Positions 1 through 64,000 of a stretch of 64,000 nt of DNA are shown here, one piece after another. The notes beneath the pieces were generated by a model. That model saw only the letters and a list, made by a program, of their open reading frames with translations. It was not told the DNA's origin and did no database searches. This stretch comes from Candidatus Omnitrophota bacterium (GTDB lineage Bacteria > Hinthialibacterota > Hinthialibacteria > Hinthialibacterales > JAKPRU01). The stretch is from contig JAKQSI010000051.1 of NCBI GenBank assembly GCA_029570205.1, positions 1-64,000 on the forward strand, in the 5' to 3' direction. Each line of letters opens with the position of its first letter. Within the stretch, counting starts at the first letter, position 1. Position numbers and translations under genes: made by a program.

Positions 1-84
1 TGTCCCGCGCCGCATCTCTCGGACCGTCCCCATCTCTTCCAGCAAACGCTCGGCTCTTTCCTCAAACTCTCTCCGGGATGTCAT
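1..84 (-). CDS. Partial CDS, N-terminus of unknown protein
   Basis: An open frame begins with ATG at 84-82 on the minus strand and runs off the left edge of the window. Its 28 visible residues start M-T-S-R-R-E-F and are highly charged (rich in Glu and Arg), as expected of a helical start. The tail ER-LLEEMG-x4-EMRRGT faintly recalls small DUF6788-type proteins, but this is too little to assign. It faces the oxidoreductase gene at 273 divergently, so the roughly 190 bases between them should hold both promoters. Confidence 0.5.
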   Translation of the reverse strand, partial: MTSRREFEERAERLLEEMGTVREMRRGT

Positions 85-189
85 GGTCTGATCCTCCGTA
101 ACAGACAGTATCTACTCCTGTCCGATCATAACACAAAAAAAAGAAAAAACCACACCCCCACCTACATCTGTGTCGCACACCCCCGGCTG

Positions 190-198
190 TGCTATGAT
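190..198 (+). promoter_or_regulatory. Candidate extended -10 promoter for the 273 gene
   Basis: TGC-TATGAT at 190-198 fits an extended -10 element (TGn-TATAAT with one mismatch). No good -35 is seen at 16-18 bases upstream, which is common for extended -10 promoters. It lies 75 bases ahead of the start codon at 273. An A-rich run (133-149) just upstream could act as an UP-like element. Inferred by eye only. Confidence 0.35.
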
Positions 199-272
199 GC
201 GCTGTTCCATTGGAAATTCGCAGGAAAAAAACCCGGGGGAGTCCCCCTGAGCAAAAAGGAGAATCAAACAAG

Positions 273-1553
273 ATGGATACGAAAGACAATGTGATCTCGC
301 GACGGGAATTCGCAAAACGAGCTACGGTGGGCGTAACCGCGTTCGCAAGCATTGGAATCGCAGGCTCCGCGTTTGCCGCAAATAACGACCCGCTGAAAAT
401 TGCCCTCATCGGCTGCGGCGGACGAGGAAAAGAGGCGGTCAAAAACGCCATTCAGGCCGACAAAAACGTCAAACTCATTGCGGTCCACGATATCATGGAA
501 CAACGGGCAAAGGATGCACCCAATCAGATCAGGGAAAGCCTGAAAAAGGATGACCTGCCCGTGGAGAACATCCAGGTAGACCCGGAGCACATCTTCTCCG
601 GTCTGAGCGGGTATAAGGACCTTCTCAAGCTGAATATGGATTATGTCATTATCGCTACCCCCCCGGGTTTCCGTCCCGAACACTTCGAAGAAGCCGTCCA
701 GGCCAAAAAGAACATCTTCACGGAAAAGCCCGTGGCTACCGACCCGACTGGAATCCGCCGGTTTCTGCGCGCCGCACGACGGGCCGAGCGCGCAAAACTC
801 TCCGTGGTTGCGGGAACCCAACGCCGCCATCAAAAGGAGTATGTCGAAACCATCGCCCGCATTCATGAGGGCGCATTGGGCGAGATTCTGTCAGGCCGGG
901 CTTATTGGAACGGCGGACTGCCCTTTGCGCGGGAACGAGAGCCGGGCATGAGCGACCTGGAATACCAGGCCAGCCATAACTGGTACAACTTCTGTTGGAT
1001 CTGCGGCGATAACATCGTCGAACAGCACGTGCATAACCTCGATGTTATGAACTGGGTCTTTCAAACTCACCCCATTTCGGTGATCGCCTCGGGTGGCCGC
1101 GCCTGGAAACCGCAGATCGAAAAATACGGCAATATCTGGGACAACTTCTCCTGCGATTACGAGTATCCCAAAGGCGTTCACGTGATGAGCTTCAGCCGCC
1201 ACTGGATGAACTGCTACAGCGAGGTGTCGGAACTGGTAATCGGTACAAACCGCACCTTCAAAGACGGCTTGAGTACCTGCCATGACATGGCCGAACGTGG
1301 CATGAATCCCTACGTTCAGGAACACGCCGACCTTCAGGCCAGTATCCGAGGCACCGGCCCGCACCTCAACGAAGGCGTCCAGGTCGCAGAAAGCACATTC
1401 ACAGCCATCATGGGGCGAATGGCCGCTTATACCGGACAAAAACTGACCTGGGACGAGGCCATGGACATGGAATTGGACATTATGCCGAAAAAACTCGCTT
1501 TCGACATTGAAATCCCTGTAGATCCCATTCCGGTTCCGCCCGTTCTCGGCTAA
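273..1553 (+). CDS. Gfo/Idh/MocA family oxidoreductase with Tat leader
   Basis: The product (426 aa from ATG 273) is a predicted NAD(P)-dependent sugar or cyclitol oxidoreductase exported in folded form. The N-terminus carries a twin-arginine signal, S-R-R-E-F-A-K-R, followed by a hydrophobic stretch ending in A-F-A. The Rossmann glycine motif GCGGRG lies near residue 50 and the family's EKP motif (TEKPVATD) near residue 153. The C-terminal half is the usual alpha/beta substrate domain. The start was chosen because AAAAAGGAG sits about ten bases upstream; an upstream in-frame ATG at 210 has no such site and would bury the Tat signal. A perfect 12-bp hairpin follows the stop. The substrate cannot be told; exported members of this family are common in polysaccharide-degrading planctomycete-like bacteria. 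Confidence 0.9.
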   Translation: MDTKDNVISRREFAKRATVGVTAFASIGIAGSAFAANNDPLKIALIGCGGRGKEAVKNAIQADKNVKLIAVHDIMEQRAKDAPNQIRESLKKDDLPVENIQVDPEHIFSGLSGYKDLLKLNMDYVIIATPPGFRPEHFEEAVQAKKNIFTEKPVATDPTGIRRFLRAARRAERAKLSVVAGTQRRHQKEYVETIARIHEGALGEILSGRAYWNGGLPFAREREPGMSDLEYQASHNWYNFCWICGDNIVEQHVHNLDVMNWVFQTHPISVIASGGRAWKPQIEKYGNIWDNFSCDYEYPKGVHVMSFSRHWMNCYSEVSELVIGTNRTFKDGLSTCHDMAERGMNPYVQEHADLQASIRGTGPHLNEGVQVAESTFTAIMGRMAAYTGQKLTWDEAMDMELDIMPKKLAFDIEIPVDPIPVPPVLG

Positions 1554-1572
1554 ATTATCTTTCAAAATCTTA

Positions 1573-1610
1573 AACGGGGAGAGAGGCAGTTTTCCGCATC
1601 TCTCCCCGTT
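1573..1610 (+). terminator. Hairpin terminator after the exported oxidoreductase
   Basis: Arms AACGGGGAGAGA (1573-1584) and TCTCTCCCCGTT (1599-1610) pair perfectly over 12 bp around a 14-base loop, 20 bases after the stop codon. The following run (CTTCGT) is only weakly U-rich, so it may act as a terminator or as an mRNA 3' stabiliser. The next gene starts only 21 bases later, so read-through may feed it. Confidence 0.6.
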
Positions 1611-1630
1611 CTTCGTAAGGGTTGAGAATA

Positions 1631-3109
1631 TTGAAAGGTTTCAGGCTTTTTTCTCTCGTTCTTGTCTTACTTCCGTTCGCGAATGTCTGGTGCGATTCCG
1701 TAGACAGTCTTCGTCAGGATTTGGACCGTATATTCTCCAAGGAGGGGTTCGAACAGTCCATCTGGGGAGTCCATGTGGAGTCCGTCAGCCGGAATGAGGT
1801 GGTCTATGCCCAGAACAACCGGACCTTGCTGACACCCGCCTCGAATCAGAAATTGTTGGTGGCAGCCGCAATTCTGGATGCGTTGGGACCGGATTTCCAA
1901 TTTCAAACGGAACTCCTCGCAGGGGGGCCGATCGAGAATGGTGTCTTAAGGGGACCTCTCATTGTCCGCGGTGGCGGAGACCCCAGTATCGGAGGGCGAT
2001 TTCATGGCGGAGATCGACTCTCCATTTTCAAACAATGGAGTCGCGCGCTTAAAGAAAAAGGAATCCGTCAAATCGACGGAGACATCATCGGGGATGACAA
2101 CCTGTTCGATGACATTCCCTACGGCAAGGGCTGGCAGTGGGATGATTTACCGTACTGGTTCGCCGCGGCAATCAGCGCCTTGAGTTTCAATGACAATTGC
2201 CTGGACCTGATTATTCGGCCCGGCAAATCCGTCAACACACCAGCTGTTTGTATCACCGCTCCTCCCACCGATTACATCGAGATCATCAACCAGACACAAA
2301 CGGTCTCGCAACGCCCCAAACAAAGAGATGAAATGAAGGAAATGCTGTATCGGCGCTGCAATGACGGGCGGACCGTAATTGTGGAAGGACCGGTTCTGTT
2401 GAATCAGGAACGTTTCCAGGACTATGTCACAGTGCCGAATCCGACCCTGTTCACAGTGACCGTTCTCACGGATGTCCTGCGGAAAGAGGGAATTGATGTC
2501 ACCGGAACGCCTGTGGATATGGACGACCTGGAAAAACCAATTCCAGCGGAAACCCTGAAAAGCCTCTTCGTGCATAACTCCCCTCCCCTCTCGGACCTCC
2601 TTACCGTACTCTTGCAGCGAAGTCAAAATCTCTATGCGGAGATGTTTCTCAAGTATCTCGGTCGAAAAAAAATCGGGGAAGGCAGCACGGAAGCCGGGGC
2701 CAGGGCAGTGGGCGCTTACCTGAAGCGGCTGGGCATTCCCGAGAAGGAATATGACATCGCAGATGGTTCGGGCCTGTCCAGAGAAGATCTCGTGACACCC
2801 TCGGCATTGTGCGCATTGCTCAAAGGAATTGCTCAGGGTAAAAACGCCGAGGTATTCCGGAATTGCCTGCCGGTCGCCGGAGAGAGCGGCACACTCCGGG
2901 GGCGTATGGGTGATGGTCCCACAGCGGGCCGGGTCTGGGCAAAAACCGGCAAAATCAATGGGGTACGTGCCTTGTCCGGGTATATCGAATCCCGCGAAAA
3001 AGAGTTTTTCGTTTTCTCCTTTATCGTGAATAATTCCCAGACTGCCGGCAGGTCGCCTGCCAATTTGCAGGATGAAGCCTGCAAACGGATCGCCGCATTC
3101 TCTCGCTGA
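1631..3109 (+). CDS. dacB: D-alanyl-D-alanine carboxypeptidase/endopeptidase, PBP4 type
   Basis: A periplasmic low-molecular-weight penicillin-binding protein (S13 family) that trims peptidoglycan stem peptides and cuts cross-links. All three serine-transferase motifs are visible in the 492-aa product: S-N-Q-K at residues 71-74, S-Q-N at about 331-333 and K-T-G at about 438-440. The N-terminus (M-K-G-F-R-L-F-S-L-V) is a good signal peptide. The start is a TTG at 1631, nine bases after TAAGGG; the other in-frame TTG at 1622 overlaps that site almost directly. Length matches DacB. The upstream gene ends 77 bases before it, with a hairpin between. Confidence 0.9.
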   Translation: MKGFRLFSLVLVLLPFANVWCDSVDSLRQDLDRIFSKEGFEQSIWGVHVESVSRNEVVYAQNNRTLLTPASNQKLLVAAAILDALGPDFQFQTELLAGGPIENGVLRGPLIVRGGGDPSIGGRFHGGDRLSIFKQWSRALKEKGIRQIDGDIIGDDNLFDDIPYGKGWQWDDLPYWFAAAISALSFNDNCLDLIIRPGKSVNTPAVCITAPPTDYIEIINQTQTVSQRPKQRDEMKEMLYRRCNDGRTVIVEGPVLLNQERFQDYVTVPNPTLFTVTVLTDVLRKEGIDVTGTPVDMDDLEKPIPAETLKSLFVHNSPPLSDLLTVLLQRSQNLYAEMFLKYLGRKKIGEGSTEAGARAVGAYLKRLGIPEKEYDIADGSGLSREDLVTPSALCALLKGIAQGKNAEVFRNCLPVAGESGTLRGRMGDGPTAGRVWAKTGKINGVRALSGYIESREKEFFVFSFIVNNSQTAGRSPANLQDEACKRIAAFSR

Positions 3110-3170
3110 TCCGCTCAGATGTCCTTGCCAGAATCGGCAAAGAGTCTCGACAAAAACAGAAAGATGAGCC

Positions 3171-4505
3171 ATGAACGCACTGAACCGGTATTTCGGTATT
3201 CAAGAAGCGGGGAGCAGTATTCGAACAGAGATTCTGGCCGGTTGCACAACATTCCTGACACTGGGGTACATTATCTTTGTTCAACCGGCCGTACTGAGCA
3301 TCGCGGGAATGGACAGGGGAGCCGTCATGGCCGCCACCTGCATTTCCAGCGCAGTGGCCACATTGTTGATGGCTTTCCTGGCAAAATACCCCATCGCTCT
3401 GGCCCCCGCGATGGGCCACAATTTCTACTTTTCTTTTGTCGTGTGCGTGTCAATGGGAATTTCCTGGCAGGTAGCGCTGGGGGCGGTGTTCATTTCCGGA
3501 GTGTTGTTTATTCTCTTAAGCGCCGTCGGATTCCGGGTGCGTCTGATCCAGGCAATCCCTTCCTCTCTGAACAACGCGATCGCCGCCGGGATCGGTCTGT
3601 TGATCGCTTTGGTGGGATTGCAGTGGGGTGGCTTGGTTGTGGCCGCGCCGGGAACATATATCGATTTGGGCGATTTGAGTTCCAAACCCGTATTAGTCTG
3701 CCTGTTTGGGGTCATGGTGATCTCGATCCTCCTTGCGCGAAAGTGGTCCAGCGCCATCCTCGTCGGAACCTTTCTGACAGCCCTTGTGGGCTTGTGGGCA
3801 GGTGTCGCTCATTTTCAGGGATTTGTGTCCGCCCCACCGTCCATGACCCCGACATTCCTGCAATTGGATATTGTCGGCGCGCTCAAACAAGGGCTTTTCA
3901 CCGTGATCTTCGTCTTCTTCTTCCTGGACCTGTTTGACACTATAGGAACGGTCGTCGGCGTAGCGGAATTAGCCGGATTCTTGAAAAATGGCGAGTTCCC
4001 GCGCGCTCAACATGTGCTTCTATCGGATGCAATCGGAACCTGTGTGGGAGCGGTCTGCGGAACTTCGACGATCACCAGCTATGTCGAATCCAGCGCCGGG
4101 GTGGCTGCCGGGGGCCGAACCGGATTCACGTCCGTGGTGGTGGCGATTCTCATGCTACTCGCTCTCTTTTTTAGCCCGCTGGTCGGGATGTTGGGCGAAC
4201 CCTATCCCATCGCGGAGAACACGTTCGTGTATCCGATTGTCGCACCCGCGCTGATTCTCGTGGGATTCTTCATGATCCGTTGTGTCACTCGTATCAACTG
4301 GAGTGATCCGACAGAGGGGATTCCCTGTTTCCTGGCTATGGTGATGATGCCGTTCGGCGGATTGCGCATTATTGAGGGAATCGCTTTCGGGTTCATTTCG
4401 TACTGCCTTTTGAAACTGGTCTCCGGACGGGGAAAAGAGGTCAGTCCGATTTTATATATCGCCTCCGTTGCCCTTCTGCTTCGCTATATTTATTTGATGA
4501 AATAG
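3171..4505 (+). CDS. NCS2 family purine/uracil permease, AzgA-like
   Basis: A cytoplasmic-membrane nucleobase transporter of 444 aa, the usual length for the AzgA/GhxP branch (adenine, guanine or hypoxanthine/proton symport). The N-terminus N-R-Y-F-G-I followed by G-S-S-I-R-T-E-I-L-A-G-C-T-T-F is characteristic of that branch, as is the segment F-L-D-L-F-D-T-I-G-T near residue 250, which holds substrate-contacting residues in the family. At least ten hydrophobic segments can be seen. It begins 61 bases after dacB and is probably co-transcribed, though no functional link is apparent. The exact base transported cannot be inferred. Confidence 0.9.
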   Translation: MNALNRYFGIQEAGSSIRTEILAGCTTFLTLGYIIFVQPAVLSIAGMDRGAVMAATCISSAVATLLMAFLAKYPIALAPAMGHNFYFSFVVCVSMGISWQVALGAVFISGVLFILLSAVGFRVRLIQAIPSSLNNAIAAGIGLLIALVGLQWGGLVVAAPGTYIDLGDLSSKPVLVCLFGVMVISILLARKWSSAILVGTFLTALVGLWAGVAHFQGFVSAPPSMTPTFLQLDIVGALKQGLFTVIFVFFFLDLFDTIGTVVGVAELAGFLKNGEFPRAQHVLLSDAIGTCVGAVCGTSTITSYVESSAGVAAGGRTGFTSVVVAILMLLALFFSPLVGMLGEPYPIAENTFVYPIVAPALILVGFFMIRCVTRINWSDPTEGIPCFLAMVMMPFGGLRIIEGIAFGFISYCLLKLVSGRGKEVSPILYIASVALLLRYIYLMK

Positions 4506-4680
4506 ATTAGTGTAGTATAAGCTGGCAACTTTGCCTTTCCCTCCGGGACAGCATTGCGACGAGGGACTCTCCCGTGGTATCGGCGTTGGAAAGGCAACCC
4601 GGGAAGATTTGTCGGTTACAGACTTTGGAGGAAGATCCGAACCAGGAGGTTCTGTAGCGGTGGTCAGGAACGGAAACTAT

Positions 4681-6336
4681 ATGCGGCTCAGCATCTGGCT
4701 CATCCTGTTCGCAGTCGCTCAACCGGGACTTGCGGACCGTATAATCGCCGAGAGCGCCCTGTCCAAGGCGGTGGTCTATCGAGACCGTGCGATGCTGTTT
4801 CGAGAAGCGGAACTGAAAATGAGCGCAGGGACACATCAGATTCTTTTTCCGCATCTACCGACAACCTTATTGACCGATTCGTTGCGCGTATCCACTTTTT
4901 CGGATTCCGTAAAAGTATTGGGCGTCAGCAGCCGACTTGAGCCTCTGAACGAGCAAAAAGAAATCAAAAGTCGACAGTTACGGAATCAGCTTCGCTATTT
5001 GCAGGATGACTTGCAGGTATTGCTGGATCGTCAACAGACACTCACGGAGCAGATTGACTTGTATCGTTCACTGGGCCAAAGTGCAGGTCCAAAGCTCGCC
5101 GAGGAACTCCTTCGAGGATCTCCCAGTTCGGACAGCTGGCAAACCGTCTACCAGACTCTTGCCAAAAAAGTTACCGAAATTCGAGATTCCATCCGGGAAC
5201 TGACCCCCACTAAACGGGAATTGGAGGAGAAAATCGCCGCCGCGGAGAATGATATTCGAAAGTTGGAGGAAAGCGTCACAGAAACTTACGAGGTTGCTGT
5301 GGATGTGGAAGCATCGGCTGCCGTCCAATCCAAAATCGCGGTCTCTTATGTTGTGCAGGGCGCCGGATGGAGTCCAGTCTATGATGTGCGTTATTTGCCG
5401 GACAGCGCCTCTCTGGAGATCACTTACGGGGCGTTGGTACGCCAGCGAACCGGGGAACCCTGGACCGATGTCCAACTGGTCCTCTCCACAGAGCGCCCCC
5501 AGCTGTACGGACGACCAAAGGAACTCTCTCTATGGGCAGTCGGTATTCAATCGGCATTGCCCCAACCCGCCGTAGAAAACCAACCCGCCCTTGCTCCTCC
5601 TGTGCCTCCGGAGGCGCCCACATTGAAACCCGGCGATTCCTCTTCCACCGTACCCGGAACCCTTTTCGAACCGAAAAATCTTGGAAGACTGGACCTGCAG
5701 GAAGAATTGGGAAGTGTGACGGTCTCCTTCCAGATCCCCACCAAAGAAACCGTCCTGTCCGGGGATGTCGAACAGCGCGTAACCGTCGCTTCCTTCCGGT
5801 CCCCGGCAAAATTGCAGTACAAAGCCATCCCCCGTCAAAGCCCTTACACATTCCTGCGTGCCGTCACCACAAACGATTCCCAGTACCCCCTGTTGAGCGG
5901 AAAAGCCAATATCTTTTACGGGAATGATTTCCTCTCCACATCCTCCCTGCAAACCACTATGCCCGGAACAACCCTGGACTTCTATCTCGGCTCCGATCCG
6001 GAAATCGAGGTTCGTCGAACGGAGCTGGAACGGACTTTGGATTCCTCCGGGTTGATCGTAACGACAGGACAGCAAATCAACTGGCTCTGGCAACTGGAGG
6101 TCAACAACCATCGCGATTCCTCCATTGTTCTGGAGATCGTCGATCAGGTTCCCGTGCCCAAAAGCGAAGGAATCGAACTGACCGATTTCCGCTGCCGGGA
6201 TCACGACTATACCATGGAGAAGGATGGGATCGTCCGCTGGGTCCTTGAACTCCGCCCCGGCGAAAATCGGAAGATCCGTTACTCTTACAGAATTAAATTT
6301 CCCAAAGGTGTGAAACTCAGCGGTCTGGAGGGCTGA
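4681..6336 (+). CDS. MuiA-like DUF4139 secreted protein
   Basis: A 551-aa exported protein with the two-part layout of the mucoidy-inhibitor MuiA family: an N-terminal DUF4140 region (residues ~20-120, including V-Y-R-D-R-A-M), a long coiled coil (residues ~85-200, rich in Leu, Glu, Arg), and a C-terminal DUF4139 beta-rich domain with the hallmark G-W-S-P-V-Y-D-V-R-Y near residue 225. A proline-rich insert lies at about residues 285-330. The start at 4681 was preferred because it gives a clean signal peptide (M-R-L-S-I-W-L-I-L-F) with GGAAC just upstream; a longer frame opens at 4531 but its extra 50 residues look non-coding. The biochemical function of the family is not known. Confidence 0.8.
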   Translation: MRLSIWLILFAVAQPGLADRIIAESALSKAVVYRDRAMLFREAELKMSAGTHQILFPHLPTTLLTDSLRVSTFSDSVKVLGVSSRLEPLNEQKEIKSRQLRNQLRYLQDDLQVLLDRQQTLTEQIDLYRSLGQSAGPKLAEELLRGSPSSDSWQTVYQTLAKKVTEIRDSIRELTPTKRELEEKIAAAENDIRKLEESVTETYEVAVDVEASAAVQSKIAVSYVVQGAGWSPVYDVRYLPDSASLEITYGALVRQRTGEPWTDVQLVLSTERPQLYGRPKELSLWAVGIQSALPQPAVENQPALAPPVPPEAPTLKPGDSSSTVPGTLFEPKNLGRLDLQEELGSVTVSFQIPTKETVLSGDVEQRVTVASFRSPAKLQYKAIPRQSPYTFLRAVTTNDSQYPLLSGKANIFYGNDFLSTSSLQTTMPGTTLDFYLGSDPEIEVRRTELERTLDSSGLIVTTGQQINWLWQLEVNNHRDSSIVLEIVDQVPVPKSEGIELTDFRCRDHDYTMEKDGIVRWVLELRPGENRKIRYSYRIKFPKGVKLSGLEG

Positions 6337-6399
6337 CCGGGGTGGCATAAGAAACACACTTTTCGGCTGCAACATTCTTCAAAAAGAAAGATTCGCCCG

Positions 6400-7731
6400 A
6401 TGAGTCGCGATCCGAGTTTTGACGTAGAACGTCTTGGAGAGCCAACCTATCCTTCCCCGCTGGTCCTGTCGAGTAAAAAGGGCGATCAGATTTCCGATTA
6501 TGTGACCGACGATGACCGCGTTCTTCTGGACAGCTCTCTGCGTTTCTACAGAGAGGCCCTTGCGGAGGGGCTGGAACCTCCATCCATGGAAATTGCCGGT
6601 CCGAGAGAAAATATCTTCTTCGATCCCAAGACAGTTTGTGCGGCAATCGTCACTTGTGGTGGTCTCTGCCCGGGTCTCAACGATGTCATTCGCGCGCTGG
6701 TTATGTCTCTCTATCATCATTACGGGGTACGAAAGATTCTGGGGATTCGTTACGGTTACTATGGAATGATCGATTATCACAAAGAAGTTCCTTTAGCGTT
6801 GACCCCGGAAATCGTGGAAAACATCGACAAAATGGGAGGCTCCTGGCTGGGAAGTTCACGAGGAAATCAAAACATTGTGGATATGATCGATTTCATGGCG
6901 CGTCGAGGAATCAACATTCTCTTTACCGTAGGGGGAGATGGAACCCAGCGCGGAGCCTTGGCAATTGCGGAGGAGCTGCAACGTCGGAGCTTGCAGGTCG
7001 CCGTTGTCGGAGTCCCCAAAACCATCGACAACGATATCAGCTATGTGGAACGCACGTTCGGATTCGAGACCGCATTTTCTGTCGCCAAGGATGTCATCGA
7101 CGGCGCACACATGGAGGCTATGGGCGCACTGAACGGAATCTGCATCGTGAAACTGATGGGGCGCCATGCCGGTTTTCTCGCTACACAGGCCACCATCGCC
7201 AGCGGGGATGTGAACTTCCTTCTGATCCCGGAAATCCCGTTTGATCTGGAAGGGAACCGGGGATTCCTCAAGGCGTTGGAGGACCGTATTCTCGCCCGAC
7301 GTCATGCCTTGGTCGTTGTGGCGGAAGGAGCAGGACAGGAACTGCTGGCGGATGAGGTCAAACGACTGGGAACCGATGCTTCGGGTAATGTCCGCCTGGC
7401 AGACATCGGGCAATATCTCCATCAGAGAATCAACGACTATTTCCGGGATCGGGGGATCTCCGTCACCGTTCGGTACATCGATCCCAGCTACTATGTCCGG
7501 TCGCTTCCGGCCGTTCCCACCGACAAGGTGTTCTGCCAGCAGCTGGCTCATAATGCAGTCCATGCGGCAATGAGCGGCCGGACCGCAATGCTGGTGGGTA
7601 TCTGGAACGACAAGTTCACTCATGTTCCCATTGAAACAGCCGTCTCCAAACGGAAACAGATCGATCCGGACGGACCGCTCTGGTTGTCGGCAGTGGAATC
7701 CACCGGTCAACCCATCCGTATGGTAAATTAA
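6400..7731 (+). CDS. pfkA: ATP-dependent 6-phosphofructokinase (PFK-X group)
   Basis: Phosphorylates fructose 6-phosphate to fructose 1,6-bisphosphate in glycolysis. The 443-aa product has T-C-G-G-L-C-P-G-L-N (85-94), G-G-D-G-T (178-182), P-K-T-I-D-N-D (206-212) and M-G-R-H-A-G (253-258). Gly in GGDGT predicts ATP as phosphoryl donor, whereas the Lys of PKTIDND is a residue usually seen in pyrophosphate enzymes; this combination is typical of the long plant, spirochaete and trypanosome PFK group. It is about 120 residues longer than E. coli PfkA. The start ATG at 6400 follows AAAGAAAG and gives the expected N-terminus. It is in the same direction as its neighbours, 63 bases after the MuiA-like gene. 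Confidence 0.9.
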   Translation: MSRDPSFDVERLGEPTYPSPLVLSSKKGDQISDYVTDDDRVLLDSSLRFYREALAEGLEPPSMEIAGPRENIFFDPKTVCAAIVTCGGLCPGLNDVIRALVMSLYHHYGVRKILGIRYGYYGMIDYHKEVPLALTPEIVENIDKMGGSWLGSSRGNQNIVDMIDFMARRGINILFTVGGDGTQRGALAIAEELQRRSLQVAVVGVPKTIDNDISYVERTFGFETAFSVAKDVIDGAHMEAMGALNGICIVKLMGRHAGFLATQATIASGDVNFLLIPEIPFDLEGNRGFLKALEDRILARRHALVVVAEGAGQELLADEVKRLGTDASGNVRLADIGQYLHQRINDYFRDRGISVTVRYIDPSYYVRSLPAVPTDKVFCQQLAHNAVHAAMSGRTAMLVGIWNDKFTHVPIETAVSKRKQIDPDGPLWLSAVESTGQPIRMVN

Positions 7732-7845
7732 GGGCATCCCGCCGGTGGCAATGTCATTAAGTTAAACGATCCTGTAATTCACGAGGAAAACTCCCAGAAT
7801 GACGGCATCTTAAGTTAATGTGTATGGGAGGCCAGACAGAGGTCC

Positions 7846-7883
7846 GTCTCCCGAAGATCGGGGGAGGTCAGGTGGGGGTTGAC
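7846..7883 (+). repeat. Dispersed G-rich palindromic repeat, copy 1
   Basis: An intergenic unit with a CTCCCGA/TCGGGGGAG inverted repeat at its head and a G-rich tail (AGGTCAGGTGGGGGTTGAC). The 24 bases 7860-7883 occur again exactly, inverted, at 41526-41549, and a third diverged copy lies at 41416-41453. It lies in the 232-base gap between pfkA and rnhB, which otherwise holds nothing recognised. Short ORFs through such units are artefacts. Confidence 0.75.
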
Positions 7884-7963
7884 CGGATATCGACGGTTGT
7901 GACCGAGTTTTCTTAACAGCAGTCTTCTGCAATCACGAAATACCGGGAAGTGCGAACAAGAGC

Positions 7964-9154
7964 ATGTCTCGCGACAATTCGGAACCGACATACGCGCGGG
8001 AACAGGATCTTTTTGCGCAAGGCTATAAACGAATCGCCGGGTGTGACGAGGCGGGACGTGGTCCGCTGGCGGGACCGGTCGTGGCCGCTGCCGTGGTTCT
8101 ACCGACCGACCTGCAACCCCACTTGGTTCATGGTTTGCGGGATTCCAAACAGCTGACCGAGCCACAACGTGATCACTTCTATCCCATTATCATGGACCTG
8201 GCCGTCTCCTATGGCGTGGGAACCGCCGGCCCCAGGGAGATCGATGAATACAACATCCTGCAAGCTTCCCTTCTCGCAATGAAACGCGCCGTGGAACACC
8301 TGGACCTCCCCCCCGATTATGTCCTCGTTGATGGCAACAAAGCTCCTTCTCTCGGAGGGATTCCGGTAGAGTGCATCATCGGTGGAGACAAACGTTCGTT
8401 CAGTATCGCCGCGGCTTCTATCGTGGCCAAAGTGGTTCGAGACCGCATCATGAATTCCTACCACCAGCGGTTTCCGCAATACGGCTTTGATGCGCACAAG
8501 GGCTATCCGACAAAATATCACCGTGCGGCCCTGGAGGTATTCGGCGCGTCGGAGATTCACCGAATGACCTTCGCCGGTGTATCGGACCATCTTCTGGCCG
8601 CTGTGCCCGGCTCTACATTTGACTGCCTGTATCGACGGTTCGCCGCGCGGTTGACTTTGCAAAAAATGGAGCAACTGCGAAAGGATATTCTCAAAGCACA
8701 CGGACTCACGGAAGCGGAGTTTTTTGTCCTTCGATACCGCTGTGAACATCTCCTGGAAAGCCTTCGGCAACAGGCCATCGATCTGCGACCCAGCACACGG
8801 GAAATGGGAGATGCCAAAGAAACCCTGGCCGCACAATTCCTGGAAACCAAAGGATACAAAATCTGGGAACGCAACTTCCGACGCCGTCGCGGTGAGATTG
8901 ATATCATCGCCAACAAGGACGACCTGATCGTGTTTGTGGAAGTAAAATCACGCACCGGCGAGACATTCGGACAGCCGTTTCAGGCAGTGACAAAGAGAAA
9001 ACAACAGACCCTCGTTCGGATGGCGGAGATATACCTCGCTCAGCGGGGACTTCAGGACGATTGGAACGTCCGCTTCGATGTCATCTCCATCCTGGAGCGC
9101 GAAGGCGAGCCTCCCCGAATGGAGCACATCGAAAACGCCTTCCGCGTCGATTGA
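7964..9154 (+). CDS. rnhB: Ribonuclease HII fused to YraN-type nuclease domain
   Basis: A 396-aa two-domain protein. Residues ~20-215 are RNase HII, which removes ribonucleotides and RNA primers from DNA:RNA hybrids; the catalytic acids are D28-E29 (G-C-D-E-A-G-R-G), D123 (V-D-G-N) and D142 (G-G-D-K-R-S). A helical linker spans ~220-280. Residues ~281-396 form a YraN/UPF0102 domain of the restriction-endonuclease fold, with G-E-I-D-I-I-A at 310-316 and V-F-V-E-V-K-S-R at 323-330 (E326-x-K328). The two are separate neighbouring genes in many bacteria. No internal stop, ribosome-binding site or frameshift separates them here. The N-terminus is a few residues longer than usual; ATG 7964 is the first in frame. 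Confidence 0.92.
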   Translation: MSRDNSEPTYAREQDLFAQGYKRIAGCDEAGRGPLAGPVVAAAVVLPTDLQPHLVHGLRDSKQLTEPQRDHFYPIIMDLAVSYGVGTAGPREIDEYNILQASLLAMKRAVEHLDLPPDYVLVDGNKAPSLGGIPVECIIGGDKRSFSIAAASIVAKVVRDRIMNSYHQRFPQYGFDAHKGYPTKYHRAALEVFGASEIHRMTFAGVSDHLLAAVPGSTFDCLYRRFAARLTLQKMEQLRKDILKAHGLTEAEFFVLRYRCEHLLESLRQQAIDLRPSTREMGDAKETLAAQFLETKGYKIWERNFRRRRGEIDIIANKDDLIVFVEVKSRTGETFGQPFQAVTKRKQQTLVRMAEIYLAQRGLQDDWNVRFDVISILEREGEPPRMEHIENAFRVD

Positions 9155-9241
9155 GCGCCCCAGTAATCATCATCTCCCGTTGTGCCTCCCCGGCATTCCT
9201 GCCGTACAAAAAAAACATTTCTTCCGCAGCAGGATTTTCAC

Positions 9242-9270
9242 TTGACAAAGTTGAACATTGGAGCAATAAT
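9242..9270 (+). promoter_or_regulatory. Strong sigma-70-type promoter
   Basis: A perfect -35 TTGACA (9242-9247), a 17-base spacer and a -10 AATAAT (9265-9270, one mismatch from TATAAT). The predicted start of transcription, near 9277, gives a leader of about 33 bases that contains AAAAGGAG (9293-9300) nine bases before ATG 9310. One of the best core promoters seen in the window. Confidence 0.7.
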
Positions 9271-9309
9271 GATATTGAACAAATGATCATTCAAAAGGAG
9301 ATTAATCTG

Positions 9310-9498
9310 ATGATCCAGATTCCTTGCCCTTCATGTGGAAAACCTCTTCCCGTGGGTGGATGCAGCGACTGCGGCGAAATTGCCGTCTGTTTTCTATGCG
9401 GTTGGCCGGAGAAACGACACGAAACAGGTCAAACAAAGGTCGAGATTCTCCCCGGGAAAAGCCCTGTGTTCTCCTGGCCGGAAATGGTTGCCGTGTGA
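9310..9498 (+). CDS. Small zinc-ribbon protein, unknown function
   Basis: A 62-residue protein starting M-I-Q-I-P-C-P-S-C-G. Two closely spaced cysteine pairs are visible, C6/C9 and C18/C21, plus C27 and C30 (C-F-L-C-G-W), which together suggest a zinc ribbon or rubredoxin-like knuckle. The C-terminal half has no cysteine and ends soon after an F-S-W-P-E-M segment. ATG 9310 was preferred to ATG 9283 because AAAAGGAG lies nine bases before it. It has its own strong promoter and is followed by a hairpin, so it appears to be a single-gene transcript. No family is recognised. Confidence 0.6.
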   Translation: MIQIPCPSCGKPLPVGGCSDCGEIAVCFLCGWPEKRHETGQTKVEILPGKSPVFSWPEMVAV

Positions 9499-9565
9499 GT
9501 AAAAAGCGCCTCAAGCCTTTTCATAGAAGACGTATGTTGTCCCGAATCTGTCGGCGGCAGAGATA

Positions 9566-9613
9566 GAGAGGGCTGCATTCGGCAAATAAGCGAATTGTAA
9601 CCCCAGCCCTCTC
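9566..9613. terminator. Hairpin between convergent genes
   Basis: Arms GAGAGGGCTG (9566-9575) and CAGCCCTCTC (9604-9613) pair perfectly over 10 bp, and the 28-base loop holds a second small stem, ATTCG/CGAAT. It sits between the zinc-ribbon gene (+) and ddl (-). There is no T-run on either side, so it may be a weak bidirectional terminator or simply a structured spacer. Confidence 0.4.
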
Positions 9614-9667
9614 GCCGGGACAATGACCAAAAGCCGCCGGGCGCGATTCACAATAAATCCAATATAT

Positions 9668-10798
9668 TCAATCTGTTGGCGGGGGCGCTACCCCCGGTTC
9701 GGGAACCTCAAAGGTATTCCGTTGCTCATCTGCATGACGCTCGAACGCATAATTCACTAATCGGTCGAGCAGTTCGGAAAACGAAACCCCCGATGCCTCC
9801 CACAGCATCGGAAACATGCTGTGGGAGGTGAATCCCGGAATCGTGTTGATTTCATTGAGATACAGACGGTTCTCCACCGTATTGAGGAACAGATCGACCC
9901 TCGCATACCCGGAACATCGCAGCGCCAGAAACGCCCGCCGAGCCATGTCCCGTGCTTCCTCGGCCAGATTCTCAGGAACATCCGCCGGAATACGGATGGC
10001 TGTTCCATCGGAAAGATACTTGGAGTGATAATCATAAAACTCCCGATCGGGGATCACCTCTCCGACCACACTCGCTTGCGGGTCCCAATTGCCGATCACA
10101 CCACATTCCAATTCCCGTACCGGCATTCCTTTCTCGACAATCAACATGCTGTCGTAACGCGCCGAGGAAGCCAATGCCTCACGCAATTCTTTTTCATTCT
10201 TGGCCTTTGAGACCCCGACACTGGAGCCGGTTCGAGCGGGCTTTACAAAGACAGGATAGGGGAACCGTCTCTGAACGGCGCAAACCACGCTGTCGGAATC
10301 CGTCTCCCAGTCCACGCGCCTGATCGGCATATATGGCCCCACCGAAATGCCGTGAACCGACAGAATGTCCTTCATCAACAATTTATCCATTCCGATCGCG
10401 GAACCGGCAACCCCCGCTCCTACATAAGGCAGTTCGCATACATCGAAAAATCCCTGCATACTTCCATCTTCTCCGCACGCCCCATGTACCAGTGGAAACA
10501 GCATATCCAGCGGTGGGCGTTCCTGTCCGTCAGTCGGGCATTGAGGCGATGGAACCGGCAGGGTCTCACCGGGCGTTCCCTCCAGGAGACGTCGCTCCAG
10601 GTGTTCCGGATGTGGCAATTCCTCGCGGGGTGGGACCGGCATCCACCTGCCGGATGGCGAAATCGCGATGGGATAAACGGCATAGCGTTCCGGATCCAGC
10701 TTTGATGCCACCGCCCGCGCCGAGAGATAGGACACTTCCCGCTCCGCCGATCGTCCCCCGTAAATCAAACCAATCCGGATGCGTTCCTTCACGTTCAT
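9668..10798 (-). CDS. ddl: D-alanine--D-alanine ligase
   Basis: ATP-grasp enzyme that joins two D-alanines for the peptidoglycan precursor UDP-MurNAc-pentapeptide. The 376-aa product starts with the classic I-G-L-I-Y-G-G-R-S-A-E-R-E-V-S, continues with H-G-A-C-G-E-D-G-S-M-Q-G (near 110), P-V-F-V-K-P-A-R-T-G-S-S-V-G-V in the ATP-grasp domain, and ends with N-E-I-N-T-I-P-G-F-T. All catalytic segments are present. It is last in a run of minus-strand genes, 95 bases after the FG-GAP gene. A proline-rich tail extends slightly beyond the family core. Confidence 0.95.
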   Translation of the reverse strand: MNVKERIRIGLIYGGRSAEREVSYLSARAVASKLDPERYAVYPIAISPSGRWMPVPPREELPHPEHLERRLLEGTPGETLPVPSPQCPTDGQERPPLDMLFPLVHGACGEDGSMQGFFDVCELPYVGAGVAGSAIGMDKLLMKDILSVHGISVGPYMPIRRVDWETDSDSVVCAVQRRFPYPVFVKPARTGSSVGVSKAKNEKELREALASSARYDSMLIVEKGMPVRELECGVIGNWDPQASVVGEVIPDREFYDYHSKYLSDGTAIRIPADVPENLAEEARDMARRAFLALRCSGYARVDLFLNTVENRLYLNEINTIPGFTSHSMFPMLWEASGVSFSELLDRLVNYAFERHADEQRNTFEVPEPGVAPPPTD

Positions 10799-10892
10799 TC
10801 AACTTTCTTCTTCCAACAACTTTTCCCTGAGAATAGCAACACGCCTCCCGAAATCACAGGAAACAGTCGGATGAATGCTGTTTTGAAGTCCA

Positions 10893-12920
10893 TTACGGCC
10901 TGAGATCTTCCCGCTTGTAATACATGAATCCGCCGGTTTCCTCTCCGACAATCAAATCCGGCCCGTTTGGTCCGCCGAAATCGGCAACCGCCGGTCCACA
11001 GGCGTGCTGCCCAAGGAAAATCGGAGAGCCTCGAAACTCGAATAACACAGGAAACTTGAACATCGGTTGAGTATCGGAGCCGACATTCTTCAGAAACAGA
11101 ACAGCCGATCCCGGCAAGCCCAGTGACTGGGGCAGGCCGGTCTTGGGATTCGGGACAGAACCATGTCGCGGCGTACCGACAATCAGGTCAGTACGCCCAT
11201 CCCGATCCCAATCGAACAGATTCAGTTTCAATCGCCCCGTTCCACCCGCAGCAAGGAAATTCGCTCGAATCGTGGAACCGTCATCGAGACGCAGCTTTCC
11301 CCCATCCTCCACATTGTAATCATCCACCCGCCAGTAGAGATGAAATTCGTCATGTTCGTCCAGGGCCACATACGCCATGCGGTCGCCCAGCCTTGCCACG
11401 GCGGGTTTGACCCGCCAGGTCCCGTACAAATCGAGGCCGTCGTAATAGATCGGATGTCCGAAATCCAATTTCGGCTCCGTACGTGTTCCTCGGTTGAGAA
11501 ACACCGTGTGACGCGCTGTGCTGTCGCTCATCAGGATGTCCAACAGACCATCCTCGTTCCAATCGGCCACCGTGGGGCAGGTATAGCCCCATCGCGCTTC
11601 GCCCGGTCCCTGAATATCCATCCGATATCCGGGCTGGATGTGGATCACTTGCCCGCCCGCGGTGATCGGCTCGCCCGGAAGAAAGGCGGGGTTCGCATTG
11701 CTTCCCGCATTCCGAAAAAAGAGTACTCTTCCTTCCGAATTGCCCGAAACAATATCCATCGCGCCGTCCCCATTCCAATCCACTACATTCGCAACCGGCA
11801 AAGAGCCTCCGTAAAGCGTTGCCTTTTCCTGAAAAACCGGCCTCGGATCTTCATAGATTGGATTACCCTGCTCGGTAAACAACCCCGCGAATCGGTAATA
11901 ATATAGCGCCCCTTCCCCGCCCGCAATCAGGTCGGAAAAACCGGTCCCTGGATTGGGATAGGCGACGGGACTGGGATTAATGATCGGGTGCCGGTGTGCA
12001 TTTCCATCCGCCCGAACAATGAACCGCTTCCGATCGAGGTCCACACCTTTTTCCGCGCTATTGTGATAATAATAGAGTCCGCCGAATGTGGAGCCTCCAA
12101 TCAAATCGCGAAATCGTTCCGAACCAAGATTCACTATCGTGAGGGTGCAATAGGAATGCCGCACTTCCTTTGTGGTTTTTGACACCAGACGAGGTTCGGA
12201 TGCCGGTCCTTTCAACAGCCCCGGCAGGGTCACAGCATACAGAGCCTGATACGGATATCCACCCCGCCACAGTCCCGCGCCATCAAATGGATTGTACTTT
12301 GGATCTCGACCGCCATAATCTGCCGGCCCGAAAGGTATTCCGTCCCCAATCCCCAGGAAGAGTTCCACGCTTCCGTCAGGATTCATCAAAACCGCAACTT
12401 CACCGGGATTTCTCGGCAGGCCGGATATTTTGACTTTCTCCAATTCCGTAAAGGTTCGTTTTTCCGCGTCAAAAACCCTATGGACCAACGTGGAGCCGTC
12501 GATCCAAACGCCGTGAATGGCTTTGTCCTCCGTCTGGAAAACTGTTCCCGATCCGGTATAGGAGCCTTCGATGGAAATGGGTTGCCCAAACACCGGCGCG
12601 CCGTTTTCCGTGCAGCAAGTCCATGGATACAGAAACAGGCGGTTATATTTTCCTTTCTGATTTGCATACCAGCCACGGCCGATCACAAATAAATCCGCCC
12701 GTTCGGAACCGAGAACAAAAGCCGACCCGACCGGCTCCTGCGAAAGCCCGGCGGAAAATGGCCCCCACCCGTCAACAGTCCCCACCGGAACCGGCTCGCC
12801 GCTTATCAGAAAGGGAATGCCCTGTCGCGGTTCGGAACGGACCCCCGCAATGCCTGTGGCCAGAATGCACAGGGCCGGAATCAACACCCATCCTTTTCTC
12901 GCGGTTGTCACAGAAATCAC
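10893..12920 (-). CDS. Secreted FG-GAP/VCBS repeat protein
   Basis: A 675-aa exported protein made mostly of beta-propeller type FG-GAP repeats. Calcium-loop cores can be read several times: D-W-N-G-D-G-A-M-D, D-W-N-E-D-G-L-L-D and D-W-D-R-D-G-R-T-D, each followed by an I-V-x-G or I-L-M-S type strand. The N-terminus has a signal peptide (hydrophobic V-L-I-P-A-L-C-I-L-A). The start is GTG 12920, with AGGAGAG upstream; a second in-frame GTG at 12911 is possible. Such proteins bind ligands, cell surfaces or other proteins; no enzyme domain is seen. It follows another FG-GAP gene and two prepilin genes in the same direction. Confidence 0.8.
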   Translation of the reverse strand: MISVTTARKGWVLIPALCILATGIAGVRSEPRQGIPFLISGEPVPVGTVDGWGPFSAGLSQEPVGSAFVLGSERADLFVIGRGWYANQKGKYNRLFLYPWTCCTENGAPVFGQPISIEGSYTGSGTVFQTEDKAIHGVWIDGSTLVHRVFDAEKRTFTELEKVKISGLPRNPGEVAVLMNPDGSVELFLGIGDGIPFGPADYGGRDPKYNPFDGAGLWRGGYPYQALYAVTLPGLLKGPASEPRLVSKTTKEVRHSYCTLTIVNLGSERFRDLIGGSTFGGLYYYHNSAEKGVDLDRKRFIVRADGNAHRHPIINPSPVAYPNPGTGFSDLIAGGEGALYYYRFAGLFTEQGNPIYEDPRPVFQEKATLYGGSLPVANVVDWNGDGAMDIVSGNSEGRVLFFRNAGSNANPAFLPGEPITAGGQVIHIQPGYRMDIQGPGEARWGYTCPTVADWNEDGLLDILMSDSTARHTVFLNRGTRTEPKLDFGHPIYYDGLDLYGTWRVKPAVARLGDRMAYVALDEHDEFHLYWRVDDYNVEDGGKLRLDDGSTIRANFLAAGGTGRLKLNLFDWDRDGRTDLIVGTPRHGSVPNPKTGLPQSLGLPGSAVLFLKNVGSDTQPMFKFPVLFEFRGSPIFLGQHACGPAVADFGGPNGPDLIVGEETGGFMYYKREDLRP

Positions 12921-12951
12921 TTCACATTCTCTCCTGGCTCTTAAAGGTTAC

Positions 12952-12982
12952 ACGGCCGCCCCAATAGGATCGGGACGGCCGT
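12952..12982. terminator. Hairpin between the two FG-GAP genes
   Basis: An 11-bp stem with one mismatch (ACGGCCGCCCC 12952-12962, GGGACGGCCGT 12972-12982) and a 9-base loop. The T-run is poor on the minus strand, along which the flanking genes are read. It could attenuate read-through from the 446-aa gene into the 675-aa gene or protect the upstream mRNA. Confidence 0.4.
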
Positions 12983-13044
12983 ATTTATTCTGCTCACGTC
13001 AGGCTCTTACCACCAGTAGGGTCCCGATCGTCTGACTCAGACCC

Positions 13045-14385
13045 TTAATGAAGAATCCAGGAATCCACAGCCGTATCGAGAGATGCTCCTGTGTATTCCA
13101 CAACATAAATTTCTTCGTCCCCTTCACCTTCTTCCGCCGATGCGCTGCGCATTCCGAAGATCAGGTCCACATAGCCGTCACCATCCAATGTACCCGGTTC
13201 GCCAAAGAAGGCCAGCGCCTCCGGCTCTTCGGGGATATCCACCAGCACGCGCATCGGGGTGAAATCTGCCGTGGTGAAAGAACCTTCCGGGCCGATATGA
13301 TCGGCGATAAAAATCTCCTCGTTATCACCTACATCATAGCCCCAAATAATGGACCCGCCCTTCTGTCCCGGTATTTTCGCATAGATCAATGTGTCGGGCC
13401 GGTCCCCTGTGGCAAAAACACCGCCCTCCTCATCCGTTGCATACGTGTCGGGACCCATTGCCTCATAAACACGGACGGTGTATACCCCCGCATCGGAAAC
13501 AATGATCTCCAGGGTCCCATTCCCATCCAAATCGCCCAAAGCAATCCACCCTTGAGTCGAATTGGTCGCGCTGGGATCGAAGGTCAGGTAAGATTCGATT
13601 CCGGGTTCCCCCACACCATCCCAACTCATAACAAGAACTACCTGGTTCAGAGCAAGCACAACCAGTTCCAGATCGCCGTCCCCATCAATGTCGGCTACGG
13701 GGGACAGGGCGGAAATTCCGTTTTCCACCGGAATGATTATGGGATCGGCATACGCGTTGCTCCCTGTCGATTCATAAATCACAAGGCTCCGATCCTCCGC
13801 ATTAACGGTACCGACGATGATTTCGTTCTTCCCATCCTGATCCCAATCCGCGACCTGGATCGCGCTTGGTCGAGTGTCGGTTGTGGCTTCGCCAAGAAGC
13901 CCGAGTTCCAAAACTGTACTGGGTTTGGGAGGCGGGTTTTGTCCCCCCGCAATCTGGCCTCCCGCAAGCCCCGGATCGAATTCATACGCCAAAACAACAT
14001 CATAGTCGTTCGTCTTTCCCGAATCGCCCACCACAATCTCCAGATAGCCGTCCCCATCCGAATCCCCAACCGCAAGCGGCCCGCGTTCGAGAACTTCATC
14101 CCCCAATCGCGGCGCGGCCCAGACCTGCGAATAACTGTCGTTGCCTGTGGACTCAAAAATGTAGATCGTATCCTGTTGGGAATTCCGACCGATTGCTACA
14201 AATTCTCGAAATCCGTCTTTATCGATGTCTACACCCGGAACAAAGGCATACGCATTCTGTCCGATATCCTGCTGAAACCGGATCTCCCAATTCGGTTCGA
14301 CAACCACCGGCGGATCGGCCGGTACCACCACCCCCATCCCCATGCCCGCAACAAGAATCAAGAATAACGAACACCGTCTATTCAT
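13045..14385 (-). CDS. Secreted FG-GAP repeat protein
   Basis: A 446-aa protein with a signal peptide (M-N-R-R-C-S-L-F-L-I-L-V-A-G) and at least six FG-GAP type calcium loops, among them D-I-D-K-D-G-F, D-S-D-G-D-G-Y-L-E, D-W-D-Q-D-G-K-N-E, D-I-D-G-D-G-D-L-E and D-L-D-G-N-G-T-L-E. Almost the whole mature protein is one propeller. Segments reading I-Y-E-S-T-G-S/N-x-A/S-Y recur three times between the loops. It starts at ATG 14385, 117 bases after the pilin-like gene, and is likely part of the same surface-protein transcript. No catalytic domain is visible. Confidence 0.8.
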   Translation of the reverse strand: MNRRCSLFLILVAGMGMGVVVPADPPVVVEPNWEIRFQQDIGQNAYAFVPGVDIDKDGFREFVAIGRNSQQDTIYIFESTGNDSYSQVWAAPRLGDEVLERGPLAVGDSDGDGYLEIVVGDSGKTNDYDVVLAYEFDPGLAGGQIAGGQNPPPKPSTVLELGLLGEATTDTRPSAIQVADWDQDGKNEIIVGTVNAEDRSLVIYESTGSNAYADPIIIPVENGISALSPVADIDGDGDLELVVLALNQVVLVMSWDGVGEPGIESYLTFDPSATNSTQGWIALGDLDGNGTLEIIVSDAGVYTVRVYEAMGPDTYATDEEGGVFATGDRPDTLIYAKIPGQKGGSIIWGYDVGDNEEIFIADHIGPEGSFTTADFTPMRVLVDIPEEPEALAFFGEPGTLDGDGYVDLIFGMRSASAEEGEGDEEIYVVEYTGASLDTAVDSWILH

Positions 14386-14502
14386 ATCAACTCTCTCCTT
14401 TCTGTCATTTATATTCCTTATGGAAGAATCCTTAATATCGCCTCGTCATATCCCTTTCTTTGAGCATTCCCGGCGCCGAACCGCAGAACCGTATCCGAAC
14501 GC

Positions 14503-15063
14503 CTATGGTCCATACCGCACAATATCTCCCGCGCTGGTTACCCCATTCGAGATGTCATACACAATATGGGTGTAATATCCTTCCATGGTGACGGCGCTGT
14601 TCACCTTGTCGGGGCCGAAGGACTTAATGAAATAGAGCGCATTCATCTCCTGTGAAGTCGGTCCCCACTTACTGGTGCTGAGTTGGCTCGTCTCCCGCTC
14701 AAAATACTCATAAACCGGCCCCCCCCAAATTGTCGGAATCTCCGCATCCCGCGCGAAAAAAGGATCGAACGGAACGGAAGACATATAGGCCACCGGCGTA
14801 GTCAGCTTGGCCCACCGTTCAAAGACGGATATTCGGGTGGTCCCGCCTTCCAGGGAGGCCGGTGGGTAGCGATTGTTGTCCAGCCGATAGGACTCCAATG
14901 CAACCGAAAGATTGCGCAAATCGGACTGCGCTCGGGAAACGCGGGCGCGCATCTGCGCATTCATGAAATTCGGAACCGCAATCGCCGCCAGAATCCCGAT
15001 AATCGCTACAACAATGAGCAACTCAATCAGTGTAAAAGCCTCTTCCTTACGTGTTTCCTTCAC
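14503..15063 (-). CDS. Prepilin-like protein (type IV pilin/pseudopilin)
   Basis: A 186-aa protein with a class III prepilin leader: a short charged start, then A-F-T-L-I-E-L-L-I-V-V-A-I-I-G-I-L, with cleavage predicted just before F and Glu at position +5 of the mature protein. It should be processed by a prepilin peptidase and assembled into a pilus or pseudopilus. The globular part is short, with Y-R-L-D-N-N-R-Y-P and V-A-Y-M-S-S-V-P-F-D-P segments, and it ends Y-D-I-S-N-G-V-T-S-A-G-D-I-V-R-Y-G-P. A paralogue lies 49 bases upstream. No pilus assembly ATPase or secretin is adjacent, although pilT lies 23 kb away. Confidence 0.88.
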   Translation of the reverse strand: MKETRKEEAFTLIELLIVVAIIGILAAIAVPNFMNAQMRARVSRAQSDLRNLSVALESYRLDNNRYPPASLEGGTTRISVFERWAKLTTPVAYMSSVPFDPFFARDAEIPTIWGGPVYEYFERETSQLSTSKWGPTSQEMNALYFIKSFGPDKVNSAVTMEGYYTHIVYDISNGVTSAGDIVRYGP

Positions 15064-15112
15064 AATCCATACCTCCGAAAAATACTGTTCTCCCCGTCAT
15101 TCCAATTCCGGA

Positions 15113-15691
15113 TCACGGACCGTACCGGACAATGTCTCCCGCACTCACAATCCCGTTGGACAGATCATACGGAACCATATCCTGCACACCCATCACCTCG
15201 CCGACCGTTTTCTGAAAATCCGGTCCGTACGACGCAATGAAATATAACTTGTTGACTCGCGGCCCTGCTTTATAAATATATCCCTCATCCTGCCATTCGA
15301 AATAATCGTAGTACGTCCCTCCCCATAAGGCAGCCAGTGCACGCGGATCCTGCGAAATATCCACAGGGAAAAACGGATCAAGCGGAATGGAAGCCATATA
15401 CGCCACCGGCGTAGTCAGCATGGCATATCGCTTGTAAACCGGCAATCGAGTCCCTGGCACTTCATCTTTCGGCGGATAATGCGCCTGATCAATCCGATAC
15501 ATCTCCAGAGCGTTAGAAACATTCCGCTCTTCTTCCATCGCCCGTGTGACCTTGGCGCGCATTCGGGCATTCATGAAATTCGGCACCGCCATCGCCGCCA
15601 GAATCCCGATAATCGCCACAACAATCAGTAACTCGATTAACGTGAACGCCGCCCTATTTCCGCTTGAACGAAATCTTCTGTTCCAAAACAT
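15113..15691 (-). CDS. Prepilin-like protein, paralogue
   Basis: A 192-aa protein from ATG 15691. The leader reads M-F-W-N-R-R-F-R-S-S-G-N-R-A-A and is followed by the F-T-L-I-E-L-L-I-V-V-A-I-I-G prepilin helix. It shares with its downstream neighbour the R-M-R-A-K/R-V helix continuation, the V-A-Y-M-A-S-I-P-L-D-P segment and a C-terminal S-N-G-I-V-S-A-G-D-I-V-R-Y-G-P. ATG codons at 15718 and 15700 are also in frame; 15691 was preferred since AAGGGATGGGAAAG precedes it and the leader length becomes normal. Its promoter probably lies in the palindrome at 15808-15848. Confidence 0.85.
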   Translation of the reverse strand: MFWNRRFRSSGNRAAFTLIELLIVVAIIGILAAMAVPNFMNARMRAKVTRAMEEERNVSNALEMYRIDQAHYPPKDEVPGTRLPVYKRYAMLTTPVAYMASIPLDPFFPVDISQDPRALAALWGGTYYDYFEWQDEGYIYKAGPRVNKLYFIASYGPDFQKTVGEVMGVQDMVPYDLSNGIVSAGDIVRYGP

Positions 15692-15807
15692 CTTTCCCAT
15701 CCCTTGAAATACAGCCATTCCAAAACTCGAACACGTAGATCAATTGCTGGATCTAACGCATTCCATAGCCAACACGCATCACCTGTCAGAGACAGAACAA
15801 TTCTACC

Positions 15808-15848
15808 TTGACAACACTAATATATCACTGATATGTTAGATCTGTCAA
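15808..15848. promoter_or_regulatory. 41-bp palindromic operator with divergent promoters
   Basis: The segment is symmetric about 15828: TTGACA (15808-15813) mirrors TGTCAA (15843-15848), and CTAATATAT (15817-15825) mirrors ATATGTTAG (15831-15839) with one mismatch. Each outer arm is also a perfect -35 box. On the plus strand TTGACA is followed after 18 bases by TATGTT; on the minus strand it is followed after 18 bases by TATATT (15824-15819). The plus promoter would serve the GntR gene at 15889, the minus one the pilin/FG-GAP genes. The inner palindrome is suited to a dimeric regulator such as the adjacent GntR protein. Confidence 0.75.
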
Positions 15849-15888
15849 CCCTGGAAATTATCCCTTATCAATACGGTTTCTTACTCAA

Positions 15889-16671
15889 ATGAGCCTGCAA
15901 AAACAAGCGTATCGATTCATCCGCCAGCGCATTCTCAGCGGAGATATCCCACCCGGTAAACAGGTTTCCGAGTATTCCCTGTCAAGAGAATTAGGCTTGG
16001 GAAGAACACCGGTGCGAGAAGCCATTTCCCGCCTTCAACTGGAGGGATATGTGGAGCGGATTCCGCGATTTGGGACCATCGTTCGTCAACCATCCGCGAA
16101 GGATATAGAGGATCTGTACGAGTTGCGCGTCGCGCTGGAAAGTTACGCGGCCAATGAGGCGGCCATTCATGCAACAAAAGAGGATATCGAACATCTGCGA
16201 CAGCTATGCGAAGACCTCCAGCAGATTCGTCGGGAACACGAACTTTCCGGGACGCGTTTTCTTTCTCCCGAAGCGCTCCGGCATTTTCGCGCTACCGATA
16301 TGAGCTTTCACATCCACCTCATCCGCATCACCGGCAATACACGGATCATGCAACTCGTGACCGAAAGTCAGGTCTTGACCCGGGTGTTCTGCAACCTCAT
16401 CCCCCATCAGGATTCCAACAGCATTCTCAGCGCCTATTACTATCACAGCGAGGTTCTGAAGGCCGTGGAGGAGTCGAATTCTGACAAGGCCCGTACTCTC
16501 ATGATCGAGCATATCCGAAAAAGTGAAGCCGGTACTGTGGAAAACCTCCGTCGATCCCTTCAACAGCAGATGCCGGCGGGATCGCGAGAGTTCGGACTGC
16601 CCGCTGAACTCGCGGAGGACCTTTTCCGAATCGAACAGACACTCCGGGAAAATTCAAAAACCACAGGCTGA
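15889..16671 (+). CDS. GntR family regulator, FadR/FCD subgroup
   Basis: A 260-aa DNA-binding repressor or activator. Residues ~1-70 form the GntR winged helix (A-Y-R-F-I-R-Q-R-I-L-S-G-D-I-P-P-G and L-G-L-G-R-T-P-V-R-E-A-I-S-R-L), and residues ~85-225 an all-helical FCD effector domain (Y-E-L-R-V-A-L-E-S-Y-A near 85, F-H-I-H-L-I near 140). FCD proteins usually bind small carboxylates or sugar acids, often with a metal held by Asp/His residues. It sits 40 bases after a 41-bp palindrome with promoters in both directions, so self-regulation and control of the divergent pilin operon are both plausible. The effector is unknown. Confidence 0.9.
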   Translation: MSLQKQAYRFIRQRILSGDIPPGKQVSEYSLSRELGLGRTPVREAISRLQLEGYVERIPRFGTIVRQPSAKDIEDLYELRVALESYAANEAAIHATKEDIEHLRQLCEDLQQIRREHELSGTRFLSPEALRHFRATDMSFHIHLIRITGNTRIMQLVTESQVLTRVFCNLIPHQDSNSILSAYYYHSEVLKAVEESNSDKARTLMIEHIRKSEAGTVENLRRSLQQQMPAGSREFGLPAELAEDLFRIEQTLRENSKTTG

Positions 16672-17118
16672 ACTTCAACCCGGAAGTTCCGACGAATAAC
16701 TCCGAATAACAAGCGGTTCCCCCTGCCGATGAACTGGCAACCTTGTATCCGGTCTCCCTACCCCAAGTGTGTTTTCTGCGCCCGTCCCGATTTGGCCCGC
16801 TGCGGACCGGCACAATCGACCTGATTGCAAACGGAAGAGCGATCATGGACTGTCCCACCTTACATGCCGCCCGGCGCAAAAAACTGTGCGCAGAACCGCC
16901 GCGGCAGGGGCATGTGTTTGTCTCCGGTTCCCTCACGGATACGCACCCTCACCGGCGGAACAAACCTCACCGCCAGGCAAAAATACGGTAATTCACCCTG
17001 CCCCGGGAGCCGGATCAGATTCGGTATCCTGTGCGACAAGAAAAGCAAACTGTTCCGGCTGCCGAGCACACAGACCAGTGCGAGGGGCAAGATATCTCCG
17101 CTCCCGGTGAGGTCGTCA
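16672..17118. other. 447-base gap, nothing recognised
   Basis: The space between the GntR gene and the convergent DUF115 gene is GC-rich and open in several frames on both strands, but none of the frames has a convincing ribosome-binding site, a family-like sequence or biased composition. No tRNA-like cloverleaf or strong terminator was noticed. It may be decayed coding sequence or a 3' untranslated region. Confidence 0.4.
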
Positions 17119-19047
17119 TCACCTCAATTCGCTTGACATCTCCCGCGCCACCTCGTCCAGCAGATCGATAAAACAGGTCAGCACAGAGTACATTTCCGTA
17201 AGAATATACTGGTACTTGGCATACATACACTCCAGGAACGCTTTCGGGCTGGGGTCCGCAGGCCGGTCGGCCTGCTGACGGCGGTAGTAGAGATAAGTCA
17301 CGGAGGTATCCAGAAACACATTGAACAACGGATCGCGCAGCATTTCCTGCCACAAATCCTCCAGTCGATCCCATTCGGACTGCACCAATTGCGCGCCGGG
17401 CGGGACTCCGCGATACAGCTCCGGCCACTTGGCGATGTGCGCCAATGCCTTCACGCAAATCCGCCGGGAGTTCAACAGTACCTCCTGCCCCCTGCGCAAT
17501 TCGCGAACCAGCGGGGCGGGGTCTCGAGGCGGCAACGGCGCGTGAAAAGGCTCCCAAAACCGAGTAATATCCGACGCCGGGTCAAGAGCATCAACCACCT
17601 CTCGAAGCGGCCGGTTGATTGCACCCTCTTTTCGTGAACCGCCCTCGGTAGCGTCGATCACCTCTCGCCCGCAATCCCGGATGTTCTGTTCCAGGTCCTT
17701 AATGTACTGCTTGAATGACACCGTAGTGGGAACCGGGTCTCCATAGTATCCCGGCACGAACACGAGATTCCCCGCTTCGGCGCTCGCTCTCCCTTCTTTT
17801 CCGCCGACTACGGTAAACCCATCCTCGCGCACCGCCGATGTTGTACGCGAGACCGCCGCATCCCGCGCGTGAGTCATCCCGCCGCTCAAAGGAAACGCAA
17901 AATCCATCCCCACCAGCACAATCGGATCGCACCCCAGGTGGACCGCCACATTGAACGCAATCTGCCCCACATTCATCCCGCGTTTGACACTTCCCACCTC
18001 TCCAAGAATATCCCCCAGCGCATCCCGCAGATATTTCAGAAAATTGCCCTGCTCATCCACCAGGGGAAAGAAAAACCTGTGTGCGGGATACTTGCGCGCA
18101 ATCCCGAAATAACATTCCGGGTGAAATGCGAGAATGGCATTTTTCAGATCAGAAACCTTCTCAAAGTGGCTGAAATTGAGCTCGGTGGGGTCCGCCGCGC
18201 AAACCAGATGCGGCTCGATTCCATGACGAGCCAGCGTGTTCTGGCTTGTGTCCACGGCGATTATCAGTCCCCGATTGCCGACCCGCTTCAATTCCTCGAT
18301 GTTCCTGTCCAGCGAGGGTCCCGCCGCGACAACAAAACCCGGCAGTCCTTTCGCCGCGTCTCGATACTCCGAGGGCATCCGCCCGCGCCAGAACGCGCAA
18401 AGGTTCTTTAATACATTGGTTTGATTCCGATGTCGATGATCGAGCACCGTCTTAGTGTTGACGCCATCGTAGGTTGCGGCCTCCACAATCTGACGGGCCA
18501 CTTCCATGTAATAACCCGGATTCAGCTGCTGCGATGGCTTGTGATGAAGAATCTTGAAATTATGTACCATGAATCCGGTCCGAAGCGGCCTTAATAAATC
18601 CGGAAAATCTTCGGGTTTCTCCGCCACAAAACAATAGCAGGTGTCTGATGCCAGCAGGCGGCGCAGATCCATTGCGGTCAGCGCCAGGCGAAAAAGGTGC
18701 GGATCGTATTCCACCAGTGTGATACTGCGGGCATGAGACCCGAATCGTTCCAGATACGCCCGAACGTGGTATCCGAGACCCACTCCCAGGAAAAGAAGAT
18801 GGATAGCCGAGGAAACCGGATCGTTCTCGGCCCAGCGCTGCGCCTCCCGGAGAGGATCGTACAGACTGCAAAGCGCGCGGGGATCTCCGCCATCGGGGGG
18901 ACAATAGCGCAATGCCGCGAATTGATTCTTTGCGGGAACCAACTCCAGATAAGGGGGAAGCTGCGGATTCAGACCCGCTATTCGGTCCGCTAACGCGGGA
19001 TTTCGCGTCCGCAACGCCTCCAGGTTGGAATCGAGAAATGAGGGCAT
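17119..19047 (-). CDS. DUF115/Maf-like protein, possible flagellin glycosyltransferase
   Basis: A 642-aa cytosolic protein with the DUF115 (MptE-like) core, seen as G-F-V-V-A-A-G-P-S-L-D-R-N-I-E-E-L-K near residue 240 and D-P-I-V-L-V-G-M-D-F-A-F near 385. The N-terminal region (residues ~90-150) contains a Rossmann-like L-F-L-G-V-G-L-G-Y-H-V. Motility-associated factors of this build transfer pseudaminic or legionaminic acids to flagellin in Campylobacter, Aeromonas and others. It is the last gene of the flagellar stator run, beginning 13 bases after motB, which supports a motility role, but no flagellin is in the window. ATG 19047 was chosen over TTG 19059, which abuts the motB stop, because GGAATTACC precedes it. 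Confidence 0.8.
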   Translation of the reverse strand: MPSFLDSNLEALRTRNPALADRIAGLNPQLPPYLELVPAKNQFAALRYCPPDGGDPRALCSLYDPLREAQRWAENDPVSSAIHLLFLGVGLGYHVRAYLERFGSHARSITLVEYDPHLFRLALTAMDLRRLLASDTCYCFVAEKPEDFPDLLRPLRTGFMVHNFKILHHKPSQQLNPGYYMEVARQIVEAATYDGVNTKTVLDHRHRNQTNVLKNLCAFWRGRMPSEYRDAAKGLPGFVVAAGPSLDRNIEELKRVGNRGLIIAVDTSQNTLARHGIEPHLVCAADPTELNFSHFEKVSDLKNAILAFHPECYFGIARKYPAHRFFFPLVDEQGNFLKYLRDALGDILGEVGSVKRGMNVGQIAFNVAVHLGCDPIVLVGMDFAFPLSGGMTHARDAAVSRTTSAVREDGFTVVGGKEGRASAEAGNLVFVPGYYGDPVPTTVSFKQYIKDLEQNIRDCGREVIDATEGGSRKEGAINRPLREVVDALDPASDITRFWEPFHAPLPPRDPAPLVRELRRGQEVLLNSRRICVKALAHIAKWPELYRGVPPGAQLVQSEWDRLEDLWQEMLRDPLFNVFLDTSVTYLYYRRQQADRPADPSPKAFLECMYAKYQYILTEMYSVLTCFIDLLDEVAREMSSELR

Positions 19048-19059
19048 CGGTAATTCCAA

Positions 19060-19887
19060 CTACCGGGGCGACGGCATAACCTCTTCAATCGGCGCCTCGC
19101 GGGGTGGATTCTTGGGGGTATTCAGTTCTCCCTCGTACCCTTCGCTCTTGAACCCTTCCAGAAGAACTATGGCAACCCGACGATTTTGACTGCGGCCTTC
19201 CGGTGTATCGTTGGACGCCACTGGGTGATTCGGGCCATAGGATTGGAAACTCAGCCGGTTGTGCGCAATCCGCAACGCCGGATCCGGATGATCCTCCATG
19301 TATTTCAGTACGTTGTACGCCCGGGCCGCCGCCAAATCGAAATTGTCTTTGTAAAAATGCGGATTCCCCTCCCCCCAGACATTATCCGTATATCCCTCAA
19401 TCCGTATCCGGTTCGGGAAACCCGCCACAATCCGTAAAATAGGATCTAAAATCGCGGTTGCCGAGGCAGCCGGAATCTCCGCGCTGCCGGACTTGAACAG
19501 AATCTCGCCCTGTATATCAAATCGGACGCCTTCTTCCACACCCCGTATCTGTACTTGGCGCGTCTTTTCATCGGAAACCAGTTTTTCCTTGGCATCTTTC
19601 GAAATCGCCTCCAAGGCCCTCTCCGCAACTCGCTTGTCCATCGTCGGCTGGGCATTGGTCGGAGTGATATTAATCGGTGGGACGTGCGACATGGTTGAGA
19701 GACCCGGAATCCGCCCGAATGATCCCTGTATGAAAGCCATGTTCTGTGAGAACTTCATTTCCTCAACACTGGCGAGAGCAAACAGCAAGATAAAAAAACA
19801 CAAAAGCAGCGACATCATGTCGGAGAAGGTACACATCCACTCCGGCGCACCGGCTTTTGGTTCTTCTTCTCTCGGTTTGGGCGGCAT
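19060..19887 (-). CDS. motB: MotB/OmpA family flagellar motor protein, second copy
   Basis: A 275-aa stator protein. One membrane segment (residues ~25-45) is preceded by C-T-F-S-D-M-M-S-L-L-L-C-F-F, whose Asp is the proton- or ion-binding residue of MotB/PomB. The C-terminal OmpA domain (residues ~125-255) binds peptidoglycan; I-E-G-Y-T-D-N, N-F-D-L-A-A-A-R-A and G-R-S-Q-N-R-R-V-A-I are visible. ATG 19887 lies nine bases after AGAGG; the longer frame would start on TTG 19896. It follows a homologous motB gene by 46 bases. A proline-rich tail extends past the OmpA domain. Confidence 0.9.
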   Translation of the reverse strand: MPPKPREEEPKAGAPEWMCTFSDMMSLLLCFFILLFALASVEEMKFSQNMAFIQGSFGRIPGLSTMSHVPPINITPTNAQPTMDKRVAERALEAISKDAKEKLVSDEKTRQVQIRGVEEGVRFDIQGEILFKSGSAEIPAASATAILDPILRIVAGFPNRIRIEGYTDNVWGEGNPHFYKDNFDLAAARAYNVLKYMEDHPDPALRIAHNRLSFQSYGPNHPVASNDTPEGRSQNRRVAIVLLEGFKSEGYEGELNTPKNPPREAPIEEVMPSPR

Positions 19888-19933
19888 CGCTTTCAACCTC
19901 TACCTGTTCTCACCGGTTCCTCAAAGCAGAAAA

Positions 19934-20758
19934 TCAGATGGGTTCCAGCTCCGGAACGGGTGTAGGCGCAGCCTCTTCCTCACGGTCAATCATATACCAC
20001 GGCGCATTTTCTTCGGTTTGCATCAGTGTAATTTCCACCCGGCGGTGTTGCGCTTGTCCCTCCTCCGTGTCCGTGGAAATCACTCGGCCTTTCTCATCCG
20101 TGGCGGGCAGGGTATCCGCAAATCCTTCGTAGCTCATTCGCCCGGGGTCGATCCATTCAAAATCCCTGAAGTACACCATCAGAGCGCGCGCCCGTTCCAT
20201 GGACAACTGCCATTTGTCCGCATAAAGCTTCTTCGGTGGAGGTGGCCCTGTATCGCAGTGACCGCTGAATTGGATGGGATTGTCCGGCATATCCCGCAGG
20301 TTCTCGCCGATCTGCTGCAAGAAGGTTATTGCTTGCGGCTTGATGAGAGCGCTGTTTCGGTCGAACAAAGCGTCCCCGATCACCGTGAATTGAATCCCCT
20401 TCTCCGTCCCTTTGATTGAAATGGTGTCATCCAGCTTCATGGACTGGTACAGTTGCTTCATCCGCGTCAGCACTTTGTCCTTTCCATACGCCTTTTTCTT
20501 CGCGTCTTGCTCGGACTTGGACATTTTCTCCGGTTGAAGATGCGTGGATCGGATATTCTGTATAGTATACGGTGCCACCATCCCTCCAAATCCGGCCTGA
20601 AAAGAACCTGCCAGTTGTACAAACTGCTTTTCTTCAAGCGTAGAGAGGGCGAACAAAAGGATAAAGAAGCAGAGCAGAAGAGACATCATATCCGAGAAGG
20701 TACACATCCATTCGGGCGCACCCCCCGCGGATTCTTCCGGCTTTTTCTTCCTCACCAT
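19934..20758 (-). CDS. motB: MotB/OmpA family flagellar motor protein, first copy
   Basis: A 274-aa stator protein that would pair with MotA to form the ion channel and anchor it to peptidoglycan. The membrane segment again holds C-T-F-S-D-M-M-S-L-L-L-C-F-F-I-L-L-F-A-L with the essential Asp. The OmpA-like domain (residues ~120-250) has F-S-G-H-C-D-T-G, L-S-M-E-R-A-R-A-L and A-Q-H-R-R-V-E-I. A Pro-rich insert (G-P-P-P-P-K-K) follows the peptidoglycan motif. It begins 42 bases after motA with GAGGAG upstream. The two MotB proteins are near-identical through the membrane helix but clearly differ outside it. Confidence 0.92.
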   Translation of the reverse strand: MVRKKKPEESAGGAPEWMCTFSDMMSLLLCFFILLFALSTLEEKQFVQLAGSFQAGFGGMVAPYTIQNIRSTHLQPEKMSKSEQDAKKKAYGKDKVLTRMKQLYQSMKLDDTISIKGTEKGIQFTVIGDALFDRNSALIKPQAITFLQQIGENLRDMPDNPIQFSGHCDTGPPPPKKLYADKWQLSMERARALMVYFRDFEWIDPGRMSYEGFADTLPATDEKGRVISTDTEEGQAQHRRVEITLMQTEENAPWYMIDREEEAAPTPVPELEPI

Positions 20759-20800
20759 GGTCTTACTCCTCTATTCCCCGGAGACATCGCGACGCGCTTG

Positions 20801-21562
20801 TTATTCTTGCCCTTCCGGTCGCATGGATGGCGGCAGAAACGCCAGGAGCTTCTGTTCGAGAATGCGTGGATTATCACCCGACTGAATGGACATGACCCCT
20901 TCGATCGCGATTTCTTTCAGGAGGACTTCCTCTGAGGAACGTATTTTCAGCTTCCCCGCCAGCGGAAGGCACGTTGCATTCGCGAGCAACGCTCCGTACA
21001 GAGTGGTCAGGATTGCCACAGCCATCGAGGGACCGATCTTGGAAGGATCGTCCAGCGTCTGAAGCATCAACACCAGCCCGAGCAACGTCCCGATCATCCC
21101 AAACGCGGGCGCCGCTGTCGCCATATATTCAAGCAGCTGGGTCCCTGACTTGTGTCGGTCTTCGATAAACGCCAGTTCCGTGTGCAGAATATCCTTAATC
21201 AACTCCGGCTCCACACCGTCCACAGCCAGCCGCAGTCCGGTGCGAATAAAAGGATCCTGGACCTCATCCATGGAACTCTCCAGCGAGAGAATCCCTTCCC
21301 GCCGAGCCTTCTCGGAAAAACTGACCAGCAGGCTAACTATGTCCAAAGGCGATTGCGGTCTCGTGAAGATCGCATTCTTGATCACGCTCCCGATGTTCAG
21401 TATTTGCGAAATCGGGAAGTGAATCAATACGACCGAGATGGTCCCCCCAAAAGTACACAGGATGCTGGGCACATCGACGAAGGTCATAAGCGTGCTTGGA
21501 CCAACCGAGGCGACTATCATCCCGTAGGCCAACACAAGTCCGACAACTGTCCCGACGTCCAA
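20801..21562 (-). CDS. motA: Flagellar motor stator protein MotA
   Basis: A 253-aa membrane protein with four membrane segments (residues ~5-25, 30-50, 145-170, 178-200), which together with MotB conducts ions to drive rotation. The central cytoplasmic loop contains F-S-E-K-A-R-R-E-G-I-L-S-L-E and the third-helix region P-A-F-G-M-I-G-T-L-L-G-L-V, both hallmarks of the family. The start codon is TTG 21562, nine bases after GGAG; the ribosome-binding site lies inside the end of flbD, whose stop is only two bases away, so the two genes are translationally coupled. Confidence 0.93.
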   Translation of the reverse strand: MDVGTVVGLVLAYGMIVASVGPSTLMTFVDVPSILCTFGGTISVVLIHFPISQILNIGSVIKNAIFTRPQSPLDIVSLLVSFSEKARREGILSLESSMDEVQDPFIRTGLRLAVDGVEPELIKDILHTELAFIEDRHKSGTQLLEYMATAAPAFGMIGTLLGLVLMLQTLDDPSKIGPSMAVAILTTLYGALLANATCLPLAGKLKIRSSEEVLLKEIAIEGVMSIQSGDNPRILEQKLLAFLPPSMRPEGQE

Positions 21563-21564
21563 GG

Positions 21565-21774
21565 CTAGGTCTCCTTTCTACTGACAATAACACCGGTCAG
21601 CACACCCTTCCGGTAAGCCAGAATCCGGTTCAGTAGTTCATCCGTATTCTCGCGGACAATATGTTTCCGCCCCGACAAGAGCGTAATAATCGTGTCCGGG
21701 GCCGACTCGATAGTCTCGATCTGGTCTGCATTAATCAGGTATTGCTGGCCGCTGAATCGGGTTACGCGAATCAT
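21565..21774 (-). CDS. flbD: FlbD family flagellar protein
   Basis: A 69-aa protein with the family pattern M-I-R-V-T-R-F-S-G-Q-Q-Y-L-I-N-A-D-Q-I-E-T-I-E followed by P-D-T-I-I-T-L-L-S-G-R-K. Small FlbD proteins are found next to motA in Firmicutes, spirochaetes and relatives and are not the same as the Caulobacter response regulator of that name; their role in the motor is unclear. ATG 21774 follows GAGGAACGTG; an in-frame GTG immediately upstream was not used. A sigma-70-type promoter precedes it, after the flgE terminator. Confidence 0.88.
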   Translation of the reverse strand: MIRVTRFSGQQYLINADQIETIESAPDTIITLLSGRKHIVRENTDELLNRILAYRKGVLTGVIVSRKET

Positions 21775-21814
21775 CACGTTCCTCGCCGATCTTGAATGCT
21801 TCCTTCGCTAAAGG

Positions 21815-21843
21815 ATCATACTGACTCAGCCGATGAGAAGCAA
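21815..21843 (-). promoter_or_regulatory. Candidate promoter for flbD-motA-motB
   Basis: On the minus strand TTGCTT (21843-21838), a 17-base spacer and TATGAT (21820-21815). The -10 matches five of six consensus bases; the -35 only three or four. It lies 41 bases before flbD and just after the flgE terminator, in the place where a new transcript would have to start. Confidence 0.45.
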
Positions 21844-21853
21844 CATTGAGATA

Positions 21854-21890
21854 CAATAAAATGGAGAGAGGTCTTCAGGGACCTCCCTCC
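21854..21890 (-). terminator. Intrinsic terminator after flgE
   Basis: Read on the minus strand, GGAGGGAGGTC (21890-21880) pairs with GACCTCTCTCC (21873-21863) over 11 bp with one mismatch around a 6-base loop, followed by ATTTTATTG. This has the stem plus U-rich tail of a rho-independent terminator and lies 60 bases after the flgE stop. Confidence 0.75.
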
Positions 21891-21949
21891 GTTCTGCTCC
21901 TCATCTTCCGTCGGGGGAGACCATTTCTCCACCCGTCATTCGAATTCGA

Positions 21950-24900
21950 TTACCGAACCAGGTTCACCACTTCCTGAAGGATCTGATCATTGGTGGTGAT
22001 GATTCGACTGTTCGCGGAGAACGCACGCTGGGACACAATCAGGTTAGTAAACTCCGTCGCGATATCCACATTGGAGAGTTCCAGATTGCCGGACTGAATT
22101 TCACCGGTTCCGCCCATCCCGGGATCGTAAACTGTGATCTGACCCGAGTTGGCGCCTTCCGCAAACAGCGTATCGCCCAACTGAATCAATCCGCCTTCGT
22201 TGGTCACCTGCGCCAGGACAATTCCGCCAAGATAGCGCGTTGCGCCGTTGGAGAACGCCCCGATAATCAATCCGTCCGGGGATATGCTCACACTTTCCAG
22301 ACTGCCGACACCGCGCCCGTTTTGGTTCAACAGGGTGGCCGTATCGCTCGCGTTTCCGTAATGAGTCATCGCCGTCAGATCCAGCTGGAAGTTGAGCGGA
22401 TCAACACCACCGTTTACCGGGTCGATTCCATCAGGATCAAAATTGATGGTCGGTGTATCCAGATTTCCATTGCCGTAACTGAAGAAATGCCCGCTGCTGT
22501 CAAAATCCACATACCCTACCGTTCCGGTTGGAATAGTGTTCGCTGCATTGGGAACCACCGCCTGCCAGGCATACGAGTTTCGTCGCATGTCGCTGGTAGT
22601 ATGGAAGGTGTTGGTCTCAGCGGGACCTGTATCCGTGGTAGAAACCGAAATACCGGACAGAGGCAGGTGATCGGGCCGATCGATGCTGGAATCCCCATCA
22701 AAACTCTCCGCTATTCCATACCCGCGAGGATTAAACAGAGCATTGAACGCATTGGCTTGGGCATCGAAGGCTTTTGTTCCGGCAAACCGTCCGGTTACAA
22801 CCGGATTCCCGGCGCTGTCAACAATGTCCGATCCGGCAAACATCCCAGTGCTGAGTGCAACCAACTGCACACCGGAATCCCGAATGCCCAGCGCGGCAGC
22901 CACAGTCGAGGGATTGCTTTGCTCAGGCGCCGAACCGGTATTCGGATTGTCCGCAGGATTCACATTGGCCAGATTGCCGTTGTCTGTTGCACCGATCGTA
23001 AATGCATCCGCCAGACTGGCGGCAAACGGCGACTCGGTAAACTTGGTAACCGTTGCGTCTGTTACATCATTATCCACCTGGTTATCCGCAACGAATGTGC
23101 CGGAGCCGGCCGGGGTTTCAGCAAGCGTAGAGACACGCACAGACCGGGTTTTCGCCGCCAGGTCCATCATCAGCCCAAGGTTGGCTTCCCCTCCGGCGGA
23201 GGTCGCCAGCGCGGACTGGTAAGCCGAATTCGATGCCTTTCCCAATGAGGCCGCTGCGGTGTTCTCCTTGAACGAGAACTCGAAAGATCCTTCGTCGGTC
23301 AGGTTGATTTGAAGCTCCGGCAAAACATAATCGGATTGGACGGTCAATGGGTTGGTCGATCCGGCAAGCCCCGGAATGGTTGTGCCGGCCAGGTTGGAGG
23401 CCACATCGGCGCTGGTCATACCGGTTACCAGGGTCGCCACGGCGTTGTTGATCCGACTCTCAATGCGCTCCCGGATATTCTCCAGCGTGGTTTCCCCGGT
23501 GAATCCCTGATCCATGAAACCCCCGCCGATATTCAACTGCTGAGGACCTTGCACGTTGAGCGCGTGAAGAATCGCCTGATCTGCCGCCGTGAGCGCAGTT
23601 CCGTTTGCCAGGGTCGTGTCGGTCGGAAGCAGAAACTCCTGCCCGTTAAATGAGATCGCCCCATCACTCAAACGCAGGGAAATCATATTCCCCACACTAT
23701 CGTTGAAAGAATAAACACCCTGTGTCGCCACGATATTGTCGATTTGATACGCCGAGAACACCGCGGTGTTATTGGTCGGATCGATGACCGGCTCGGCAAA
23801 AGTCGGGTTCTGGGGAAATCCGCCATAAATAATGTCTCGTTGATCGCGGTCCAGAAGTTCCCCGATCTGCGTGCTGCCGATCGCCTCAGGCGGGCGACTG
23901 TCGCGTGCGAAACCGAGCGTAAGAGTCCGCGAATTGCCCTGGGAATCGAACACTTCAATGGAGGAGGTTCGATTGGCCTGGGTCAACGCCTCTGTCCGGA
24001 CAATGGAATTCGCTGCAACATCGAGCGTCCGCGTGAAATTCGGATCGCCTACTGTGGTAAATATCTCACCGAGAATCCGGTTGGCTTGTTCCGGAGGAAC
24101 GGAATCCGTGCCCCGTGGGGCAAGGCCTATCCGAACCCCATTGAGCGCATCGGAACCGTTCTGGAAAATAAACTGCCCTGTTTCCGTATCCACGGAAACC
24201 TGGAAAGCGCTCTCGGACCCCGGAATGCTCTGTTCCACAACGGCATCCAGGGCATCGTCGATGGCCTTGGCAAGATCCTCCAGTGTGGTGTCGGCGCCCA
24301 CCGACAGGATAACTCCCGCACCCTTGCCGAAATCAAACGTTGAAAGATCAATCGGCTCAACAATATTGTCCGGCGCATTGGCCAGATCCACAAAGCCGGT
24401 TTCAAACCGAACCACATCGCCGTTCAAGAGGCCGACACTTTCACCGTATCGGTTGAACAGTCCTTGCAGGCTGCTGGACACCGTGGCCGGGATCGGCTCA
24501 CTGTTGGCATACAGGTTGCCGCCCGCGGTGACACTGGTCGTTTTCTGCGCTGCAATCGTGCTGCCGAAGTCCAGACGAAGATCGGCAACCGGCTTGGTAT
24601 TGTCGATCTGCCCCACCGCGTTGGCCTGCCGACCCTGTAAACGGAATCCGTTCCCCGGATCAACCAGGTATCCGTCGGTATCCAGGGAGAAATTCCCGGC
24701 CCGGGTCAACACCTGCTGCATGTCGTTATCTCGCAGCACAAAAAATCCCTCTCCCTGGATGGCCAAGTCAAGCAGCCGACCCGTGGTTTGCAGGTTTCCC
24801 TGGCTGAAAATCGTGTCCACACTGCCCAGCGAAACTCCGGAACCGATCTGCCTCGGATTGATGCCGCCACGCCCGCCCTGGCTGCCCACACCCGCAAACA

Positions 24901-25048
24901 GCGTGGACACAAATAAATCATCAAACGTCGCCCGTCCGGCCCGAAATCCCACCGTGTTCACATTCGCTATGTTGTTGCCGATGACATCTATATTCTTGTC
25001 AATCGTGTTCAGTCCGGTTAAACCCGTGAAAATCGACCGAATACTCAT
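21950..25048 (-). CDS. flgE: Flagellar hook protein FlgE, very long form
   Basis: A 1032-aa flagellar axial protein that polymerises into the hook joining rod and filament. The N-terminus is diagnostic: M-S-I-R-S-I-F-T-G-L-T-G-L, then D-V-I-G-N-N-I-A-N-V-N-T-V-G-F-R. Residues ~90-120 carry L-D-L-A-I-Q-G-E-G-F-F-V-L. The C-terminal coil reads G-E-I-Q-S-G-N-L-E-L-S-N-V-D-I-A-T-E-F-T, ending in V-V-N-L-V-R. Typical FlgE is 400-450 aa; the extra ~600 residues form large Ala/Asn/Asp-rich inserts in the surface-exposed middle. GGAGG precedes ATG 25048. It follows flgD and ends in a clear terminator. Confidence 0.93.
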   Translation of the reverse strand: MSIRSIFTGLTGLNTIDKNIDVIGNNIANVNTVGFRAGRATFDDLFVSTLFAGVGSQGGRGGINPRQIGSGVSLGSVDTIFSQGNLQTTGRLLDLAIQGEGFFVLRDNDMQQVLTRAGNFSLDTDGYLVDPGNGFRLQGRQANAVGQIDNTKPVADLRLDFGSTIAAQKTTSVTAGGNLYANSEPIPATVSSSLQGLFNRYGESVGLLNGDVVRFETGFVDLANAPDNIVEPIDLSTFDFGKGAGVILSVGADTTLEDLAKAIDDALDAVVEQSIPGSESAFQVSVDTETGQFIFQNGSDALNGVRIGLAPRGTDSVPPEQANRILGEIFTTVGDPNFTRTLDVAANSIVRTEALTQANRTSSIEVFDSQGNSRTLTLGFARDSRPPEAIGSTQIGELLDRDQRDIIYGGFPQNPTFAEPVIDPTNNTAVFSAYQIDNIVATQGVYSFNDSVGNMISLRLSDGAISFNGQEFLLPTDTTLANGTALTAADQAILHALNVQGPQQLNIGGGFMDQGFTGETTLENIRERIESRINNAVATLVTGMTSADVASNLAGTTIPGLAGSTNPLTVQSDYVLPELQINLTDEGSFEFSFKENTAAASLGKASNSAYQSALATSAGGEANLGLMMDLAAKTRSVRVSTLAETPAGSGTFVADNQVDNDVTDATVTKFTESPFAASLADAFTIGATDNGNLANVNPADNPNTGSAPEQSNPSTVAAALGIRDSGVQLVALSTGMFAGSDIVDSAGNPVVTGRFAGTKAFDAQANAFNALFNPRGYGIAESFDGDSSIDRPDHLPLSGISVSTTDTGPAETNTFHTTSDMRRNSYAWQAVVPNAANTIPTGTVGYVDFDSSGHFFSYGNGNLDTPTINFDPDGIDPVNGGVDPLNFQLDLTAMTHYGNASDTATLLNQNGRGVGSLESVSISPDGLIIGAFSNGATRYLGGIVLAQVTNEGGLIQLGDTLFAEGANSGQITVYDPGMGGTGEIQSGNLELSNVDIATEFTNLIVSQRAFSANSRIITTNDQILQEVVNLVR

Positions 25049-25221
25049 TGTAAGGTGACCTCCATGTCAGCATTCCATAGATTCTGAGAAAGTTGTCGGA
25101 TCAACCCGGCTTCCACACCGGATCGATCCCCTTCAACGCCGTAGCCTCTATTCTGTTCCGAGAATGGCCTGATTCCTGTACCTCCTCAACTCGTAGATTT
25201 CCGGTCCCTTTTGGGATGGCC

Positions 25222-25905
25222 TCAGGCGGCCTCATCCCGATGTCGAACCGACTTGACATCGCTCAGGTATACTGTCTGATTCCCGACCAGCAGCACGGGC
25301 ACGCCTTCTTGAAATTGCACCTCGGAGACTTGCCCCGTCAGATAAACATCATAATTCTCCGTCGCTCCATCGTCGTTAATCGGAGACCCGATGGAAATCG
25401 CGTATTCACCGGGCGCCAATTCATTCCCATATTCCCCCAGACCGTCAAACTCATAGATATGATTCCCGGTATCGTTAATGTGCAGCGTCTCCGTTCGGAC
25501 CACCGTCCCGGAGGAACTGGTAATTTTCACAACCGCATCACCGGTCGATGTCGCTTGAAACAGAAATGTCGGGGTGTCGCCGGAGAGATAGTTAAATGTA
25601 TCGACTGCGGCAACGACATCCTGCCCGATCAGCGACAGGGCCTGGGAAGTCGAGGTCCCATCCTGGGCGGCTAGAATCTTCTTCAATAATTCCGTCTGGT
25701 TGGTCTGCTGTTCCAGGCTGCTGAAAGTGGCCAGCTCGGCTACAAATTCCTGATTCTCCATCGGATTCAGGGGATCCTGGTTCTGTATCTGAGCAATCAG
25801 TAGAGTCAGGAAATCCTCCCGGGTTACTTCTTCGGAAGAAAGATTGACTCCGCTCGTTGCCGTTGTGTAGGTACTGCCTAATCCGCTGACGGCGTCGGTT
25901 GACAT
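25222..25905 (-). CDS. flgD: Flagellar hook assembly (capping) protein FlgD
   Basis: A 227-aa protein that caps the growing hook so that FlgE subunits can assemble. The conserved N-terminal block F-L-T-L-L-I-A-Q-I-Q-N-Q-D-P-L-N-P-M-E-N is complete, followed by F-V-A-E-L-A-T-F-S-S-L-E-Q (residues ~30-75). The rest is the FlgD Ig-like/Tudor-like beta region with D-G-L-G-E-Y-G-N near 150. ATG 25905 follows AGGAGA with normal spacing; the seven codons upstream are probably untranslated. The gene is 42 bases downstream of fliK and 173 bases upstream of flgE. Confidence 0.92.
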   Translation of the reverse strand: MSTDAVSGLGSTYTTATSGVNLSSEEVTREDFLTLLIAQIQNQDPLNPMENQEFVAELATFSSLEQQTNQTELLKKILAAQDGTSTSQALSLIGQDVVAAVDTFNYLSGDTPTFLFQATSTGDAVVKITSSSGTVVRTETLHINDTGNHIYEFDGLGEYGNELAPGEYAISIGSPINDDGATENYDVYLTGQVSEVQFQEGVPVLLVGNQTVYLSDVKSVRHRDEAA

Positions 25906-25947
25906 AGTTGATTCTCCTGTTCTCACCCTGTATGGCTGATAATGTTT

Positions 25948-28398
25948 TTACGCAAAGTAGTTATTAAAGTTCCATTCCGGCTGTTGTTGTCGAGGAGGCC
26001 GACGGTCCTGTCCGGATGGATCGTTATCTTTCCGATGCCCGGAGGTCTGTTCATCGCGATCTCGAAAGCCGCGCTCCGGCGATTGATAGTTCCGTTCGTT
26101 CTGTGGCGAGTAGCGGTCCGAGGATTCTCGGAGAACCGCTACGTTGTCTACCTTGATGCCTTGTTCGGCCAGGGAGTTCCGCAGCGTGTTCGTGTGTTGT
26201 TCCAACAGCGAGCGGGTGTTGGCCTGCTCCGCAAACAGCTTCGCTGTGAGTGACCCGTTTTCTATGACCAGACGAACGCTGACATTCCCCAGATCGGGAG
26301 GCGACAGCCGAATCGTGATATGGCTCCGACCCTCTCCAAGTGACCCACTGACTCCCTTGACCACCTGATCCAACACCTTTTGTGCCTCAGCAACCTGGCT
26401 GTTCGAGGTTGGGGTGGGCGCTGTCGCCTGGGTTGTGGTGGAAGGGCTGCTGGTCGTCATTCGGGGGGCGGTTCCTATTGTCTCCGTTCCGGTCTGATCT
26501 GCTCCGGATTCGGCCGGCGCCGTCCGTTGAATCCGTTCCGGCTTGTATTCCATTTCCACTGTTCGCTCATAGTCGGTCGTGAACGGCTGAAGCAGTTGAC
26601 GCTCCAATTCCGCCTTTTGCACGGCGATATTCTGCGGCTCCAGGGAGGTTTCGGCGGATTCAACAAGGGACACGGCCGCGCTTTCTCCGCCGGACTCACC
26701 TTCCGTTGTCGCAAGATTCGCGAGCGTGAGATTCATACACACCGGCTCTTTTCCCAGAACCAGCTGAGCGAAATCCCGAGCGGAGGACTGCGGGGGGGTG
26801 ACAACAGTCAGAGTAATATTCTGACCGACCTGCTGCTGAAGACCTGCCGGAAGATCCTCCTTGCGGATAATCACCTCAATTGGTTTCTGTTCCGGATTCT
26901 GCCCGGATTGTTGTTCTGTACTGTCCGATGGCAATTCTGTGGAATCCGCGTTCACTGTCCCGGCGGTGACAACCGTCGTATCGCTCTCCGTCAAATCTGC
27001 CTGCGGACCGGGAGACACAACATCGACCTCCGACATCGACTCCACATTGCCGGGAACCGACAGGACCGAACTCACAGAGGCTTTCCGGGAAATCGATGGC
27101 GTTTCAGCAGCAAGTTTCATCGACCGAACGGACGTCTCGGTGAATTCGGTATCGGGCTTTTCGCAAGCCGCTGTCTTAATAGCTTGTGAAGATTCGTTCG
27201 GTTCCGACTCGCTCACCGAGTGTTCTTCCATCACGGGGAGGATTCTGCGTGTATGCTCTCCGCGCCGAATCGGTGTAAATTCGGTCGCCTGCGAATTTGC
27301 CTCGGACTCGGAGGTCATCCCAGCAAGGGTAATGGTCTGAGAGGAAACTTCCTTTTCCGCACGGGATGCAGCGGAAATCCCTTCTTCGGAAACCTGCGTA
27401 TCCTTGCCCTGACTCACCGGGAGAGTAAAAGCAAGAAACGCCTCGCCATTCTCATCGACAACCAACTCGACCGGGGAAGATATCGGGACAGGGGAATCCT
27501 CTTTGGCTGACCGTTGAGACGTTATGGATTGCGTTCTCTTCTTTATCGAGTCATCTGTCGTAGCCACATCCGAGGGGTCCATCTGCCGGTTCCACCGTTG
27601 GGTCACCAACGAGGGCTGCAAGTTGAACGCCCTCTCGGCTGGGGGCATTTCTGGAGTCCGTGGGTCCGGCAAACGATCTTGTCCGGTGGCAGGAATCAAG
27701 GATCCATCGCCCTGCGTTTCTCCGCCGGTTTCGTTTATCGGGAACGAACCTGGGTGAATAGCCCGCAAATCGGCTGTTTCTTCGGTTGACGTATCGGCGC
27801 CCCCTATGACTGTCGCGCCCATCTCCCGCAATGTATCAGACTTGAGAACGGATGGATCGCTTGAGACTTTTTCTATTGTGATATTTGTTTGATCGACCGC
27901 AGCCGGTTCGGTTGTTGCGCTCTGAAAGGAACCCGTGTTCAGGAAAACGCCGTCGCCTGCAATGACCGCCTCCTCAGACGCCGTTTCTGATGGGATCTGT
28001 TCGGAACTTCCCTGAACCTTTTCCAGAAGTTTTGACAGATCCTTGAGAGAGATCAAAAGCCGGCCCTGAGAATCTTCCGATATGGCGGAGGCGGGAACAT
28101 ACAGCCGCGTTTCGCCTTCGGATGCCGAGGATTCCCCCATTATTGTGGGAGTGGATTCCGTCGGGAACAGAAACGACAATGGCATGGATTCGACATTTGG
28201 TGAGTTTGTCAGGAGACCCGTGTCGGGATCAATCTTCGCCTGTTTGATACCCCCGGCCTGGAGCGCTTCGAGGAGCGCTTGATCGAACGACACCGCACCG
28301 CCTGTCGTCGTCCGGCCGGTTTTTGCCGTCACGTCGCCCGCAGAGACGGGGAATACCTTTTCCGGAACGAACAGACCGAACAGTGTAATTTGCGACAT
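25948..28398 (-). CDS. fliK: FliK-type hook-length control protein
   Basis: An 816-aa protein whose C-terminal ~90 residues match the Flg_hook/FliK domain: H-I-T-I-R-L-S-P-P-D-L-G-N-V-S-V-R-L and L-R-N-S-L-A-E-Q-G-I-K-V-D-N-V. The long remainder is Ser/Thr/Glu/Gln-rich and disordered, as expected of the molecular ruler region that measures the hook during export. The family is often 400-600 aa, so this is a long ruler. ATG 28398 was chosen because AGGGATG lies upstream and the product then starts cleanly (M-S-Q-I-T-L-F-G-L-F); an upstream in-frame start at 28449 is less likely. First gene of the flgD block, with a sigma-54-type promoter upstream. Confidence 0.88.
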   Translation of the reverse strand: MSQITLFGLFVPEKVFPVSAGDVTAKTGRTTTGGAVSFDQALLEALQAGGIKQAKIDPDTGLLTNSPNVESMPLSFLFPTESTPTIMGESSASEGETRLYVPASAISEDSQGRLLISLKDLSKLLEKVQGSSEQIPSETASEEAVIAGDGVFLNTGSFQSATTEPAAVDQTNITIEKVSSDPSVLKSDTLREMGATVIGGADTSTEETADLRAIHPGSFPINETGGETQGDGSLIPATGQDRLPDPRTPEMPPAERAFNLQPSLVTQRWNRQMDPSDVATTDDSIKKRTQSITSQRSAKEDSPVPISSPVELVVDENGEAFLAFTLPVSQGKDTQVSEEGISAASRAEKEVSSQTITLAGMTSESEANSQATEFTPIRRGEHTRRILPVMEEHSVSESEPNESSQAIKTAACEKPDTEFTETSVRSMKLAAETPSISRKASVSSVLSVPGNVESMSEVDVVSPGPQADLTESDTTVVTAGTVNADSTELPSDSTEQQSGQNPEQKPIEVIIRKEDLPAGLQQQVGQNITLTVVTPPQSSARDFAQLVLGKEPVCMNLTLANLATTEGESGGESAAVSLVESAETSLEPQNIAVQKAELERQLLQPFTTDYERTVEMEYKPERIQRTAPAESGADQTGTETIGTAPRMTTSSPSTTTQATAPTPTSNSQVAEAQKVLDQVVKGVSGSLGEGRSHITIRLSPPDLGNVSVRLVIENGSLTAKLFAEQANTRSLLEQHTNTLRNSLAEQGIKVDNVAVLRESSDRYSPQNERNYQSPERGFRDRDEQTSGHRKDNDPSGQDRRPPRQQQPEWNFNNYFA

Positions 28399-28455
28399 CA
28401 GACCATCCCTGGCCGAAAATCTCCCACACGGATTCCATCCGTGGATCAATTGAAA

Positions 28456-28471
28456 AGGAACCGGGGTTCCT
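28456..28471. repeat. Short perfect palindrome in fliK leader
   Basis: AGGAACC-GG-GGTTCCT at 28456-28471 has perfect 7-bp arms around two bases. It falls between the candidate sigma-54 promoter and the fliK start, so it could be an operator or a leader hairpin. Confidence 0.4.
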
Positions 28472-28570
28472 GTCGAATGGGGGTGCGAATTGTCTTTCTG
28501 TGGGTGCTGGTGCGGACAGGTTCCGGGAACACCGGGACCGTCAAATCATAGAAGCGGTTGCTTTTCCCAG

Positions 28571-28586
28571 AGCAAACCGGATGCCA
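28571..28586 (-). promoter_or_regulatory. Sigma-54 (-24/-12) promoter before fliK
   Basis: On the minus strand TGGCATC-CGGT-TTGCT (28586-28571) matches the consensus TGGCAYR-N4-TTGCW at all but one position, with GG and GC at the required spacing. Transcription would start near 28560 and give a leader of about 160 bases before fliK. Sigma-54 control of hook genes is common in polarly flagellated bacteria. No enhancer site or activator gene is seen nearby. Apart from this and the palindrome at 28456, the 408-base gap up to 28806 holds nothing recognised. Confidence 0.6.
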
Positions 28587-28806
28587 AGCCGCCGCGCTTA
28601 CCCCGCCACCCGCACGAAATCCCAATAAGTAAGGCGTTTTTATTAAATCTACCCGGTTCCTCTCTTGGTCGAAACTTCATACCACCCCGGCATTTCTTGC
28701 CGCATTACCCGCGAATCGGGAACAAGTTCTCCCCTCTATGCCGACGACGGTCGGAGCCTTGCTGTATAATATTGAGGGCATGAATGTTTAAGAAAGGAGA
28801 AATCTC

Positions 28807-29156
28807 ATGAATAAGATAATTTCCACCGTATGCGTTTTAAGTATATTTTTTCTTGGTGTGTGACATCGCGCAGCCTCCCAATCAGACGCCCTGACTGTTG
28901 ATGAAAACCGGAGACCGTGGGGCCTTCCTGGGGATTGTAAAGCAAGGGGCAACCGTCAAGAAGGAATTCACATTGAAATGGAATGATGCCAAACCGGGCA
29001 ATATCAAGAAGGTCCGCTACGGTGACCGTGAAGCCGTATTTTCAGTGACAGACACCGGCAAGGCGGCGGTTGTTGATGTGGAGTTCTCCTGCGCGGGTAG
29101 CCCCGGTTTCGGCACCGGCGAGTTGGTCCTTGAGCTCAACGATCCTGCCTCATCAT
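28807..29156 (+). pseudogene. Broken gene for a small exported protein
   Basis: ATG 28807, well placed after AAAGGAG, opens a good signal peptide (M-N-K-I-I-S-T-V-C-V-L-S-I-F-F-L-G-V), which is cut by TGA at 28861-28863. The frame then continues H-R-A-A-S-Q-S-D-A-L-T-V-D-E-N. A folded-looking beta-rich domain (G-A-F-L-G-I-V-K-Q-G through G-T-G-E-L-V-L-E-L-N-D) lies in the next frame over, from about 28910 to 29155, so a frameshift near 28900-28915 is also needed to join them. The end then runs into dispersed repeats. The two lesions argue for decay; no family is recognised with confidence. Confidence 0.55.
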
Positions 29157-29248
29157 CCCATATTCCTACATGGTCCGGAAATGAAAAATCCACGTCCCCC
29201 GGTCTGTACAGTCCCCGAGGACGGGGAAAGGGAGAATTTGCCTGGATT

Positions 29249-29352
29249 CCAGCGTGCGCCGGAATGGCGGGATTTTACCCCCCTCAATCCCCCCGTAAAC
29301 GGGGGGACGCATTCCTTCTCCCTCCCCGTTTACGGGGAGGGTCGGGGTGGGG
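29249..29352 (+). repeat. Cluster of dispersed palindromic repeats
   Basis: Begins with GGATTCCAGCGTGCGCCGGAAT, a diverged copy of the GGATTCCGGCTTTCGCTGGAATG unit at 37081. Two perfect palindromes follow: CCCCCCGT-AA-ACGGGGGG (29289-29306) and CCTCCCCGT-TT-ACGGGGAGG (29321-29340), the latter with a G-rich tail GTCGGGGTGGGGG. The second palindrome and tail recur at 37119-37155. The reading frames crossing this stretch are artefacts. Confidence 0.7.
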
Positions 29353-29375
29353 GTCCTTCCCTTATTGAACCACTC

Positions 29376-29897
29376 TCACGCACTCTCAAATTCCGATTCC
29401 AGGATCGACATGACCACCAGGTCATGATACTGACCGTTCTGGAATATGGCATCGCGGGCACGGCCCTCTTCGCGGAATCCCAATTTTTTGTACAGATCAA
29501 CGGCACGTTCGTTGAATGCGAAAACCTGAAGGAACACGCGGTGCATGTTCATTTCCCGAAACGTGAAGCGCATCAGGGTTCGAAACGCATCCTTGCCGTA
29601 GCCTTTACCCTGCGCCTGGGGGCTGAGATGAATCCCGATTTCCACGCTGCGATTTTTGTGGTCGATCCCGTTCATCTGCACATACCCGACCGCCTTCCCA
29701 TCCGGGTCCTCCACCATGAAAACCACATTGCGGGTATCGGTCGCTGTGCGCTCATACCATTTCTCCTGTTGAATCTCCGTCACCGGCATATACGAACAGT
29801 GAAACGGCATCATTTCTGGGTGATTTCGCAAGGCTCTCAGGAACTCCACATCCCGCTTTTCAAGCGCCCGAAGAGTGATTTTTTCGCCTGGAATCAT
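29376..29897 (-). CDS. GNAT family N-acetyltransferase, RimJ/RimL-like
   Basis: A 173-aa acetyltransferase of the Acetyltransf_3 (RimJ/RimL/SpeG) branch. The acetyl-CoA pyrophosphate loop is seen as Q-A-Q-G-K-G-Y-G near residue 105, preceded by the beta4 strand V-E-I-G-I-H-L-S and followed by F-N-E-R-A-V-D-L-Y-K-K-L-G-F-R-E-E-G, a family signature. ATG 29897 lies eight bases after AGAGG; the longer frame starts on GTG 29906. It begins 17 bases after the aminotransferase gene. With a DegT-type aminotransferase upstream, acetylation of an amino-sugar is a reasonable guess, as in PglD/WecD-like steps. Confidence 0.88.
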   Translation of the reverse strand: MIPGEKITLRALEKRDVEFLRALRNHPEMMPFHCSYMPVTEIQQEKWYERTATDTRNVVFMVEDPDGKAVGYVQMNGIDHKNRSVEIGIHLSPQAQGKGYGKDAFRTLMRFTFREMNMHRVFLQVFAFNERAVDLYKKLGFREEGRARDAIFQNGQYHDLVVMSILESEFESA

Positions 29898-29914
29898 CGC
29901 CGCCACCTCTTTAA

Positions 29915-31057
29915 TCAGAGTGAATCGCCGAACGAAATAACCGCGTCGATCACGCGTTCGATTTCCTCGTCAGTCATATCCGGGTAAAGCGGCAGGGTCA
30001 GAATCCGTTTCCAAATTTCCTCCGCCACCGGGCATTGGGATTCGTGCGAAGCGTAATATGGGTGCATGTGGATGGGATAATAATGCACTCCGGGAGCGAT
30101 CGCTCGACGTTTCAAATGGGCGATCAGGCGGTCCCGTTCGGGAACCTTGATATGATAGATATGCCAGGAAGACTGAACCTCCGGCCGTTCAGGCGGGCGT
30201 TCAATCCAGCCATGGGGTTCAAAGGCCCGGTTGTATCGCTCCACGATAGCCCGCCGTTTGCGGTTGTTCTCATCCAGACGTTTCAGTTGGACCAGGCCCA
30301 TAGCCGCACCGATATCGTGAAGATGATACTTATATCCCAACTCATTTACCCAGTACTGCCAGGCGTAAACGCGGTCCGGGTCGGAGCGGCTGAACGTATC
30401 CTTGGAAATCCCCATCCAGCGCAGCTCCCGCAGTTTCTTGCCGAAGAGCGGATTCATGGTGGCAACTGCGCCTCCCTCGCCGCACGTCAGGTTTTTCACC
30501 GCATGGAACGAGAAACAGGTCAGAGGAGAAAGCGCGCCGATCTTGATCCCCCGGTAGGACGCTCCGCAGGCATGGGCGGCATCTTCAATAAGATGGATGG
30601 ATCGCGCTCCGGCCAGATCGGAAAGCCGGTCCATCTCGCAAGGATGCCCGCCATAATGGACTGCGAAGATAGCCCGGGTTTTCGGAGTGATCTTTCGACA
30701 AACATCGTCCGGGTTCACACACAGCGTATCTTCGTCAATATCAGCGAACACCACCTTGGCCCCGCAGTATTCCGCAACATGCGCGGTGGAGACAAAGGTG
30801 ATCGTGGGGACAATGACCTCATCCCCCGGCCCGATGTCCAGGACCCGCAACGCCAGGTGCAGCGCGGCCGTGCCGGAATTTAATGTCACTACTTCGGGCA
30901 CGCCGAAATACTCCTCCAGCGCATCCTCAAACTCCTTGGTGACCGGGCCAAGTCCCAGCCACCCGGACCGAAGAACATCACAAACCGCCTGAATTTCCTG
31001 CTCGGTGATCGACGGACGAAAAACGGGAATCAATGGAAGAGGTTCTTTTTTTGCCAT
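29915..31057 (-). CDS. DegT/DnrJ/EryC1/StrS aminotransferase
   Basis: A 380-aa PLP enzyme that aminates nucleotide-linked keto-sugars. The PLP lysine sits in S-F-H-A-V-K-N-L-T-C-G-E-G-G near residue 180, with the H-L-I-E-D-A-A-H-A-C-G-A cofactor segment near 155 and G-T-A-A-L-H-L-A-L near 55. Length is normal. ATG 31057 gives the usual N-terminus (P-V-F-R-P-S-I-T-E-Q-E-I); the longer frame from 31108 would add 17 non-conserved residues. The acetyltransferase gene follows at once, suggesting a two-step N-acetylamino-sugar pathway for surface polysaccharide or flagellin decoration. Confidence 0.92.
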   Translation of the reverse strand: MAKKEPLPLIPVFRPSITEQEIQAVCDVLRSGWLGLGPVTKEFEDALEEYFGVPEVVTLNSGTAALHLALRVLDIGPGDEVIVPTITFVSTAHVAEYCGAKVVFADIDEDTLCVNPDDVCRKITPKTRAIFAVHYGGHPCEMDRLSDLAGARSIHLIEDAAHACGASYRGIKIGALSPLTCFSFHAVKNLTCGEGGAVATMNPLFGKKLRELRWMGISKDTFSRSDPDRVYAWQYWVNELGYKYHLHDIGAAMGLVQLKRLDENNRKRRAIVERYNRAFEPHGWIERPPERPEVQSSWHIYHIKVPERDRLIAHLKRRAIAPGVHYYPIHMHPYYASHESQCPVAEEIWKRILTLPLYPDMTDEEIERVIDAVISFGDSL

Positions 31058-31268
31058 GGCAAACAGTAATGTACCACAAATCACCGGGTCTTGTCGAATC
31101 GTGGCCATTGTGCCGGTGGGGGATTGGACGGCGTCTCGCCCATGGATACCGGATTCCGGTTTTCGTTGCCGTGACGGAGCCTGGCCGTCTCAGGCAGGCG
31201 TGACAGGATAAACCAGTGTAATATACGGAGATAATTTCCCATCTGTCGTTCACAGGAAGGTCCTTGCC

Positions 31269-32153
31269 ATGAAATCTCTTATTTCAAAATCGCTGCTTTT
31301 CTTCTGCCTGATCGGTATCAGTCTCCCGGCTTTCACCCAGGATCAACAGTTCATTCAAGTGATGACCTTCAATATCCGCTACAACAATCCGAACGACGGC
31401 GTCAACGCCTGGCCGAATCGCAAAGATGCCGTAGCAGAGTTGATCGGGTCCCGGTATCGTGTCGATTTCGCCGGTCTGCAGGAAGCATTGAAAGACCAAT
31501 GCGCGGATTTGGAGCAGCGGCTTCCTGACTACGCCTGGATCGGTGTCGCGCGGGATGACGGCAAGGAGGCAGGCGAATTCTGCCCAATCTTCTATCGAAA
31601 AGAACGTTTCGAATTGCTGGATCATGCAACCTTCTGGCTTTCGGAGACCCCGGAGGTGCCCGGGAAAAAGGGATGGGATGCCGCCTGCAATCGTGTAGTA
31701 ACCTGGGGCAAGTTCAAAGACAGACAGACCCAGAAAGAGTTCTATCATTTCAATACACATTTCGATCACCGGGGAGAAACCGCTCGACAGGAAAGCGCAA
31801 AACTGATCCGGCGACGTGTTTCGGAAATCGCCGGAAAGACACCCGCAATTATCACAGGCGATTTCAATATGGGGGAAAACTCCACACCCTATGCCGTTCT
31901 GACCGGGAAAAAGCCGGTAAACGACGGCCGACCCGATCTACGGGATGCGCGATATGCCTCCATCCACGGGCATGAAGGGCCGACTTCAACATTCTCAAAC
32001 TGGACGGAAATCAGCGAACCGGAAACAAAAATCGACTACATTTTCCTTTACGGTGATATCCGTGTATTACGCCATCGTGTACTGACGGATCGAATCGAGG
32101 ACCGCTTTCTGTCCGATCATCTACCTGTGCTGGTGGAAATTGAGATTCTGTGA
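31269..32153 (+). CDS. Exported endonuclease/exonuclease/phosphatase family protein
   Basis: A 294-aa member of the EEP superfamily (DNase I, sphingomyelinase and inositol-phosphatase relatives). A signal peptide (M-K-S-L-I-S-K-S-L-L-F-F-C) ends near A-F-T. Metal and catalytic residues are all visible: F-N-I-R-Y near residue 34, G-L-Q-E-A near 72, H-F-D-H-R-G near 165, T-G-D-F-N-M near 195 and S-D-H-L-P-V near the C-terminus. The secreted single-domain form is common in planctomycete- and Bacteroidetes-like genomes; the substrate (DNA, lipid head group or phosphosugar) cannot be told. It is divergent from the aminotransferase. Confidence 0.9.
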   Translation: MKSLISKSLLFFCLIGISLPAFTQDQQFIQVMTFNIRYNNPNDGVNAWPNRKDAVAELIGSRYRVDFAGLQEALKDQCADLEQRLPDYAWIGVARDDGKEAGEFCPIFYRKERFELLDHATFWLSETPEVPGKKGWDAACNRVVTWGKFKDRQTQKEFYHFNTHFDHRGETARQESAKLIRRRVSEIAGKTPAIITGDFNMGENSTPYAVLTGKKPVNDGRPDLRDARYASIHGHEGPTSTFSNWTEISEPETKIDYIFLYGDIRVLRHRVLTDRIEDRFLSDHLPVLVEIEIL

Positions 32154-32247
32154 TGAAAAAAAGAAGATTCTTCTCCATCGCGGCTTCCGGCTGAAAGCAT
32201 CAGCCGGTCCATCCTGCCGATCGGATGCCGGAAAGTAGTGCCGGTGT

Positions 32248-34608
32248 TTACTCCACAACGAGGAACCGCTTTATTCCCAATACGTCTTTGCCGGAGACGG
32301 TGACTGCATAGTGACCCGGATAGGCATCCTTGGGCACGGAAATCGTAACTTGTTCCCCAATTCGCGCTTTTGACGGCTCCACAATCAAGCCGGGAGCTTC
32401 CACAGAGAAACGTCCCTTCGCGGCATATTCCGATAATGAATACAGCGAAATAGTTGTCGATTCGCCGGGCCGGACCTTGGGCATTGCATCGAATCCCATA
32501 ATCGCCGGGCTGTCCAATTCGCGAAGGATCACCAAGGCCCAGTTGCTTTGAAGAGTGAACGACAAGTCGTCGCCCGTACACACAATCGGAATCGCGGACC
32601 AGGTCAGCGTCTCAATATCGCAGAGAACGGCTTCCTGTACCTGTGAGGCCAGACCGGGAACGGTAACCGTGTATTCCCCGCGTTTGTCTGACGGTCCCAC
32701 ACCCCAGGGCCAGATCGGGTCCTGGCAGGATGGGCGGGCCGCGATAATTGCGCAGTAGTCATCGCCAAGAAACCGCCGCGTTACAATCTCCGGATCGGAC
32801 GCAGGCGGATCATGATCATCGACATCGCCCCAGACAAGCGCGTCATGCGCCGGATACCGCGCGCACAGCCAGTTCGCATCCGGCTCCGTGATGTCCGCTT
32901 CCCCACACCCACCGCCCGGAAAGCCCGCCAGAGACCCCCAGAACGCACCGCCCGCATAAACATAAGGTTTGTACGGTCCCATCGCAATACGCATCAGAGG
33001 CAGGTCGCGGGGACAGCGCGCAGCCAGCGCGCCGTGCACATAGGGCGCAAACCAGTCCGCCGAACCTTCCGTTGTGAACAACACATTCGGATTGGCTTTC
33101 CGGGCCGCCCTGGACACCTTGGAGAGTAACTGCTTGATCCATTCGTTATAGCCGAACGGGGTTTCGTGGTGGTGCGCCGGGTTGTAGCAGGGGAGATAGT
33201 AAAATCCGAGCGAGTCGATCCGAACGCCATCCGCGCCGGTCTCTTTCAACAGGCGATAGACCGTATCGGCCAGATGATCCTGCCATTCCACACATCCGGG
33301 ACACAGATGAATGAATCCCTCCTTGCTGTATGGACCGAACCGGACACCTTCCTTATTCATCACGGCCCATTTATCGGCCTTGCCTGTCTTACCGAGAACA
33401 CTCTCCTTGTAAACGATATACCCTTCGACATACAACTGCGCATGAAGTCCCAGCCGGTGGACACCTTCAATCCCTTCTCGGAAAGCCTCCGGGCCGCCCA
33501 TGTCCTCACGAATGACATTGTCTCCATCCGTATGGACGGGATAGAACATGGAGGAACGGCAATAGAAAGCATATTCGGGAAAGTCGATTGGGCAGCGGAT
33601 ATGCGCCTTTGGGAGCTCGCGGAAACTTTCCAGGGCCAGCTGTCCGCCGTAATCCGGCTTGATCCCCGGCCCGCCTTTCTTGAAATGCCGACCCACGCTG
33701 CCGCTGGATCGCCGGTACCACTCCGGCGGGTCCAGGTGAGTAAACGCACTGTTGAACCACGAATGATACGCCCGCGCTGCCGGTCTCCAGTCGCCTTCAT
33801 ACACCGAGATTCGTGTCGGAGGCAGGTCTATCGACTTCCCCGGAGCCAATTTGAACGGCGGGAAATAGTTCAGTTCAACTACCGGCTCGTGAATAACAAT
33901 CCGCTTGGGCAAGACATTCCGGTCCATGAAAATCATACTCAGTGCGCTTTTCGAGATCGGGTCCCAGATCGCGTGCCACTGCATGGACATCTGGTTGCTC
34001 TCGCCCAGCACGCCGCCGGGACGTTCCCAAGCGGGGATCACCAGACCCGCCTGGTCCATGGTTGTAGCGAGATTCTTGCCTGGGTCAGGGCCGAGACGGA
34101 GACCCTCCAGGTACGGAAATGCCCCCAGGAACTCTTCCTCTTCGTCCCCCCGGTTGGTGATTCGGAGGTACCAATCCGAAACACCCGATTCTCTCTTCAG
34201 GATAACTTTCAGGCGGATCTCAAGATTCTCATGCTGGTAAGTCAACACGAGACCCCCACGCTGTTGCGCCTTCAGCAGTTGACAGGAGGATGGCTGAATG
34301 ATCTCCTTACAGATTTCCGCTGGATTGTCAAAAACCAGCTGATATTTGTCATTGATTTGAATCTCAAATTCTTTTGTCAAATCCGAGAAGATTCGAAAAG
34401 GCATTCCGCCCGGAGCAATATCTTTCAGACAATCATCGCCGAGACTTCGATTGAGAATCCTGCAGAGTCCTCCGTTTTGTGAATCGAACTCTATTCGGCA
34501 GAATTCGTTTTCCAGGACAATCGCTGAGTTATTCGCCGGGGCGGCGTTGCCGCTCATGCCGAGGTGCAGGGCAAATAGAACAGTACATATAAAGGGGATG
34601 GTTCTCAT
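32248..34608 (-). CDS. Secreted glycoside-hydrolase-like protein (DUF6259-like)
   Basis: A 786-aa exported protein with a signal peptide (M-R-T-I-P-F-I-C-T-V-L-F-A-L). The N-terminal ~250 residues look like a beta-sandwich; a central (beta/alpha)8-type region follows with Y-H-S-W-F-N-S-A-F and, near residue 460, G-A-D-G-V-R-I-D-S-L-G-F-Y-Y, an Asp-centred motif like the nucleophile strand of alpha-galactosidase-clan enzymes. The C-terminus (residues ~690-786) is an Ig-like beta domain. The overall plan fits DUF6259 proteins, which are found with polysaccharide utilisation genes but lack a proven activity. The start was moved from 34728 to ATG 34608 to give the signal peptide. Confidence 0.75.
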   Translation of the reverse strand: MRTIPFICTVLFALHLGMSGNAAPANNSAIVLENEFCRIEFDSQNGGLCRILNRSLGDDCLKDIAPGGMPFRIFSDLTKEFEIQINDKYQLVFDNPAEICKEIIQPSSCQLLKAQQRGGLVLTYQHENLEIRLKVILKRESGVSDWYLRITNRGDEEEEFLGAFPYLEGLRLGPDPGKNLATTMDQAGLVIPAWERPGGVLGESNQMSMQWHAIWDPISKSALSMIFMDRNVLPKRIVIHEPVVELNYFPPFKLAPGKSIDLPPTRISVYEGDWRPAARAYHSWFNSAFTHLDPPEWYRRSSGSVGRHFKKGGPGIKPDYGGQLALESFRELPKAHIRCPIDFPEYAFYCRSSMFYPVHTDGDNVIREDMGGPEAFREGIEGVHRLGLHAQLYVEGYIVYKESVLGKTGKADKWAVMNKEGVRFGPYSKEGFIHLCPGCVEWQDHLADTVYRLLKETGADGVRIDSLGFYYLPCYNPAHHHETPFGYNEWIKQLLSKVSRAARKANPNVLFTTEGSADWFAPYVHGALAARCPRDLPLMRIAMGPYKPYVYAGGAFWGSLAGFPGGGCGEADITEPDANWLCARYPAHDALVWGDVDDHDPPASDPEIVTRRFLGDDYCAIIAARPSCQDPIWPWGVGPSDKRGEYTVTVPGLASQVQEAVLCDIETLTWSAIPIVCTGDDLSFTLQSNWALVILRELDSPAIMGFDAMPKVRPGESTTISLYSLSEYAAKGRFSVEAPGLIVEPSKARIGEQVTISVPKDAYPGHYAVTVSGKDVLGIKRFLVVE

Positions 34609-34753
34609 ATTGCGGATTCCTCTGATGATTGGGGGTAATGGACAGATTGGGCATATTATTTTATAGGAACCGTTTGAAGTGAAGGTTCCGGGAAACCCTT
34701 TTTTCGGGAGGGAATAATGCCCACCCATTCGGCTCCGCGCCGCATATTCTGGG

Positions 34754-34783
34754 TTGACGGATGAGAGTGTAGCGGTGTAAAGT
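34754..34783 (+). promoter_or_regulatory. Candidate promoter of the third prepilin gene
   Basis: TTGACG (34754-34759, five of six bases), an 18-base spacer and TAAAGT (34778-34783, four of six). It lies 80 bases before ATG 34863. Confidence 0.4.
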
Positions 34784-34862
34784 AAGGTATCACCTTATGG
34801 ATACAGGTAATGGAACAAGTCGATTAAGCTCAGGTGTAAAATCCCCCCGGAGGTGTTGCCTT

Positions 34863-35411
34863 ATGAATGTGAATCGAAAAAAACGCATCGGTTTTACACT
34901 TATCGAACTTCTGATCGTCGTCGCTATCATCGGCATTCTGGCCGCCATCGCCGTGCCTAATTTCCTTCAGGCCCGAAACAAGGCCCAACTGACCGTCATC
35001 ATCCGCGACATGCGCACGATGGACGATCAGCTCAGCATCTATAAACTGGACAACAACCGATACCCCGTCTCAGATTACGTCAAAGGCAAGAACAGCTTAC
35101 TTATCCTTTCCACGCCGGTCTCTTATATGGCCACTGTGCCGTTCGATCCGCATCGAAAATCTCCGGAACTGATTCAGTCACAGGGTGAACTGTATAACTA
35201 TTGGTACAACGAGGAAGACCCCAACAACCGATACAACACGGGTGGCAGCGCTTGGGATGCTAACGGCTGGTACATTTATTTGTTTTCCGTGGGGATGGAC
35301 GGTGATGTGGATTGGATTACGTACAACCCCAGCAACGGGGTCGCGTCCAACGGCGATATCCGCTATTTTTCACCGAGAAGGACCGCCGATTGGCAGGACT
35401 CCATAAAATGA
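34863..35411 (+). CDS. Prepilin-like protein, third copy
   Basis: A 182-aa prepilin with leader M-N-V-N-R-K-K-R-I-G cut before F-T-L-I-E-L-L-I-V-V-A-I-I-G-I-L. It has the Y-K-L-D-N-N-R-Y-P segment, V-S-Y-M-A-T-V-P-F-D-P and, near the end, Y-N-P-S-N-G-V-A-S-N-G-D-I-R-Y-F-S-P, all shared with the two prepilins at 14.5-15.7 kb. A 12-residue charged extension follows that motif. GGAGGTG is well placed before ATG 34863; the 22 codons upstream in frame are not expected to be translated. It stands alone between a glycosidase-like gene (divergent) and a membrane protein gene (convergent). Confidence 0.88.
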   Translation: MNVNRKKRIGFTLIELLIVVAIIGILAAIAVPNFLQARNKAQLTVIIRDMRTMDDQLSIYKLDNNRYPVSDYVKGKNSLLILSTPVSYMATVPFDPHRKSPELIQSQGELYNYWYNEEDPNNRYNTGGSAWDANGWYIYLFSVGMDGDVDWITYNPSNGVASNGDIRYFSPRRTADWQDSIK

Positions 35412-35428
35412 TGGGCTGTCGGGCTTGC

Positions 35429-37006
35429 TCAGACAGGACTCACGAATAATGAAATATCGGGCAGATCCGGGTTCAATCCCCGTGCCAGTCCCAGGAGGTC
35501 TTCGCCCATTTCTATTCCGCGTTCCAGGCAAAACACAGCCAGGTTAAAATAATGGTTGCCCAGGATCTGCCGATCCAACCGAGTCATGCGAGGCTGATTT
35601 CCTCGCAACCAGTCCGTCTCATTCCTCCACCAGCCATCCCAGTTCACAGAATCCGCCGGAGAAACTCTGAATAGGATCGGTTGCGGCGCCGCGTCCGCAA
35701 ACGGATCGGGAGTTTGTCTTGTCCGAGTGCAATAATCCACGAGATCCGCGTCTGCGTACACCGGACCGTTCGCAGTCAACACGCCCTGCAATTGTTCCGC
35801 ACGGGTGGAGTTCCAGACCGGATGGATTTGAAGCCCCACAGGTTCTCGTTGAACAACGGCCGAATAGAGATGCGGAAAAACGGTGTTGATCTCTCCCAGG
35901 TACGCTTTCGAGCCGGAAGGAATCTCCCGGATAGATCGCTGAATCCACCGTAACGGTATCTCATCCGTTCTCACCGGCGAATGCCAGGACCAGAACACTG
36001 CCGCCACCAGGCAGGCCGGAACAAACCACCGGCCCAGTCTCACCGGGCCATTGTGCGCCACAAGCGCAAGCGCACAGGCCGGCCACGGCGCAAAAAAATG
36101 TCCGGGGTGGCGATGCAAAAACACAAAACCCAGATTGATCGCTCCAAGCGCGGCAATCCACCACACCTGCCGAACCTGACCGCTACAAAAAGCAAGCAAC
36201 CCCAGAAGCAGAACCCCCAATCCCCCCCATAAAACCGCCGTCCAATCAAAACGGGAAATCCCTTCCCACACCTGATTCTCGAATTGTCCACCAAACAGGA
36301 AACGGATCAGGCCCGGCAGGGTCCCGGTATCCGTCTGATACAATGGCGGTAACTGTCCCGAACGCAGCAATGGGAAGGCCAGAGGAACAATTCCCAAGAT
36401 GAATCCGATGCCGAAACGCGAGAGCGAAATCCATACACCCCGCCGATCCACAAACGGCACAACACACAACAAAAAAGCAAAAGGAATCAACAACACGCTC
36501 GTCGAAACACCGATTCCTGTCAGCAATCCCAACAACACATAGAATGAACAAGGCCCCCGCAGATTCCGCCGCTGGTACTCATCCATCAGAACGAATACTC
36601 CCATCAAACAGGCCCAAGCCGGACCGTACACCTCTGCCGCGAGCGCATGACGCATTACCCACGGCGAAAACGCCCACGACAAAGACAACCCCATCGCAAT
36701 CCATCCGCCATTCCGTTGCTCCCGGATTCGTCGATAGAGAAATAGACAGAACAGCGATGCGGCGATTGCGCTGAGAAGCGCCGAGAGAAGGTTTACCCGA
36801 AACGCCACGGAACCAAGCGGCAGGCAAGTCAATATCTTTCCGAGAAGGACATAGACCGGCGAGCCGGGAGCATGAGGCACGCCCAGGCACCAGGATGCCG
36901 TAATGAATTCCCCGGAATCCTCCCACGCCAGATCCGGGCACAACAACGCCAGGTAGACCGCGAAGGCAACCAGGAAAGTAAGTCGAACAGGACTGTGAAT
37001 GGGCAT
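35429..37006 (-). CDS. DUF2723 membrane protein, mannosyltransferase-like
   Basis: A 525-aa polytopic membrane protein. The first periplasmic loop has the DUF2723 signature W-E-D-S-G-E-F-I near residue 29 and G-V-P-H-A-P-G-S-P-V-Y-V-L-L-G-K near 45, which resembles the GT-C fold catalytic Asp of protein O-mannosyltransferases. Eight to ten further hydrophobic segments fill residues 60-360, and the C-terminal ~150 residues are soluble. Sugar transfer from a polyprenyl carrier is likely but unproven. The open frame runs on upstream to 37213 only because it crosses dispersed repeats; ATG 37006 was chosen, with ATG 37024 as alternative, neither having an ideal ribosome-binding site. Confidence 0.8.
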   Translation of the reverse strand: MPIHSPVRLTFLVAFAVYLALLCPDLAWEDSGEFITASWCLGVPHAPGSPVYVLLGKILTCLPLGSVAFRVNLLSALLSAIAASLFCLFLYRRIREQRNGGWIAMGLSLSWAFSPWVMRHALAAEVYGPAWACLMGVFVLMDEYQRRNLRGPCSFYVLLGLLTGIGVSTSVLLIPFAFLLCVVPFVDRRGVWISLSRFGIGFILGIVPLAFPLLRSGQLPPLYQTDTGTLPGLIRFLFGGQFENQVWEGISRFDWTAVLWGGLGVLLLGLLAFCSGQVRQVWWIAALGAINLGFVFLHRHPGHFFAPWPACALALVAHNGPVRLGRWFVPACLVAAVFWSWHSPVRTDEIPLRWIQRSIREIPSGSKAYLGEINTVFPHLYSAVVQREPVGLQIHPVWNSTRAEQLQGVLTANGPVYADADLVDYCTRTRQTPDPFADAAPQPILFRVSPADSVNWDGWWRNETDWLRGNQPRMTRLDRQILGNHYFNLAVFCLERGIEMGEDLLGLARGLNPDLPDISLFVSPV

Positions 37007-37041
37007 GTACACGATGGGTTCCATAGTGCTGTGGCCAGCTC

Positions 37042-37060
37042 CACAGGCTGGAAGCCTGTG
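37042..37060. repeat. Dispersed hairpin repeat, ACAGGC core
   Basis: CACAGGCT-GGA-AGCCTGTG at 37042-37060 has perfect 8-bp arms and is followed by CCACCC. Its ACAGGC/GCCTGT core is the same as in each unit of the tandem array at 48801-49216. It lies just upstream of the DUF2723 start codon. Confidence 0.65.
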
Positions 37061-37079
37061 CCACCCAGTTTGTGGCCCC

Positions 37080-37187
37080 TGGATTCCGGCTTTCGCTGGA
37101 ATGACGGTAGAGATACTCCCTCCCCATTTACGGGGAGGGTCGAGGTGGGGTTCTCGAGCCATCGCCCGGGGAGGGGCGGGGTGGGGG
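37080..37187. repeat. Dispersed repeats upstream of DUF2723 gene
   Basis: Three units in a row: GGATTCCGGCTTTCGCTGGA plus ATGACGG (37081-37107); CCTCCCCATTTACGGGGAGG (37119-37138) with tail GTCGAGGTGGGG; and CCCGGGGAGGGGCGGGG plus TGGGGG (37165-37187). The first two also occur at 29249-29352. Open reading frames through this block on both strands are artefacts and falsely extend the DUF2723 frame. Confidence 0.7.
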
Positions 37188-37209
37188 AGATTCCTGGTCG
37201 CACCACTCC

Positions 37210-37623
37210 TCATTCCCCCATCACTTTGATAATCAACCTCTTCGGGCGGCGACCGTCGAACTCTGCGTAATACACCTGTTGCCAGGGCCCCAGGTCCAGG
37301 CGGCCGTTTGTGATCGGAAGAATCACCTCATGGCCGATCAGAAGGTTTTTCAAATGCGCATCTCCGTTGACCTCCCCCGTGCGGTGATGCCGGTAATCCG
37401 GTCCCTGGGGAGCCAGTCGATCCAGCCACTCGTCAATGTCCTGAATCAGGCCGGGTTCCGCATCGTTCACATACACTCCGGCCGTGATGTGCATGGCGGA
37501 AACCAGCGCCATCCCCTCCTGAATCCCGCTGTCGGATACCGCTTTCTCAACCCTGGATGTGATGTTGATATATTCGCGGCGTTTCGAGGTGTTGAATGTC
37601 ATATACTCCGTGTGGGATTTCAT
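37210..37623 (-). CDS. yjbQ: YjbQ family (UPF0047) protein
   Basis: A 137-aa cytosolic protein of the YjbQ/UPF0047 family. Signature segments are [10 protein letters not shown] near residue 45, [16 protein letters not shown] near 77 and [13 protein letters not shown] near 103, with the His and Asp/Glu residues that bind a metal. Some members can replace thiamine-phosphate synthase in genetic tests, though the natural role is uncertain. AAGGAG stands six bases before ATG 37623; the ATG two codons earlier abuts it. It is 24 bases after pilT, so probably co-transcribed. Confidence 0.92.
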
Positions 37624-37647
37624 GGCCATCTCCTTACCGGGCGATTC

Positions 37648-38745
<1,098 letters not shown>

Positions 38746-38952
38746 AGGCTTCCTCCCGGATGAAGTTCCATGGTGCAAATGTAGCCTGTGTTGGTCTCGT
38801 CGTCCACTTCACTCACGGGATAAAAAGGACCGGATCGGCGACTGTCCAGAAATATCGCTTAGGAGATACACAGAAGGGCGGAAACCTGTTACACTCGGCT
38901 GAACAAAAACCGAGAGGGAACCCCCTCCGAACAGACAGACAGTGGAAGAGGA

Positions 38953-40206
38953 ATGAAGACCCCAAGAATCGGTTTAATCGGGATCGGCGGATTCGGCAGC
39001 GCACATGTGGAGCACCTGGGTTTGCTCCATGAACGGGGAGAAATCCGCCTGACCGCTGCGGCTGACCCGGCCTTCCCACAATTTCGAAAAAGTGTAGAAC
39101 ACCTCAAAAGCCTTGGCGCACGAATCTTTGAGTCTTCGCGCGAACTCCTGGAATCCGGCCTGGTAGATGCGGTTACCTGCGCTACCCCCATTCCCGTTCA
39201 TGCTTCCATGGAACTCGATCTCGCAGAACGGCGAATACCGTTCTACATGGAAAAACCGCCTGCGGTAACCATCCAGGACATGGACCGGGTGATTGAGGCC
39301 GTTCAGAAGGCCGGGATTCCGGCCGCGATCGGATTTCAATTCCTCTCCATGCCCAGTATCAAGGCCATCAAACAGCGAATCGTCGAAGGGCGATACGGAG
39401 CGGTGAAGGAGGTCATTGCAACCGGAATCTGGAAACGTTTTGAAATCTACTATAATCGAACCTCGTGGGCAGGCAAGTTGATGGAAAACGGGGCGTATGT
39501 GCTGGATGGAACTCTCTTCAATCCGCTGTCGCATATCCTTCATCTGGCCCTGTATTTCGCCGGAACCGAACTCAACAAGGCGGCCAATCCGGTCAATATG
39601 CGGGCCGAGCTCTATCATATCCATCGCATCCAGTCTGAGGATACCTCTTGTGTGGAGGCAGAGTTGGATACTGGTGGTCGGCTGTTCTTCTACGCCACCT
39701 TGTGTGCCGGGAAGCAGCTGACTCCGGAGATCATTGTAGAATTGGAAAAAGGAACCGTTCGGTGGACCGGGGGAACGACGGTTTCGTTCATTGAGAACGG
39801 CGAAGAGAAAACCGAATCGTTTCCCGTGCCGGAAGACCGGGTTCACCTGCTCGCATTCGGCTCATTTATCGAGGCTCTCCGGAGCGGAACGCCGGTCGAT
39901 TGCCCGCCGGAATTGTGTCGTTCATTTGTTCAAACAGGGAATGGCGCATTCCTCTCCTCGGGTCTGCCAAGAGAGATATCCGAACGGTATATCCGTCGGG
40001 TACATGAGAATTGGTCCCGCACCGCCGAATTGATTGGGATTCGCCAGATTATCCGCAGAGCCATTCGCGAACGCGCACTATTTTCGGATCTGGAGATTCC
40101 ATGGGCTGTGCCGGGCCGGTGGGTAGATGTCTCCAATATGCAGGAATTCAACCTGTATGAGGATCCCCAATCGGAACCGCCGTTACCGCCGCCCAAGGGA
40201 CGTTAA
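38953..40206 (+). CDS. Gfo/Idh/MocA family oxidoreductase, cytosolic
   Basis: A 417-aa NAD(P)-dependent dehydrogenase without a signal peptide. The Rossmann motif G-I-G-G-F-G-S-A-H is at residues ~10-18 and the E-K-P motif (M-E-K-P-P-A-V-T) near 100. The C-terminal domain holds the beta-sheet with W-A-G-K-L-M-E-N-G-A-Y-V-L-D-G near 178. It is longer than usual by ~60 residues, the extra part being the C-terminal tail from ~355 onward. GGAAGAGGA precedes the start. Its last 24 bases overlap the end of the convergent glycosyltransferase gene. The substrate is unknown. Confidence 0.88.
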   Translation: MKTPRIGLIGIGGFGSAHVEHLGLLHERGEIRLTAAADPAFPQFRKSVEHLKSLGARIFESSRELLESGLVDAVTCATPIPVHASMELDLAERRIPFYMEKPPAVTIQDMDRVIEAVQKAGIPAAIGFQFLSMPSIKAIKQRIVEGRYGAVKEVIATGIWKRFEIYYNRTSWAGKLMENGAYVLDGTLFNPLSHILHLALYFAGTELNKAANPVNMRAELYHIHRIQSEDTSCVEAELDTGGRLFFYATLCAGKQLTPEIIVELEKGTVRWTGGTTVSFIENGEEKTESFPVPEDRVHLLAFGSFIEALRSGTPVDCPPELCRSFVQTGNGAFLSSGLPREISERYIRRVHENWSRTAELIGIRQIIRRAIRERALFSDLEIPWAVPGRWVDVSNMQEFNLYEDPQSEPPLPPPKGR

Positions 40207-41280
40207 AATCCGCTCAAACTCCGCGACCACAACTCGCGCATCGTGCGTCCGTCTCACATATTCCTTCCCCGCATCGCCATAGACCCTTGCTGTCTTCGGA
40301 GATTGCTGCCACCCCCTGCATCGATCCACCAAAGCGTTAAAATCACCTTTTACGCAGATTCCTGTTCGGTGTTCCTCCAAAAATCCACCCGGATCGAGTC
40401 GGTATGAGAGAATCGGCACACCCGCACGCATTGCTTCCAAAAACGTGTTTGGAAAACCCTCCAGCGTCGAGGTGTTTACAAATATGACAGCCTGCCGGTA
40501 TTCGTTGTCGATTTCACGGAATGGAACACCGTGAGAGAGACTCACGTTCGGTATATCGTGAAGCGTTTCCGCAACCTGCCGATTGTATTCGGGGTGATCT
40601 CCCCAAGGCATAACCATTCGAAACGAATACTCCGGCAGGGCCTGAGCAAGACGGATGAATGAAATAGGGTCTTTATAGGGGTCGCACCGTCCCACCCAGA
40701 GAATCCGCCCCGGTTCCCTCCGGCAGGACTCTTCAATGAAATTCTCCACCGGCGCGCACGCTGACCGAAGCACATGGGATCCTATCCCGAAACTCTCCAG
40801 CAAAAGACGCTGCTGCTCTTCATTCTGACAAACCACACAATCCGCGTGCCGAATACCCCACCGATAGGCACGGTACATCCACGGGTGACCTTCCTGTGCC
40901 AACTGGTCCCGACAGTCCAACAGACTGGCTGTCATGAAACAAAATCGACCGCGAGATACCTTCGAAAGCGCCGCCGGCAGCGCTGTCTCCCATCCGGCAC
41001 ATCGCTGCACATAAACGTCCGCCCGGCAGGCAAGAAGAAGCCGGCATGTGTCCCACAACAGGCGCATCTTCGACCCTGGAGCAATCTTCAGCACATGCAC
41101 TCCACGGATATCTCGTTCCGCATAGGGTCCGGGACCGCGTGTCACAAAGTATACCTCATGCCCCGCTCCGGCCAGCCCCGTGGATAGATGAAACAACTGC
41201 ACCTCCGCCCCTCCGAATACCGAGGAGTCTTCGGGATCGAAAAGCGGATAGGCGCGAAGGTTGTAAAAAGCGATTCTCAC
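40183..41280 (-). CDS. Glycosyltransferase family 4 protein
   Basis: A 365-aa GT-B fold glycosyltransferase. The N-terminal domain has G-G-A-E-V-Q-L-F-H-L near residue 24, the usual acceptor-side glycine loop; the C-terminal domain has I-L-W-V-G-R-C-D-P-Y-K-D near 195 and the EX7E motif L-E-G-F-P-N-T-F-L-E-A-M-R-A-G near 280, which binds the nucleotide-sugar. Both candidate starts are GTG; 41280 gives M-R-I-A-F-Y-N-L-R, the typical beginning of this family, and was preferred to 41292. It likely works on surface or O-antigen glycans. The 413 bases upstream hold repeats and no gene. Confidence 0.88.
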   Translation of the reverse strand: MRIAFYNLRAYPLFDPEDSSVFGGAEVQLFHLSTGLAGAGHEVYFVTRGPGPYAERDIRGVHVLKIAPGSKMRLLWDTCRLLLACRADVYVQRCAGWETALPAALSKVSRGRFCFMTASLLDCRDQLAQEGHPWMYRAYRWGIRHADCVVCQNEEQQRLLLESFGIGSHVLRSACAPVENFIEESCRREPGRILWVGRCDPYKDPISFIRLAQALPEYSFRMVMPWGDHPEYNRQVAETLHDIPNVSLSHGVPFREIDNEYRQAVIFVNTSTLEGFPNTFLEAMRAGVPILSYRLDPGGFLEEHRTGICVKGDFNALVDRCRGWQQSPKTARVYGDAGKEYVRRTHDARVVVAEFERILTSLGRR

Positions 41281-41415
41281 GGAACAACCCACACGAAATC
41301 AGGCATAATAACCCATTCTCAGCCTGCAACGGTTTTTCGTCCAGGGTGTTTTCTTTCAAAAATCCCGCCGACGTGCAATGATAACCGCGGGAGCAGGCCT
41401 CCATGTCTCCTGTGC

Positions 41416-41453
41416 TTCCCCCCGAAGATCGGGGGGAATACAAGGGGGTTGAG
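41416..41453 (+). repeat. Dispersed G-rich palindromic repeat, copy 2
   Basis: TTCCCCCCGAAGATCGGGGG, then GAATACAAGGGGGTTGAG. The head is the CCGA-AGA-TCGG palindrome of copy 1 at 7846; the tail is diverged but keeps GGGGGTTGA. It faces the inverted copy 3 about 70 bases away. Confidence 0.6.
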
Positions 41454-41525
41454 TTCAGGATAGTAGAGATTCCAGAGGTATGGCAGCTGTTTTTCGTGTT
41501 AATCGCCGTCTGGCCTTTCCGAGCA

Positions 41526-41575
41526 GTCAACCCCCACCTGACCTCCCCCGACCTTCAGGGGAGGAATTGGGGTTG
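41526..41575 (-). repeat. Dispersed G-rich palindromic repeat, copy 3 (inverted)
   Basis: Read on the minus strand this begins CCTCCCCTGAAGGTCGGGGG and ends AGGTCAGGTGGGGGTTGAC, matching copy 1 at 7860-7883 exactly over 24 bases. Copies 2 and 3 form an inverted pair spanning 41416-41575 in the gap between the glycosyltransferase gene and argJ; nothing else is recognised in that gap. Confidence 0.7.
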
Positions 41576-41693
41576 CCCACGTCACGGCTGACAGGCAACC
41601 ACGAGGGGTTGCCCCTGCGCCATCCGGCAGATAGGTTGGAGTGACGGAATTACCCGGCAATCAGCGAAAAACTCTCGATCAGGTACAACAATA

Positions 41694-42917
41694 ATGAACT
41701 CCATGACCATTAAAACATGTGAAGGTGGTGTGACTGCACCGATGGGATTCACCGCTACCGGAGTATCGGCAGGAATCAAGAAATCCGGCAATCTGGACTT
41801 GGGACTTCTGTATTCCCAAGTGCGTTGCGCGGCAGGCGCAGTTTATACGACCAACCAGCTGAAAGGCGAATCATTGATCGTCACCATGATGAGTCTGAGT
41901 GACGGTCATGCGCAGGCCGTTGTGGCGAACAGCGGCAATGCCAACGCCTGCACAGGCGAACGCGGCATTCTGGACGCGCGCGAAATGGCACGAACAGTGG
42001 GTCGTCTGCTGGGGGTACCCACTGAGGATGTTGTGGTCGCCTCCACCGGCCTGATCGGGGAATTTCTGCCTCTCCCGAAAATCCGTGAAGGAATCCAGTC
42101 GACAGTACCCAAACTGACTCCGGAAGGCGGCTCGCTCTTCGCACAGGCGATTATGACTACCGATACCGTTCCGAAAATCGCCTCTTACCGGGTCACCGTC
42201 GCCGGACGGACTTTCACACTCGGCGGAGCGGCGAAAGGATCCGGGATGATCCATCCGAATATGGCCACCATGCTGGCGTTTCTCACAACGGATGTCCGAC
42301 TCTCCCCGGAAAATCTGGGGCGTATGTTAAGTAAGGCGGCAGGGAAAACATTCAACCGTATCACCATCGATCGGGATACCTCCTGCTGCGATATGGTCGT
42401 CCTTCTGGCAAACGGCCTCGCGGTCGGTGAGGAAATTGAACCAAGGTCCGAACTCGGCCGTGCTTTCGAGGATGGACTGACAACGCTCTGTAAGGACCTG
42501 TCCCATCAGCTGGTGCGCGATGGCGAAGGGGCAACCAAGGTGGCGGAGATTATCTGCCGGGGAGCGAGAGATGATGTCCAGGCGAAACAGATCGCCGAGA
42601 GTGTCGCCACCAGTATGCTGGTCAAGACCGCGATCTTCGGGGGCGATCCGAACTGGGGACGGATTGTCAACGCGGCCGGCTACAGCGGTGTGCCGTTCGA
42701 TCTCACCAAGTTGGACCTCTGGATCGGCCCGGTCAAAGTCTTCTCCGGCGGAATGCGCACGGAGTACAACGAGAAAGAAGTCGCCGAAATCTTCGCCCGG
42801 AAAGAAATCCAAATTGTCCTCAACCTGAACCGGGGATACGGCGAGGCCGAGTATCTCACATCCGATCTTTCCCACGAATATGTCCGAATCAACTCGGATT
42901 ATTCTCACCGGACGTGA
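41694..42917 (+). CDS. argJ: Glutamate N-acetyltransferase/amino-acid acetyltransferase
   Basis: Bifunctional or monofunctional ornithine acetyltransferase that recycles acetyl groups in arginine biosynthesis. The 407-aa precursor cuts itself between A191 and T192 in the motif K-G-S-G-M-I-H-P-N-M-A-T-M-L (181-194); the new N-terminal Thr is the nucleophile. T-G-L-I-G-E-F-L (118-125), which shapes the oxyanion hole region, and the C-terminal N-R-G-Y-G-E-A-E-Y-L-T-S-D-L-S-H-E-Y-V are intact. Length matches the family. ATG 41694 is used; a second ATG three codons later is possible. It is not next to other arginine genes. Confidence 0.94.
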   Translation: MNSMTIKTCEGGVTAPMGFTATGVSAGIKKSGNLDLGLLYSQVRCAAGAVYTTNQLKGESLIVTMMSLSDGHAQAVVANSGNANACTGERGILDAREMARTVGRLLGVPTEDVVVASTGLIGEFLPLPKIREGIQSTVPKLTPEGGSLFAQAIMTTDTVPKIASYRVTVAGRTFTLGGAAKGSGMIHPNMATMLAFLTTDVRLSPENLGRMLSKAAGKTFNRITIDRDTSCCDMVVLLANGLAVGEEIEPRSELGRAFEDGLTTLCKDLSHQLVRDGEGATKVAEIICRGARDDVQAKQIAESVATSMLVKTAIFGGDPNWGRIVNAAGYSGVPFDLTKLDLWIGPVKVFSGGMRTEYNEKEVAEIFARKEIQIVLNLNRGYGEAEYLTSDLSHEYVRINSDYSHRT

Positions 42918-42989
42918 GGGCAAGCCAAGTCTCTGCCAAGGAATATCGTGAGCTCGTGAATAATCGTTATGTGCCTCAACAGGAAAATA

Positions 42990-42998
42990 TGGTATGAT
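42990..42998 (+). promoter_or_regulatory. Extended -10 promoter for restriction-modification genes
   Basis: TGG-TATGAT at 42990-42998 fits an extended -10 element; the -35 region is weak. It is 34 bases before the GTG start at 43033, with GGAGGA (43019-43024) between. Confidence 0.45.
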
Positions 42999-43032
42999 AT
43001 GGAAACAAGAACGCGAGTGGAGGACTTAGCGT

Positions 43033-43701
43033 GTGGATCTGAAGAGTATATCCAATCATCTTGAAAACGAGCTCTGTGCATTGTTCGAGGAAGTGCGATC
43101 CGGATTGGCTTCCCGCGAGGATTCCCGTGCTTTTGGGGCAATGATCGAAAAGCGGATCGCAAAAAACTGGATAGAGATATGCGAAAAACTCGGATATTCG
43201 CCGCTTCCCCGTCCGGGAAGACGCACAATTTTTGACTTTGCGTTCATCCTGGAGAACACGACGGTTGGAGTCGACGTGAAGACAAAAGATTTGGACAGCA
43301 CACGGTATTCCGACGGAGGTATATGTGCCGTGGGGAATCTCCTCAAGTACCTGGCGAATGACAAAGCTGTTTTCCTGATCGCTGAATTCGGTCACAATAA
43401 ATCCTCGGAGAAGTCTGCCTTGCGGGATATTGAATACATCCGAGTCGCCCCGTTTACACTACTTCCTTCTAATGCGTATCGCATTGAGAATCTGGGAACC
43501 GGGCAAGTGCGCTTGAACTATACGATCAATCAGGTATGGGATGAAATAGAATGGAATCGCGACATGAAGGGATTCTATGATCGTTTCACCGAATTAGCCA
43601 TTCTTCATTACCAGCGAGTGGGGCGCGACGCACAGAGACGTTTAGAAGCAATCAGGGCATTCCGGGAAAATGGGTACCGACACTTCACATTTGCACGCTG
43701 A
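43033..43701 (+). CDS. Predicted type II restriction endonuclease
   Basis: A 222-aa protein with no family I can name. A PD-(D/E)XK-like site is visible: D68 in R-T-I-F-D-F-A-F, then D81-V-K83 in G-V-D-V-K-T-K-D, with a Glu in the first helix (A-M-I-E-K-R). The remainder alternates helix and strand and carries R-Y-S-D-G-G-I-C-A-V just after the site, a loop rich in polar residues. It starts on GTG 43033 with GGAGGA eight bases upstream. Its end overlaps the methyltransferase start by 32 bases, and its composition is clearly more AT-rich than the flanking genes. Function as the cutting partner is inferred from the motif and the neighbour. Confidence 0.7.
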   Translation: MDLKSISNHLENELCALFEEVRSGLASREDSRAFGAMIEKRIAKNWIEICEKLGYSPLPRPGRRTIFDFAFILENTTVGVDVKTKDLDSTRYSDGGICAVGNLLKYLANDKAVFLIAEFGHNKSSEKSALRDIEYIRVAPFTLLPSNAYRIENLGTGQVRLNYTINQVWDEIEWNRDMKGFYDRFTELAILHYQRVGRDAQRRLEAIRAFRENGYRHFTFAR

Positions 43702-45193
43702 ACCTGTCGGGGCTTTCTTTACTCCGGCGAAATGGGCGGATTTTTGCGTTCACAGATTCGGCATCGTCCGCGAATGGCTCTCAGGAGCATCGGTTTGTGA
43801 TCCAACGGCGGGAGTCGGATCTTTTATATTCTCATTGTGCGATCAGGCATTGGCAGCGGGTAGAACATTATCTTGTGAACTGCTCAGCAATCTCTATTTC
43901 ATTGAAAAGGAACCCGGCTATACTTCCGAATTCCAAGATTCTTTTCTCCGTCGTTACGGCATTCCTTTCCCGTATATGAATATACATATCCGCGATATCA
44001 TTCTTGATCCTCCGAATTTTCGGGTCGATATTCTTGTGGGAAATCCCCCCTGGGCAAATTTCTCGGATTTGCCGTGTCAATATAAAGAGACGCTGAAACC
44101 ATACTTTCTAAGCGCTGGATTAGTTATCGATTCTCAAGACTTGCTTCTGGGATCTTCCCGAATCGATCTTGCAGCACTCGTCGTAACGACATCTATGGAA
44201 AATCTTTTGCGAGACCACGGCAAAGCGGTTTTTATTTTGCCGATGTCGATCTTCCAGAATGATGGGGCGCACGCCGGATTTCGAAGGTATTTTCTTCCCG
44301 GTGGGTCTCCTTTCGCATTACGAGAAATTCTTGACTTCAATGGTCAGCGGATATTTGACGGGGTAAGAACAAGACTTGGTGTGGCTTTCCTCGAAAAGAA
44401 CGCCGTCACCAAGTACCCAATACCCTACTCTATATTGGACAATGATACTTGGCTGGAAAAATGTGCCACCCCGTTTCCTGACGATACGTCACCTTTATCG
44501 GTACACGGTAGTGATGAAGCACCACGGGACTTCCTTTCAGAAATCTCTCTCGATCTGAGAGAGGAGCAAAAGCCGCGCCAGGGCGTGAATACGTGCGGTG
44601 CCAATCAAGTTTTTATTTTTGAAACAAAGCCGGATTTCATCCCCGAAGAATTACTCTATCCGCTTGCCGACAAGAGTTCGTTTCACTTCCATGAAGAGGA
44701 GGCCATCCCAAACCGCTATATTTTCTTGCCTCATGATCCAATTTCCGGAAAACCGCTTGAACAACCTGTTTTGGAAAGATCTTTTCCTACGGCATGGCGA
44801 TACTTGCAGGAAAATCAAGAATCTCTGCAAAACCGAAAAGGCAGTTTGATTACATCCTGGAAGACTAGAGGCTTCTGGTGGGCATTATTGGGAGTGGGTC
44901 CGTATTCTTTTGCACCGTACAAAGTTATATGGGAAGCTTACGGTTCTCGGACCTTTCACTCGGAGATTCTTGGTCGGCATCAAGGGCAGCCATGGCAAGG
45001 CAACCAGGCTTTACATGCCTACATTCCCTGTCGAACACGCCTCGAGGCGGAGGCTGTAAAGATTTCCCTGTCTCATCCGTCGGTTCAAGAGTTTCTTGAA
45101 GCATCCCGGACTCAGGGAACTTGTAACTGGGCGCAACCGGGACGAATAAAGCAGATTATCCGATTCAGGAAGCCGCAACTAGATCTCTTTTGA
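43670..45193 (+). CDS. N6-adenine DNA methyltransferase (type II)
   Basis: A 507-aa methyltransferase of the gamma-type order. Motif X-like G-A-F-F-T-P-A-K-W is at residues ~14-22, the AdoMet-binding motif I D-P-T-A-G-V-G-S-F at 44-52, and the catalytic motif IV N-P-P-W at 125-128, typical of N6-adenine or N4-cytosine enzymes. The C-terminal ~250 residues should be the target-recognition domain; Q-G-V-N-T-C-G-A-N-Q-V-F-I-F near 305 is the usual junction segment in this class. ATG 43670 lies inside the end of the endonuclease gene, so the methyltransferase is probably coupled to it. Lower GC suggests horizontal arrival. Confidence 0.88.
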   Translation: MGTDTSHLHAEPVGAFFTPAKWADFCVHRFGIVREWLSGASVCDPTAGVGSFIFSLCDQALAAGRTLSCELLSNLYFIEKEPGYTSEFQDSFLRRYGIPFPYMNIHIRDIILDPPNFRVDILVGNPPWANFSDLPCQYKETLKPYFLSAGLVIDSQDLLLGSSRIDLAALVVTTSMENLLRDHGKAVFILPMSIFQNDGAHAGFRRYFLPGGSPFALREILDFNGQRIFDGVRTRLGVAFLEKNAVTKYPIPYSILDNDTWLEKCATPFPDDTSPLSVHGSDEAPRDFLSEISLDLREEQKPRQGVNTCGANQVFIFETKPDFIPEELLYPLADKSSFHFHEEEAIPNRYIFLPHDPISGKPLEQPVLERSFPTAWRYLQENQESLQNRKGSLITSWKTRGFWWALLGVGPYSFAPYKVIWEAYGSRTFHSEILGRHQGQPWQGNQALHAYIPCRTRLEAEAVKISLSHPSVQEFLEASRTQGTCNWAQPGRIKQIIRFRKPQLDLF

Positions 45194-45196
45194 CCT

Positions 45197-46081
45197 CTAT
45201 CCCCCCAAACTCTCCCGCATCTTCTTCTCGATCTCCGCAATCGGTATCTCCCGATCCCCAGCTAGTGACGGGAAGGATTCGTTGTCAAACCGTTGAATAT
45301 CGCGGTTGAATTCCTGCCATTCCTCTTCCGTGCAACCCATCACCCGGTAATTCAGAAACTTGCTCAAAATCAGGCTCAAGTATTCTACCTTTGCCATCGT
45401 GGGTGAGTTCTCGATTTCCCCGGCGATTCGCTTGATTTCGTTCTCGTAATAAGTCCTGTGACTTTCTGAATCTTGAATCAGCGTATTCCCATCCGCTTTC
45501 CAAAAGATCCAGGTCCTCGGCGCCCCGGCATGGCCAAATATCCCCAAGCCCTCTTCCCAAATATCCTCAGTAGTCAGTAGATCATCCGATCCGTCACCGT
45601 CTATATCCTGTATGTAAGAGACATCCCCCAGAATCTCCAGGGAATGCTCTTTGGAAAGGGATACAATCCTATGCTTATGCGAATTCCAGGCAGTTCCGCC
45701 CGGATCGTAGTGAACGCTCAAGATAGAGGTCTGTGTTTTGAGTACGGAGTATGGACATTTGATCGCGATCAACGCCGACATGAGCGGGATTTTGATTTGC
45801 TTTCCGTGACTGTCCTTTGCGATCACAACGGCTTCCGGCAGGTTGTTGTTGCTGGTCTGTTCTCCCGGATTAAGCTTGTACCATGCCACCTCGACCGGAT
45901 TATCCTGCGGCCCTAGCGGTTCCGTCGATTGCATCGTGTAAAGGTGGTCCAAGAGTTTTGGGCTGTTGACAACCTCATCCGCAGTCAACAGCGACTTGTC
46001 TCTGGTTCCGCAGCTTGTAAAGGATGCAAGAATTCCAGCTGCAACAAAGAAGGCTGTGAGAAGAGATTTCGGTGGACGCAT
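45197..46081 (-). CDS. Probable lipoprotein, unknown function
   Basis: A 294-aa protein with an N-terminal signal and a lipobox-like stop (I-L-A-S-F-T-S-C-G), so it is likely anchored in the membrane by its first Cys. Near residue 160 it has D-I-D-G-D-G-S-D-D-L-L, an FG-GAP/EF-type calcium loop, occurring once. The C-terminal third is helical and charged. ATG 46081 was preferred because GGGAGA is eight bases away; an earlier ATG lies two codons upstream. Its stop is only three bases from that of the convergent methyltransferase gene. I do not recognise a family. Confidence 0.7.
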   Translation of the reverse strand: MRPPKSLLTAFFVAAGILASFTSCGTRDKSLLTADEVVNSPKLLDHLYTMQSTEPLGPQDNPVEVAWYKLNPGEQTSNNNLPEAVVIAKDSHGKQIKIPLMSALIAIKCPYSVLKTQTSILSVHYDPGGTAWNSHKHRIVSLSKEHSLEILGDVSYIQDIDGDGSDDLLTTEDIWEEGLGIFGHAGAPRTWIFWKADGNTLIQDSESHRTYYENEIKRIAGEIENSPTMAKVEYLSLILSKFLNYRVMGCTEEEWQEFNRDIQRFDNESFPSLAGDREIPIAEIEKKMRESLGG

Positions 46082-46146
46082 GGTCATTCTCCCTCTCGGA
46101 TGTGTCAACCTTGTTTAACGTTCATAATTGTCTTCACATAACGTTT

Positions 46147-48774
46147 TCATCCCCCAAGTGCCTCATCAATCGCGTGCGCCGCGCGGAGTCCCTCGGCGAT
46201 GGCCTGCGCCGCCGTAGTCCCACCATTTACGATATCTCCACCGGCATACACCTTGGCGCGTGAGGTTTCGCAGGTAGCCGGATCGGTTTCAATCAGGCCG
46301 TCTTTACCCAACCGAACACCCGGCAACGTAGAGGCCAGATCAGCGGGCGCTGTCTGCCCGATGGCTTCAATAGCAAGATCCGCTTCGATCACATGTTCGC
46401 TGCCACGGACGACAAGTGGACGTCTTCTGCCAGAGGCATCCGGCTCACCCAACACAGTCCGTGTCACTCGAACACCTGTCAGCCGCCCGTCTTCTATTAT
46501 ATACCCCATCGGCTGTGTGAGAATCAGAAAGTGGACCCCCGCATCCATTGCCTCCCGGCGTTCGGCGGGCCAGGCGGGCATCTCCTTGAATGATCGACGG
46601 TAGATCAGAAACACATCCCGCGCACCGGCTTTCGCTGCCATGACTGCTGCATCCATCGCCGTGTTTCCGCCACCCAGAACCGCCACACGCTGCGGAACCT
46701 GACGATTCGCCCCGGTTTTCATCCGGCGCAGGAACGACAACGCGTCCTCAACTCCCTCTTTCGGTCTTCCCTCGGCTGACAGAGGAATGCCCTTGGACAA
46801 ACCCATCCCCAGAAACACGGCGTCGAATCCTTCCTTGAACAGCGAGTCCAGGTTGAAGGACTCTCCCAGCGCTTGTCCCATGCGCCATTCCAATCGCTCG
46901 GCGAATCCCTCCAGCACGGCTTCGATTTCCTCCCGCAGCGCGCTTCCGGCGATGCGGTGGGACGGGATCGATTCGCGCAGAAGCCCCCCCGCTTCTTCTC
47001 TCCGGTCAAAGACAGTAATCCGGTGGCCCTGTGCCAAGAGTTGCGCCGTACAGGCCAGCCCTGCCGGTCCCGCACCCACAACCGCGATACGTCGCCCGGT
47101 CTCTTCCGGCAGCTTCTCCGGTCGAATCCAGCCTTCGATACGTGCCCGCTGCGAAACATATCGCTGAATTCGCCGAATGGGGATCGCCATGCCCGTGATT
47201 TTTCCCTGCACACATCTCCCCTCGCATTGCACCTCGCTCGGACATACCCACCCGCACGCCTCCGGCAGGGCATTCGATTCGCGCAGAACCTCATAAGCCT
47301 GCCGTATTTCATCTTCGGCGACATGACTCAGGAATCGCGGAACATCAATCCCGCATGGACACCCGATCCGGCAACCGGCATCCACACACCGCCGACATAA
47401 CAGCGCCGCGTCCCGGATGCTCTCGGGCGCGTTCGCACGGCCCTCCCGGTAAATCGGACCATACACCTCCTCATCGCGCACCACACACCCCGTCCGCCCT
47501 CCATCCCGCATGATCTGCGTGCAGGAAGAGCAGGCCACGCACACCTTTTGGGGGTTCATTTTCCCCTGTTCAAGAACGTCCTTCGCAAAATCCGGATATG
47601 CGATAGCGCCCCGGCCCAGGCCGACAATGGAAACCCAGCCCCTTCGCACTGCTGCCGCTGCCACGTAAGGCATGTATTGCCGAAGCCAGGAGTATCCGGC
47701 GCCGATGATGGGCAGATCGGGATGCGCCTCCTGGATCTGCCGGGCAATGTGAATCATGCGAGCCACCCCCTCCAGCGGATGTTCCGGCGGGTCGTATCCC
47801 CCGATAGCCGGAAAATCGAACGGCCGTCCGTAATGCGGATTCAAATACGGGTTCGCGATCGTGATATTCAGAAACGGCGCGCCATGTTCCTTAAACATCG
47901 CCGCCAGCTGGATGGGTTCCCGCAAATCCGGTTTTGTCCCGTCCCCATGGTCGACTCCGAAACCATAAGGGTATCGGATAGCGTCAAAGGCGTTCATTCT
48001 GGCGGTCACAACAAAACCCGGCAGATCCGCGCAGATTTTTCCGACAATCTCTCGAACAAACCGACTGCGATTCTTAAACTCCGGCCCACCGTAACGGCTG
48101 TTTGTACGAGTAAAAGAGGCCAGCAATTCGGAAACGAGATACCGATGGCAGCTCTTGATATCCACTCCATCGAATCCCGCCTGTTTTGCCAGCCGGGCGG
48201 TTTCGACAAAGGCATCCTGAAGCCGGTCGAGTTCCTCATCTGTGATGAGTGGATAATCGGCGGGCAGCCTGTGTTGAGGATCCAACACTTCGGAGTGATG
48301 GGCGATAATCGGAGCCGCTTTGTACCCCGGTTTGCTGTATCGACCGGAATGAGTCAGCTGCAAAATGGCGACTGGTCGATGGTCAGGTCCCATGCTCTCT
48401 CTGGCAGCCTTGTGGGTTTCCTCAACAAGCCGGGCGAATTCATCCATGGTTTCCCTGTGCAGCCATAGCTGACGGGGATTCGCTCGCCCCTCTGAAACAA
48501 CCGCACACGCCTCAAACCACAGCAGCCCCGCTCCCCCGGCCGCAAAACGCCGGTATCGACGAAACACCAGTTCCGATGGCGCACCGTTGCTCTCCCCGTC
48601 GCAACCTTCCATTGGATGGATCGCCAGCCGGTTCGGTAAACGGAACCGGCCTGCCTGGAACGGTTCCCCCAGTATGCCGATATCCCTGACTATCGGCAGA
48701 TCCAGTCCCAAAAACCGGATTTGTTCTTGAAGGTCATTGATATTACTGAAGTTAAATCGTTCGTGCTCCGCCAT
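46147..48774 (-). CDS. Fused flavin oxidoreductase: OYE-type barrel plus GltD-like domains
   Basis: An 875-aa multi-cofactor enzyme. Residues ~25-400 form an Old Yellow Enzyme/2,4-dienoyl-CoA reductase FMN barrel (I-L-Q-L-T-H-S-G-R-Y, then D-G-V-D-I-K-S-C-H-R-Y-L and N-S-R-Y-G-G). A 4Fe-4S pattern C-V-A-C-S-S-C-x11-C follows near 420-440. Next is a Fer4_20 domain (C-R-R-C-x4-C-R-I-G-C-P and G-W-V-C-P-S-E-V-Q-C-E-G-R-C), then FAD (V-V-G-A-G-P-A-G-L-A, ~560) and NAD(P) (V-L-G-G-G-N-T-A-M-D, ~690) domains as in GltD. Electrons would pass NAD(P)H to FAD to Fe-S to FMN. The substrate is unknown. ATG 48774 is used; the frame upstream only crosses the repeat array. Confidence 0.85.
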   Translation of the reverse strand: MAEHERFNFSNINDLQEQIRFLGLDLPIVRDIGILGEPFQAGRFRLPNRLAIHPMEGCDGESNGAPSELVFRRYRRFAAGGAGLLWFEACAVVSEGRANPRQLWLHRETMDEFARLVEETHKAARESMGPDHRPVAILQLTHSGRYSKPGYKAAPIIAHHSEVLDPQHRLPADYPLITDEELDRLQDAFVETARLAKQAGFDGVDIKSCHRYLVSELLASFTRTNSRYGGPEFKNRSRFVREIVGKICADLPGFVVTARMNAFDAIRYPYGFGVDHGDGTKPDLREPIQLAAMFKEHGAPFLNITIANPYLNPHYGRPFDFPAIGGYDPPEHPLEGVARMIHIARQIQEAHPDLPIIGAGYSWLRQYMPYVAAAAVRRGWVSIVGLGRGAIAYPDFAKDVLEQGKMNPQKVCVACSSCTQIMRDGGRTGCVVRDEEVYGPIYREGRANAPESIRDAALLCRRCVDAGCRIGCPCGIDVPRFLSHVAEDEIRQAYEVLRESNALPEACGWVCPSEVQCEGRCVQGKITGMAIPIRRIQRYVSQRARIEGWIRPEKLPEETGRRIAVVGAGPAGLACTAQLLAQGHRITVFDRREEAGGLLRESIPSHRIAGSALREEIEAVLEGFAERLEWRMGQALGESFNLDSLFKEGFDAVFLGMGLSKGIPLSAEGRPKEGVEDALSFLRRMKTGANRQVPQRVAVLGGGNTAMDAAVMAAKAGARDVFLIYRRSFKEMPAWPAERREAMDAGVHFLILTQPMGYIIEDGRLTGVRVTRTVLGEPDASGRRRPLVVRGSEHVIEADLAIEAIGQTAPADLASTLPGVRLGKDGLIETDPATCETSRAKVYAGGDIVNGGTTAAQAIAEGLRAAHAIDEALGG

Positions 48775-48800
48775 GCTTCTGTCTCCATGTTTGACGCTCC

Positions 48801-49216
48801 AGTAGGACAGGCCTCCGTGCCTGTTGCCCCCCGGTGGGACAGGTCTCCGTGCCCGTCGCCCCCCCGGTGGGACAGGCCTCCATGCCTGTCGCTCCCCCAG
48901 TAGGACAGGCCTCCGCACCTGTTGCCCCCCCGGTGGGACAGGCCTCCGTGCCTGTTGCCCCCCGGTGGGACAGGCCTCCGTGCCTGTCGCTCCCCCAGTA
49001 GGACAGGCCTCCGTACCTGTTGCCCCCCCGGTGGGACAGGCCTCCGTGCCTGTCGCCCCCCGGTGGGACAGGTCTCCGTGCCTGTTGCCCCCCGGTGGGA
49101 CAGGTCTCCGTGCCTGTTGCCCCCCGGTGGGACAGGCCTCCGTGCCTGTTGCCCCCCGGTGGGACAGGCCTCCGTGCCTGTCGCCCCCCCGGTGGGACAG
49201 GCCTCCGTGCCTGTCG
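48801..49216. repeat. Tandem array of 13 hairpin-forming 32/33-bp units
   Basis: GGACAGG recurs 13 times, at 48805, 48837, 48870, 48903, 48936, 48968, 49001, 49034, 49066, 49098, 49130, 49162 and 49195, always 32 or 33 bases apart. The typical unit is GGTGG-GACAGGC-CTCCGT-GCCTGT followed by T/CG and six or seven C. GACAGGC and GCCTGTC are a perfect inverted repeat around six bases. Units 1, 4 and 7 begin AGTA instead of GGTG, so a three-unit period is visible at the left end. The array fills the divergent space between the flavoenzyme and RNase D genes. There are no spacers, so it is not a CRISPR. Confidence 0.93.
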
Positions 49217-49306
49217 ATAGGCCATGCCTCGAATATACCCGGAATCTGCCGGGTCGGCGCATGGTTCCCTATGTTGCCTTCTGCAGTTCACGCAAAATGA
49301 CAGCCG

Positions 49307-50542
49307 ATGACTGAACCGGCTTTACATTCACCTTTTATTCGCACCACACAACAACTGCGGGCGTTCTGTACTCGAGCACGAGCCACGCAACGGTTCGGGC
49401 TGGATACCGAGTTTATATCCGAACGACGGTTCTCGCCGGAACTGGGGATTATTCAGGTCTCGGTCGAAGAGGAATGCGCGATTATCGACCCGACGGAACT
49501 GACCCACTTGGATGTTTTCTTCGAGATATTATCCGATTCTTGTGTTGAAAAAGTTTTTCATGCAGGACGGCAGGATTTGGAAATCCTCTGCCGAATGACC
49601 GGCCGTGTTCCCGCGCCCATTTTCGATACCCAGGTCGCCGCCGCACTGGTGGGCTATGGCGAGCAGATATCTTATGCCCGCCTGGTGGAAGAGACGATGG
49701 GGGTGACCCTCTGCAAAAGCGAAGGGTTTACCGATTGGCATGCCCGCCCGCTGAGCCAGGAACAGGTGGAATATGCGCTGGATGATGTTCGGTACCTGCT
49801 TCCGGCTGCGGCACGGATTCGCGAGGACCTGCAAAGCACAGGAAGGCTAAGCTGGGCGGAGGAGGAATTCGCTCGCGTGGTGGATGAAATCGGTGTGTTG
49901 AAAACACCTCCACAGGAGCGATATCGGCAAGTCCGACATTGGAACAGCCTCTCCCGTCGGCACTTGGCCGTACTGAGAGAGCTGGCCTCCTGGCGCGAGA
50001 CTGCGGCGGAGGAAAAGAACCGCCCACGCGGACGAGTGATCCCCGATGAGGTCCTGGTCGAGCTGGCTCGACGCGCCCCTGCAAGTATTGAGGAATTGGA
50101 ACAGATCCGCGCGCTGAATCCCGGAATTGTCAAACGGCACGCGCGGGAATTGCTCGCCGCAATTGAAAGAGGCATGAATGTCCCCGACCAGGATTTACCC
50201 CGCATTCCCAAACGGAAAGCGAAAGCCGCGCCGTCCCCCGGCCTTGTCGATCTGCTGACAACGGTTCTGCGGGCGCGTGCTGAGCAGGTCCGTGTCGCAC
50301 CGGGAATCCTTGCCAGACGAAGCGAACTGGAGGCCATCGCCTCCGACCCGGACGCCGATCTCGACCTACCCATTCTTCAGGGCTGGCGATACGAACTCGC
50401 GGGTCACGAACTGCTGGATGTTTTACACGGAATTCGCTACGTCGGCTACGATGAATCTGAGGGAAGAATTAAAACATTTTTGAGGGAAGGGATGGCAAAG
50501 GAGGAGCAGGCGGATTTTCAAATCCCCCGAATGAACGTATAG
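49307..50542 (+). CDS. rnd: Ribonuclease D
   Basis: A 411-aa 3'-5' exoribonuclease that trims tRNA and other small RNA ends. The DEDDy catalytic motifs are present: Exo I G-L-D-T-E-F near residue 33, Exo II H-A-G-R-Q-D-L-E-I-L near 86, and Exo III Y-A-L-D-D-V-R-Y near 152. A helix-rich HRDC region follows from ~215 (residues R-H-L-A-V-L-R-E-L-A-S-W-R), and a second HRDC-like segment lies near the end. Length is slightly above the E. coli enzyme. The start ATG 49307 lies 91 bases after the repeat array. Confidence 0.93.
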   Translation: MTEPALHSPFIRTTQQLRAFCTRARATQRFGLDTEFISERRFSPELGIIQVSVEEECAIIDPTELTHLDVFFEILSDSCVEKVFHAGRQDLEILCRMTGRVPAPIFDTQVAAALVGYGEQISYARLVEETMGVTLCKSEGFTDWHARPLSQEQVEYALDDVRYLLPAAARIREDLQSTGRLSWAEEEFARVVDEIGVLKTPPQERYRQVRHWNSLSRRHLAVLRELASWRETAAEEKNRPRGRVIPDEVLVELARRAPASIEELEQIRALNPGIVKRHARELLAAIERGMNVPDQDLPRIPKRKAKAAPSPGLVDLLTTVLRARAEQVRVAPGILARRSELEAIASDPDADLDLPILQGWRYELAGHELLDVLHGIRYVGYDESEGRIKTFLREGMAKEEQADFQIPRMNV

Positions 50543-50983
50543 ACCTTTCCTCCAATCTTTGACGCCCCGGTAAAAGTGTCAGGCGGGTTGGGTCAGTAAA
50601 AAGGAGTTTGTTCTTTTCACCTGCGCCACCAGGCACAAAAGCCGAGTCCGAACGCGCAATGGGGACCATCCTCGACCGCAGGCACTGAAAAAGGCTTTCC
50701 AGGCGATTGTGTCCTTTCCAAAACCGGCCGCCCGCATCGCAAATGTTCATTCCCAACACTTTCAGGCTCACCGCGAACCGCACCGCTCCCATCCCGCTCA
50801 CCCCCAATTGTCTCGCTCCCAGCTGCGACTCGTACCGCGACTCTGTTAAAGCGCCGTCACCCTCTTCCCCCTCTTTTTTTCTCTATTCGCTCTGTAGTCC
50901 TTTTCTGCACTCCTCCGCCGACTTCTTGCCGGAGCATCAATCTTGGGATAGGGGACCAGATGGGGTTGATTGGAATGAACTTA
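50543..50983. other. 441-base gap, nothing recognised
   Basis: Between rnd and the convergent smpB gene no open frame has both a ribosome-binding site and family-like sequence. The right part is pyrimidine-rich (for example CCCCCTCTTTTTTTCTCT at about 50867-50885). It could be decayed coding sequence. No tmRNA or other RNA gene was recognised next to smpB. Confidence 0.4.
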
Positions 50984-51469
50984 TCAACCTCGGTCTGCCA
51001 TGGCCCGCCCAATGTCGCGCTCCTGGTCTCGGCGTTTCATGTCTTCCCGCTTATCATAAAGTTTCTTTCCCTTGGCCAGGGCAATATCGACCTTGGCCCT
51101 GCTGCGTTCAAAATAAATCGAAAGAGGAATCAGTGTGAATCCGCGTTGTTGAATCTTGCCGGCCAGCTTGTCGATCTCCCGACGATGGAGCAATAACTTC
51201 TTGCGCCGCATAGGGTTATGATTCCAGGCCGTTCCATGCGTATATGGGTTAATATGACAATTCATGAGATACAATTCGCCTTCCTGGATATCGGCATAGG
51301 AATCGACCAAGCTGACATGACCCGCCCGGAGAGACTTCACCTCCGTGCCCAGAAGTGCGATTCCAGCCTGATAAACCTCCACAATATGATAATCGTGGCG
51401 CGCCTTCCGGTTGGTGGCCGCAATTCTCCTTCCGGAATCGTCCGATTGTTTTGCTTTTTTCGTACTCAT
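50984..51469 (-). CDS. smpB: SsrA-binding protein SmpB
   Basis: Partner of tmRNA in ribosome rescue. The 161-aa product has N-R-K-A-R-H-D-Y near residue 20, G-T-E-V-K-S-L-R-A-G near 41, H-I-N-P-Y near 72 and R-K-K-L-L-L-H near 88; the basic C-terminal tail (K-K-L-Y-D-K-R-E-D-M-K-R-R-D) that occupies the decoding centre is complete. Start M-S-T-K-K-A-K is followed by a short flexible lead. It is 19 bases after the LptF/G-type gene and likely in the same transcript. Confidence 0.95.
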   Translation of the reverse strand: MSTKKAKQSDDSGRRIAATNRKARHDYHIVEVYQAGIALLGTEVKSLRAGHVSLVDSYADIQEGELYLMNCHINPYTHGTAWNHNPMRRKKLLLHRREIDKLAGKIQQRGFTLIPLSIYFERSRAKVDIALAKGKKLYDKREDMKRRDQERDIGRAMADRG

Positions 51470-51488
51470 TTCTCAATCCCAAAAACGT

Positions 51489-52715
51489 TCACGGATAAAC
51501 CGTCTTCCGATACACAGCAACCGCCAGGAGAAGCGCGACAAAGTTGGGCATCCAAAGCCCGATCCAAGGCGTAACCCAACCTTCTGCGGCCAGCGCCTTC
51601 CCGAGACTCATCAGGACATAATAAACCAGCACAATTAGAATGGTTACACCAAATGCCACTCCGCGACGGCCTCGTCGCATCAGCACCCCCAGCGGAGCCG
51701 CCACCATCGCCATCAGCACAGCCGCAAAAGGCAGCGAAATCCGCAGCGCGCGTTCAATACTTAATTGCGCAATCAGTTTGCGCTCCCGCTCGATTTCATT
51801 CCGAACAATTGAGAGATTCCTCTCTGCCTGCGGCGTGTGCCCTTTCTCCTTCAGGATTTCCTCCAGTTCCTTCTGCCGAGCCAGACGTTCTTCGAGTCTT
51901 GCATGTTCTTCTTGAATCTTCTCGCGGATCTCCCCTGTCTTCAGCGCCTTTTCTTTCAGCGTCAGTCGCGCAATTCGTCGAACCAGGTCTCCGACATCTG
52001 TGGTCCAGTACATCCGCTCAGCCTGCACGGTTTGATCGTCCAGGTTCGTGCCGTCCCGCGAGGACCGAGGCCGATGGAAATAAACATCCTGCAAATCCAA
52101 CACAAGTTCTCCCTGTTCCGGGCGGAACTGGAAATCAGCCGTGGGGGCAAACACCGTCGCCGCAACACCAAAATCTTTTTTTTTCTCGAAAATCGTCACC
52201 CCGTACAGCTGTCTCCGGTCTTTGCTCATTCGGTCGCAGAACAGGGTCAATTCACCCAGTTTGGTAAACTGTCCGGGGGTGATTCCGCCGGTGGCGGTCT
52301 TTTCAAGTATCTTCATTACGGTCTGATTGCTCAATCGGAGCGATCTCGGCACAATAATGTGACTCCAGAAAAGCATAAACACCGTCACAAGCAGTCCAAA
52401 AAGAATTGCCGGGAAATAAATCCGGGCAAGCGTAATGCCGCCTGCTTCCATAGCGGTAATTTCGTTCTCTTCCGCAAATCGGCCATAGCTCAGCAACGTC
52501 CCCAGCAGAACAGACATCGGAAGAGTGAGAAGGCAAGCCGGCGGAATCATATTGATAAAAAGATTGGCAACAGTCTCCAGTTGGGCGCCGGTATCCAGCA
52601 GGCGGGTCGAGATATAAAACATCTGCTTCAGCAGGAAAATCACGGTCAACAGAACCAGTCCCTCCCCGCACGAGGGAACCAATTCCGACCAGACATATCG
52701 TGTCAGAAGTTTCAT
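51489..52715 (-). CDS. LptF/LptG family permease
   Basis: A 408-aa inner-membrane protein of the YjgP/YjgQ family, which with LptB and LptC drives lipopolysaccharide from the inner to the outer membrane. Three membrane segments occupy the N-terminal ~110 residues, a periplasmic beta-jellyroll and a Lys/Glu-rich helical insert follow (residues ~150-310), and three more membrane segments end the protein. L-P-M-S-V-L-L-G-T-L-L near residue 63 and F-A-E-E-N-E-I-T-A-M-E-A-G-G near 77 are the family motifs. ATG 52715 is used. The coiled insert (~255-310) is longer than in E. coli. Only one of the usual pair of genes is in the window. Confidence 0.9.
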   Translation of the reverse strand: MKLLTRYVWSELVPSCGEGLVLLTVIFLLKQMFYISTRLLDTGAQLETVANLFINMIPPACLLTLPMSVLLGTLLSYGRFAEENEITAMEAGGITLARIYFPAILFGLLVTVFMLFWSHIIVPRSLRLSNQTVMKILEKTATGGITPGQFTKLGELTLFCDRMSKDRRQLYGVTIFEKKKDFGVAATVFAPTADFQFRPEQGELVLDLQDVYFHRPRSSRDGTNLDDQTVQAERMYWTTDVGDLVRRIARLTLKEKALKTGEIREKIQEEHARLEERLARQKELEEILKEKGHTPQAERNLSIVRNEIERERKLIAQLSIERALRISLPFAAVLMAMVAAPLGVLMRRGRRGVAFGVTILIVLVYYVLMSLGKALAAEGWVTPWIGLWMPNFVALLLAVAVYRKTVYP

Positions 52716-52927
52716 CGCCTCATATCCTATCCATTCTCTCCGCCACAAACATATCAGGTTATCGGGAACCGTCTCTTTTCGGAAGCGCACAAGCGTAATG
52801 GAAGTATGCCTTTCCCTTCCTGCGTCGGCATAAAGGCTTTAAAATCAAAGTTTGTGAAATTTCAGGGTGATTTTTCAATTCCGTGCAGGATTTGAGGAAT
52901 CGCACAACCCGGTATTGAGGTGATAGG

Positions 52928-54001
52928 ATGGCACGGTTCAAGTCGGCAATTCTAGGTGCGACCGGTGTGGCAGGGCAGCAATTCATTGAGGCGTTGCTCG
53001 GTCACCCATGGTTTGATATCTCCGGTTTGTATGCCTCGGAGCGTTCCGCAGGCAAAAAATACGGCGAAGCCTGCACATGGCGATCCCCAACACCCCTCGC
53101 AGATTCCATCGCCGAAACTACCGTGCGTCTGACCGATCGTATTCTCGATGATATCGACCGGTACGACATCATTTTTTCCGCACTGCCTTCGGATGTGGCA
53201 AAGAAGACGGAAGGCGACTGCGCCGCGCTCAAGCCTGTGATCAGCACCGCCTCGGCTTTCCGGTATGAGGAGGATGTGCCCATCCTGGTTCCCGAAGTGA
53301 ATGCTGCTCAGGCGCCGCTTGTCAAACGCCAGCAGAAAGAGCGCGGTTGGAAAGGCTACGTTGTTCCCGGCCCCAACTGCACCACCATGGGACTGATTGT
53401 CTCCCTGAAACCGATTCAGGATACGGTCGGGATCAAGCGCGTCTGGATGACCTCGCTCCAGGCTCTCTCCGGGGCGGGTTATCCGGGCCACTCCGCGCTT
53501 GATACGCACGACAATATCATCCCGTTCATCAGCAAAGAGGAAGGGAAAGTCGAGTTGGAGACAGTAAAAACCCTCGGCTCTTTCGCAGATGGGAAAGTAA
53601 TCCCGGCGCGGTTCAAAGTCAGCTGCACCTGCACGCGGGTCTCCGTGCTGGATGGGCATACCCTCTCCGTGTTTGTCGAGACAAAGGCGCCGTTTTCGCC
53701 CGAGGATTACCTGGCGGCCGTGGCGGAATTCAACAAAAAATGCGCGGCAGAGTTCGGAGATTTGCCCTCCGCTCCCAGACAGACCATTGTAATGAAAAAG
53801 GAAGACAACCGGCCGCAGCCCCGCCTCGACCGAGACCTCGAAGGCGGTATGGCCACGGTTGTCGGACGTGTTCGACCCGATCCGGCGCTCGACAACGGGA
53901 TCAAATATGTCTGTCTGTCGCACAACACCAAGAAAGGCGCGGCGAAAGGCGAGCTGATGGCGGCAGAGTATCTGCACAAAATCGGCCTTTTCCCCGCGTG
54001 A
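52928..54001 (+). CDS. asd: Aspartate-semialdehyde dehydrogenase, archaeal/fungal type
   Basis: Reduces aspartyl phosphate to aspartate semialdehyde for lysine, threonine and methionine synthesis. The 357-aa product has the NADP motif L-G-A-T-G-V-A-G-Q-Q near residue 9 and the catalytic Cys in P-G-P-N-C-T-T-M near 155, with H in the R-V-S-V-L-D-G-H region near 241. The sequence G-P-N-C-T-T and overall length follow the archaeal/fungal branch, rather than the common bacterial one with its longer insert. GAGGTGATAGG is an excellent ribosome-binding site. Divergent from the LptF/G gene. Confidence 0.93.
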   Translation: MARFKSAILGATGVAGQQFIEALLGHPWFDISGLYASERSAGKKYGEACTWRSPTPLADSIAETTVRLTDRILDDIDRYDIIFSALPSDVAKKTEGDCAALKPVISTASAFRYEEDVPILVPEVNAAQAPLVKRQQKERGWKGYVVPGPNCTTMGLIVSLKPIQDTVGIKRVWMTSLQALSGAGYPGHSALDTHDNIIPFISKEEGKVELETVKTLGSFADGKVIPARFKVSCTCTRVSVLDGHTLSVFVETKAPFSPEDYLAAVAEFNKKCAAEFGDLPSAPRQTIVMKKEDNRPQPRLDRDLEGGMATVVGRVRPDPALDNGIKYVCLSHNTKKGAAKGELMAAEYLHKIGLFPA

Positions 54002-54179
54002 CCTGTCCGTATAACGTTTTCAAAAAAACGGCGGTTTGTCCCAGCCATTTACGGATAAACTGCCGGTTCTTTATCTCCATCTCTTTGCTTTCCCGGAAAT
54101 ATCATCGGCAAGATGCCTGTGCCACCCTCTTCTCTCTCACCCCGATCTTCCTTTGGACATGTTCAGGAACCGGGAATTG

Positions 54180-54202
54180 GTAGCACGCGGAAAATGTGCT
54201 AC
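54180..54202. promoter_or_regulatory. Inverted repeat ahead of the 54270 gene
   Basis: GTAGCAC (54180-54186) and GTGCTAC (54196-54202) are perfect 7-bp arms around GCGGAAAAT. It lies 67 bases before ATG 54270 and could be an operator, or a terminator remnant after asd since CATTT follows. Confidence 0.35.
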
Positions 54203-54269
54203 ATTTCATGCACGGAGGCCTGCATTTGATCGGAAACAGTCACTTTGACGAAGGACGGGAGATTGGGCG

Positions 54270-54953
54270 ATGAGACGCGAGTTCGGTATCAAAGCAAGAC
54301 ACATGACCGCCCTGGAAGAGGATCCGGTCGTCAAATCCGCATCGAAGGCAGAGAACCCGTACACCTTTGTGGTTTTGAGCGATAAACCCGGACGGATCAT
54401 CAGTTTTCTTCAACCCGTCCTGGCGGAACATGGCAAGTTTTTCCGGTTTCACGGTTTCGACTTGTATCGGGAAGGGCTGAAGTTCGCCGCGACGCCGGAG
54501 GGAATCCGAACTGTCAGCCTGGTTCTCACCGATGGTCCTGAAGACCGCAAGCAACTCTCCGAAAACAGATTGGAACTCTGGAAAGAAACCGTATTTACTT
54601 ACGGGAAAGCTTACACGGAGCATTTTGTCAATGAGATTCTGAGCGATCGGCTCCCCGCTGTCTTTACGGTCGTGGTTCTATTTAATGAAAAACTCGGCAA
54701 ACTTTCGCATCAGGATTTTGAGCGCCTCGAGGCGGAGCTCAAGCCGTCGGAGGCTCAAAAGTTGTTTCATATTCGATCTTGTCAAAACGAGGAGGAATTG
54801 GCCGACTGTGTACAAGAAGATTTTGTGCAACGGGTGCTGAAAAGACACCACGTTTCCATGAAAATCAAGAAGTCGCACCGGCATCGTGACGACCGGATTG
54901 CGCGCGCCACCAAAGCCACCAGAGAGGCTCTTCACCGCAAAGCCGGAATCTGA
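54270..54953 (+). CDS. Unknown protein, possible ACT-like domain
   Basis: A 227-aa cytosolic protein with no recognised family. Residues ~28-90 alternate beta and alpha in the manner of an ACT domain: P-Y-T-F-V-V-L-S-D-K-P-G-R-I-I-S-F-L-Q, then V-S-L-V-L-T-D-G. The middle has F-T-V-V-V-L-F-N-E-K-L-G-K-L, and the C-terminus is very basic (M-K-I-K-K-S-H-R-H-R-D-D-R-I-A-R-A). An RNA- or DNA-binding tail behind a ligand sensor is conceivable but is only inference. It follows asd by 268 bases. A hairpin shared with the convergent gene ends both. Confidence 0.7.
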   Translation: MRREFGIKARHMTALEEDPVVKSASKAENPYTFVVLSDKPGRIISFLQPVLAEHGKFFRFHGFDLYREGLKFAATPEGIRTVSLVLTDGPEDRKQLSENRLELWKETVFTYGKAYTEHFVNEILSDRLPAVFTVVVLFNEKLGKLSHQDFERLEAELKPSEAQKLFHIRSCQNEEELADCVQEDFVQRVLKRHHVSMKIKKSHRHRDDRIARATKATREALHRKAGI

Positions 54954-54976
54954 CCGAGCGGTCGCCGGTCAGATTC
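54946..54976. terminator. Hairpin spanning both stop codons of convergent genes
   Basis: GAATCTGACCG (54946-54956) and CGGTCAGATTC (54966-54976) pair perfectly over 11 bp around a 9-base loop. The left arm contains the stop of the 54270 gene and the right arm that of the fucosidase-like gene. No T-run follows on either strand. Confidence 0.6.
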
Positions 54977-56102
54977 GCGCATTTTTCCGCAGCCGATTCA
55001 ACGCCTGCACATACATATCGGGAATCAGTCCGTGCTTATCCGGCGGAACATCCAGAAGAAGATTCACTCCGCGTGTGCGGCAGTCTTCAAACTGCTTGAG
55101 CAACTCCTCATCCGGGCGTGGCGTATCGCCGGGAACAAAGAACCAGTCTTTTCCGATGGGATCGCAGACCTCCCCCGGCATGTAATATTCCCCGCCCTCG
55201 ATCGTCCGCCATTTCGCATGGCCGGTTTCGGGGGGAACGCGGCGCTCAATGGCTATCAGGTCCGATGGCCAGGCGTACGCGACATCATACGTTGATCCGT
55301 CGGAAATCCCGCTGTTCATCATGATACAGGTTTCCGGTTGAAGTTTGGCAATATATTCATACAGGTATGTGCGGTACCCCCGTCCCAGAACGCCGGGAAT
55401 ATCGATCCACGTTTCAAATATCGGTCCGAATTCGGTTAATAATTCCGTGATTTGGGCCGTTTGAAAACTCTGGTACAGGGAAGTTGTGAAGGCCGGTAAA
55501 GGCTTCGCCAACTCCGCCCCTTTCGGGAACGAGTTCATCGCGTTCCAGGTTGCGCCTTTCTCCACAAAGGAGGGCGTAACACTTCCAAAGCGGTGGTGGT
55601 TGTCCCAGGAGCAGTAATAAAAACCGGGACGAACTCCACGTTTTTCGCAGGATTGGACGAACTGCTCAAACACATTTGTGGTGTTCCCGCTGTTGGCTAC
55701 CGTGTAGTCGGTGTGTTTACTGGGCCAGAGGCAATGCCCCGCAACATGTTTGGCGCACAGAACGATATACTTCATCCCGGCATCCCGCGCGACAGAAACC
55801 CACTGATCCACATCGAGCTTGTCCGGTGCGTAAACGCTCGCCGGGTGAGTTCCATCCGGCAATTCATTCTCTACAAAAGTACTCATGCCGAAATGGATGA
55901 ACATCCCGTAACCGAGTGATTCCCATGCCTGTAGCTGTTCGACGCTCAACCGCTGTTGACCGCGCTTCGGGGCCTCTGTGTTTGTTTCCGCAGCGGAGGC
56001 TCCCGTGCCTTGACCCATGGAGCCGGCCAGCGAAGCCGCTACCGCACCCTTTGTCGCATCGGAGAGAAAATCGCGTCGGGAGTATGCCTGATCTTTCATC
56101 AT
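54969..56102 (-). CDS. Alpha-L-fucosidase-like protein (GH29) with Tat signal
   Basis: A 377-aa exported glycoside hydrolase. The twin-arginine leader S-R-R-D-F-L is at residues 8-13 with an Ala-rich h-region behind. The catalytic barrel begins at ~55 with W-E-S-L-G-Y-G-M-F-I-H-F-G, and D-A-G-M-K-Y-I-V-L-C-A-K-H-V-A-G near 107 is the GH29 hallmark. The candidate nucleophile is the Asp of E-T-W-I-D-I near 230. It is shorter than most GH29 enzymes, lacking the C-terminal beta domain. M-M start: either ATG 56102 or 56099 fits GAGG upstream. Last gene of a minus-strand sugar operon, so it probably supplies the sugar the others oxidise. Confidence 0.85.
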   Translation of the reverse strand: MMKDQAYSRRDFLSDATKGAVAASLAGSMGQGTGASAAETNTEAPKRGQQRLSVEQLQAWESLGYGMFIHFGMSTFVENELPDGTHPASVYAPDKLDVDQWVSVARDAGMKYIVLCAKHVAGHCLWPSKHTDYTVANSGNTTNVFEQFVQSCEKRGVRPGFYYCSWDNHHRFGSVTPSFVEKGATWNAMNSFPKGAELAKPLPAFTTSLYQSFQTAQITELLTEFGPIFETWIDIPGVLGRGYRTYLYEYIAKLQPETCIMMNSGISDGSTYDVAYAWPSDLIAIERRVPPETGHAKWRTIEGGEYYMPGEVCDPIGKDWFFVPGDTPRPDEELLKQFEDCRTRGVNLLLDVPPDKHGLIPDMYVQALNRLRKNARI

Positions 56103-56167
56103 CGTAACCTCGTAAATACGTTATGAATGATCGGACGGGCAGGAAGCCTGTCTTGGTGTTTCTCCGT

Positions 56168-56944
56168 CTATTTTGCGGTCAGGCCGCCGTCTACCGGAAT
56201 GTTTACTCCGGTAATATACGCCGAGGCGTGGGAAGCGAGAAAGACGACGACGCCTTTCAGATCCTCCTCGTTAGCCATGCGGCCCAGGAAAGTACGTCTC
56301 GCATAACGCTCCACGAAAACTCGGTCCTGGTTATTGTAAAAGCCGCCTGGGCTGATACAGTTCACCCGGACTCCATAGGGGCCTAGTTTGGACGCAGCGA
56401 ATTTAGTCAATTGAATCATCCCGCCTTTGTGGAAGTAATAGTCCGGCGGTGTACCCCATCCCAGTTCTTCGTACAGAGTGAAATCCGGCCCCACCATGCC
56501 GTAAACCGATGCGATATTGACAATACTTCCGCCCTTCTGTTTCGCCATCTGTTCGCCGAACGCGCGGGTCATCATAAAAATCCCGGTCGCATTGACCTCC
56601 ATACTCCGGGCAAAGTCCTCCGCCGGAGAACTCCAATCAGACATCGGTCGCAGCACGGAATTGTTTACGAGAATATCTACCCGGCCGGCTCGATTCAATA
56701 CAAACTCCAGCAGCGCCAGGATAGACTCTTCAGATCCCTGGTCCAGCACGTGGGCCGTAACCTCGTAACCCCTTTGACGCATCCGAGCCGCCTGTGACTC
56801 CAGGTTGCCTGTATTCCGGCTGGCAATAAATAATTTCGCGCCAGCCTCCACAAGCGCGTCCGCGATCTGGCGACCGAACAAGCCCGCCGAGCCGGTCAGA
56901 ACCGCCGTTTTCCCATCCAGTCGAAAAGAGTCCATTACATTCAT
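56168..56944 (-). CDS. SDR family oxidoreductase
   Basis: A 258-aa classical short-chain dehydrogenase. The cofactor motif is atypical but readable, T-G-S-A-G-L-F-G-R-Q-I (residues 17-27), followed by N-S-V-L-R in place of the usual N-N-A-G segment. The catalytic Ser is in N-I-A-S-V-Y-G and the Tyr-x3-Lys in D-Y-Y-F-H-K near residue 168. I-T-G-V-N-I-P-V-D-G-G is the standard end. GAGG precedes ATG 56944. Together with two Gfo/Idh/MocA enzymes upstream and GH29 downstream it suggests oxidation of a sugar such as L-fucose, but the substrate is inferred only. Confidence 0.9.
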   Translation of the reverse strand: MNVMDSFRLDGKTAVLTGSAGLFGRQIADALVEAGAKLFIASRNTGNLESQAARMRQRGYEVTAHVLDQGSEESILALLEFVLNRAGRVDILVNNSVLRPMSDWSSPAEDFARSMEVNATGIFMMTRAFGEQMAKQKGGSIVNIASVYGMVGPDFTLYEELGWGTPPDYYFHKGGMIQLTKFAASKLGPYGVRVNCISPGGFYNNQDRVFVERYARRTFLGRMANEEDLKGVVVFLASHASAYITGVNIPVDGGLTAK

Positions 56945-56979
56945 GTTTGCCTCATACTGTCCTTTCGGACTTAATTAAC

Positions 56980-57942
56980 TCATTCAATATCGACATCCTC
57001 TACATAAACACGTTCCCCACCATCTTCATGACTCCAAACACCGGCGATAATGATCTTCATCAATTCAGCGGTTTCCTCAAAGGGAACCGGGCGAATCCCT
57101 GTCTGTAGATAATGGATGAATCCTGTAAGGTGTGTTTTAAAGGCCAGAAACGTATCCTTGTGCTGTGCCGAAAGAAGTCCCTTCGTCCCGTAGACATTCA
57201 ATGCCAGGGAGCCGCCGACCAAGTCACTGATGGCGGCCAGCACTACCTCCGCCCGACATTCGTGACGGATGTGAAGAATGGCGGCTTTCTCATCTCCCGA
57301 ATGGACAACGGACTGCCAGCCTCCTCTGGGAAGGAACGGATAGACGGTTTCCAGCGCATGAATCCCGTAGCGTTCCCAGCTGTTTACAGTAGTCATTGTG
57401 AACAGTCGCGGCACGCCGATCAATTCCATTCGGGAACGGAGAGCCACGCATTCCGGGCTGTAACGTATCGGGCTGGACGAAACAAAGGGAACTCCTTGCC
57501 GATTCCATCGGACAAATGTTCGTAAATCCTCGATATTGTCCGTCAGCGGTTTGTCGATTAACAGCGGCAGTCCCGCTTCCACGAACGGCCGGGCGCGATC
57601 AACATGTTCCCAGCCCTTATCGGTCGGGATAATGACCGCATCGACTTCACCGATTACCTCTTCCGGGCTGCCGGCAATGTGCGGAATGTTCGAACACTTT
57701 GCGACATGCTCCGCCTCAGCGCGGTTCTCGCACCAGATATGTGTAACCCGTGCCCCGTTAATTCCAAAAGCCTCCGGCGGCTGGAGAGCCAGGTACTCCG
57801 GAATAACCGGAAACGGACACTCCGCCATGGCCTCTTTATTATAGCCGTTGAAAATGGCCGACCAGCTGTACGGATGGCCGTTTCCCTCTACCATGCCGAT
57901 CATGGCTAGCCGGATCTGTTGCGGATTGTTCACCAAAGCCAT
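56980..57942 (-). CDS. Gfo/Idh/MocA family oxidoreductase
   Basis: A 320-aa putative sugar dehydrogenase. Instead of the usual GxGxxG the N-terminal loop reads I-G-M-V-E-G-N-G-H-P, an unusual variant in which the glycine pattern is broken. D-A-V-I-I-P-T-D (residues ~103-110) and D-K-P-L-T-D (~130-135) retain the family layout. ATG 57942 was chosen because GAGGA lies seven bases before it; ATG 57960 is the longer alternative. It is 36 bases ahead of the SDR gene and 39 bases after the other oxidoreductase gene, so all are probably one transcript. Confidence 0.87.
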   Translation of the reverse strand: MALVNNPQQIRLAMIGMVEGNGHPYSWSAIFNGYNKEAMAECPFPVIPEYLALQPPEAFGINGARVTHIWCENRAEAEHVAKCSNIPHIAGSPEEVIGEVDAVIIPTDKGWEHVDRARPFVEAGLPLLIDKPLTDNIEDLRTFVRWNRQGVPFVSSSPIRYSPECVALRSRMELIGVPRLFTMTTVNSWERYGIHALETVYPFLPRGGWQSVVHSGDEKAAILHIRHECRAEVVLAAISDLVGGSLALNVYGTKGLLSAQHKDTFLAFKTHLTGFIHYLQTGIRPVPFEETAELMKIIIAGVWSHEDGGERVYVEDVDIE

Positions 57943-57981
57943 TTGCGAATCCTCAAACATGACCTGTAAATAACACCTTGC

Positions 57982-58989
57982 TTACCGATTCTCATCCTGA
58001 TCGAGCTGTTGCAGAGTACGTCCCGAACGAATCCTCGCCAGGGCAGAGCCGATCACTTTCTGTGTCTGAAAAGCCTCTACTAATGTACAGGCGGCCTCTC
58101 CTGCATTATCGAGAAAATCCAGAAAGGCGACCGTCTGCCTGCCGAACCACGAATCCCGCTCCAATGGAGCAAGCGTCTCAACATGCCAGGGCCCTTCCGT
58201 TTCGTTGCACCAGCTCAGGCGATTTCGATGCAGCTCCGCCCGCAACATCCCGTCCTCACAAACCAGGGTCAACGTCTGTTCCGGTTGCGGCTGATATTGA
58301 TTGAGACTATAGGATGCGAGAACTTCACCGTGTCGGGCTAAAATATGTACCGTGTCCTCTACCGGCACACCGTCAAGGCGCTGATGGGCGGCATCGACAG
58401 AGAATCGATCAATCGGTCCCGCAAGCCATTCCCCCAGGTTCAGATGATGAGACATCGCATCCTGAAGCGCGCCGCCGCCCGTTTCATGCCGGGCGTAGTA
58501 GATATCCCGGTAAGCGGGCCGATAGTGCGGAAAATTCTGGCCGCTGAGATAGATCAGTTCCAGTAATCGACCGAATCGGCCGCTCCGTAATAACTTTCGC
58601 AATTTCTCGAATAACGGATGGTACCGGTAGACATAAGCCACGGCAACCGGAAGCCTCGATTCCCGGACTTTCCGAATCAACTCCTCGATCCCCTGAAGCG
58701 AGGTGGAAAGAGGCTTTTCAATCAACATCGGGATTCCCGCATCGGCTAGTTTATGAGCCATCGGGATGTGCCATTGGGCGGGAACCGCGATCACAGCCGC
58801 ATCCCATGTCTCCTCCAGCGCTTTTTCCAGGGAATCCCAGGCCGCCTCCACATCATAACGTTGCGCGATCGCCGTGCGCAATTCCGCATTGATTTCAACA
58901 ATTCCGACAGCGGCTCTTCCGGTGTTCAAGAAGCAGCGAAGATGACGTTCCCCGATGGAACCGGTCCCGATAATCAGAATTTTTTTCAT
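57982..58989 (-). CDS. Gfo/Idh/MocA family oxidoreductase
   Basis: A 335-aa NAD(P)-dependent dehydrogenase, probable first gene of the sugar operon. Rossmann motif I-I-G-T-G-S-I-G-E-R-H at residues ~5-15, then V-A-P/V-A-Q-W-H in the beta4 loop and I-E-K-P-L-S-T near 90. The C-terminal domain includes G-G-G-A-L-Q-D-A-M-S-H-H-L near 170, with a His pair typical of the active site. AGGAG is six bases before ATG 58989; two earlier in-frame ATGs overlap that site. It faces the MFS gene across a 536-base gap. Confidence 0.9.
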   Translation of the reverse strand: MKKILIIGTGSIGERHLRCFLNTGRAAVGIVEINAELRTAIAQRYDVEAAWDSLEKALEETWDAAVIAVPAQWHIPMAHKLADAGIPMLIEKPLSTSLQGIEELIRKVRESRLPVAVAYVYRYHPLFEKLRKLLRSGRFGRLLELIYLSGQNFPHYRPAYRDIYYARHETGGGALQDAMSHHLNLGEWLAGPIDRFSVDAAHQRLDGVPVEDTVHILARHGEVLASYSLNQYQPQPEQTLTLVCEDGMLRAELHRNRLSWCNETEGPWHVETLAPLERDSWFGRQTVAFLDFLDNAGEAACTLVEAFQTQKVIGSALARIRSGRTLQQLDQDENR

Positions 58990-59525
58990 TTTCATCTCCT
59001 GCATCCCCGATAACGGTCGTTCAGCATATCAGATTTCGCCGGAGAAGAAACCGGCGGCCATTCTTATTGCGCAGTCGCGGTCCCGATCCTGTAGTGAGCC
59101 GGAGATTCACCATCCTGCTTCACGGCCAAGCATACGCCATGGCCGCTTTGCGGAAAAGGACGCTCCGGGCTTCCCGGGAAAAGACACCCGATGCCGTTCC
59201 TGCCGGATTTGTCCCTTGGCTTCGACCACAAGTTCCCGTTACCGGGGGATCTCCGCAGCCCATACATCGAACCCGATTATGCATGGATCCGGTGGAAAAA
59301 CAGGACGCTATGGGAGATCATCCGACTCCCGAACTTGTTTAAGCCTTGACGGGGAAAGAACGGGCATGGTAGGGTCCGATGTTCCGGATGACACGCTGGA
59401 AACCTGTTCCACATCGAATGTCCCGCGCCCCCAACCCTCCCGAAGGAGAGGGAGAATCCCCGGACGACACAATGTCGAACCGCCGACGGGACAAGATCAG
59501 ACAACCTGATTTGGAGAATCTGTGC
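58990..59525. other. 536-base divergent gap with weak signals
   Basis: Between the oxidoreductase (-) and MFS (+) genes. A possible plus-strand promoter is TTGACG (59346-59351) with a poor -10, TAGGGT, 18 bases later. CCCTCCCGAAGGAGAGGG (59435-59452), part of the boilerplate repeat family, lies close to the MFS start. Several short open frames cross the gap without ribosome-binding sites; one minus-strand frame (59064-59267) could be a gene remnant, but no family is recognised. Confidence 0.4.
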
Positions 59526-60788
59526 ATGATGAAAAAAGATACGTACAAATGGGCCGTTGTGGCAATGCTTTGGTTTATTTGCTTTTTCAACTATGCAGAC
59601 CGACAAAGTATCTTTTCCGTGTTTCCGTTGTTGGAAAAAGAATTGGGACTTACCGATACACAATTAGGTTATGTGGCCGCATCCTTCATGTGGGTTTACG
59701 CCGGATTCGGGTGGATCGCGGGGATGGTGGGAGATCGGTTCAAGCGAAAAACCGTCATTCTATCCGGGTTCCTCTTCTGGTCCGTCATTACAGTGCTGTT
59801 CGCTTTTTCCCGGCATTACTGGCAATTGGTGACTCTGCGCGCCGTGGAAGGATTCGGAGAAGCGTTCTATTTTCCCGCCGCAATGTCGATGATCAGCAGC
59901 TATCACGGGAAGGAGACCCGTTCGCGCGCGATGGGGATTCATCAATCGAGCGTATACATAGGAACCGTAGCCGGAGGCTGGCTGGGGGGCTGGATGGGAC
60001 AGCATTACGGCTGGCACTCTTCTTTTCTCGTGCTGGGATTGAGCGGGATATTCTTTGTCTTCCTTCTCATGTTTTTCCTGAAAGAGCCGAGCGGGAACAG
60101 TGTGTTATCCTCCGACAGCCGAAACGACAAACAATCGGAAAGTCTCGGGCAGATTCTGATGAGCATTGTTTATCTCTACAAAATCCCCATGGTTTGGATT
60201 TTGACCGCTGTATTTGTCGGAGCCAATTTTGTAGCAATGATCTACCTGGTCTGGACCCCGAAGTTTCTCTACGACAAATTCCAAATGAGCCTTTCGATGG
60301 CCGGTTTCAGCGCGACAGCCTATTTGCAGGTCGGATCGGTATTGGGCGTGCTTTGCGGCGGGATGCTGGCGGATTACATGGTCCGGCGCCGGCGCGGAGG
60401 GCGCATGATGACACAGTCGCTCGGTCTCTTCTGTGGCGTGCCGTTTATTTTCGTTGTCGGGTGGACGTTACAAGTCCCTGTTCTGGTCCTTGCATTGGCC
60501 GGTTTCGGTTTTTTCAAAGGGGTATACGATGCCAATATCTGGGCATCATTACATGATGTGGTTCCGGCAGAACGTCGCGCAACCGCCGTGGGCGTGATGA
60601 ACTCTATCGGCTGGTTCGGCGGCGGGATTGCTACAGTGACCATTGCCGCCGCCTCCCAGCGCTTCGGGATGAGCGCTTGCCTGAGCGCAACATCGATGAT
60701 TTACCTCCTGTTCGGCATTTTATTGCTGGCGGGTGTTTTCAGGTTTATGGGCGGAAGAACGAATACGCAACAGAATCCGATTCGTTAG
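59526..60788 (+). CDS. MFS transporter, probable sugar-acid permease
   Basis: A 420-aa membrane protein with about twelve hydrophobic segments. The loop between segments 2 and 3 has G-D-R-F-K-R-K, the MFS motif A core, and N-Y-A-D-R near residue 22 in the first segment fits the anion:cation symporter (ACS) branch used for hexuronates, galactonate and phthalate. ATG 59526 lies nine bases after GGAG; the frame is open back to 59379 through repeat-like sequence and was not used. Divergent from the GH29/oxidoreductase operon, it plausibly imports that operon's substrate. Confidence 0.9.
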   Translation: MMKKDTYKWAVVAMLWFICFFNYADRQSIFSVFPLLEKELGLTDTQLGYVAASFMWVYAGFGWIAGMVGDRFKRKTVILSGFLFWSVITVLFAFSRHYWQLVTLRAVEGFGEAFYFPAAMSMISSYHGKETRSRAMGIHQSSVYIGTVAGGWLGGWMGQHYGWHSSFLVLGLSGIFFVFLLMFFLKEPSGNSVLSSDSRNDKQSESLGQILMSIVYLYKIPMVWILTAVFVGANFVAMIYLVWTPKFLYDKFQMSLSMAGFSATAYLQVGSVLGVLCGGMLADYMVRRRRGGRMMTQSLGLFCGVPFIFVVGWTLQVPVLVLALAGFGFFKGVYDANIWASLHDVVPAERRATAVGVMNSIGWFGGGIATVTIAAASQRFGMSACLSATSMIYLLFGILLLAGVFRFMGGRTNTQQNPIR

Positions 60789-60904
60789 TCGTATCGTTGT
60801 GGAAACCTTTCACCCAACTTTCTCCCGGAGGTAGAGGAGAGGTCCGCAATGTAACGATCAGGAATCTGCGTAAAAGTATTCCCATTCCGGGAAACCAAGT
60901 ACCA

Positions 60905-62383
60905 TTATTTTTTTCGCCATCTCCGAACAAAAGAGAAGAGAGGATAAAACCACATCAGCAGGCAAAGAACCCCTAATATCCCGGCAACCGGCCGCGTAAA
61001 GAACTGAGCCGGATTCCCCTGCGATTTAATCAGGCTGTTCATAAAATGATGTTCCACCATCGGGCCGAGCACCAGGCCCAGGACAATCGGACCGATGGGA
61101 ACCTCGTTGGCCTCCAGGTAATAGCCGAGAAGCCCCATCCCAATCATCACGCCGATATCGAACGGGCTGTGGTTGATCGCAAAGGAGCCGACCACACAGA
61201 AAAGCAGGATGCCCGGCAGCAGGATTCGGCGCGGCAGCATCACCACCCATCGGCCCGCAAGGATGGCCAGATACCCGAACGGAAGCAGCAGAAGATTGGC
61301 GAGAAGGAACACAATATACACCGCATAAAGCAGTTCCGGCTGCCGCTCGAAAATAGCCGGTCCCGGTTGAAGACCTTTCATCAGGAGCACCCCGATGGCA
61401 ATCGCCGTGACCGTATCGCCCGGAATACCGAACACCAGCGCAGGAACCCAGGCACCCGCCACAGCGGAGTTATTCGCAGCGGTCGCATCACTGACACCCT
61501 CCAGGCTGCCACGGCCATACTCCTCCGGAGCATCCGAACACCGTTTCGATACACCGAACGAAATCCAGGCGGCGATATCCGCTCCGGCTCCGGGAAGCGC
61601 GCCGATGCCGGTCCCCAGAGCGGCGGATCGCAAAAGGCTCTTCTTTCTTCGCCTCAGTAGATGAAAAACATCCTTGAACAAACCGCCTTTCTCTGTTTGA
61701 CAGACTTGAATGTTGTCATCGAAACGGAGGAGGTTGCGAATGACTTCGGAAAGCCCGAACAGGCCGATCATCGCCGGAATGAAACTCACACCGCCCACAA
61801 GATCCGCAGATCCGAAGGTAAACCGGGCGTATCCATCTACCGGGTCCAGCCCGACTGTCGAGAGAAACAGGCCAATTCCAAGGGAGATTGCCCCTTTTAG
61901 CGGAGAACCTTTCGCGACCAGGGCAGCGCAGCTCAATCCCAATAGCGCAAGCCAGAAATACTCATAACTCGTGAATTGAAGCGCGAATTGGGCCAGGAGC
62001 GGCGCGGCAATCATCAAAACCACAGAGCCGAACAGTCCCCCTGCAACCGAGAAAACGAGGCACACCCCCAAAACCGACTGCGCCCGCCCTTTTTGAGTTA
62101 ACGCATACGCATCATCCGTATAGGCCGCCGAGGACGGCGTTCCGGGAATTCGCACCAAAGCTCCGGGAATGTCGCCTGCGAAGATCGCCATAGCCTCCAT
62201 AGTCACAATCGCCGCTAAAGCCGGAAGTGGGTCCATGTAAAAGGTGAACGGAACCATCAGCGCCACGGCCATCGTTGCTGTCAACCCCGGAATGGAACCG
62301 ACAAACAGGCCGTACAGCCCCGATATTGCCATGACCAGGAGGACAGAGGGTTGGAACACCAAAGCAAAAGCGTCAGTAATCAC
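60905..62383 (-). CDS. tctA: Tripartite tricarboxylate transporter permease, TctA
   Basis: Large membrane subunit (492 aa) of a TTT-family secondary transporter that takes up citrate-like or other carboxylic acids with a periplasmic binding protein. Family motifs are clear: G-S-I-P-G-L-T-A-T-M-A-V-A-L near residue 30, G-D-I-P-G-A-L-V-R-I-P-G-T-P-S-S-A-A near 70, and G-I-G-A-L-P-G-A-G-A-D-I-A-A-W-I near 260. The start is GTG 62383, one base after the tctB stop, with GGGGTGG upstream. It ends the tctC-tctB-tctA operon; a short gap separates it from the convergent MFS gene. Confidence 0.93.
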   Translation of the reverse strand: MITDAFALVFQPSVLLVMAISGLYGLFVGSIPGLTATMAVALMVPFTFYMDPLPALAAIVTMEAMAIFAGDIPGALVRIPGTPSSAAYTDDAYALTQKGRAQSVLGVCLVFSVAGGLFGSVVLMIAAPLLAQFALQFTSYEYFWLALLGLSCAALVAKGSPLKGAISLGIGLFLSTVGLDPVDGYARFTFGSADLVGGVSFIPAMIGLFGLSEVIRNLLRFDDNIQVCQTEKGGLFKDVFHLLRRRKKSLLRSAALGTGIGALPGAGADIAAWISFGVSKRCSDAPEEYGRGSLEGVSDATAANNSAVAGAWVPALVFGIPGDTVTAIAIGVLLMKGLQPGPAIFERQPELLYAVYIVFLLANLLLLPFGYLAILAGRWVVMLPRRILLPGILLFCVVGSFAINHSPFDIGVMIGMGLLGYYLEANEVPIGPIVLGLVLGPMVEHHFMNSLIKSQGNPAQFFTRPVAGILGVLCLLMWFYPLFSFVRRWRKK

Positions 62384-62384
62384 A

Positions 62385-62825
62385 TCACCACCCCAACCAG
62401 CCAACCGGCAGGACCACACCCAGTACGGTTGAAAAAATGGTGTAAACCGACGGAACCAAAACCACAGTAACCAAAAGACTGACCCGCCAGGAGTTCCCCA
62501 GAAGCAAACAGAATCCGAAAGTCAGACATCCCCCCGCGATCAGAAAGCCGGTAATGTCCGCGATCATCGAATACAGCACAAGTCCGGCAATCATGGCAGC
62601 AACTTTAACCCGATTTCCGGGTTGACTTTCTTCCTTCTCGTTTCCGGTTGGTTTTGGATGAAGAATCAACAGGATGCCGGACACCATAAATAGAACAGCG
62701 AGGATTCTTGGGAGAAATGCAGGGCCGGGACGATTACTTGCCGCGCCAGGGAAATCCATAGTCGCGATATAGAGGGCAATGCCCCCAATTAGAACCAGCG
62801 TTCCCAGGATTCGGTCGCTTTTCAT
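62385..62825 (-). CDS. tctB: Tripartite tricarboxylate transporter small permease, TctB
   Basis: A 146-aa protein with four hydrophobic segments (residues ~8-25, 35-55, 75-105, 110-135), the small membrane subunit that pairs with TctA. R-P-G-P-A-F-L-P-R-I-L near residue 32 is the family signature. Its ATG overlaps the end of the binding-protein gene by four bases (ATGA), and tctA starts one base after its stop, so the three genes are translationally coupled. Confidence 0.9.
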   Translation of the reverse strand: MKSDRILGTLVLIGGIALYIATMDFPGAASNRPGPAFLPRILAVLFMVSGILLILHPKPTGNEKEESQPGNRVKVAAMIAGLVLYSMIADITGFLIAGGCLTFGFCLLLGNSWRVSLLVTVVLVPSVYTIFSTVLGVVLPVGWLGW

Positions 62826-63823
62826 TCCACAATCCGCGCATCTTTCAGCAATTGACCGAACTGGATATCATCCGCCTGGAGGATTTCACGGAATCGTTGT
62901 GAATTCTCCGTATCCACCTGGAATCCTGCGTTACGCATTAATGTTTCGAAATCTTTTGTGGCAGCGACTTGTTGCAGGGCATCCTCCAGGCGATTGAGGA
63001 TAGGTTGCGGTGTTCCGACAGGCGCGGCAAGTCCTGCCCAGCCGTAGATTTCAACATTAACGCCCTGTTCGATACACGTCGGCACCTCGGGAAACATCGG
63101 ATTGCGCTCACGGCTGAGAATCGCAATCAGGCGGACTTTTCCGGCATCAAGCAACGGTTTGCCCTCAGCGGGGGAGCAGAACACCACATCGATCCCTTCG
63201 CTGATCAGCTGTTGAAGCCCTGCCGCCGCGCCGGTGCTCGGAACCCAGGTGAGCGCATCCGGCGGCAGTCCACAGGCTTTCAGCCAGGCAGCGCACGCCA
63301 GGTGCCAGATACCGCCTTTCGCCGTGCCCGATGCGGTAAACTTGCCCGGGTTCTCCCGGACGGCGTTCCGTAAATCCTGCATGGTCTGCCAGGGCGAGTT
63401 CTCCCGAATGAAAATCGAGCCGCATACTTTGTTCATAATCATTATCGGCTCGAAATCAGTCGGTCCCACATCTGTCAGCCCGCGCCAGTGCATCATGTTG
63501 ATTTCGGCGGTGAGCATGGTCAACGTATAGCCATCGGGCTTGGCTCTTGCGCCGGCAGAATGCCCGGTGACACCCGCGCCACCGGCCTCGTTAATCACAT
63601 TTACCCGCACACCGAGAACCTCCTGCAACCCTTGCGCGGTGATTCGACTCACCGTATCCGTGCTGCCACCCGCTCCCCAGGGACAGATGATCTGAATGGC
63701 CCGACTTGGGAATTGATCCGCAGACTCTTCCCGCCCCGGCCCGCAGCCGATGAGAATCACGGCCAGACAAACACAGGCCCCACCAATGAAGGACTTTTGT
63801 TTTGCTTTCCGGACAGAGAACAT
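62822..63823 (-). CDS. tctC: Tripartite tricarboxylate binding lipoprotein (Bug/TctC)
   Basis: A 333-aa periplasmic solute receptor of the Bug family. The signal peptide ends in a lipobox, V-I-L-I-G-C (Cys near residue 26), so it is membrane anchored. The ligand pocket motifs P-W-G-A-G-G-S-T-D-T near 49 and N-E-A-G-G-A-G-V-T-G near 79 are standard and contact the carboxylate of the ligand. ATG 63823 was chosen over 63892 because AAGGATGGAAG precedes it and the lipoprotein signal becomes normal. First gene of tctCBA. The ligand is not predictable by eye; Bug proteins bind many carboxylic acids. Confidence 0.93.
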   Translation of the reverse strand: MFSVRKAKQKSFIGGACVCLAVILIGCGPGREESADQFPSRAIQIICPWGAGGSTDTVSRITAQGLQEVLGVRVNVINEAGGAGVTGHSAGARAKPDGYTLTMLTAEINMMHWRGLTDVGPTDFEPIMIMNKVCGSIFIRENSPWQTMQDLRNAVRENPGKFTASGTAKGGIWHLACAAWLKACGLPPDALTWVPSTGAAAGLQQLISEGIDVVFCSPAEGKPLLDAGKVRLIAILSRERNPMFPEVPTCIEQGVNVEIYGWAGLAAPVGTPQPILNRLEDALQQVAATKDFETLMRNAGFQVDTENSQRFREILQADDIQFGQLLKDARIVE

Positions 63824-63990
63824 CTTCCATCCTTCCCAACTCACTCTGAGTGAAGACTGCAAGACTCTATGGAGGAAACCCCTGAAGGTCAAGCCAGTAG
63901 AAAGATATCTTTTCTCCTCTCACCCCCCAACGAATGTGCTATTGTACCGGGGTTTTGCGACCGGATGGATCGTCACACATTTTTCGAGAT

Positions 63991-63995
63991 AGGAG
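63991..63995 (+). promoter_or_regulatory. Possible ribosome-binding site at window edge
   Basis: AGGAG at 63991-63995 ends five bases before the right edge. A plus-strand gene may start just beyond the window, which would make it divergent from tctCBA. The start codon itself is not visible. Confidence 0.25.
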
Positions 63996-64000
63996 ATCGA

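Follow-up and report, generated by a model that had tools for sequence, protein, structure and literature searches.

The window, the whole 64,000-nucleotide stretch of DNA analysed here, contains a short symmetric element in the spacer between the gene of a GntR-family regulator and two divergently oriented genes of pilin-like proteins. The question raised by this locus is whether the element is an operator of the regulator, a pair of promoters, or both at once.

A symmetric element in the spacer

The element, TTGACAACACTAATATATCACTGATATGTTAGATCTGTCAA, occupies positions 15808-15848 within the 170-bp spacer 15719-15888, belongs to neither strand in particular, and has its centre of symmetry at C15828. 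About this base 16 of the 20 pairs of arm positions are complementary, which is the best 41-bp symmetry anywhere in the window. When the 170-bp intergenic region was shuffled 2000 times with its dinucleotides preserved, one shuffle reached the same degree of pairing. The 41-bp palindrome of the preliminary description is thus real, but it is not perfect. Four pairs are mismatched: three at 15814-15816/15840-15842 and one, a T/G mismatch, in the inner part.

The inner palindrome, CTAATATATCACTGATATGTTAG, likewise strandless, spans 15817-15839 and pairs at 10 of 11 positions. The preliminary description had proposed a search for this motif at other loci; no second copy is present in the genome, even when three mismatches are allowed. 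In the three genomes searched, the core was found at no place other than the orthologous locus at the same tolerance. When the outer arms alone were used as the query, all matches apart from this locus and its orthologue in a second genome lacked a comparable inner symmetry. Elsewhere in the same spacer, GATCTAAC at 15750-15757 is an inverted copy of GTTAGATC at 15835-15842, the edge of the palindrome. The two copies are 85 bp apart and unchanged in the second genome; the repeat could be a second half-site or a product of chance.

Two probable promoters nested on opposite strands

As the preliminary description had it, both outer arms are perfect TTGACA boxes, each accompanied at a distance of 18 bases by a -10-like hexamer. 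The rightward predicted promoter (15808-15837, forward strand), which leads to the GntR gene, consists of a -35 box at 15808-15813, an 18-bp spacer, a TG at 15829-15830 and the -10 hexamer TATGTT at 15832-15837. The leftward predicted promoter (15819-15848, reverse strand), which leads to the pilin genes, has its -35 box at 15848-15843, an 18-bp spacer, a TG at 15827-15826 and the -10 hexamer TATATT at 15824-15819. On both strands the TG lies one base ahead of the hexamer, giving the extended -10 elements TGaTATGTT (rightward) and TGaTATATT (leftward). Transcription would start near 15844 in the rightward and near 15812 in the leftward direction, and the predicted starts, extrapolated from the -10 positions, are about 32 bp apart.

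If the host phylum is assumed to use the sigma-70 consensus, the leftward promoter matches it at 11 of 12 positions and the rightward promoter at 10 of 12. In a window-wide scan the leftward site shares the top rank, and among the 22 best promoter matches in the window these two sites are the only ones that are TG-extended. The window contains no tRNA genes against which the promoter matches could be calibrated, and no clear Shine-Dalgarno sequence is seen ahead of the start of the GntR gene. A -35 box and a -10 hexamer at an allowed spacing are found on both strands of the same DNA, as is required of divergent promoters, and each -10 hexamer is nested within the 18-bp spacer of the opposite strand.

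Judged from these sequence elements, 15808-15848 is probably a compact pair of divergent promoters nested on opposite strands. One promoter would drive the two pilin-like genes leftward and the other would drive the GntR/FCD regulator gene rightward. With both promoters in use, RNA polymerase would occupy the element in one orientation at a time. Two polymerases could hardly be accommodated on the site together, and, as the polymerase would be limited to one orientation at a time, the two directions would compete. If a symmetric regulator occupied the centre, both directions would be silenced. The simplest candidate for such a regulator is the divergently encoded GntR protein, which would act on its own gene and on the pilin genes. 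A repressor is perhaps superimposed on this exclusive binding of polymerase.

The locus in related genomes

In a scan of contigs for close homologues only one was close, contig JAKPRU010000914.1 of the congeneric genome G002, labelled Candidatus Omnitrophota, in which the gene arrangement is the same and the GntR protein is 97% identical. Two predicted divergent promoters on one symmetric element, with the GntR/FCD gene on one side and the pilin and FG-GAP genes on the other, are seen here much as they had been described, and G002 retains both promoters. All 26 bases of 15817-15842 are unchanged in G002, and in the rest of the spacer, beyond the 41 bp, 18 of 129 positions differ, including a three-base gap. 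The difference in conservation between the core and the surrounding spacer corresponds to a Fisher p of 0.03, and that for the entire 41 bp to p = 0.20. This is weak evidence, because the comparison involves only two orthologous spacers in a region that is 94% identical overall.

One of the substitutions in G002 falls in an outer arm, where TGTCAA has become AGTCAA, so that the leftward -35 box reads TTGACT and matches at five of six positions. The change loses symmetry and keeps a -35 box, as would be expected of outer arms that are -35 boxes and not arms of an operator. Among 14 genomes of the class, searched with one mismatch allowed, the nested geometry of promoter elements occurs only here and at the orthologous site of G002; the reversed pattern, used as a control, gave one hit, in G006.

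A third congener, G001, possesses orthologues of both pilins, the first of them 91% identical, and upstream of them an FG-GAP-like gene recognized from its translation. A motif search of G001 did not find the palindrome, and an orthologue of the GntR gene is present neither at the pilin locus nor next to the MptE-like gene of G001, whose counterpart in the window follows the GntR gene in convergent orientation. The palindrome and the GntR gene are therefore both present in two genomes and both absent from the third. This joint absence is weak evidence of a connection between them, because it amounts to one rearrangement. In the window these two convergent genes, GntR and MptE-like, are separated by about 450 bp (16672-17118) that contain no convincing gene and coincide with a rearrangement breakpoint relative to G001.

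The genes on either side

The rightward gene (15889-16671, forward strand) encodes a protein of 260 amino acids, P0001, with a GntR winged helix (PF00392, 58.7 bits) and an FCD domain (PF07729, 73.4 bits), both above the Pfam cut-offs. This combination places it in the FadR subfamily of GntR regulators; no NCBIfam equivalog matched it above cut-off. The protein can be aligned with the solved FCD proteins 7xp0 and 3fms, and its residues D137, H141, H186 and H208 align with the D/H/H/H set of 3fms, which we take to be the metal ligands of that protein. The four residues are thus likely the FCD metal ligands of P0001. The earlier suggestion that the regulator responds to a small carboxylate or sugar acid is a guess at the level of the family, and the alignment does not allow a particular ligand to be named.

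The first leftward gene (15113-15718, reverse strand) and the second (14503-15063, reverse strand) encode GspG-like pilin-like proteins, both with an N-terminal methylation motif. They are followed downstream by two genes of FG-GAP repeat proteins (13045-14385 and 10893-12920, both on the reverse strand). Farther along, at 7964-9154, one open frame seems from its translation to consist of a ribonuclease HII-like part fused to a YraN-like nuclease part.

Pilin-like matches number 50 in this genome, 97 in G001 and 29 in the fragmented G002. To call the locus a switch for surface structures, as was done initially, overstates the sequence, because the genome holds about 50 such pilin-like matches of the same kind. 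Across the order, each of the genomes G000-G008 has roughly 30-100 matches to the GspG-like pilin, a remarkable expansion. A general linkage of GntR and pilin genes in the group was considered and rejected, as no clear divergent linkage exists around ten other GntR-like genes. The pilin motif was flagged by a crude ORF caller 3-4 kb away from two of these ten, and a separate listing of matches places pilins near two more GntR-like genes.

Operator or promoters alone

An operator of the regulator is compatible with the promoter pair and would be added to it. How much symmetry is left for such an operator depends on how much the promoters explain. The -35 boxes, the TG motifs and the -10 hexamers cover most of the matching pairs. 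By hand count, six pairs lie outside the promoter elements, and three of these match (15817/15839, 15818/15838 and 15825/15831) where 1.5 would be expected at random. As this is no significant surplus, the symmetry alone does not demand an operator. The inner palindrome can be read as two facing extended -10 elements, which yield most of its symmetry.

It is possible, though less likely than not, that there is no repressor site at all. The symmetry would then result from two overlapping promoters, and any regulation would consist of competition between the two orientations of the polymerase. Mutually exclusive binding at bidirectional promoters is indeed common (PMC12825309; PMC10268837). However, GntR genes are frequently autoregulated and divergently placed, and the single central base placed exactly between the two TGs, together with the extra CT/AG pairs, exceeds the symmetry that promoters require.

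The addition of an operator is comparably conceivable and equally short of being the expected outcome. According to this proposal a dimer of the GntR/FCD protein binds CTAAYATATCA-C-TGATATRTTAG and, until it is released by a small ligand, keeps the pilin genes as well as its own gene repressed. The family usually has one symmetric site in the interval that separates the FadR-subfamily gene from a divergent operon (PMC4494728), as is seen here. All 23 bp of the core are conserved, and the genome contains no second copy of it, as would be expected of a purely local regulator. The co-occurrence of palindrome and gene in two genomes and their joint absence from a third point in the same direction, but that absence is a single rearrangement, and the facing extended -10 elements already explain most of the inner symmetry.

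The binding code of the family also argues against such an operator. Members of the FadR subfamily recognize the consensus TKGT/ACMA, in which GT and AC are separated by 2-3 bases, and members that depart from this code exist (PMC4494728). The palindrome contains no TKGT-N2/3-ACMA box and so lacks the operator signature of the subfamily. The sole GT-N2-AC in the spacer, CTGTCAACCC at 15842, overlaps the palindrome's edge and is not retained in G002. Four proteins (L004, L006, L007 and L008) are among the closest homologues outside the genus, with 29-34% identity, and their genes carry CTGTATACAG, TTGTATACAA, TTGTATACAT or TTGTTTACAA upstream. These are GTATAC/GTTTAC boxes and sit 48-76 bp before the matched start; nothing resembling the palindrome was found upstream of any of the distant GntR homologues compared. 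The recognition helix RTPVREA of P0001 is found unaltered in two of the four, and the other two have RTPIREA and RGPIREA. By this code the preferred site of P0001 should be of the GTATAC type, which is missing from this spacer. The initial proposal that a GntR dimer binds here is thus at best partly supported. Binding of P0001 to the palindrome may nevertheless occur, because the family includes exceptions to the code.

A more specific arrangement appears unlikely: a GntR/FCD protein with a conventional helix would use the unconventional operator CTAAYATATCA-N-TGATATRTTAG, fused with both -10 elements, as a one-site switch of pilin-like genes. Repressor and polymerase in either orientation would then compete for the same 41 bp.

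A different regulator might bind the palindrome in place of the neighbouring GntR protein, but this is quite improbable. The poor fit to the GntR code would agree with such a regulator, as would the 11-bp centre TATCACTGATA at 15823-15833, which has the same sequence as the tet operator core (tetO2). However, no candidate gene was identified, and the match is short and partly a product of the two TGATAT sequences of the -10 elements, so that the identity is probably a coincidence arising from them.

A mobile-element end, a recombination site or an RNA hairpin or terminator is scarcely credible and largely refuted: the palindrome can fold (z = -3.0), but it is present as a single copy in the genome, no terminator was called in the spacer, there is no Rfam match within 13000-19000, and, with nearly all of the palindrome upstream of both expected starts, the hairpin would be missing from the predicted transcripts.

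Relation to known divergent promoters

The closest known kind of element is the bidirectional promoter described by Warman, Grainger and colleagues, in which pseudo-symmetric DNA binds RNA polymerase in either orientation, one at a time (PMC12825309, PMC10268837), as is proposed here. One of these, PacrA/acrR, separates a regulator gene from the operon that the regulator controls (PMC12825309, PMC10268837), and the present element is likewise situated between a regulator gene and divergent genes. Bidirectional promoters share one -10 element, whereas this locus has two separate TG-extended -10 elements and two perfect -35 boxes. Their starts are mostly 18 bp apart and 7-25 bp by definition (PMC10268837); the roughly 32 bp predicted here is outside that range, which suggests a nested variant and not a member of the class with a shared -10.

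The locus also resembles the divergons of the FadR subfamily (PMC4494728), in which the regulator gene is divergent from a structural operon and one symmetric element is located in a short spacer. It differs from them in lacking TKGT-N2/3-ACMA boxes, in the off-centre position of the element, which lies about 60 bp from the regulator gene and about 110 bp from the pilin gene, and in that its neighbours are pilin and FG-GAP genes and not catabolic ones.

In the tetR/tetA system of Tn10 a palindromic operator overlaps divergent promoters. The element described here shares this overlap and the 11-bp centre, the latter taken as a coincidence; it differs in being one element instead of two and in having a GntR/FCD neighbour, not TetR.

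As a gene switch the locus is ordinary in kind and leaves the picture of GntR switches much as it was. If the promoter pair is correctly read, the locus would be a clean, minimal natural case of two full extended -10 promoters in one symmetric 41-bp element, with a spacing unlike that usual for bidirectional promoters. Polymerase competition and repression would then be measurable on a single short piece of DNA.
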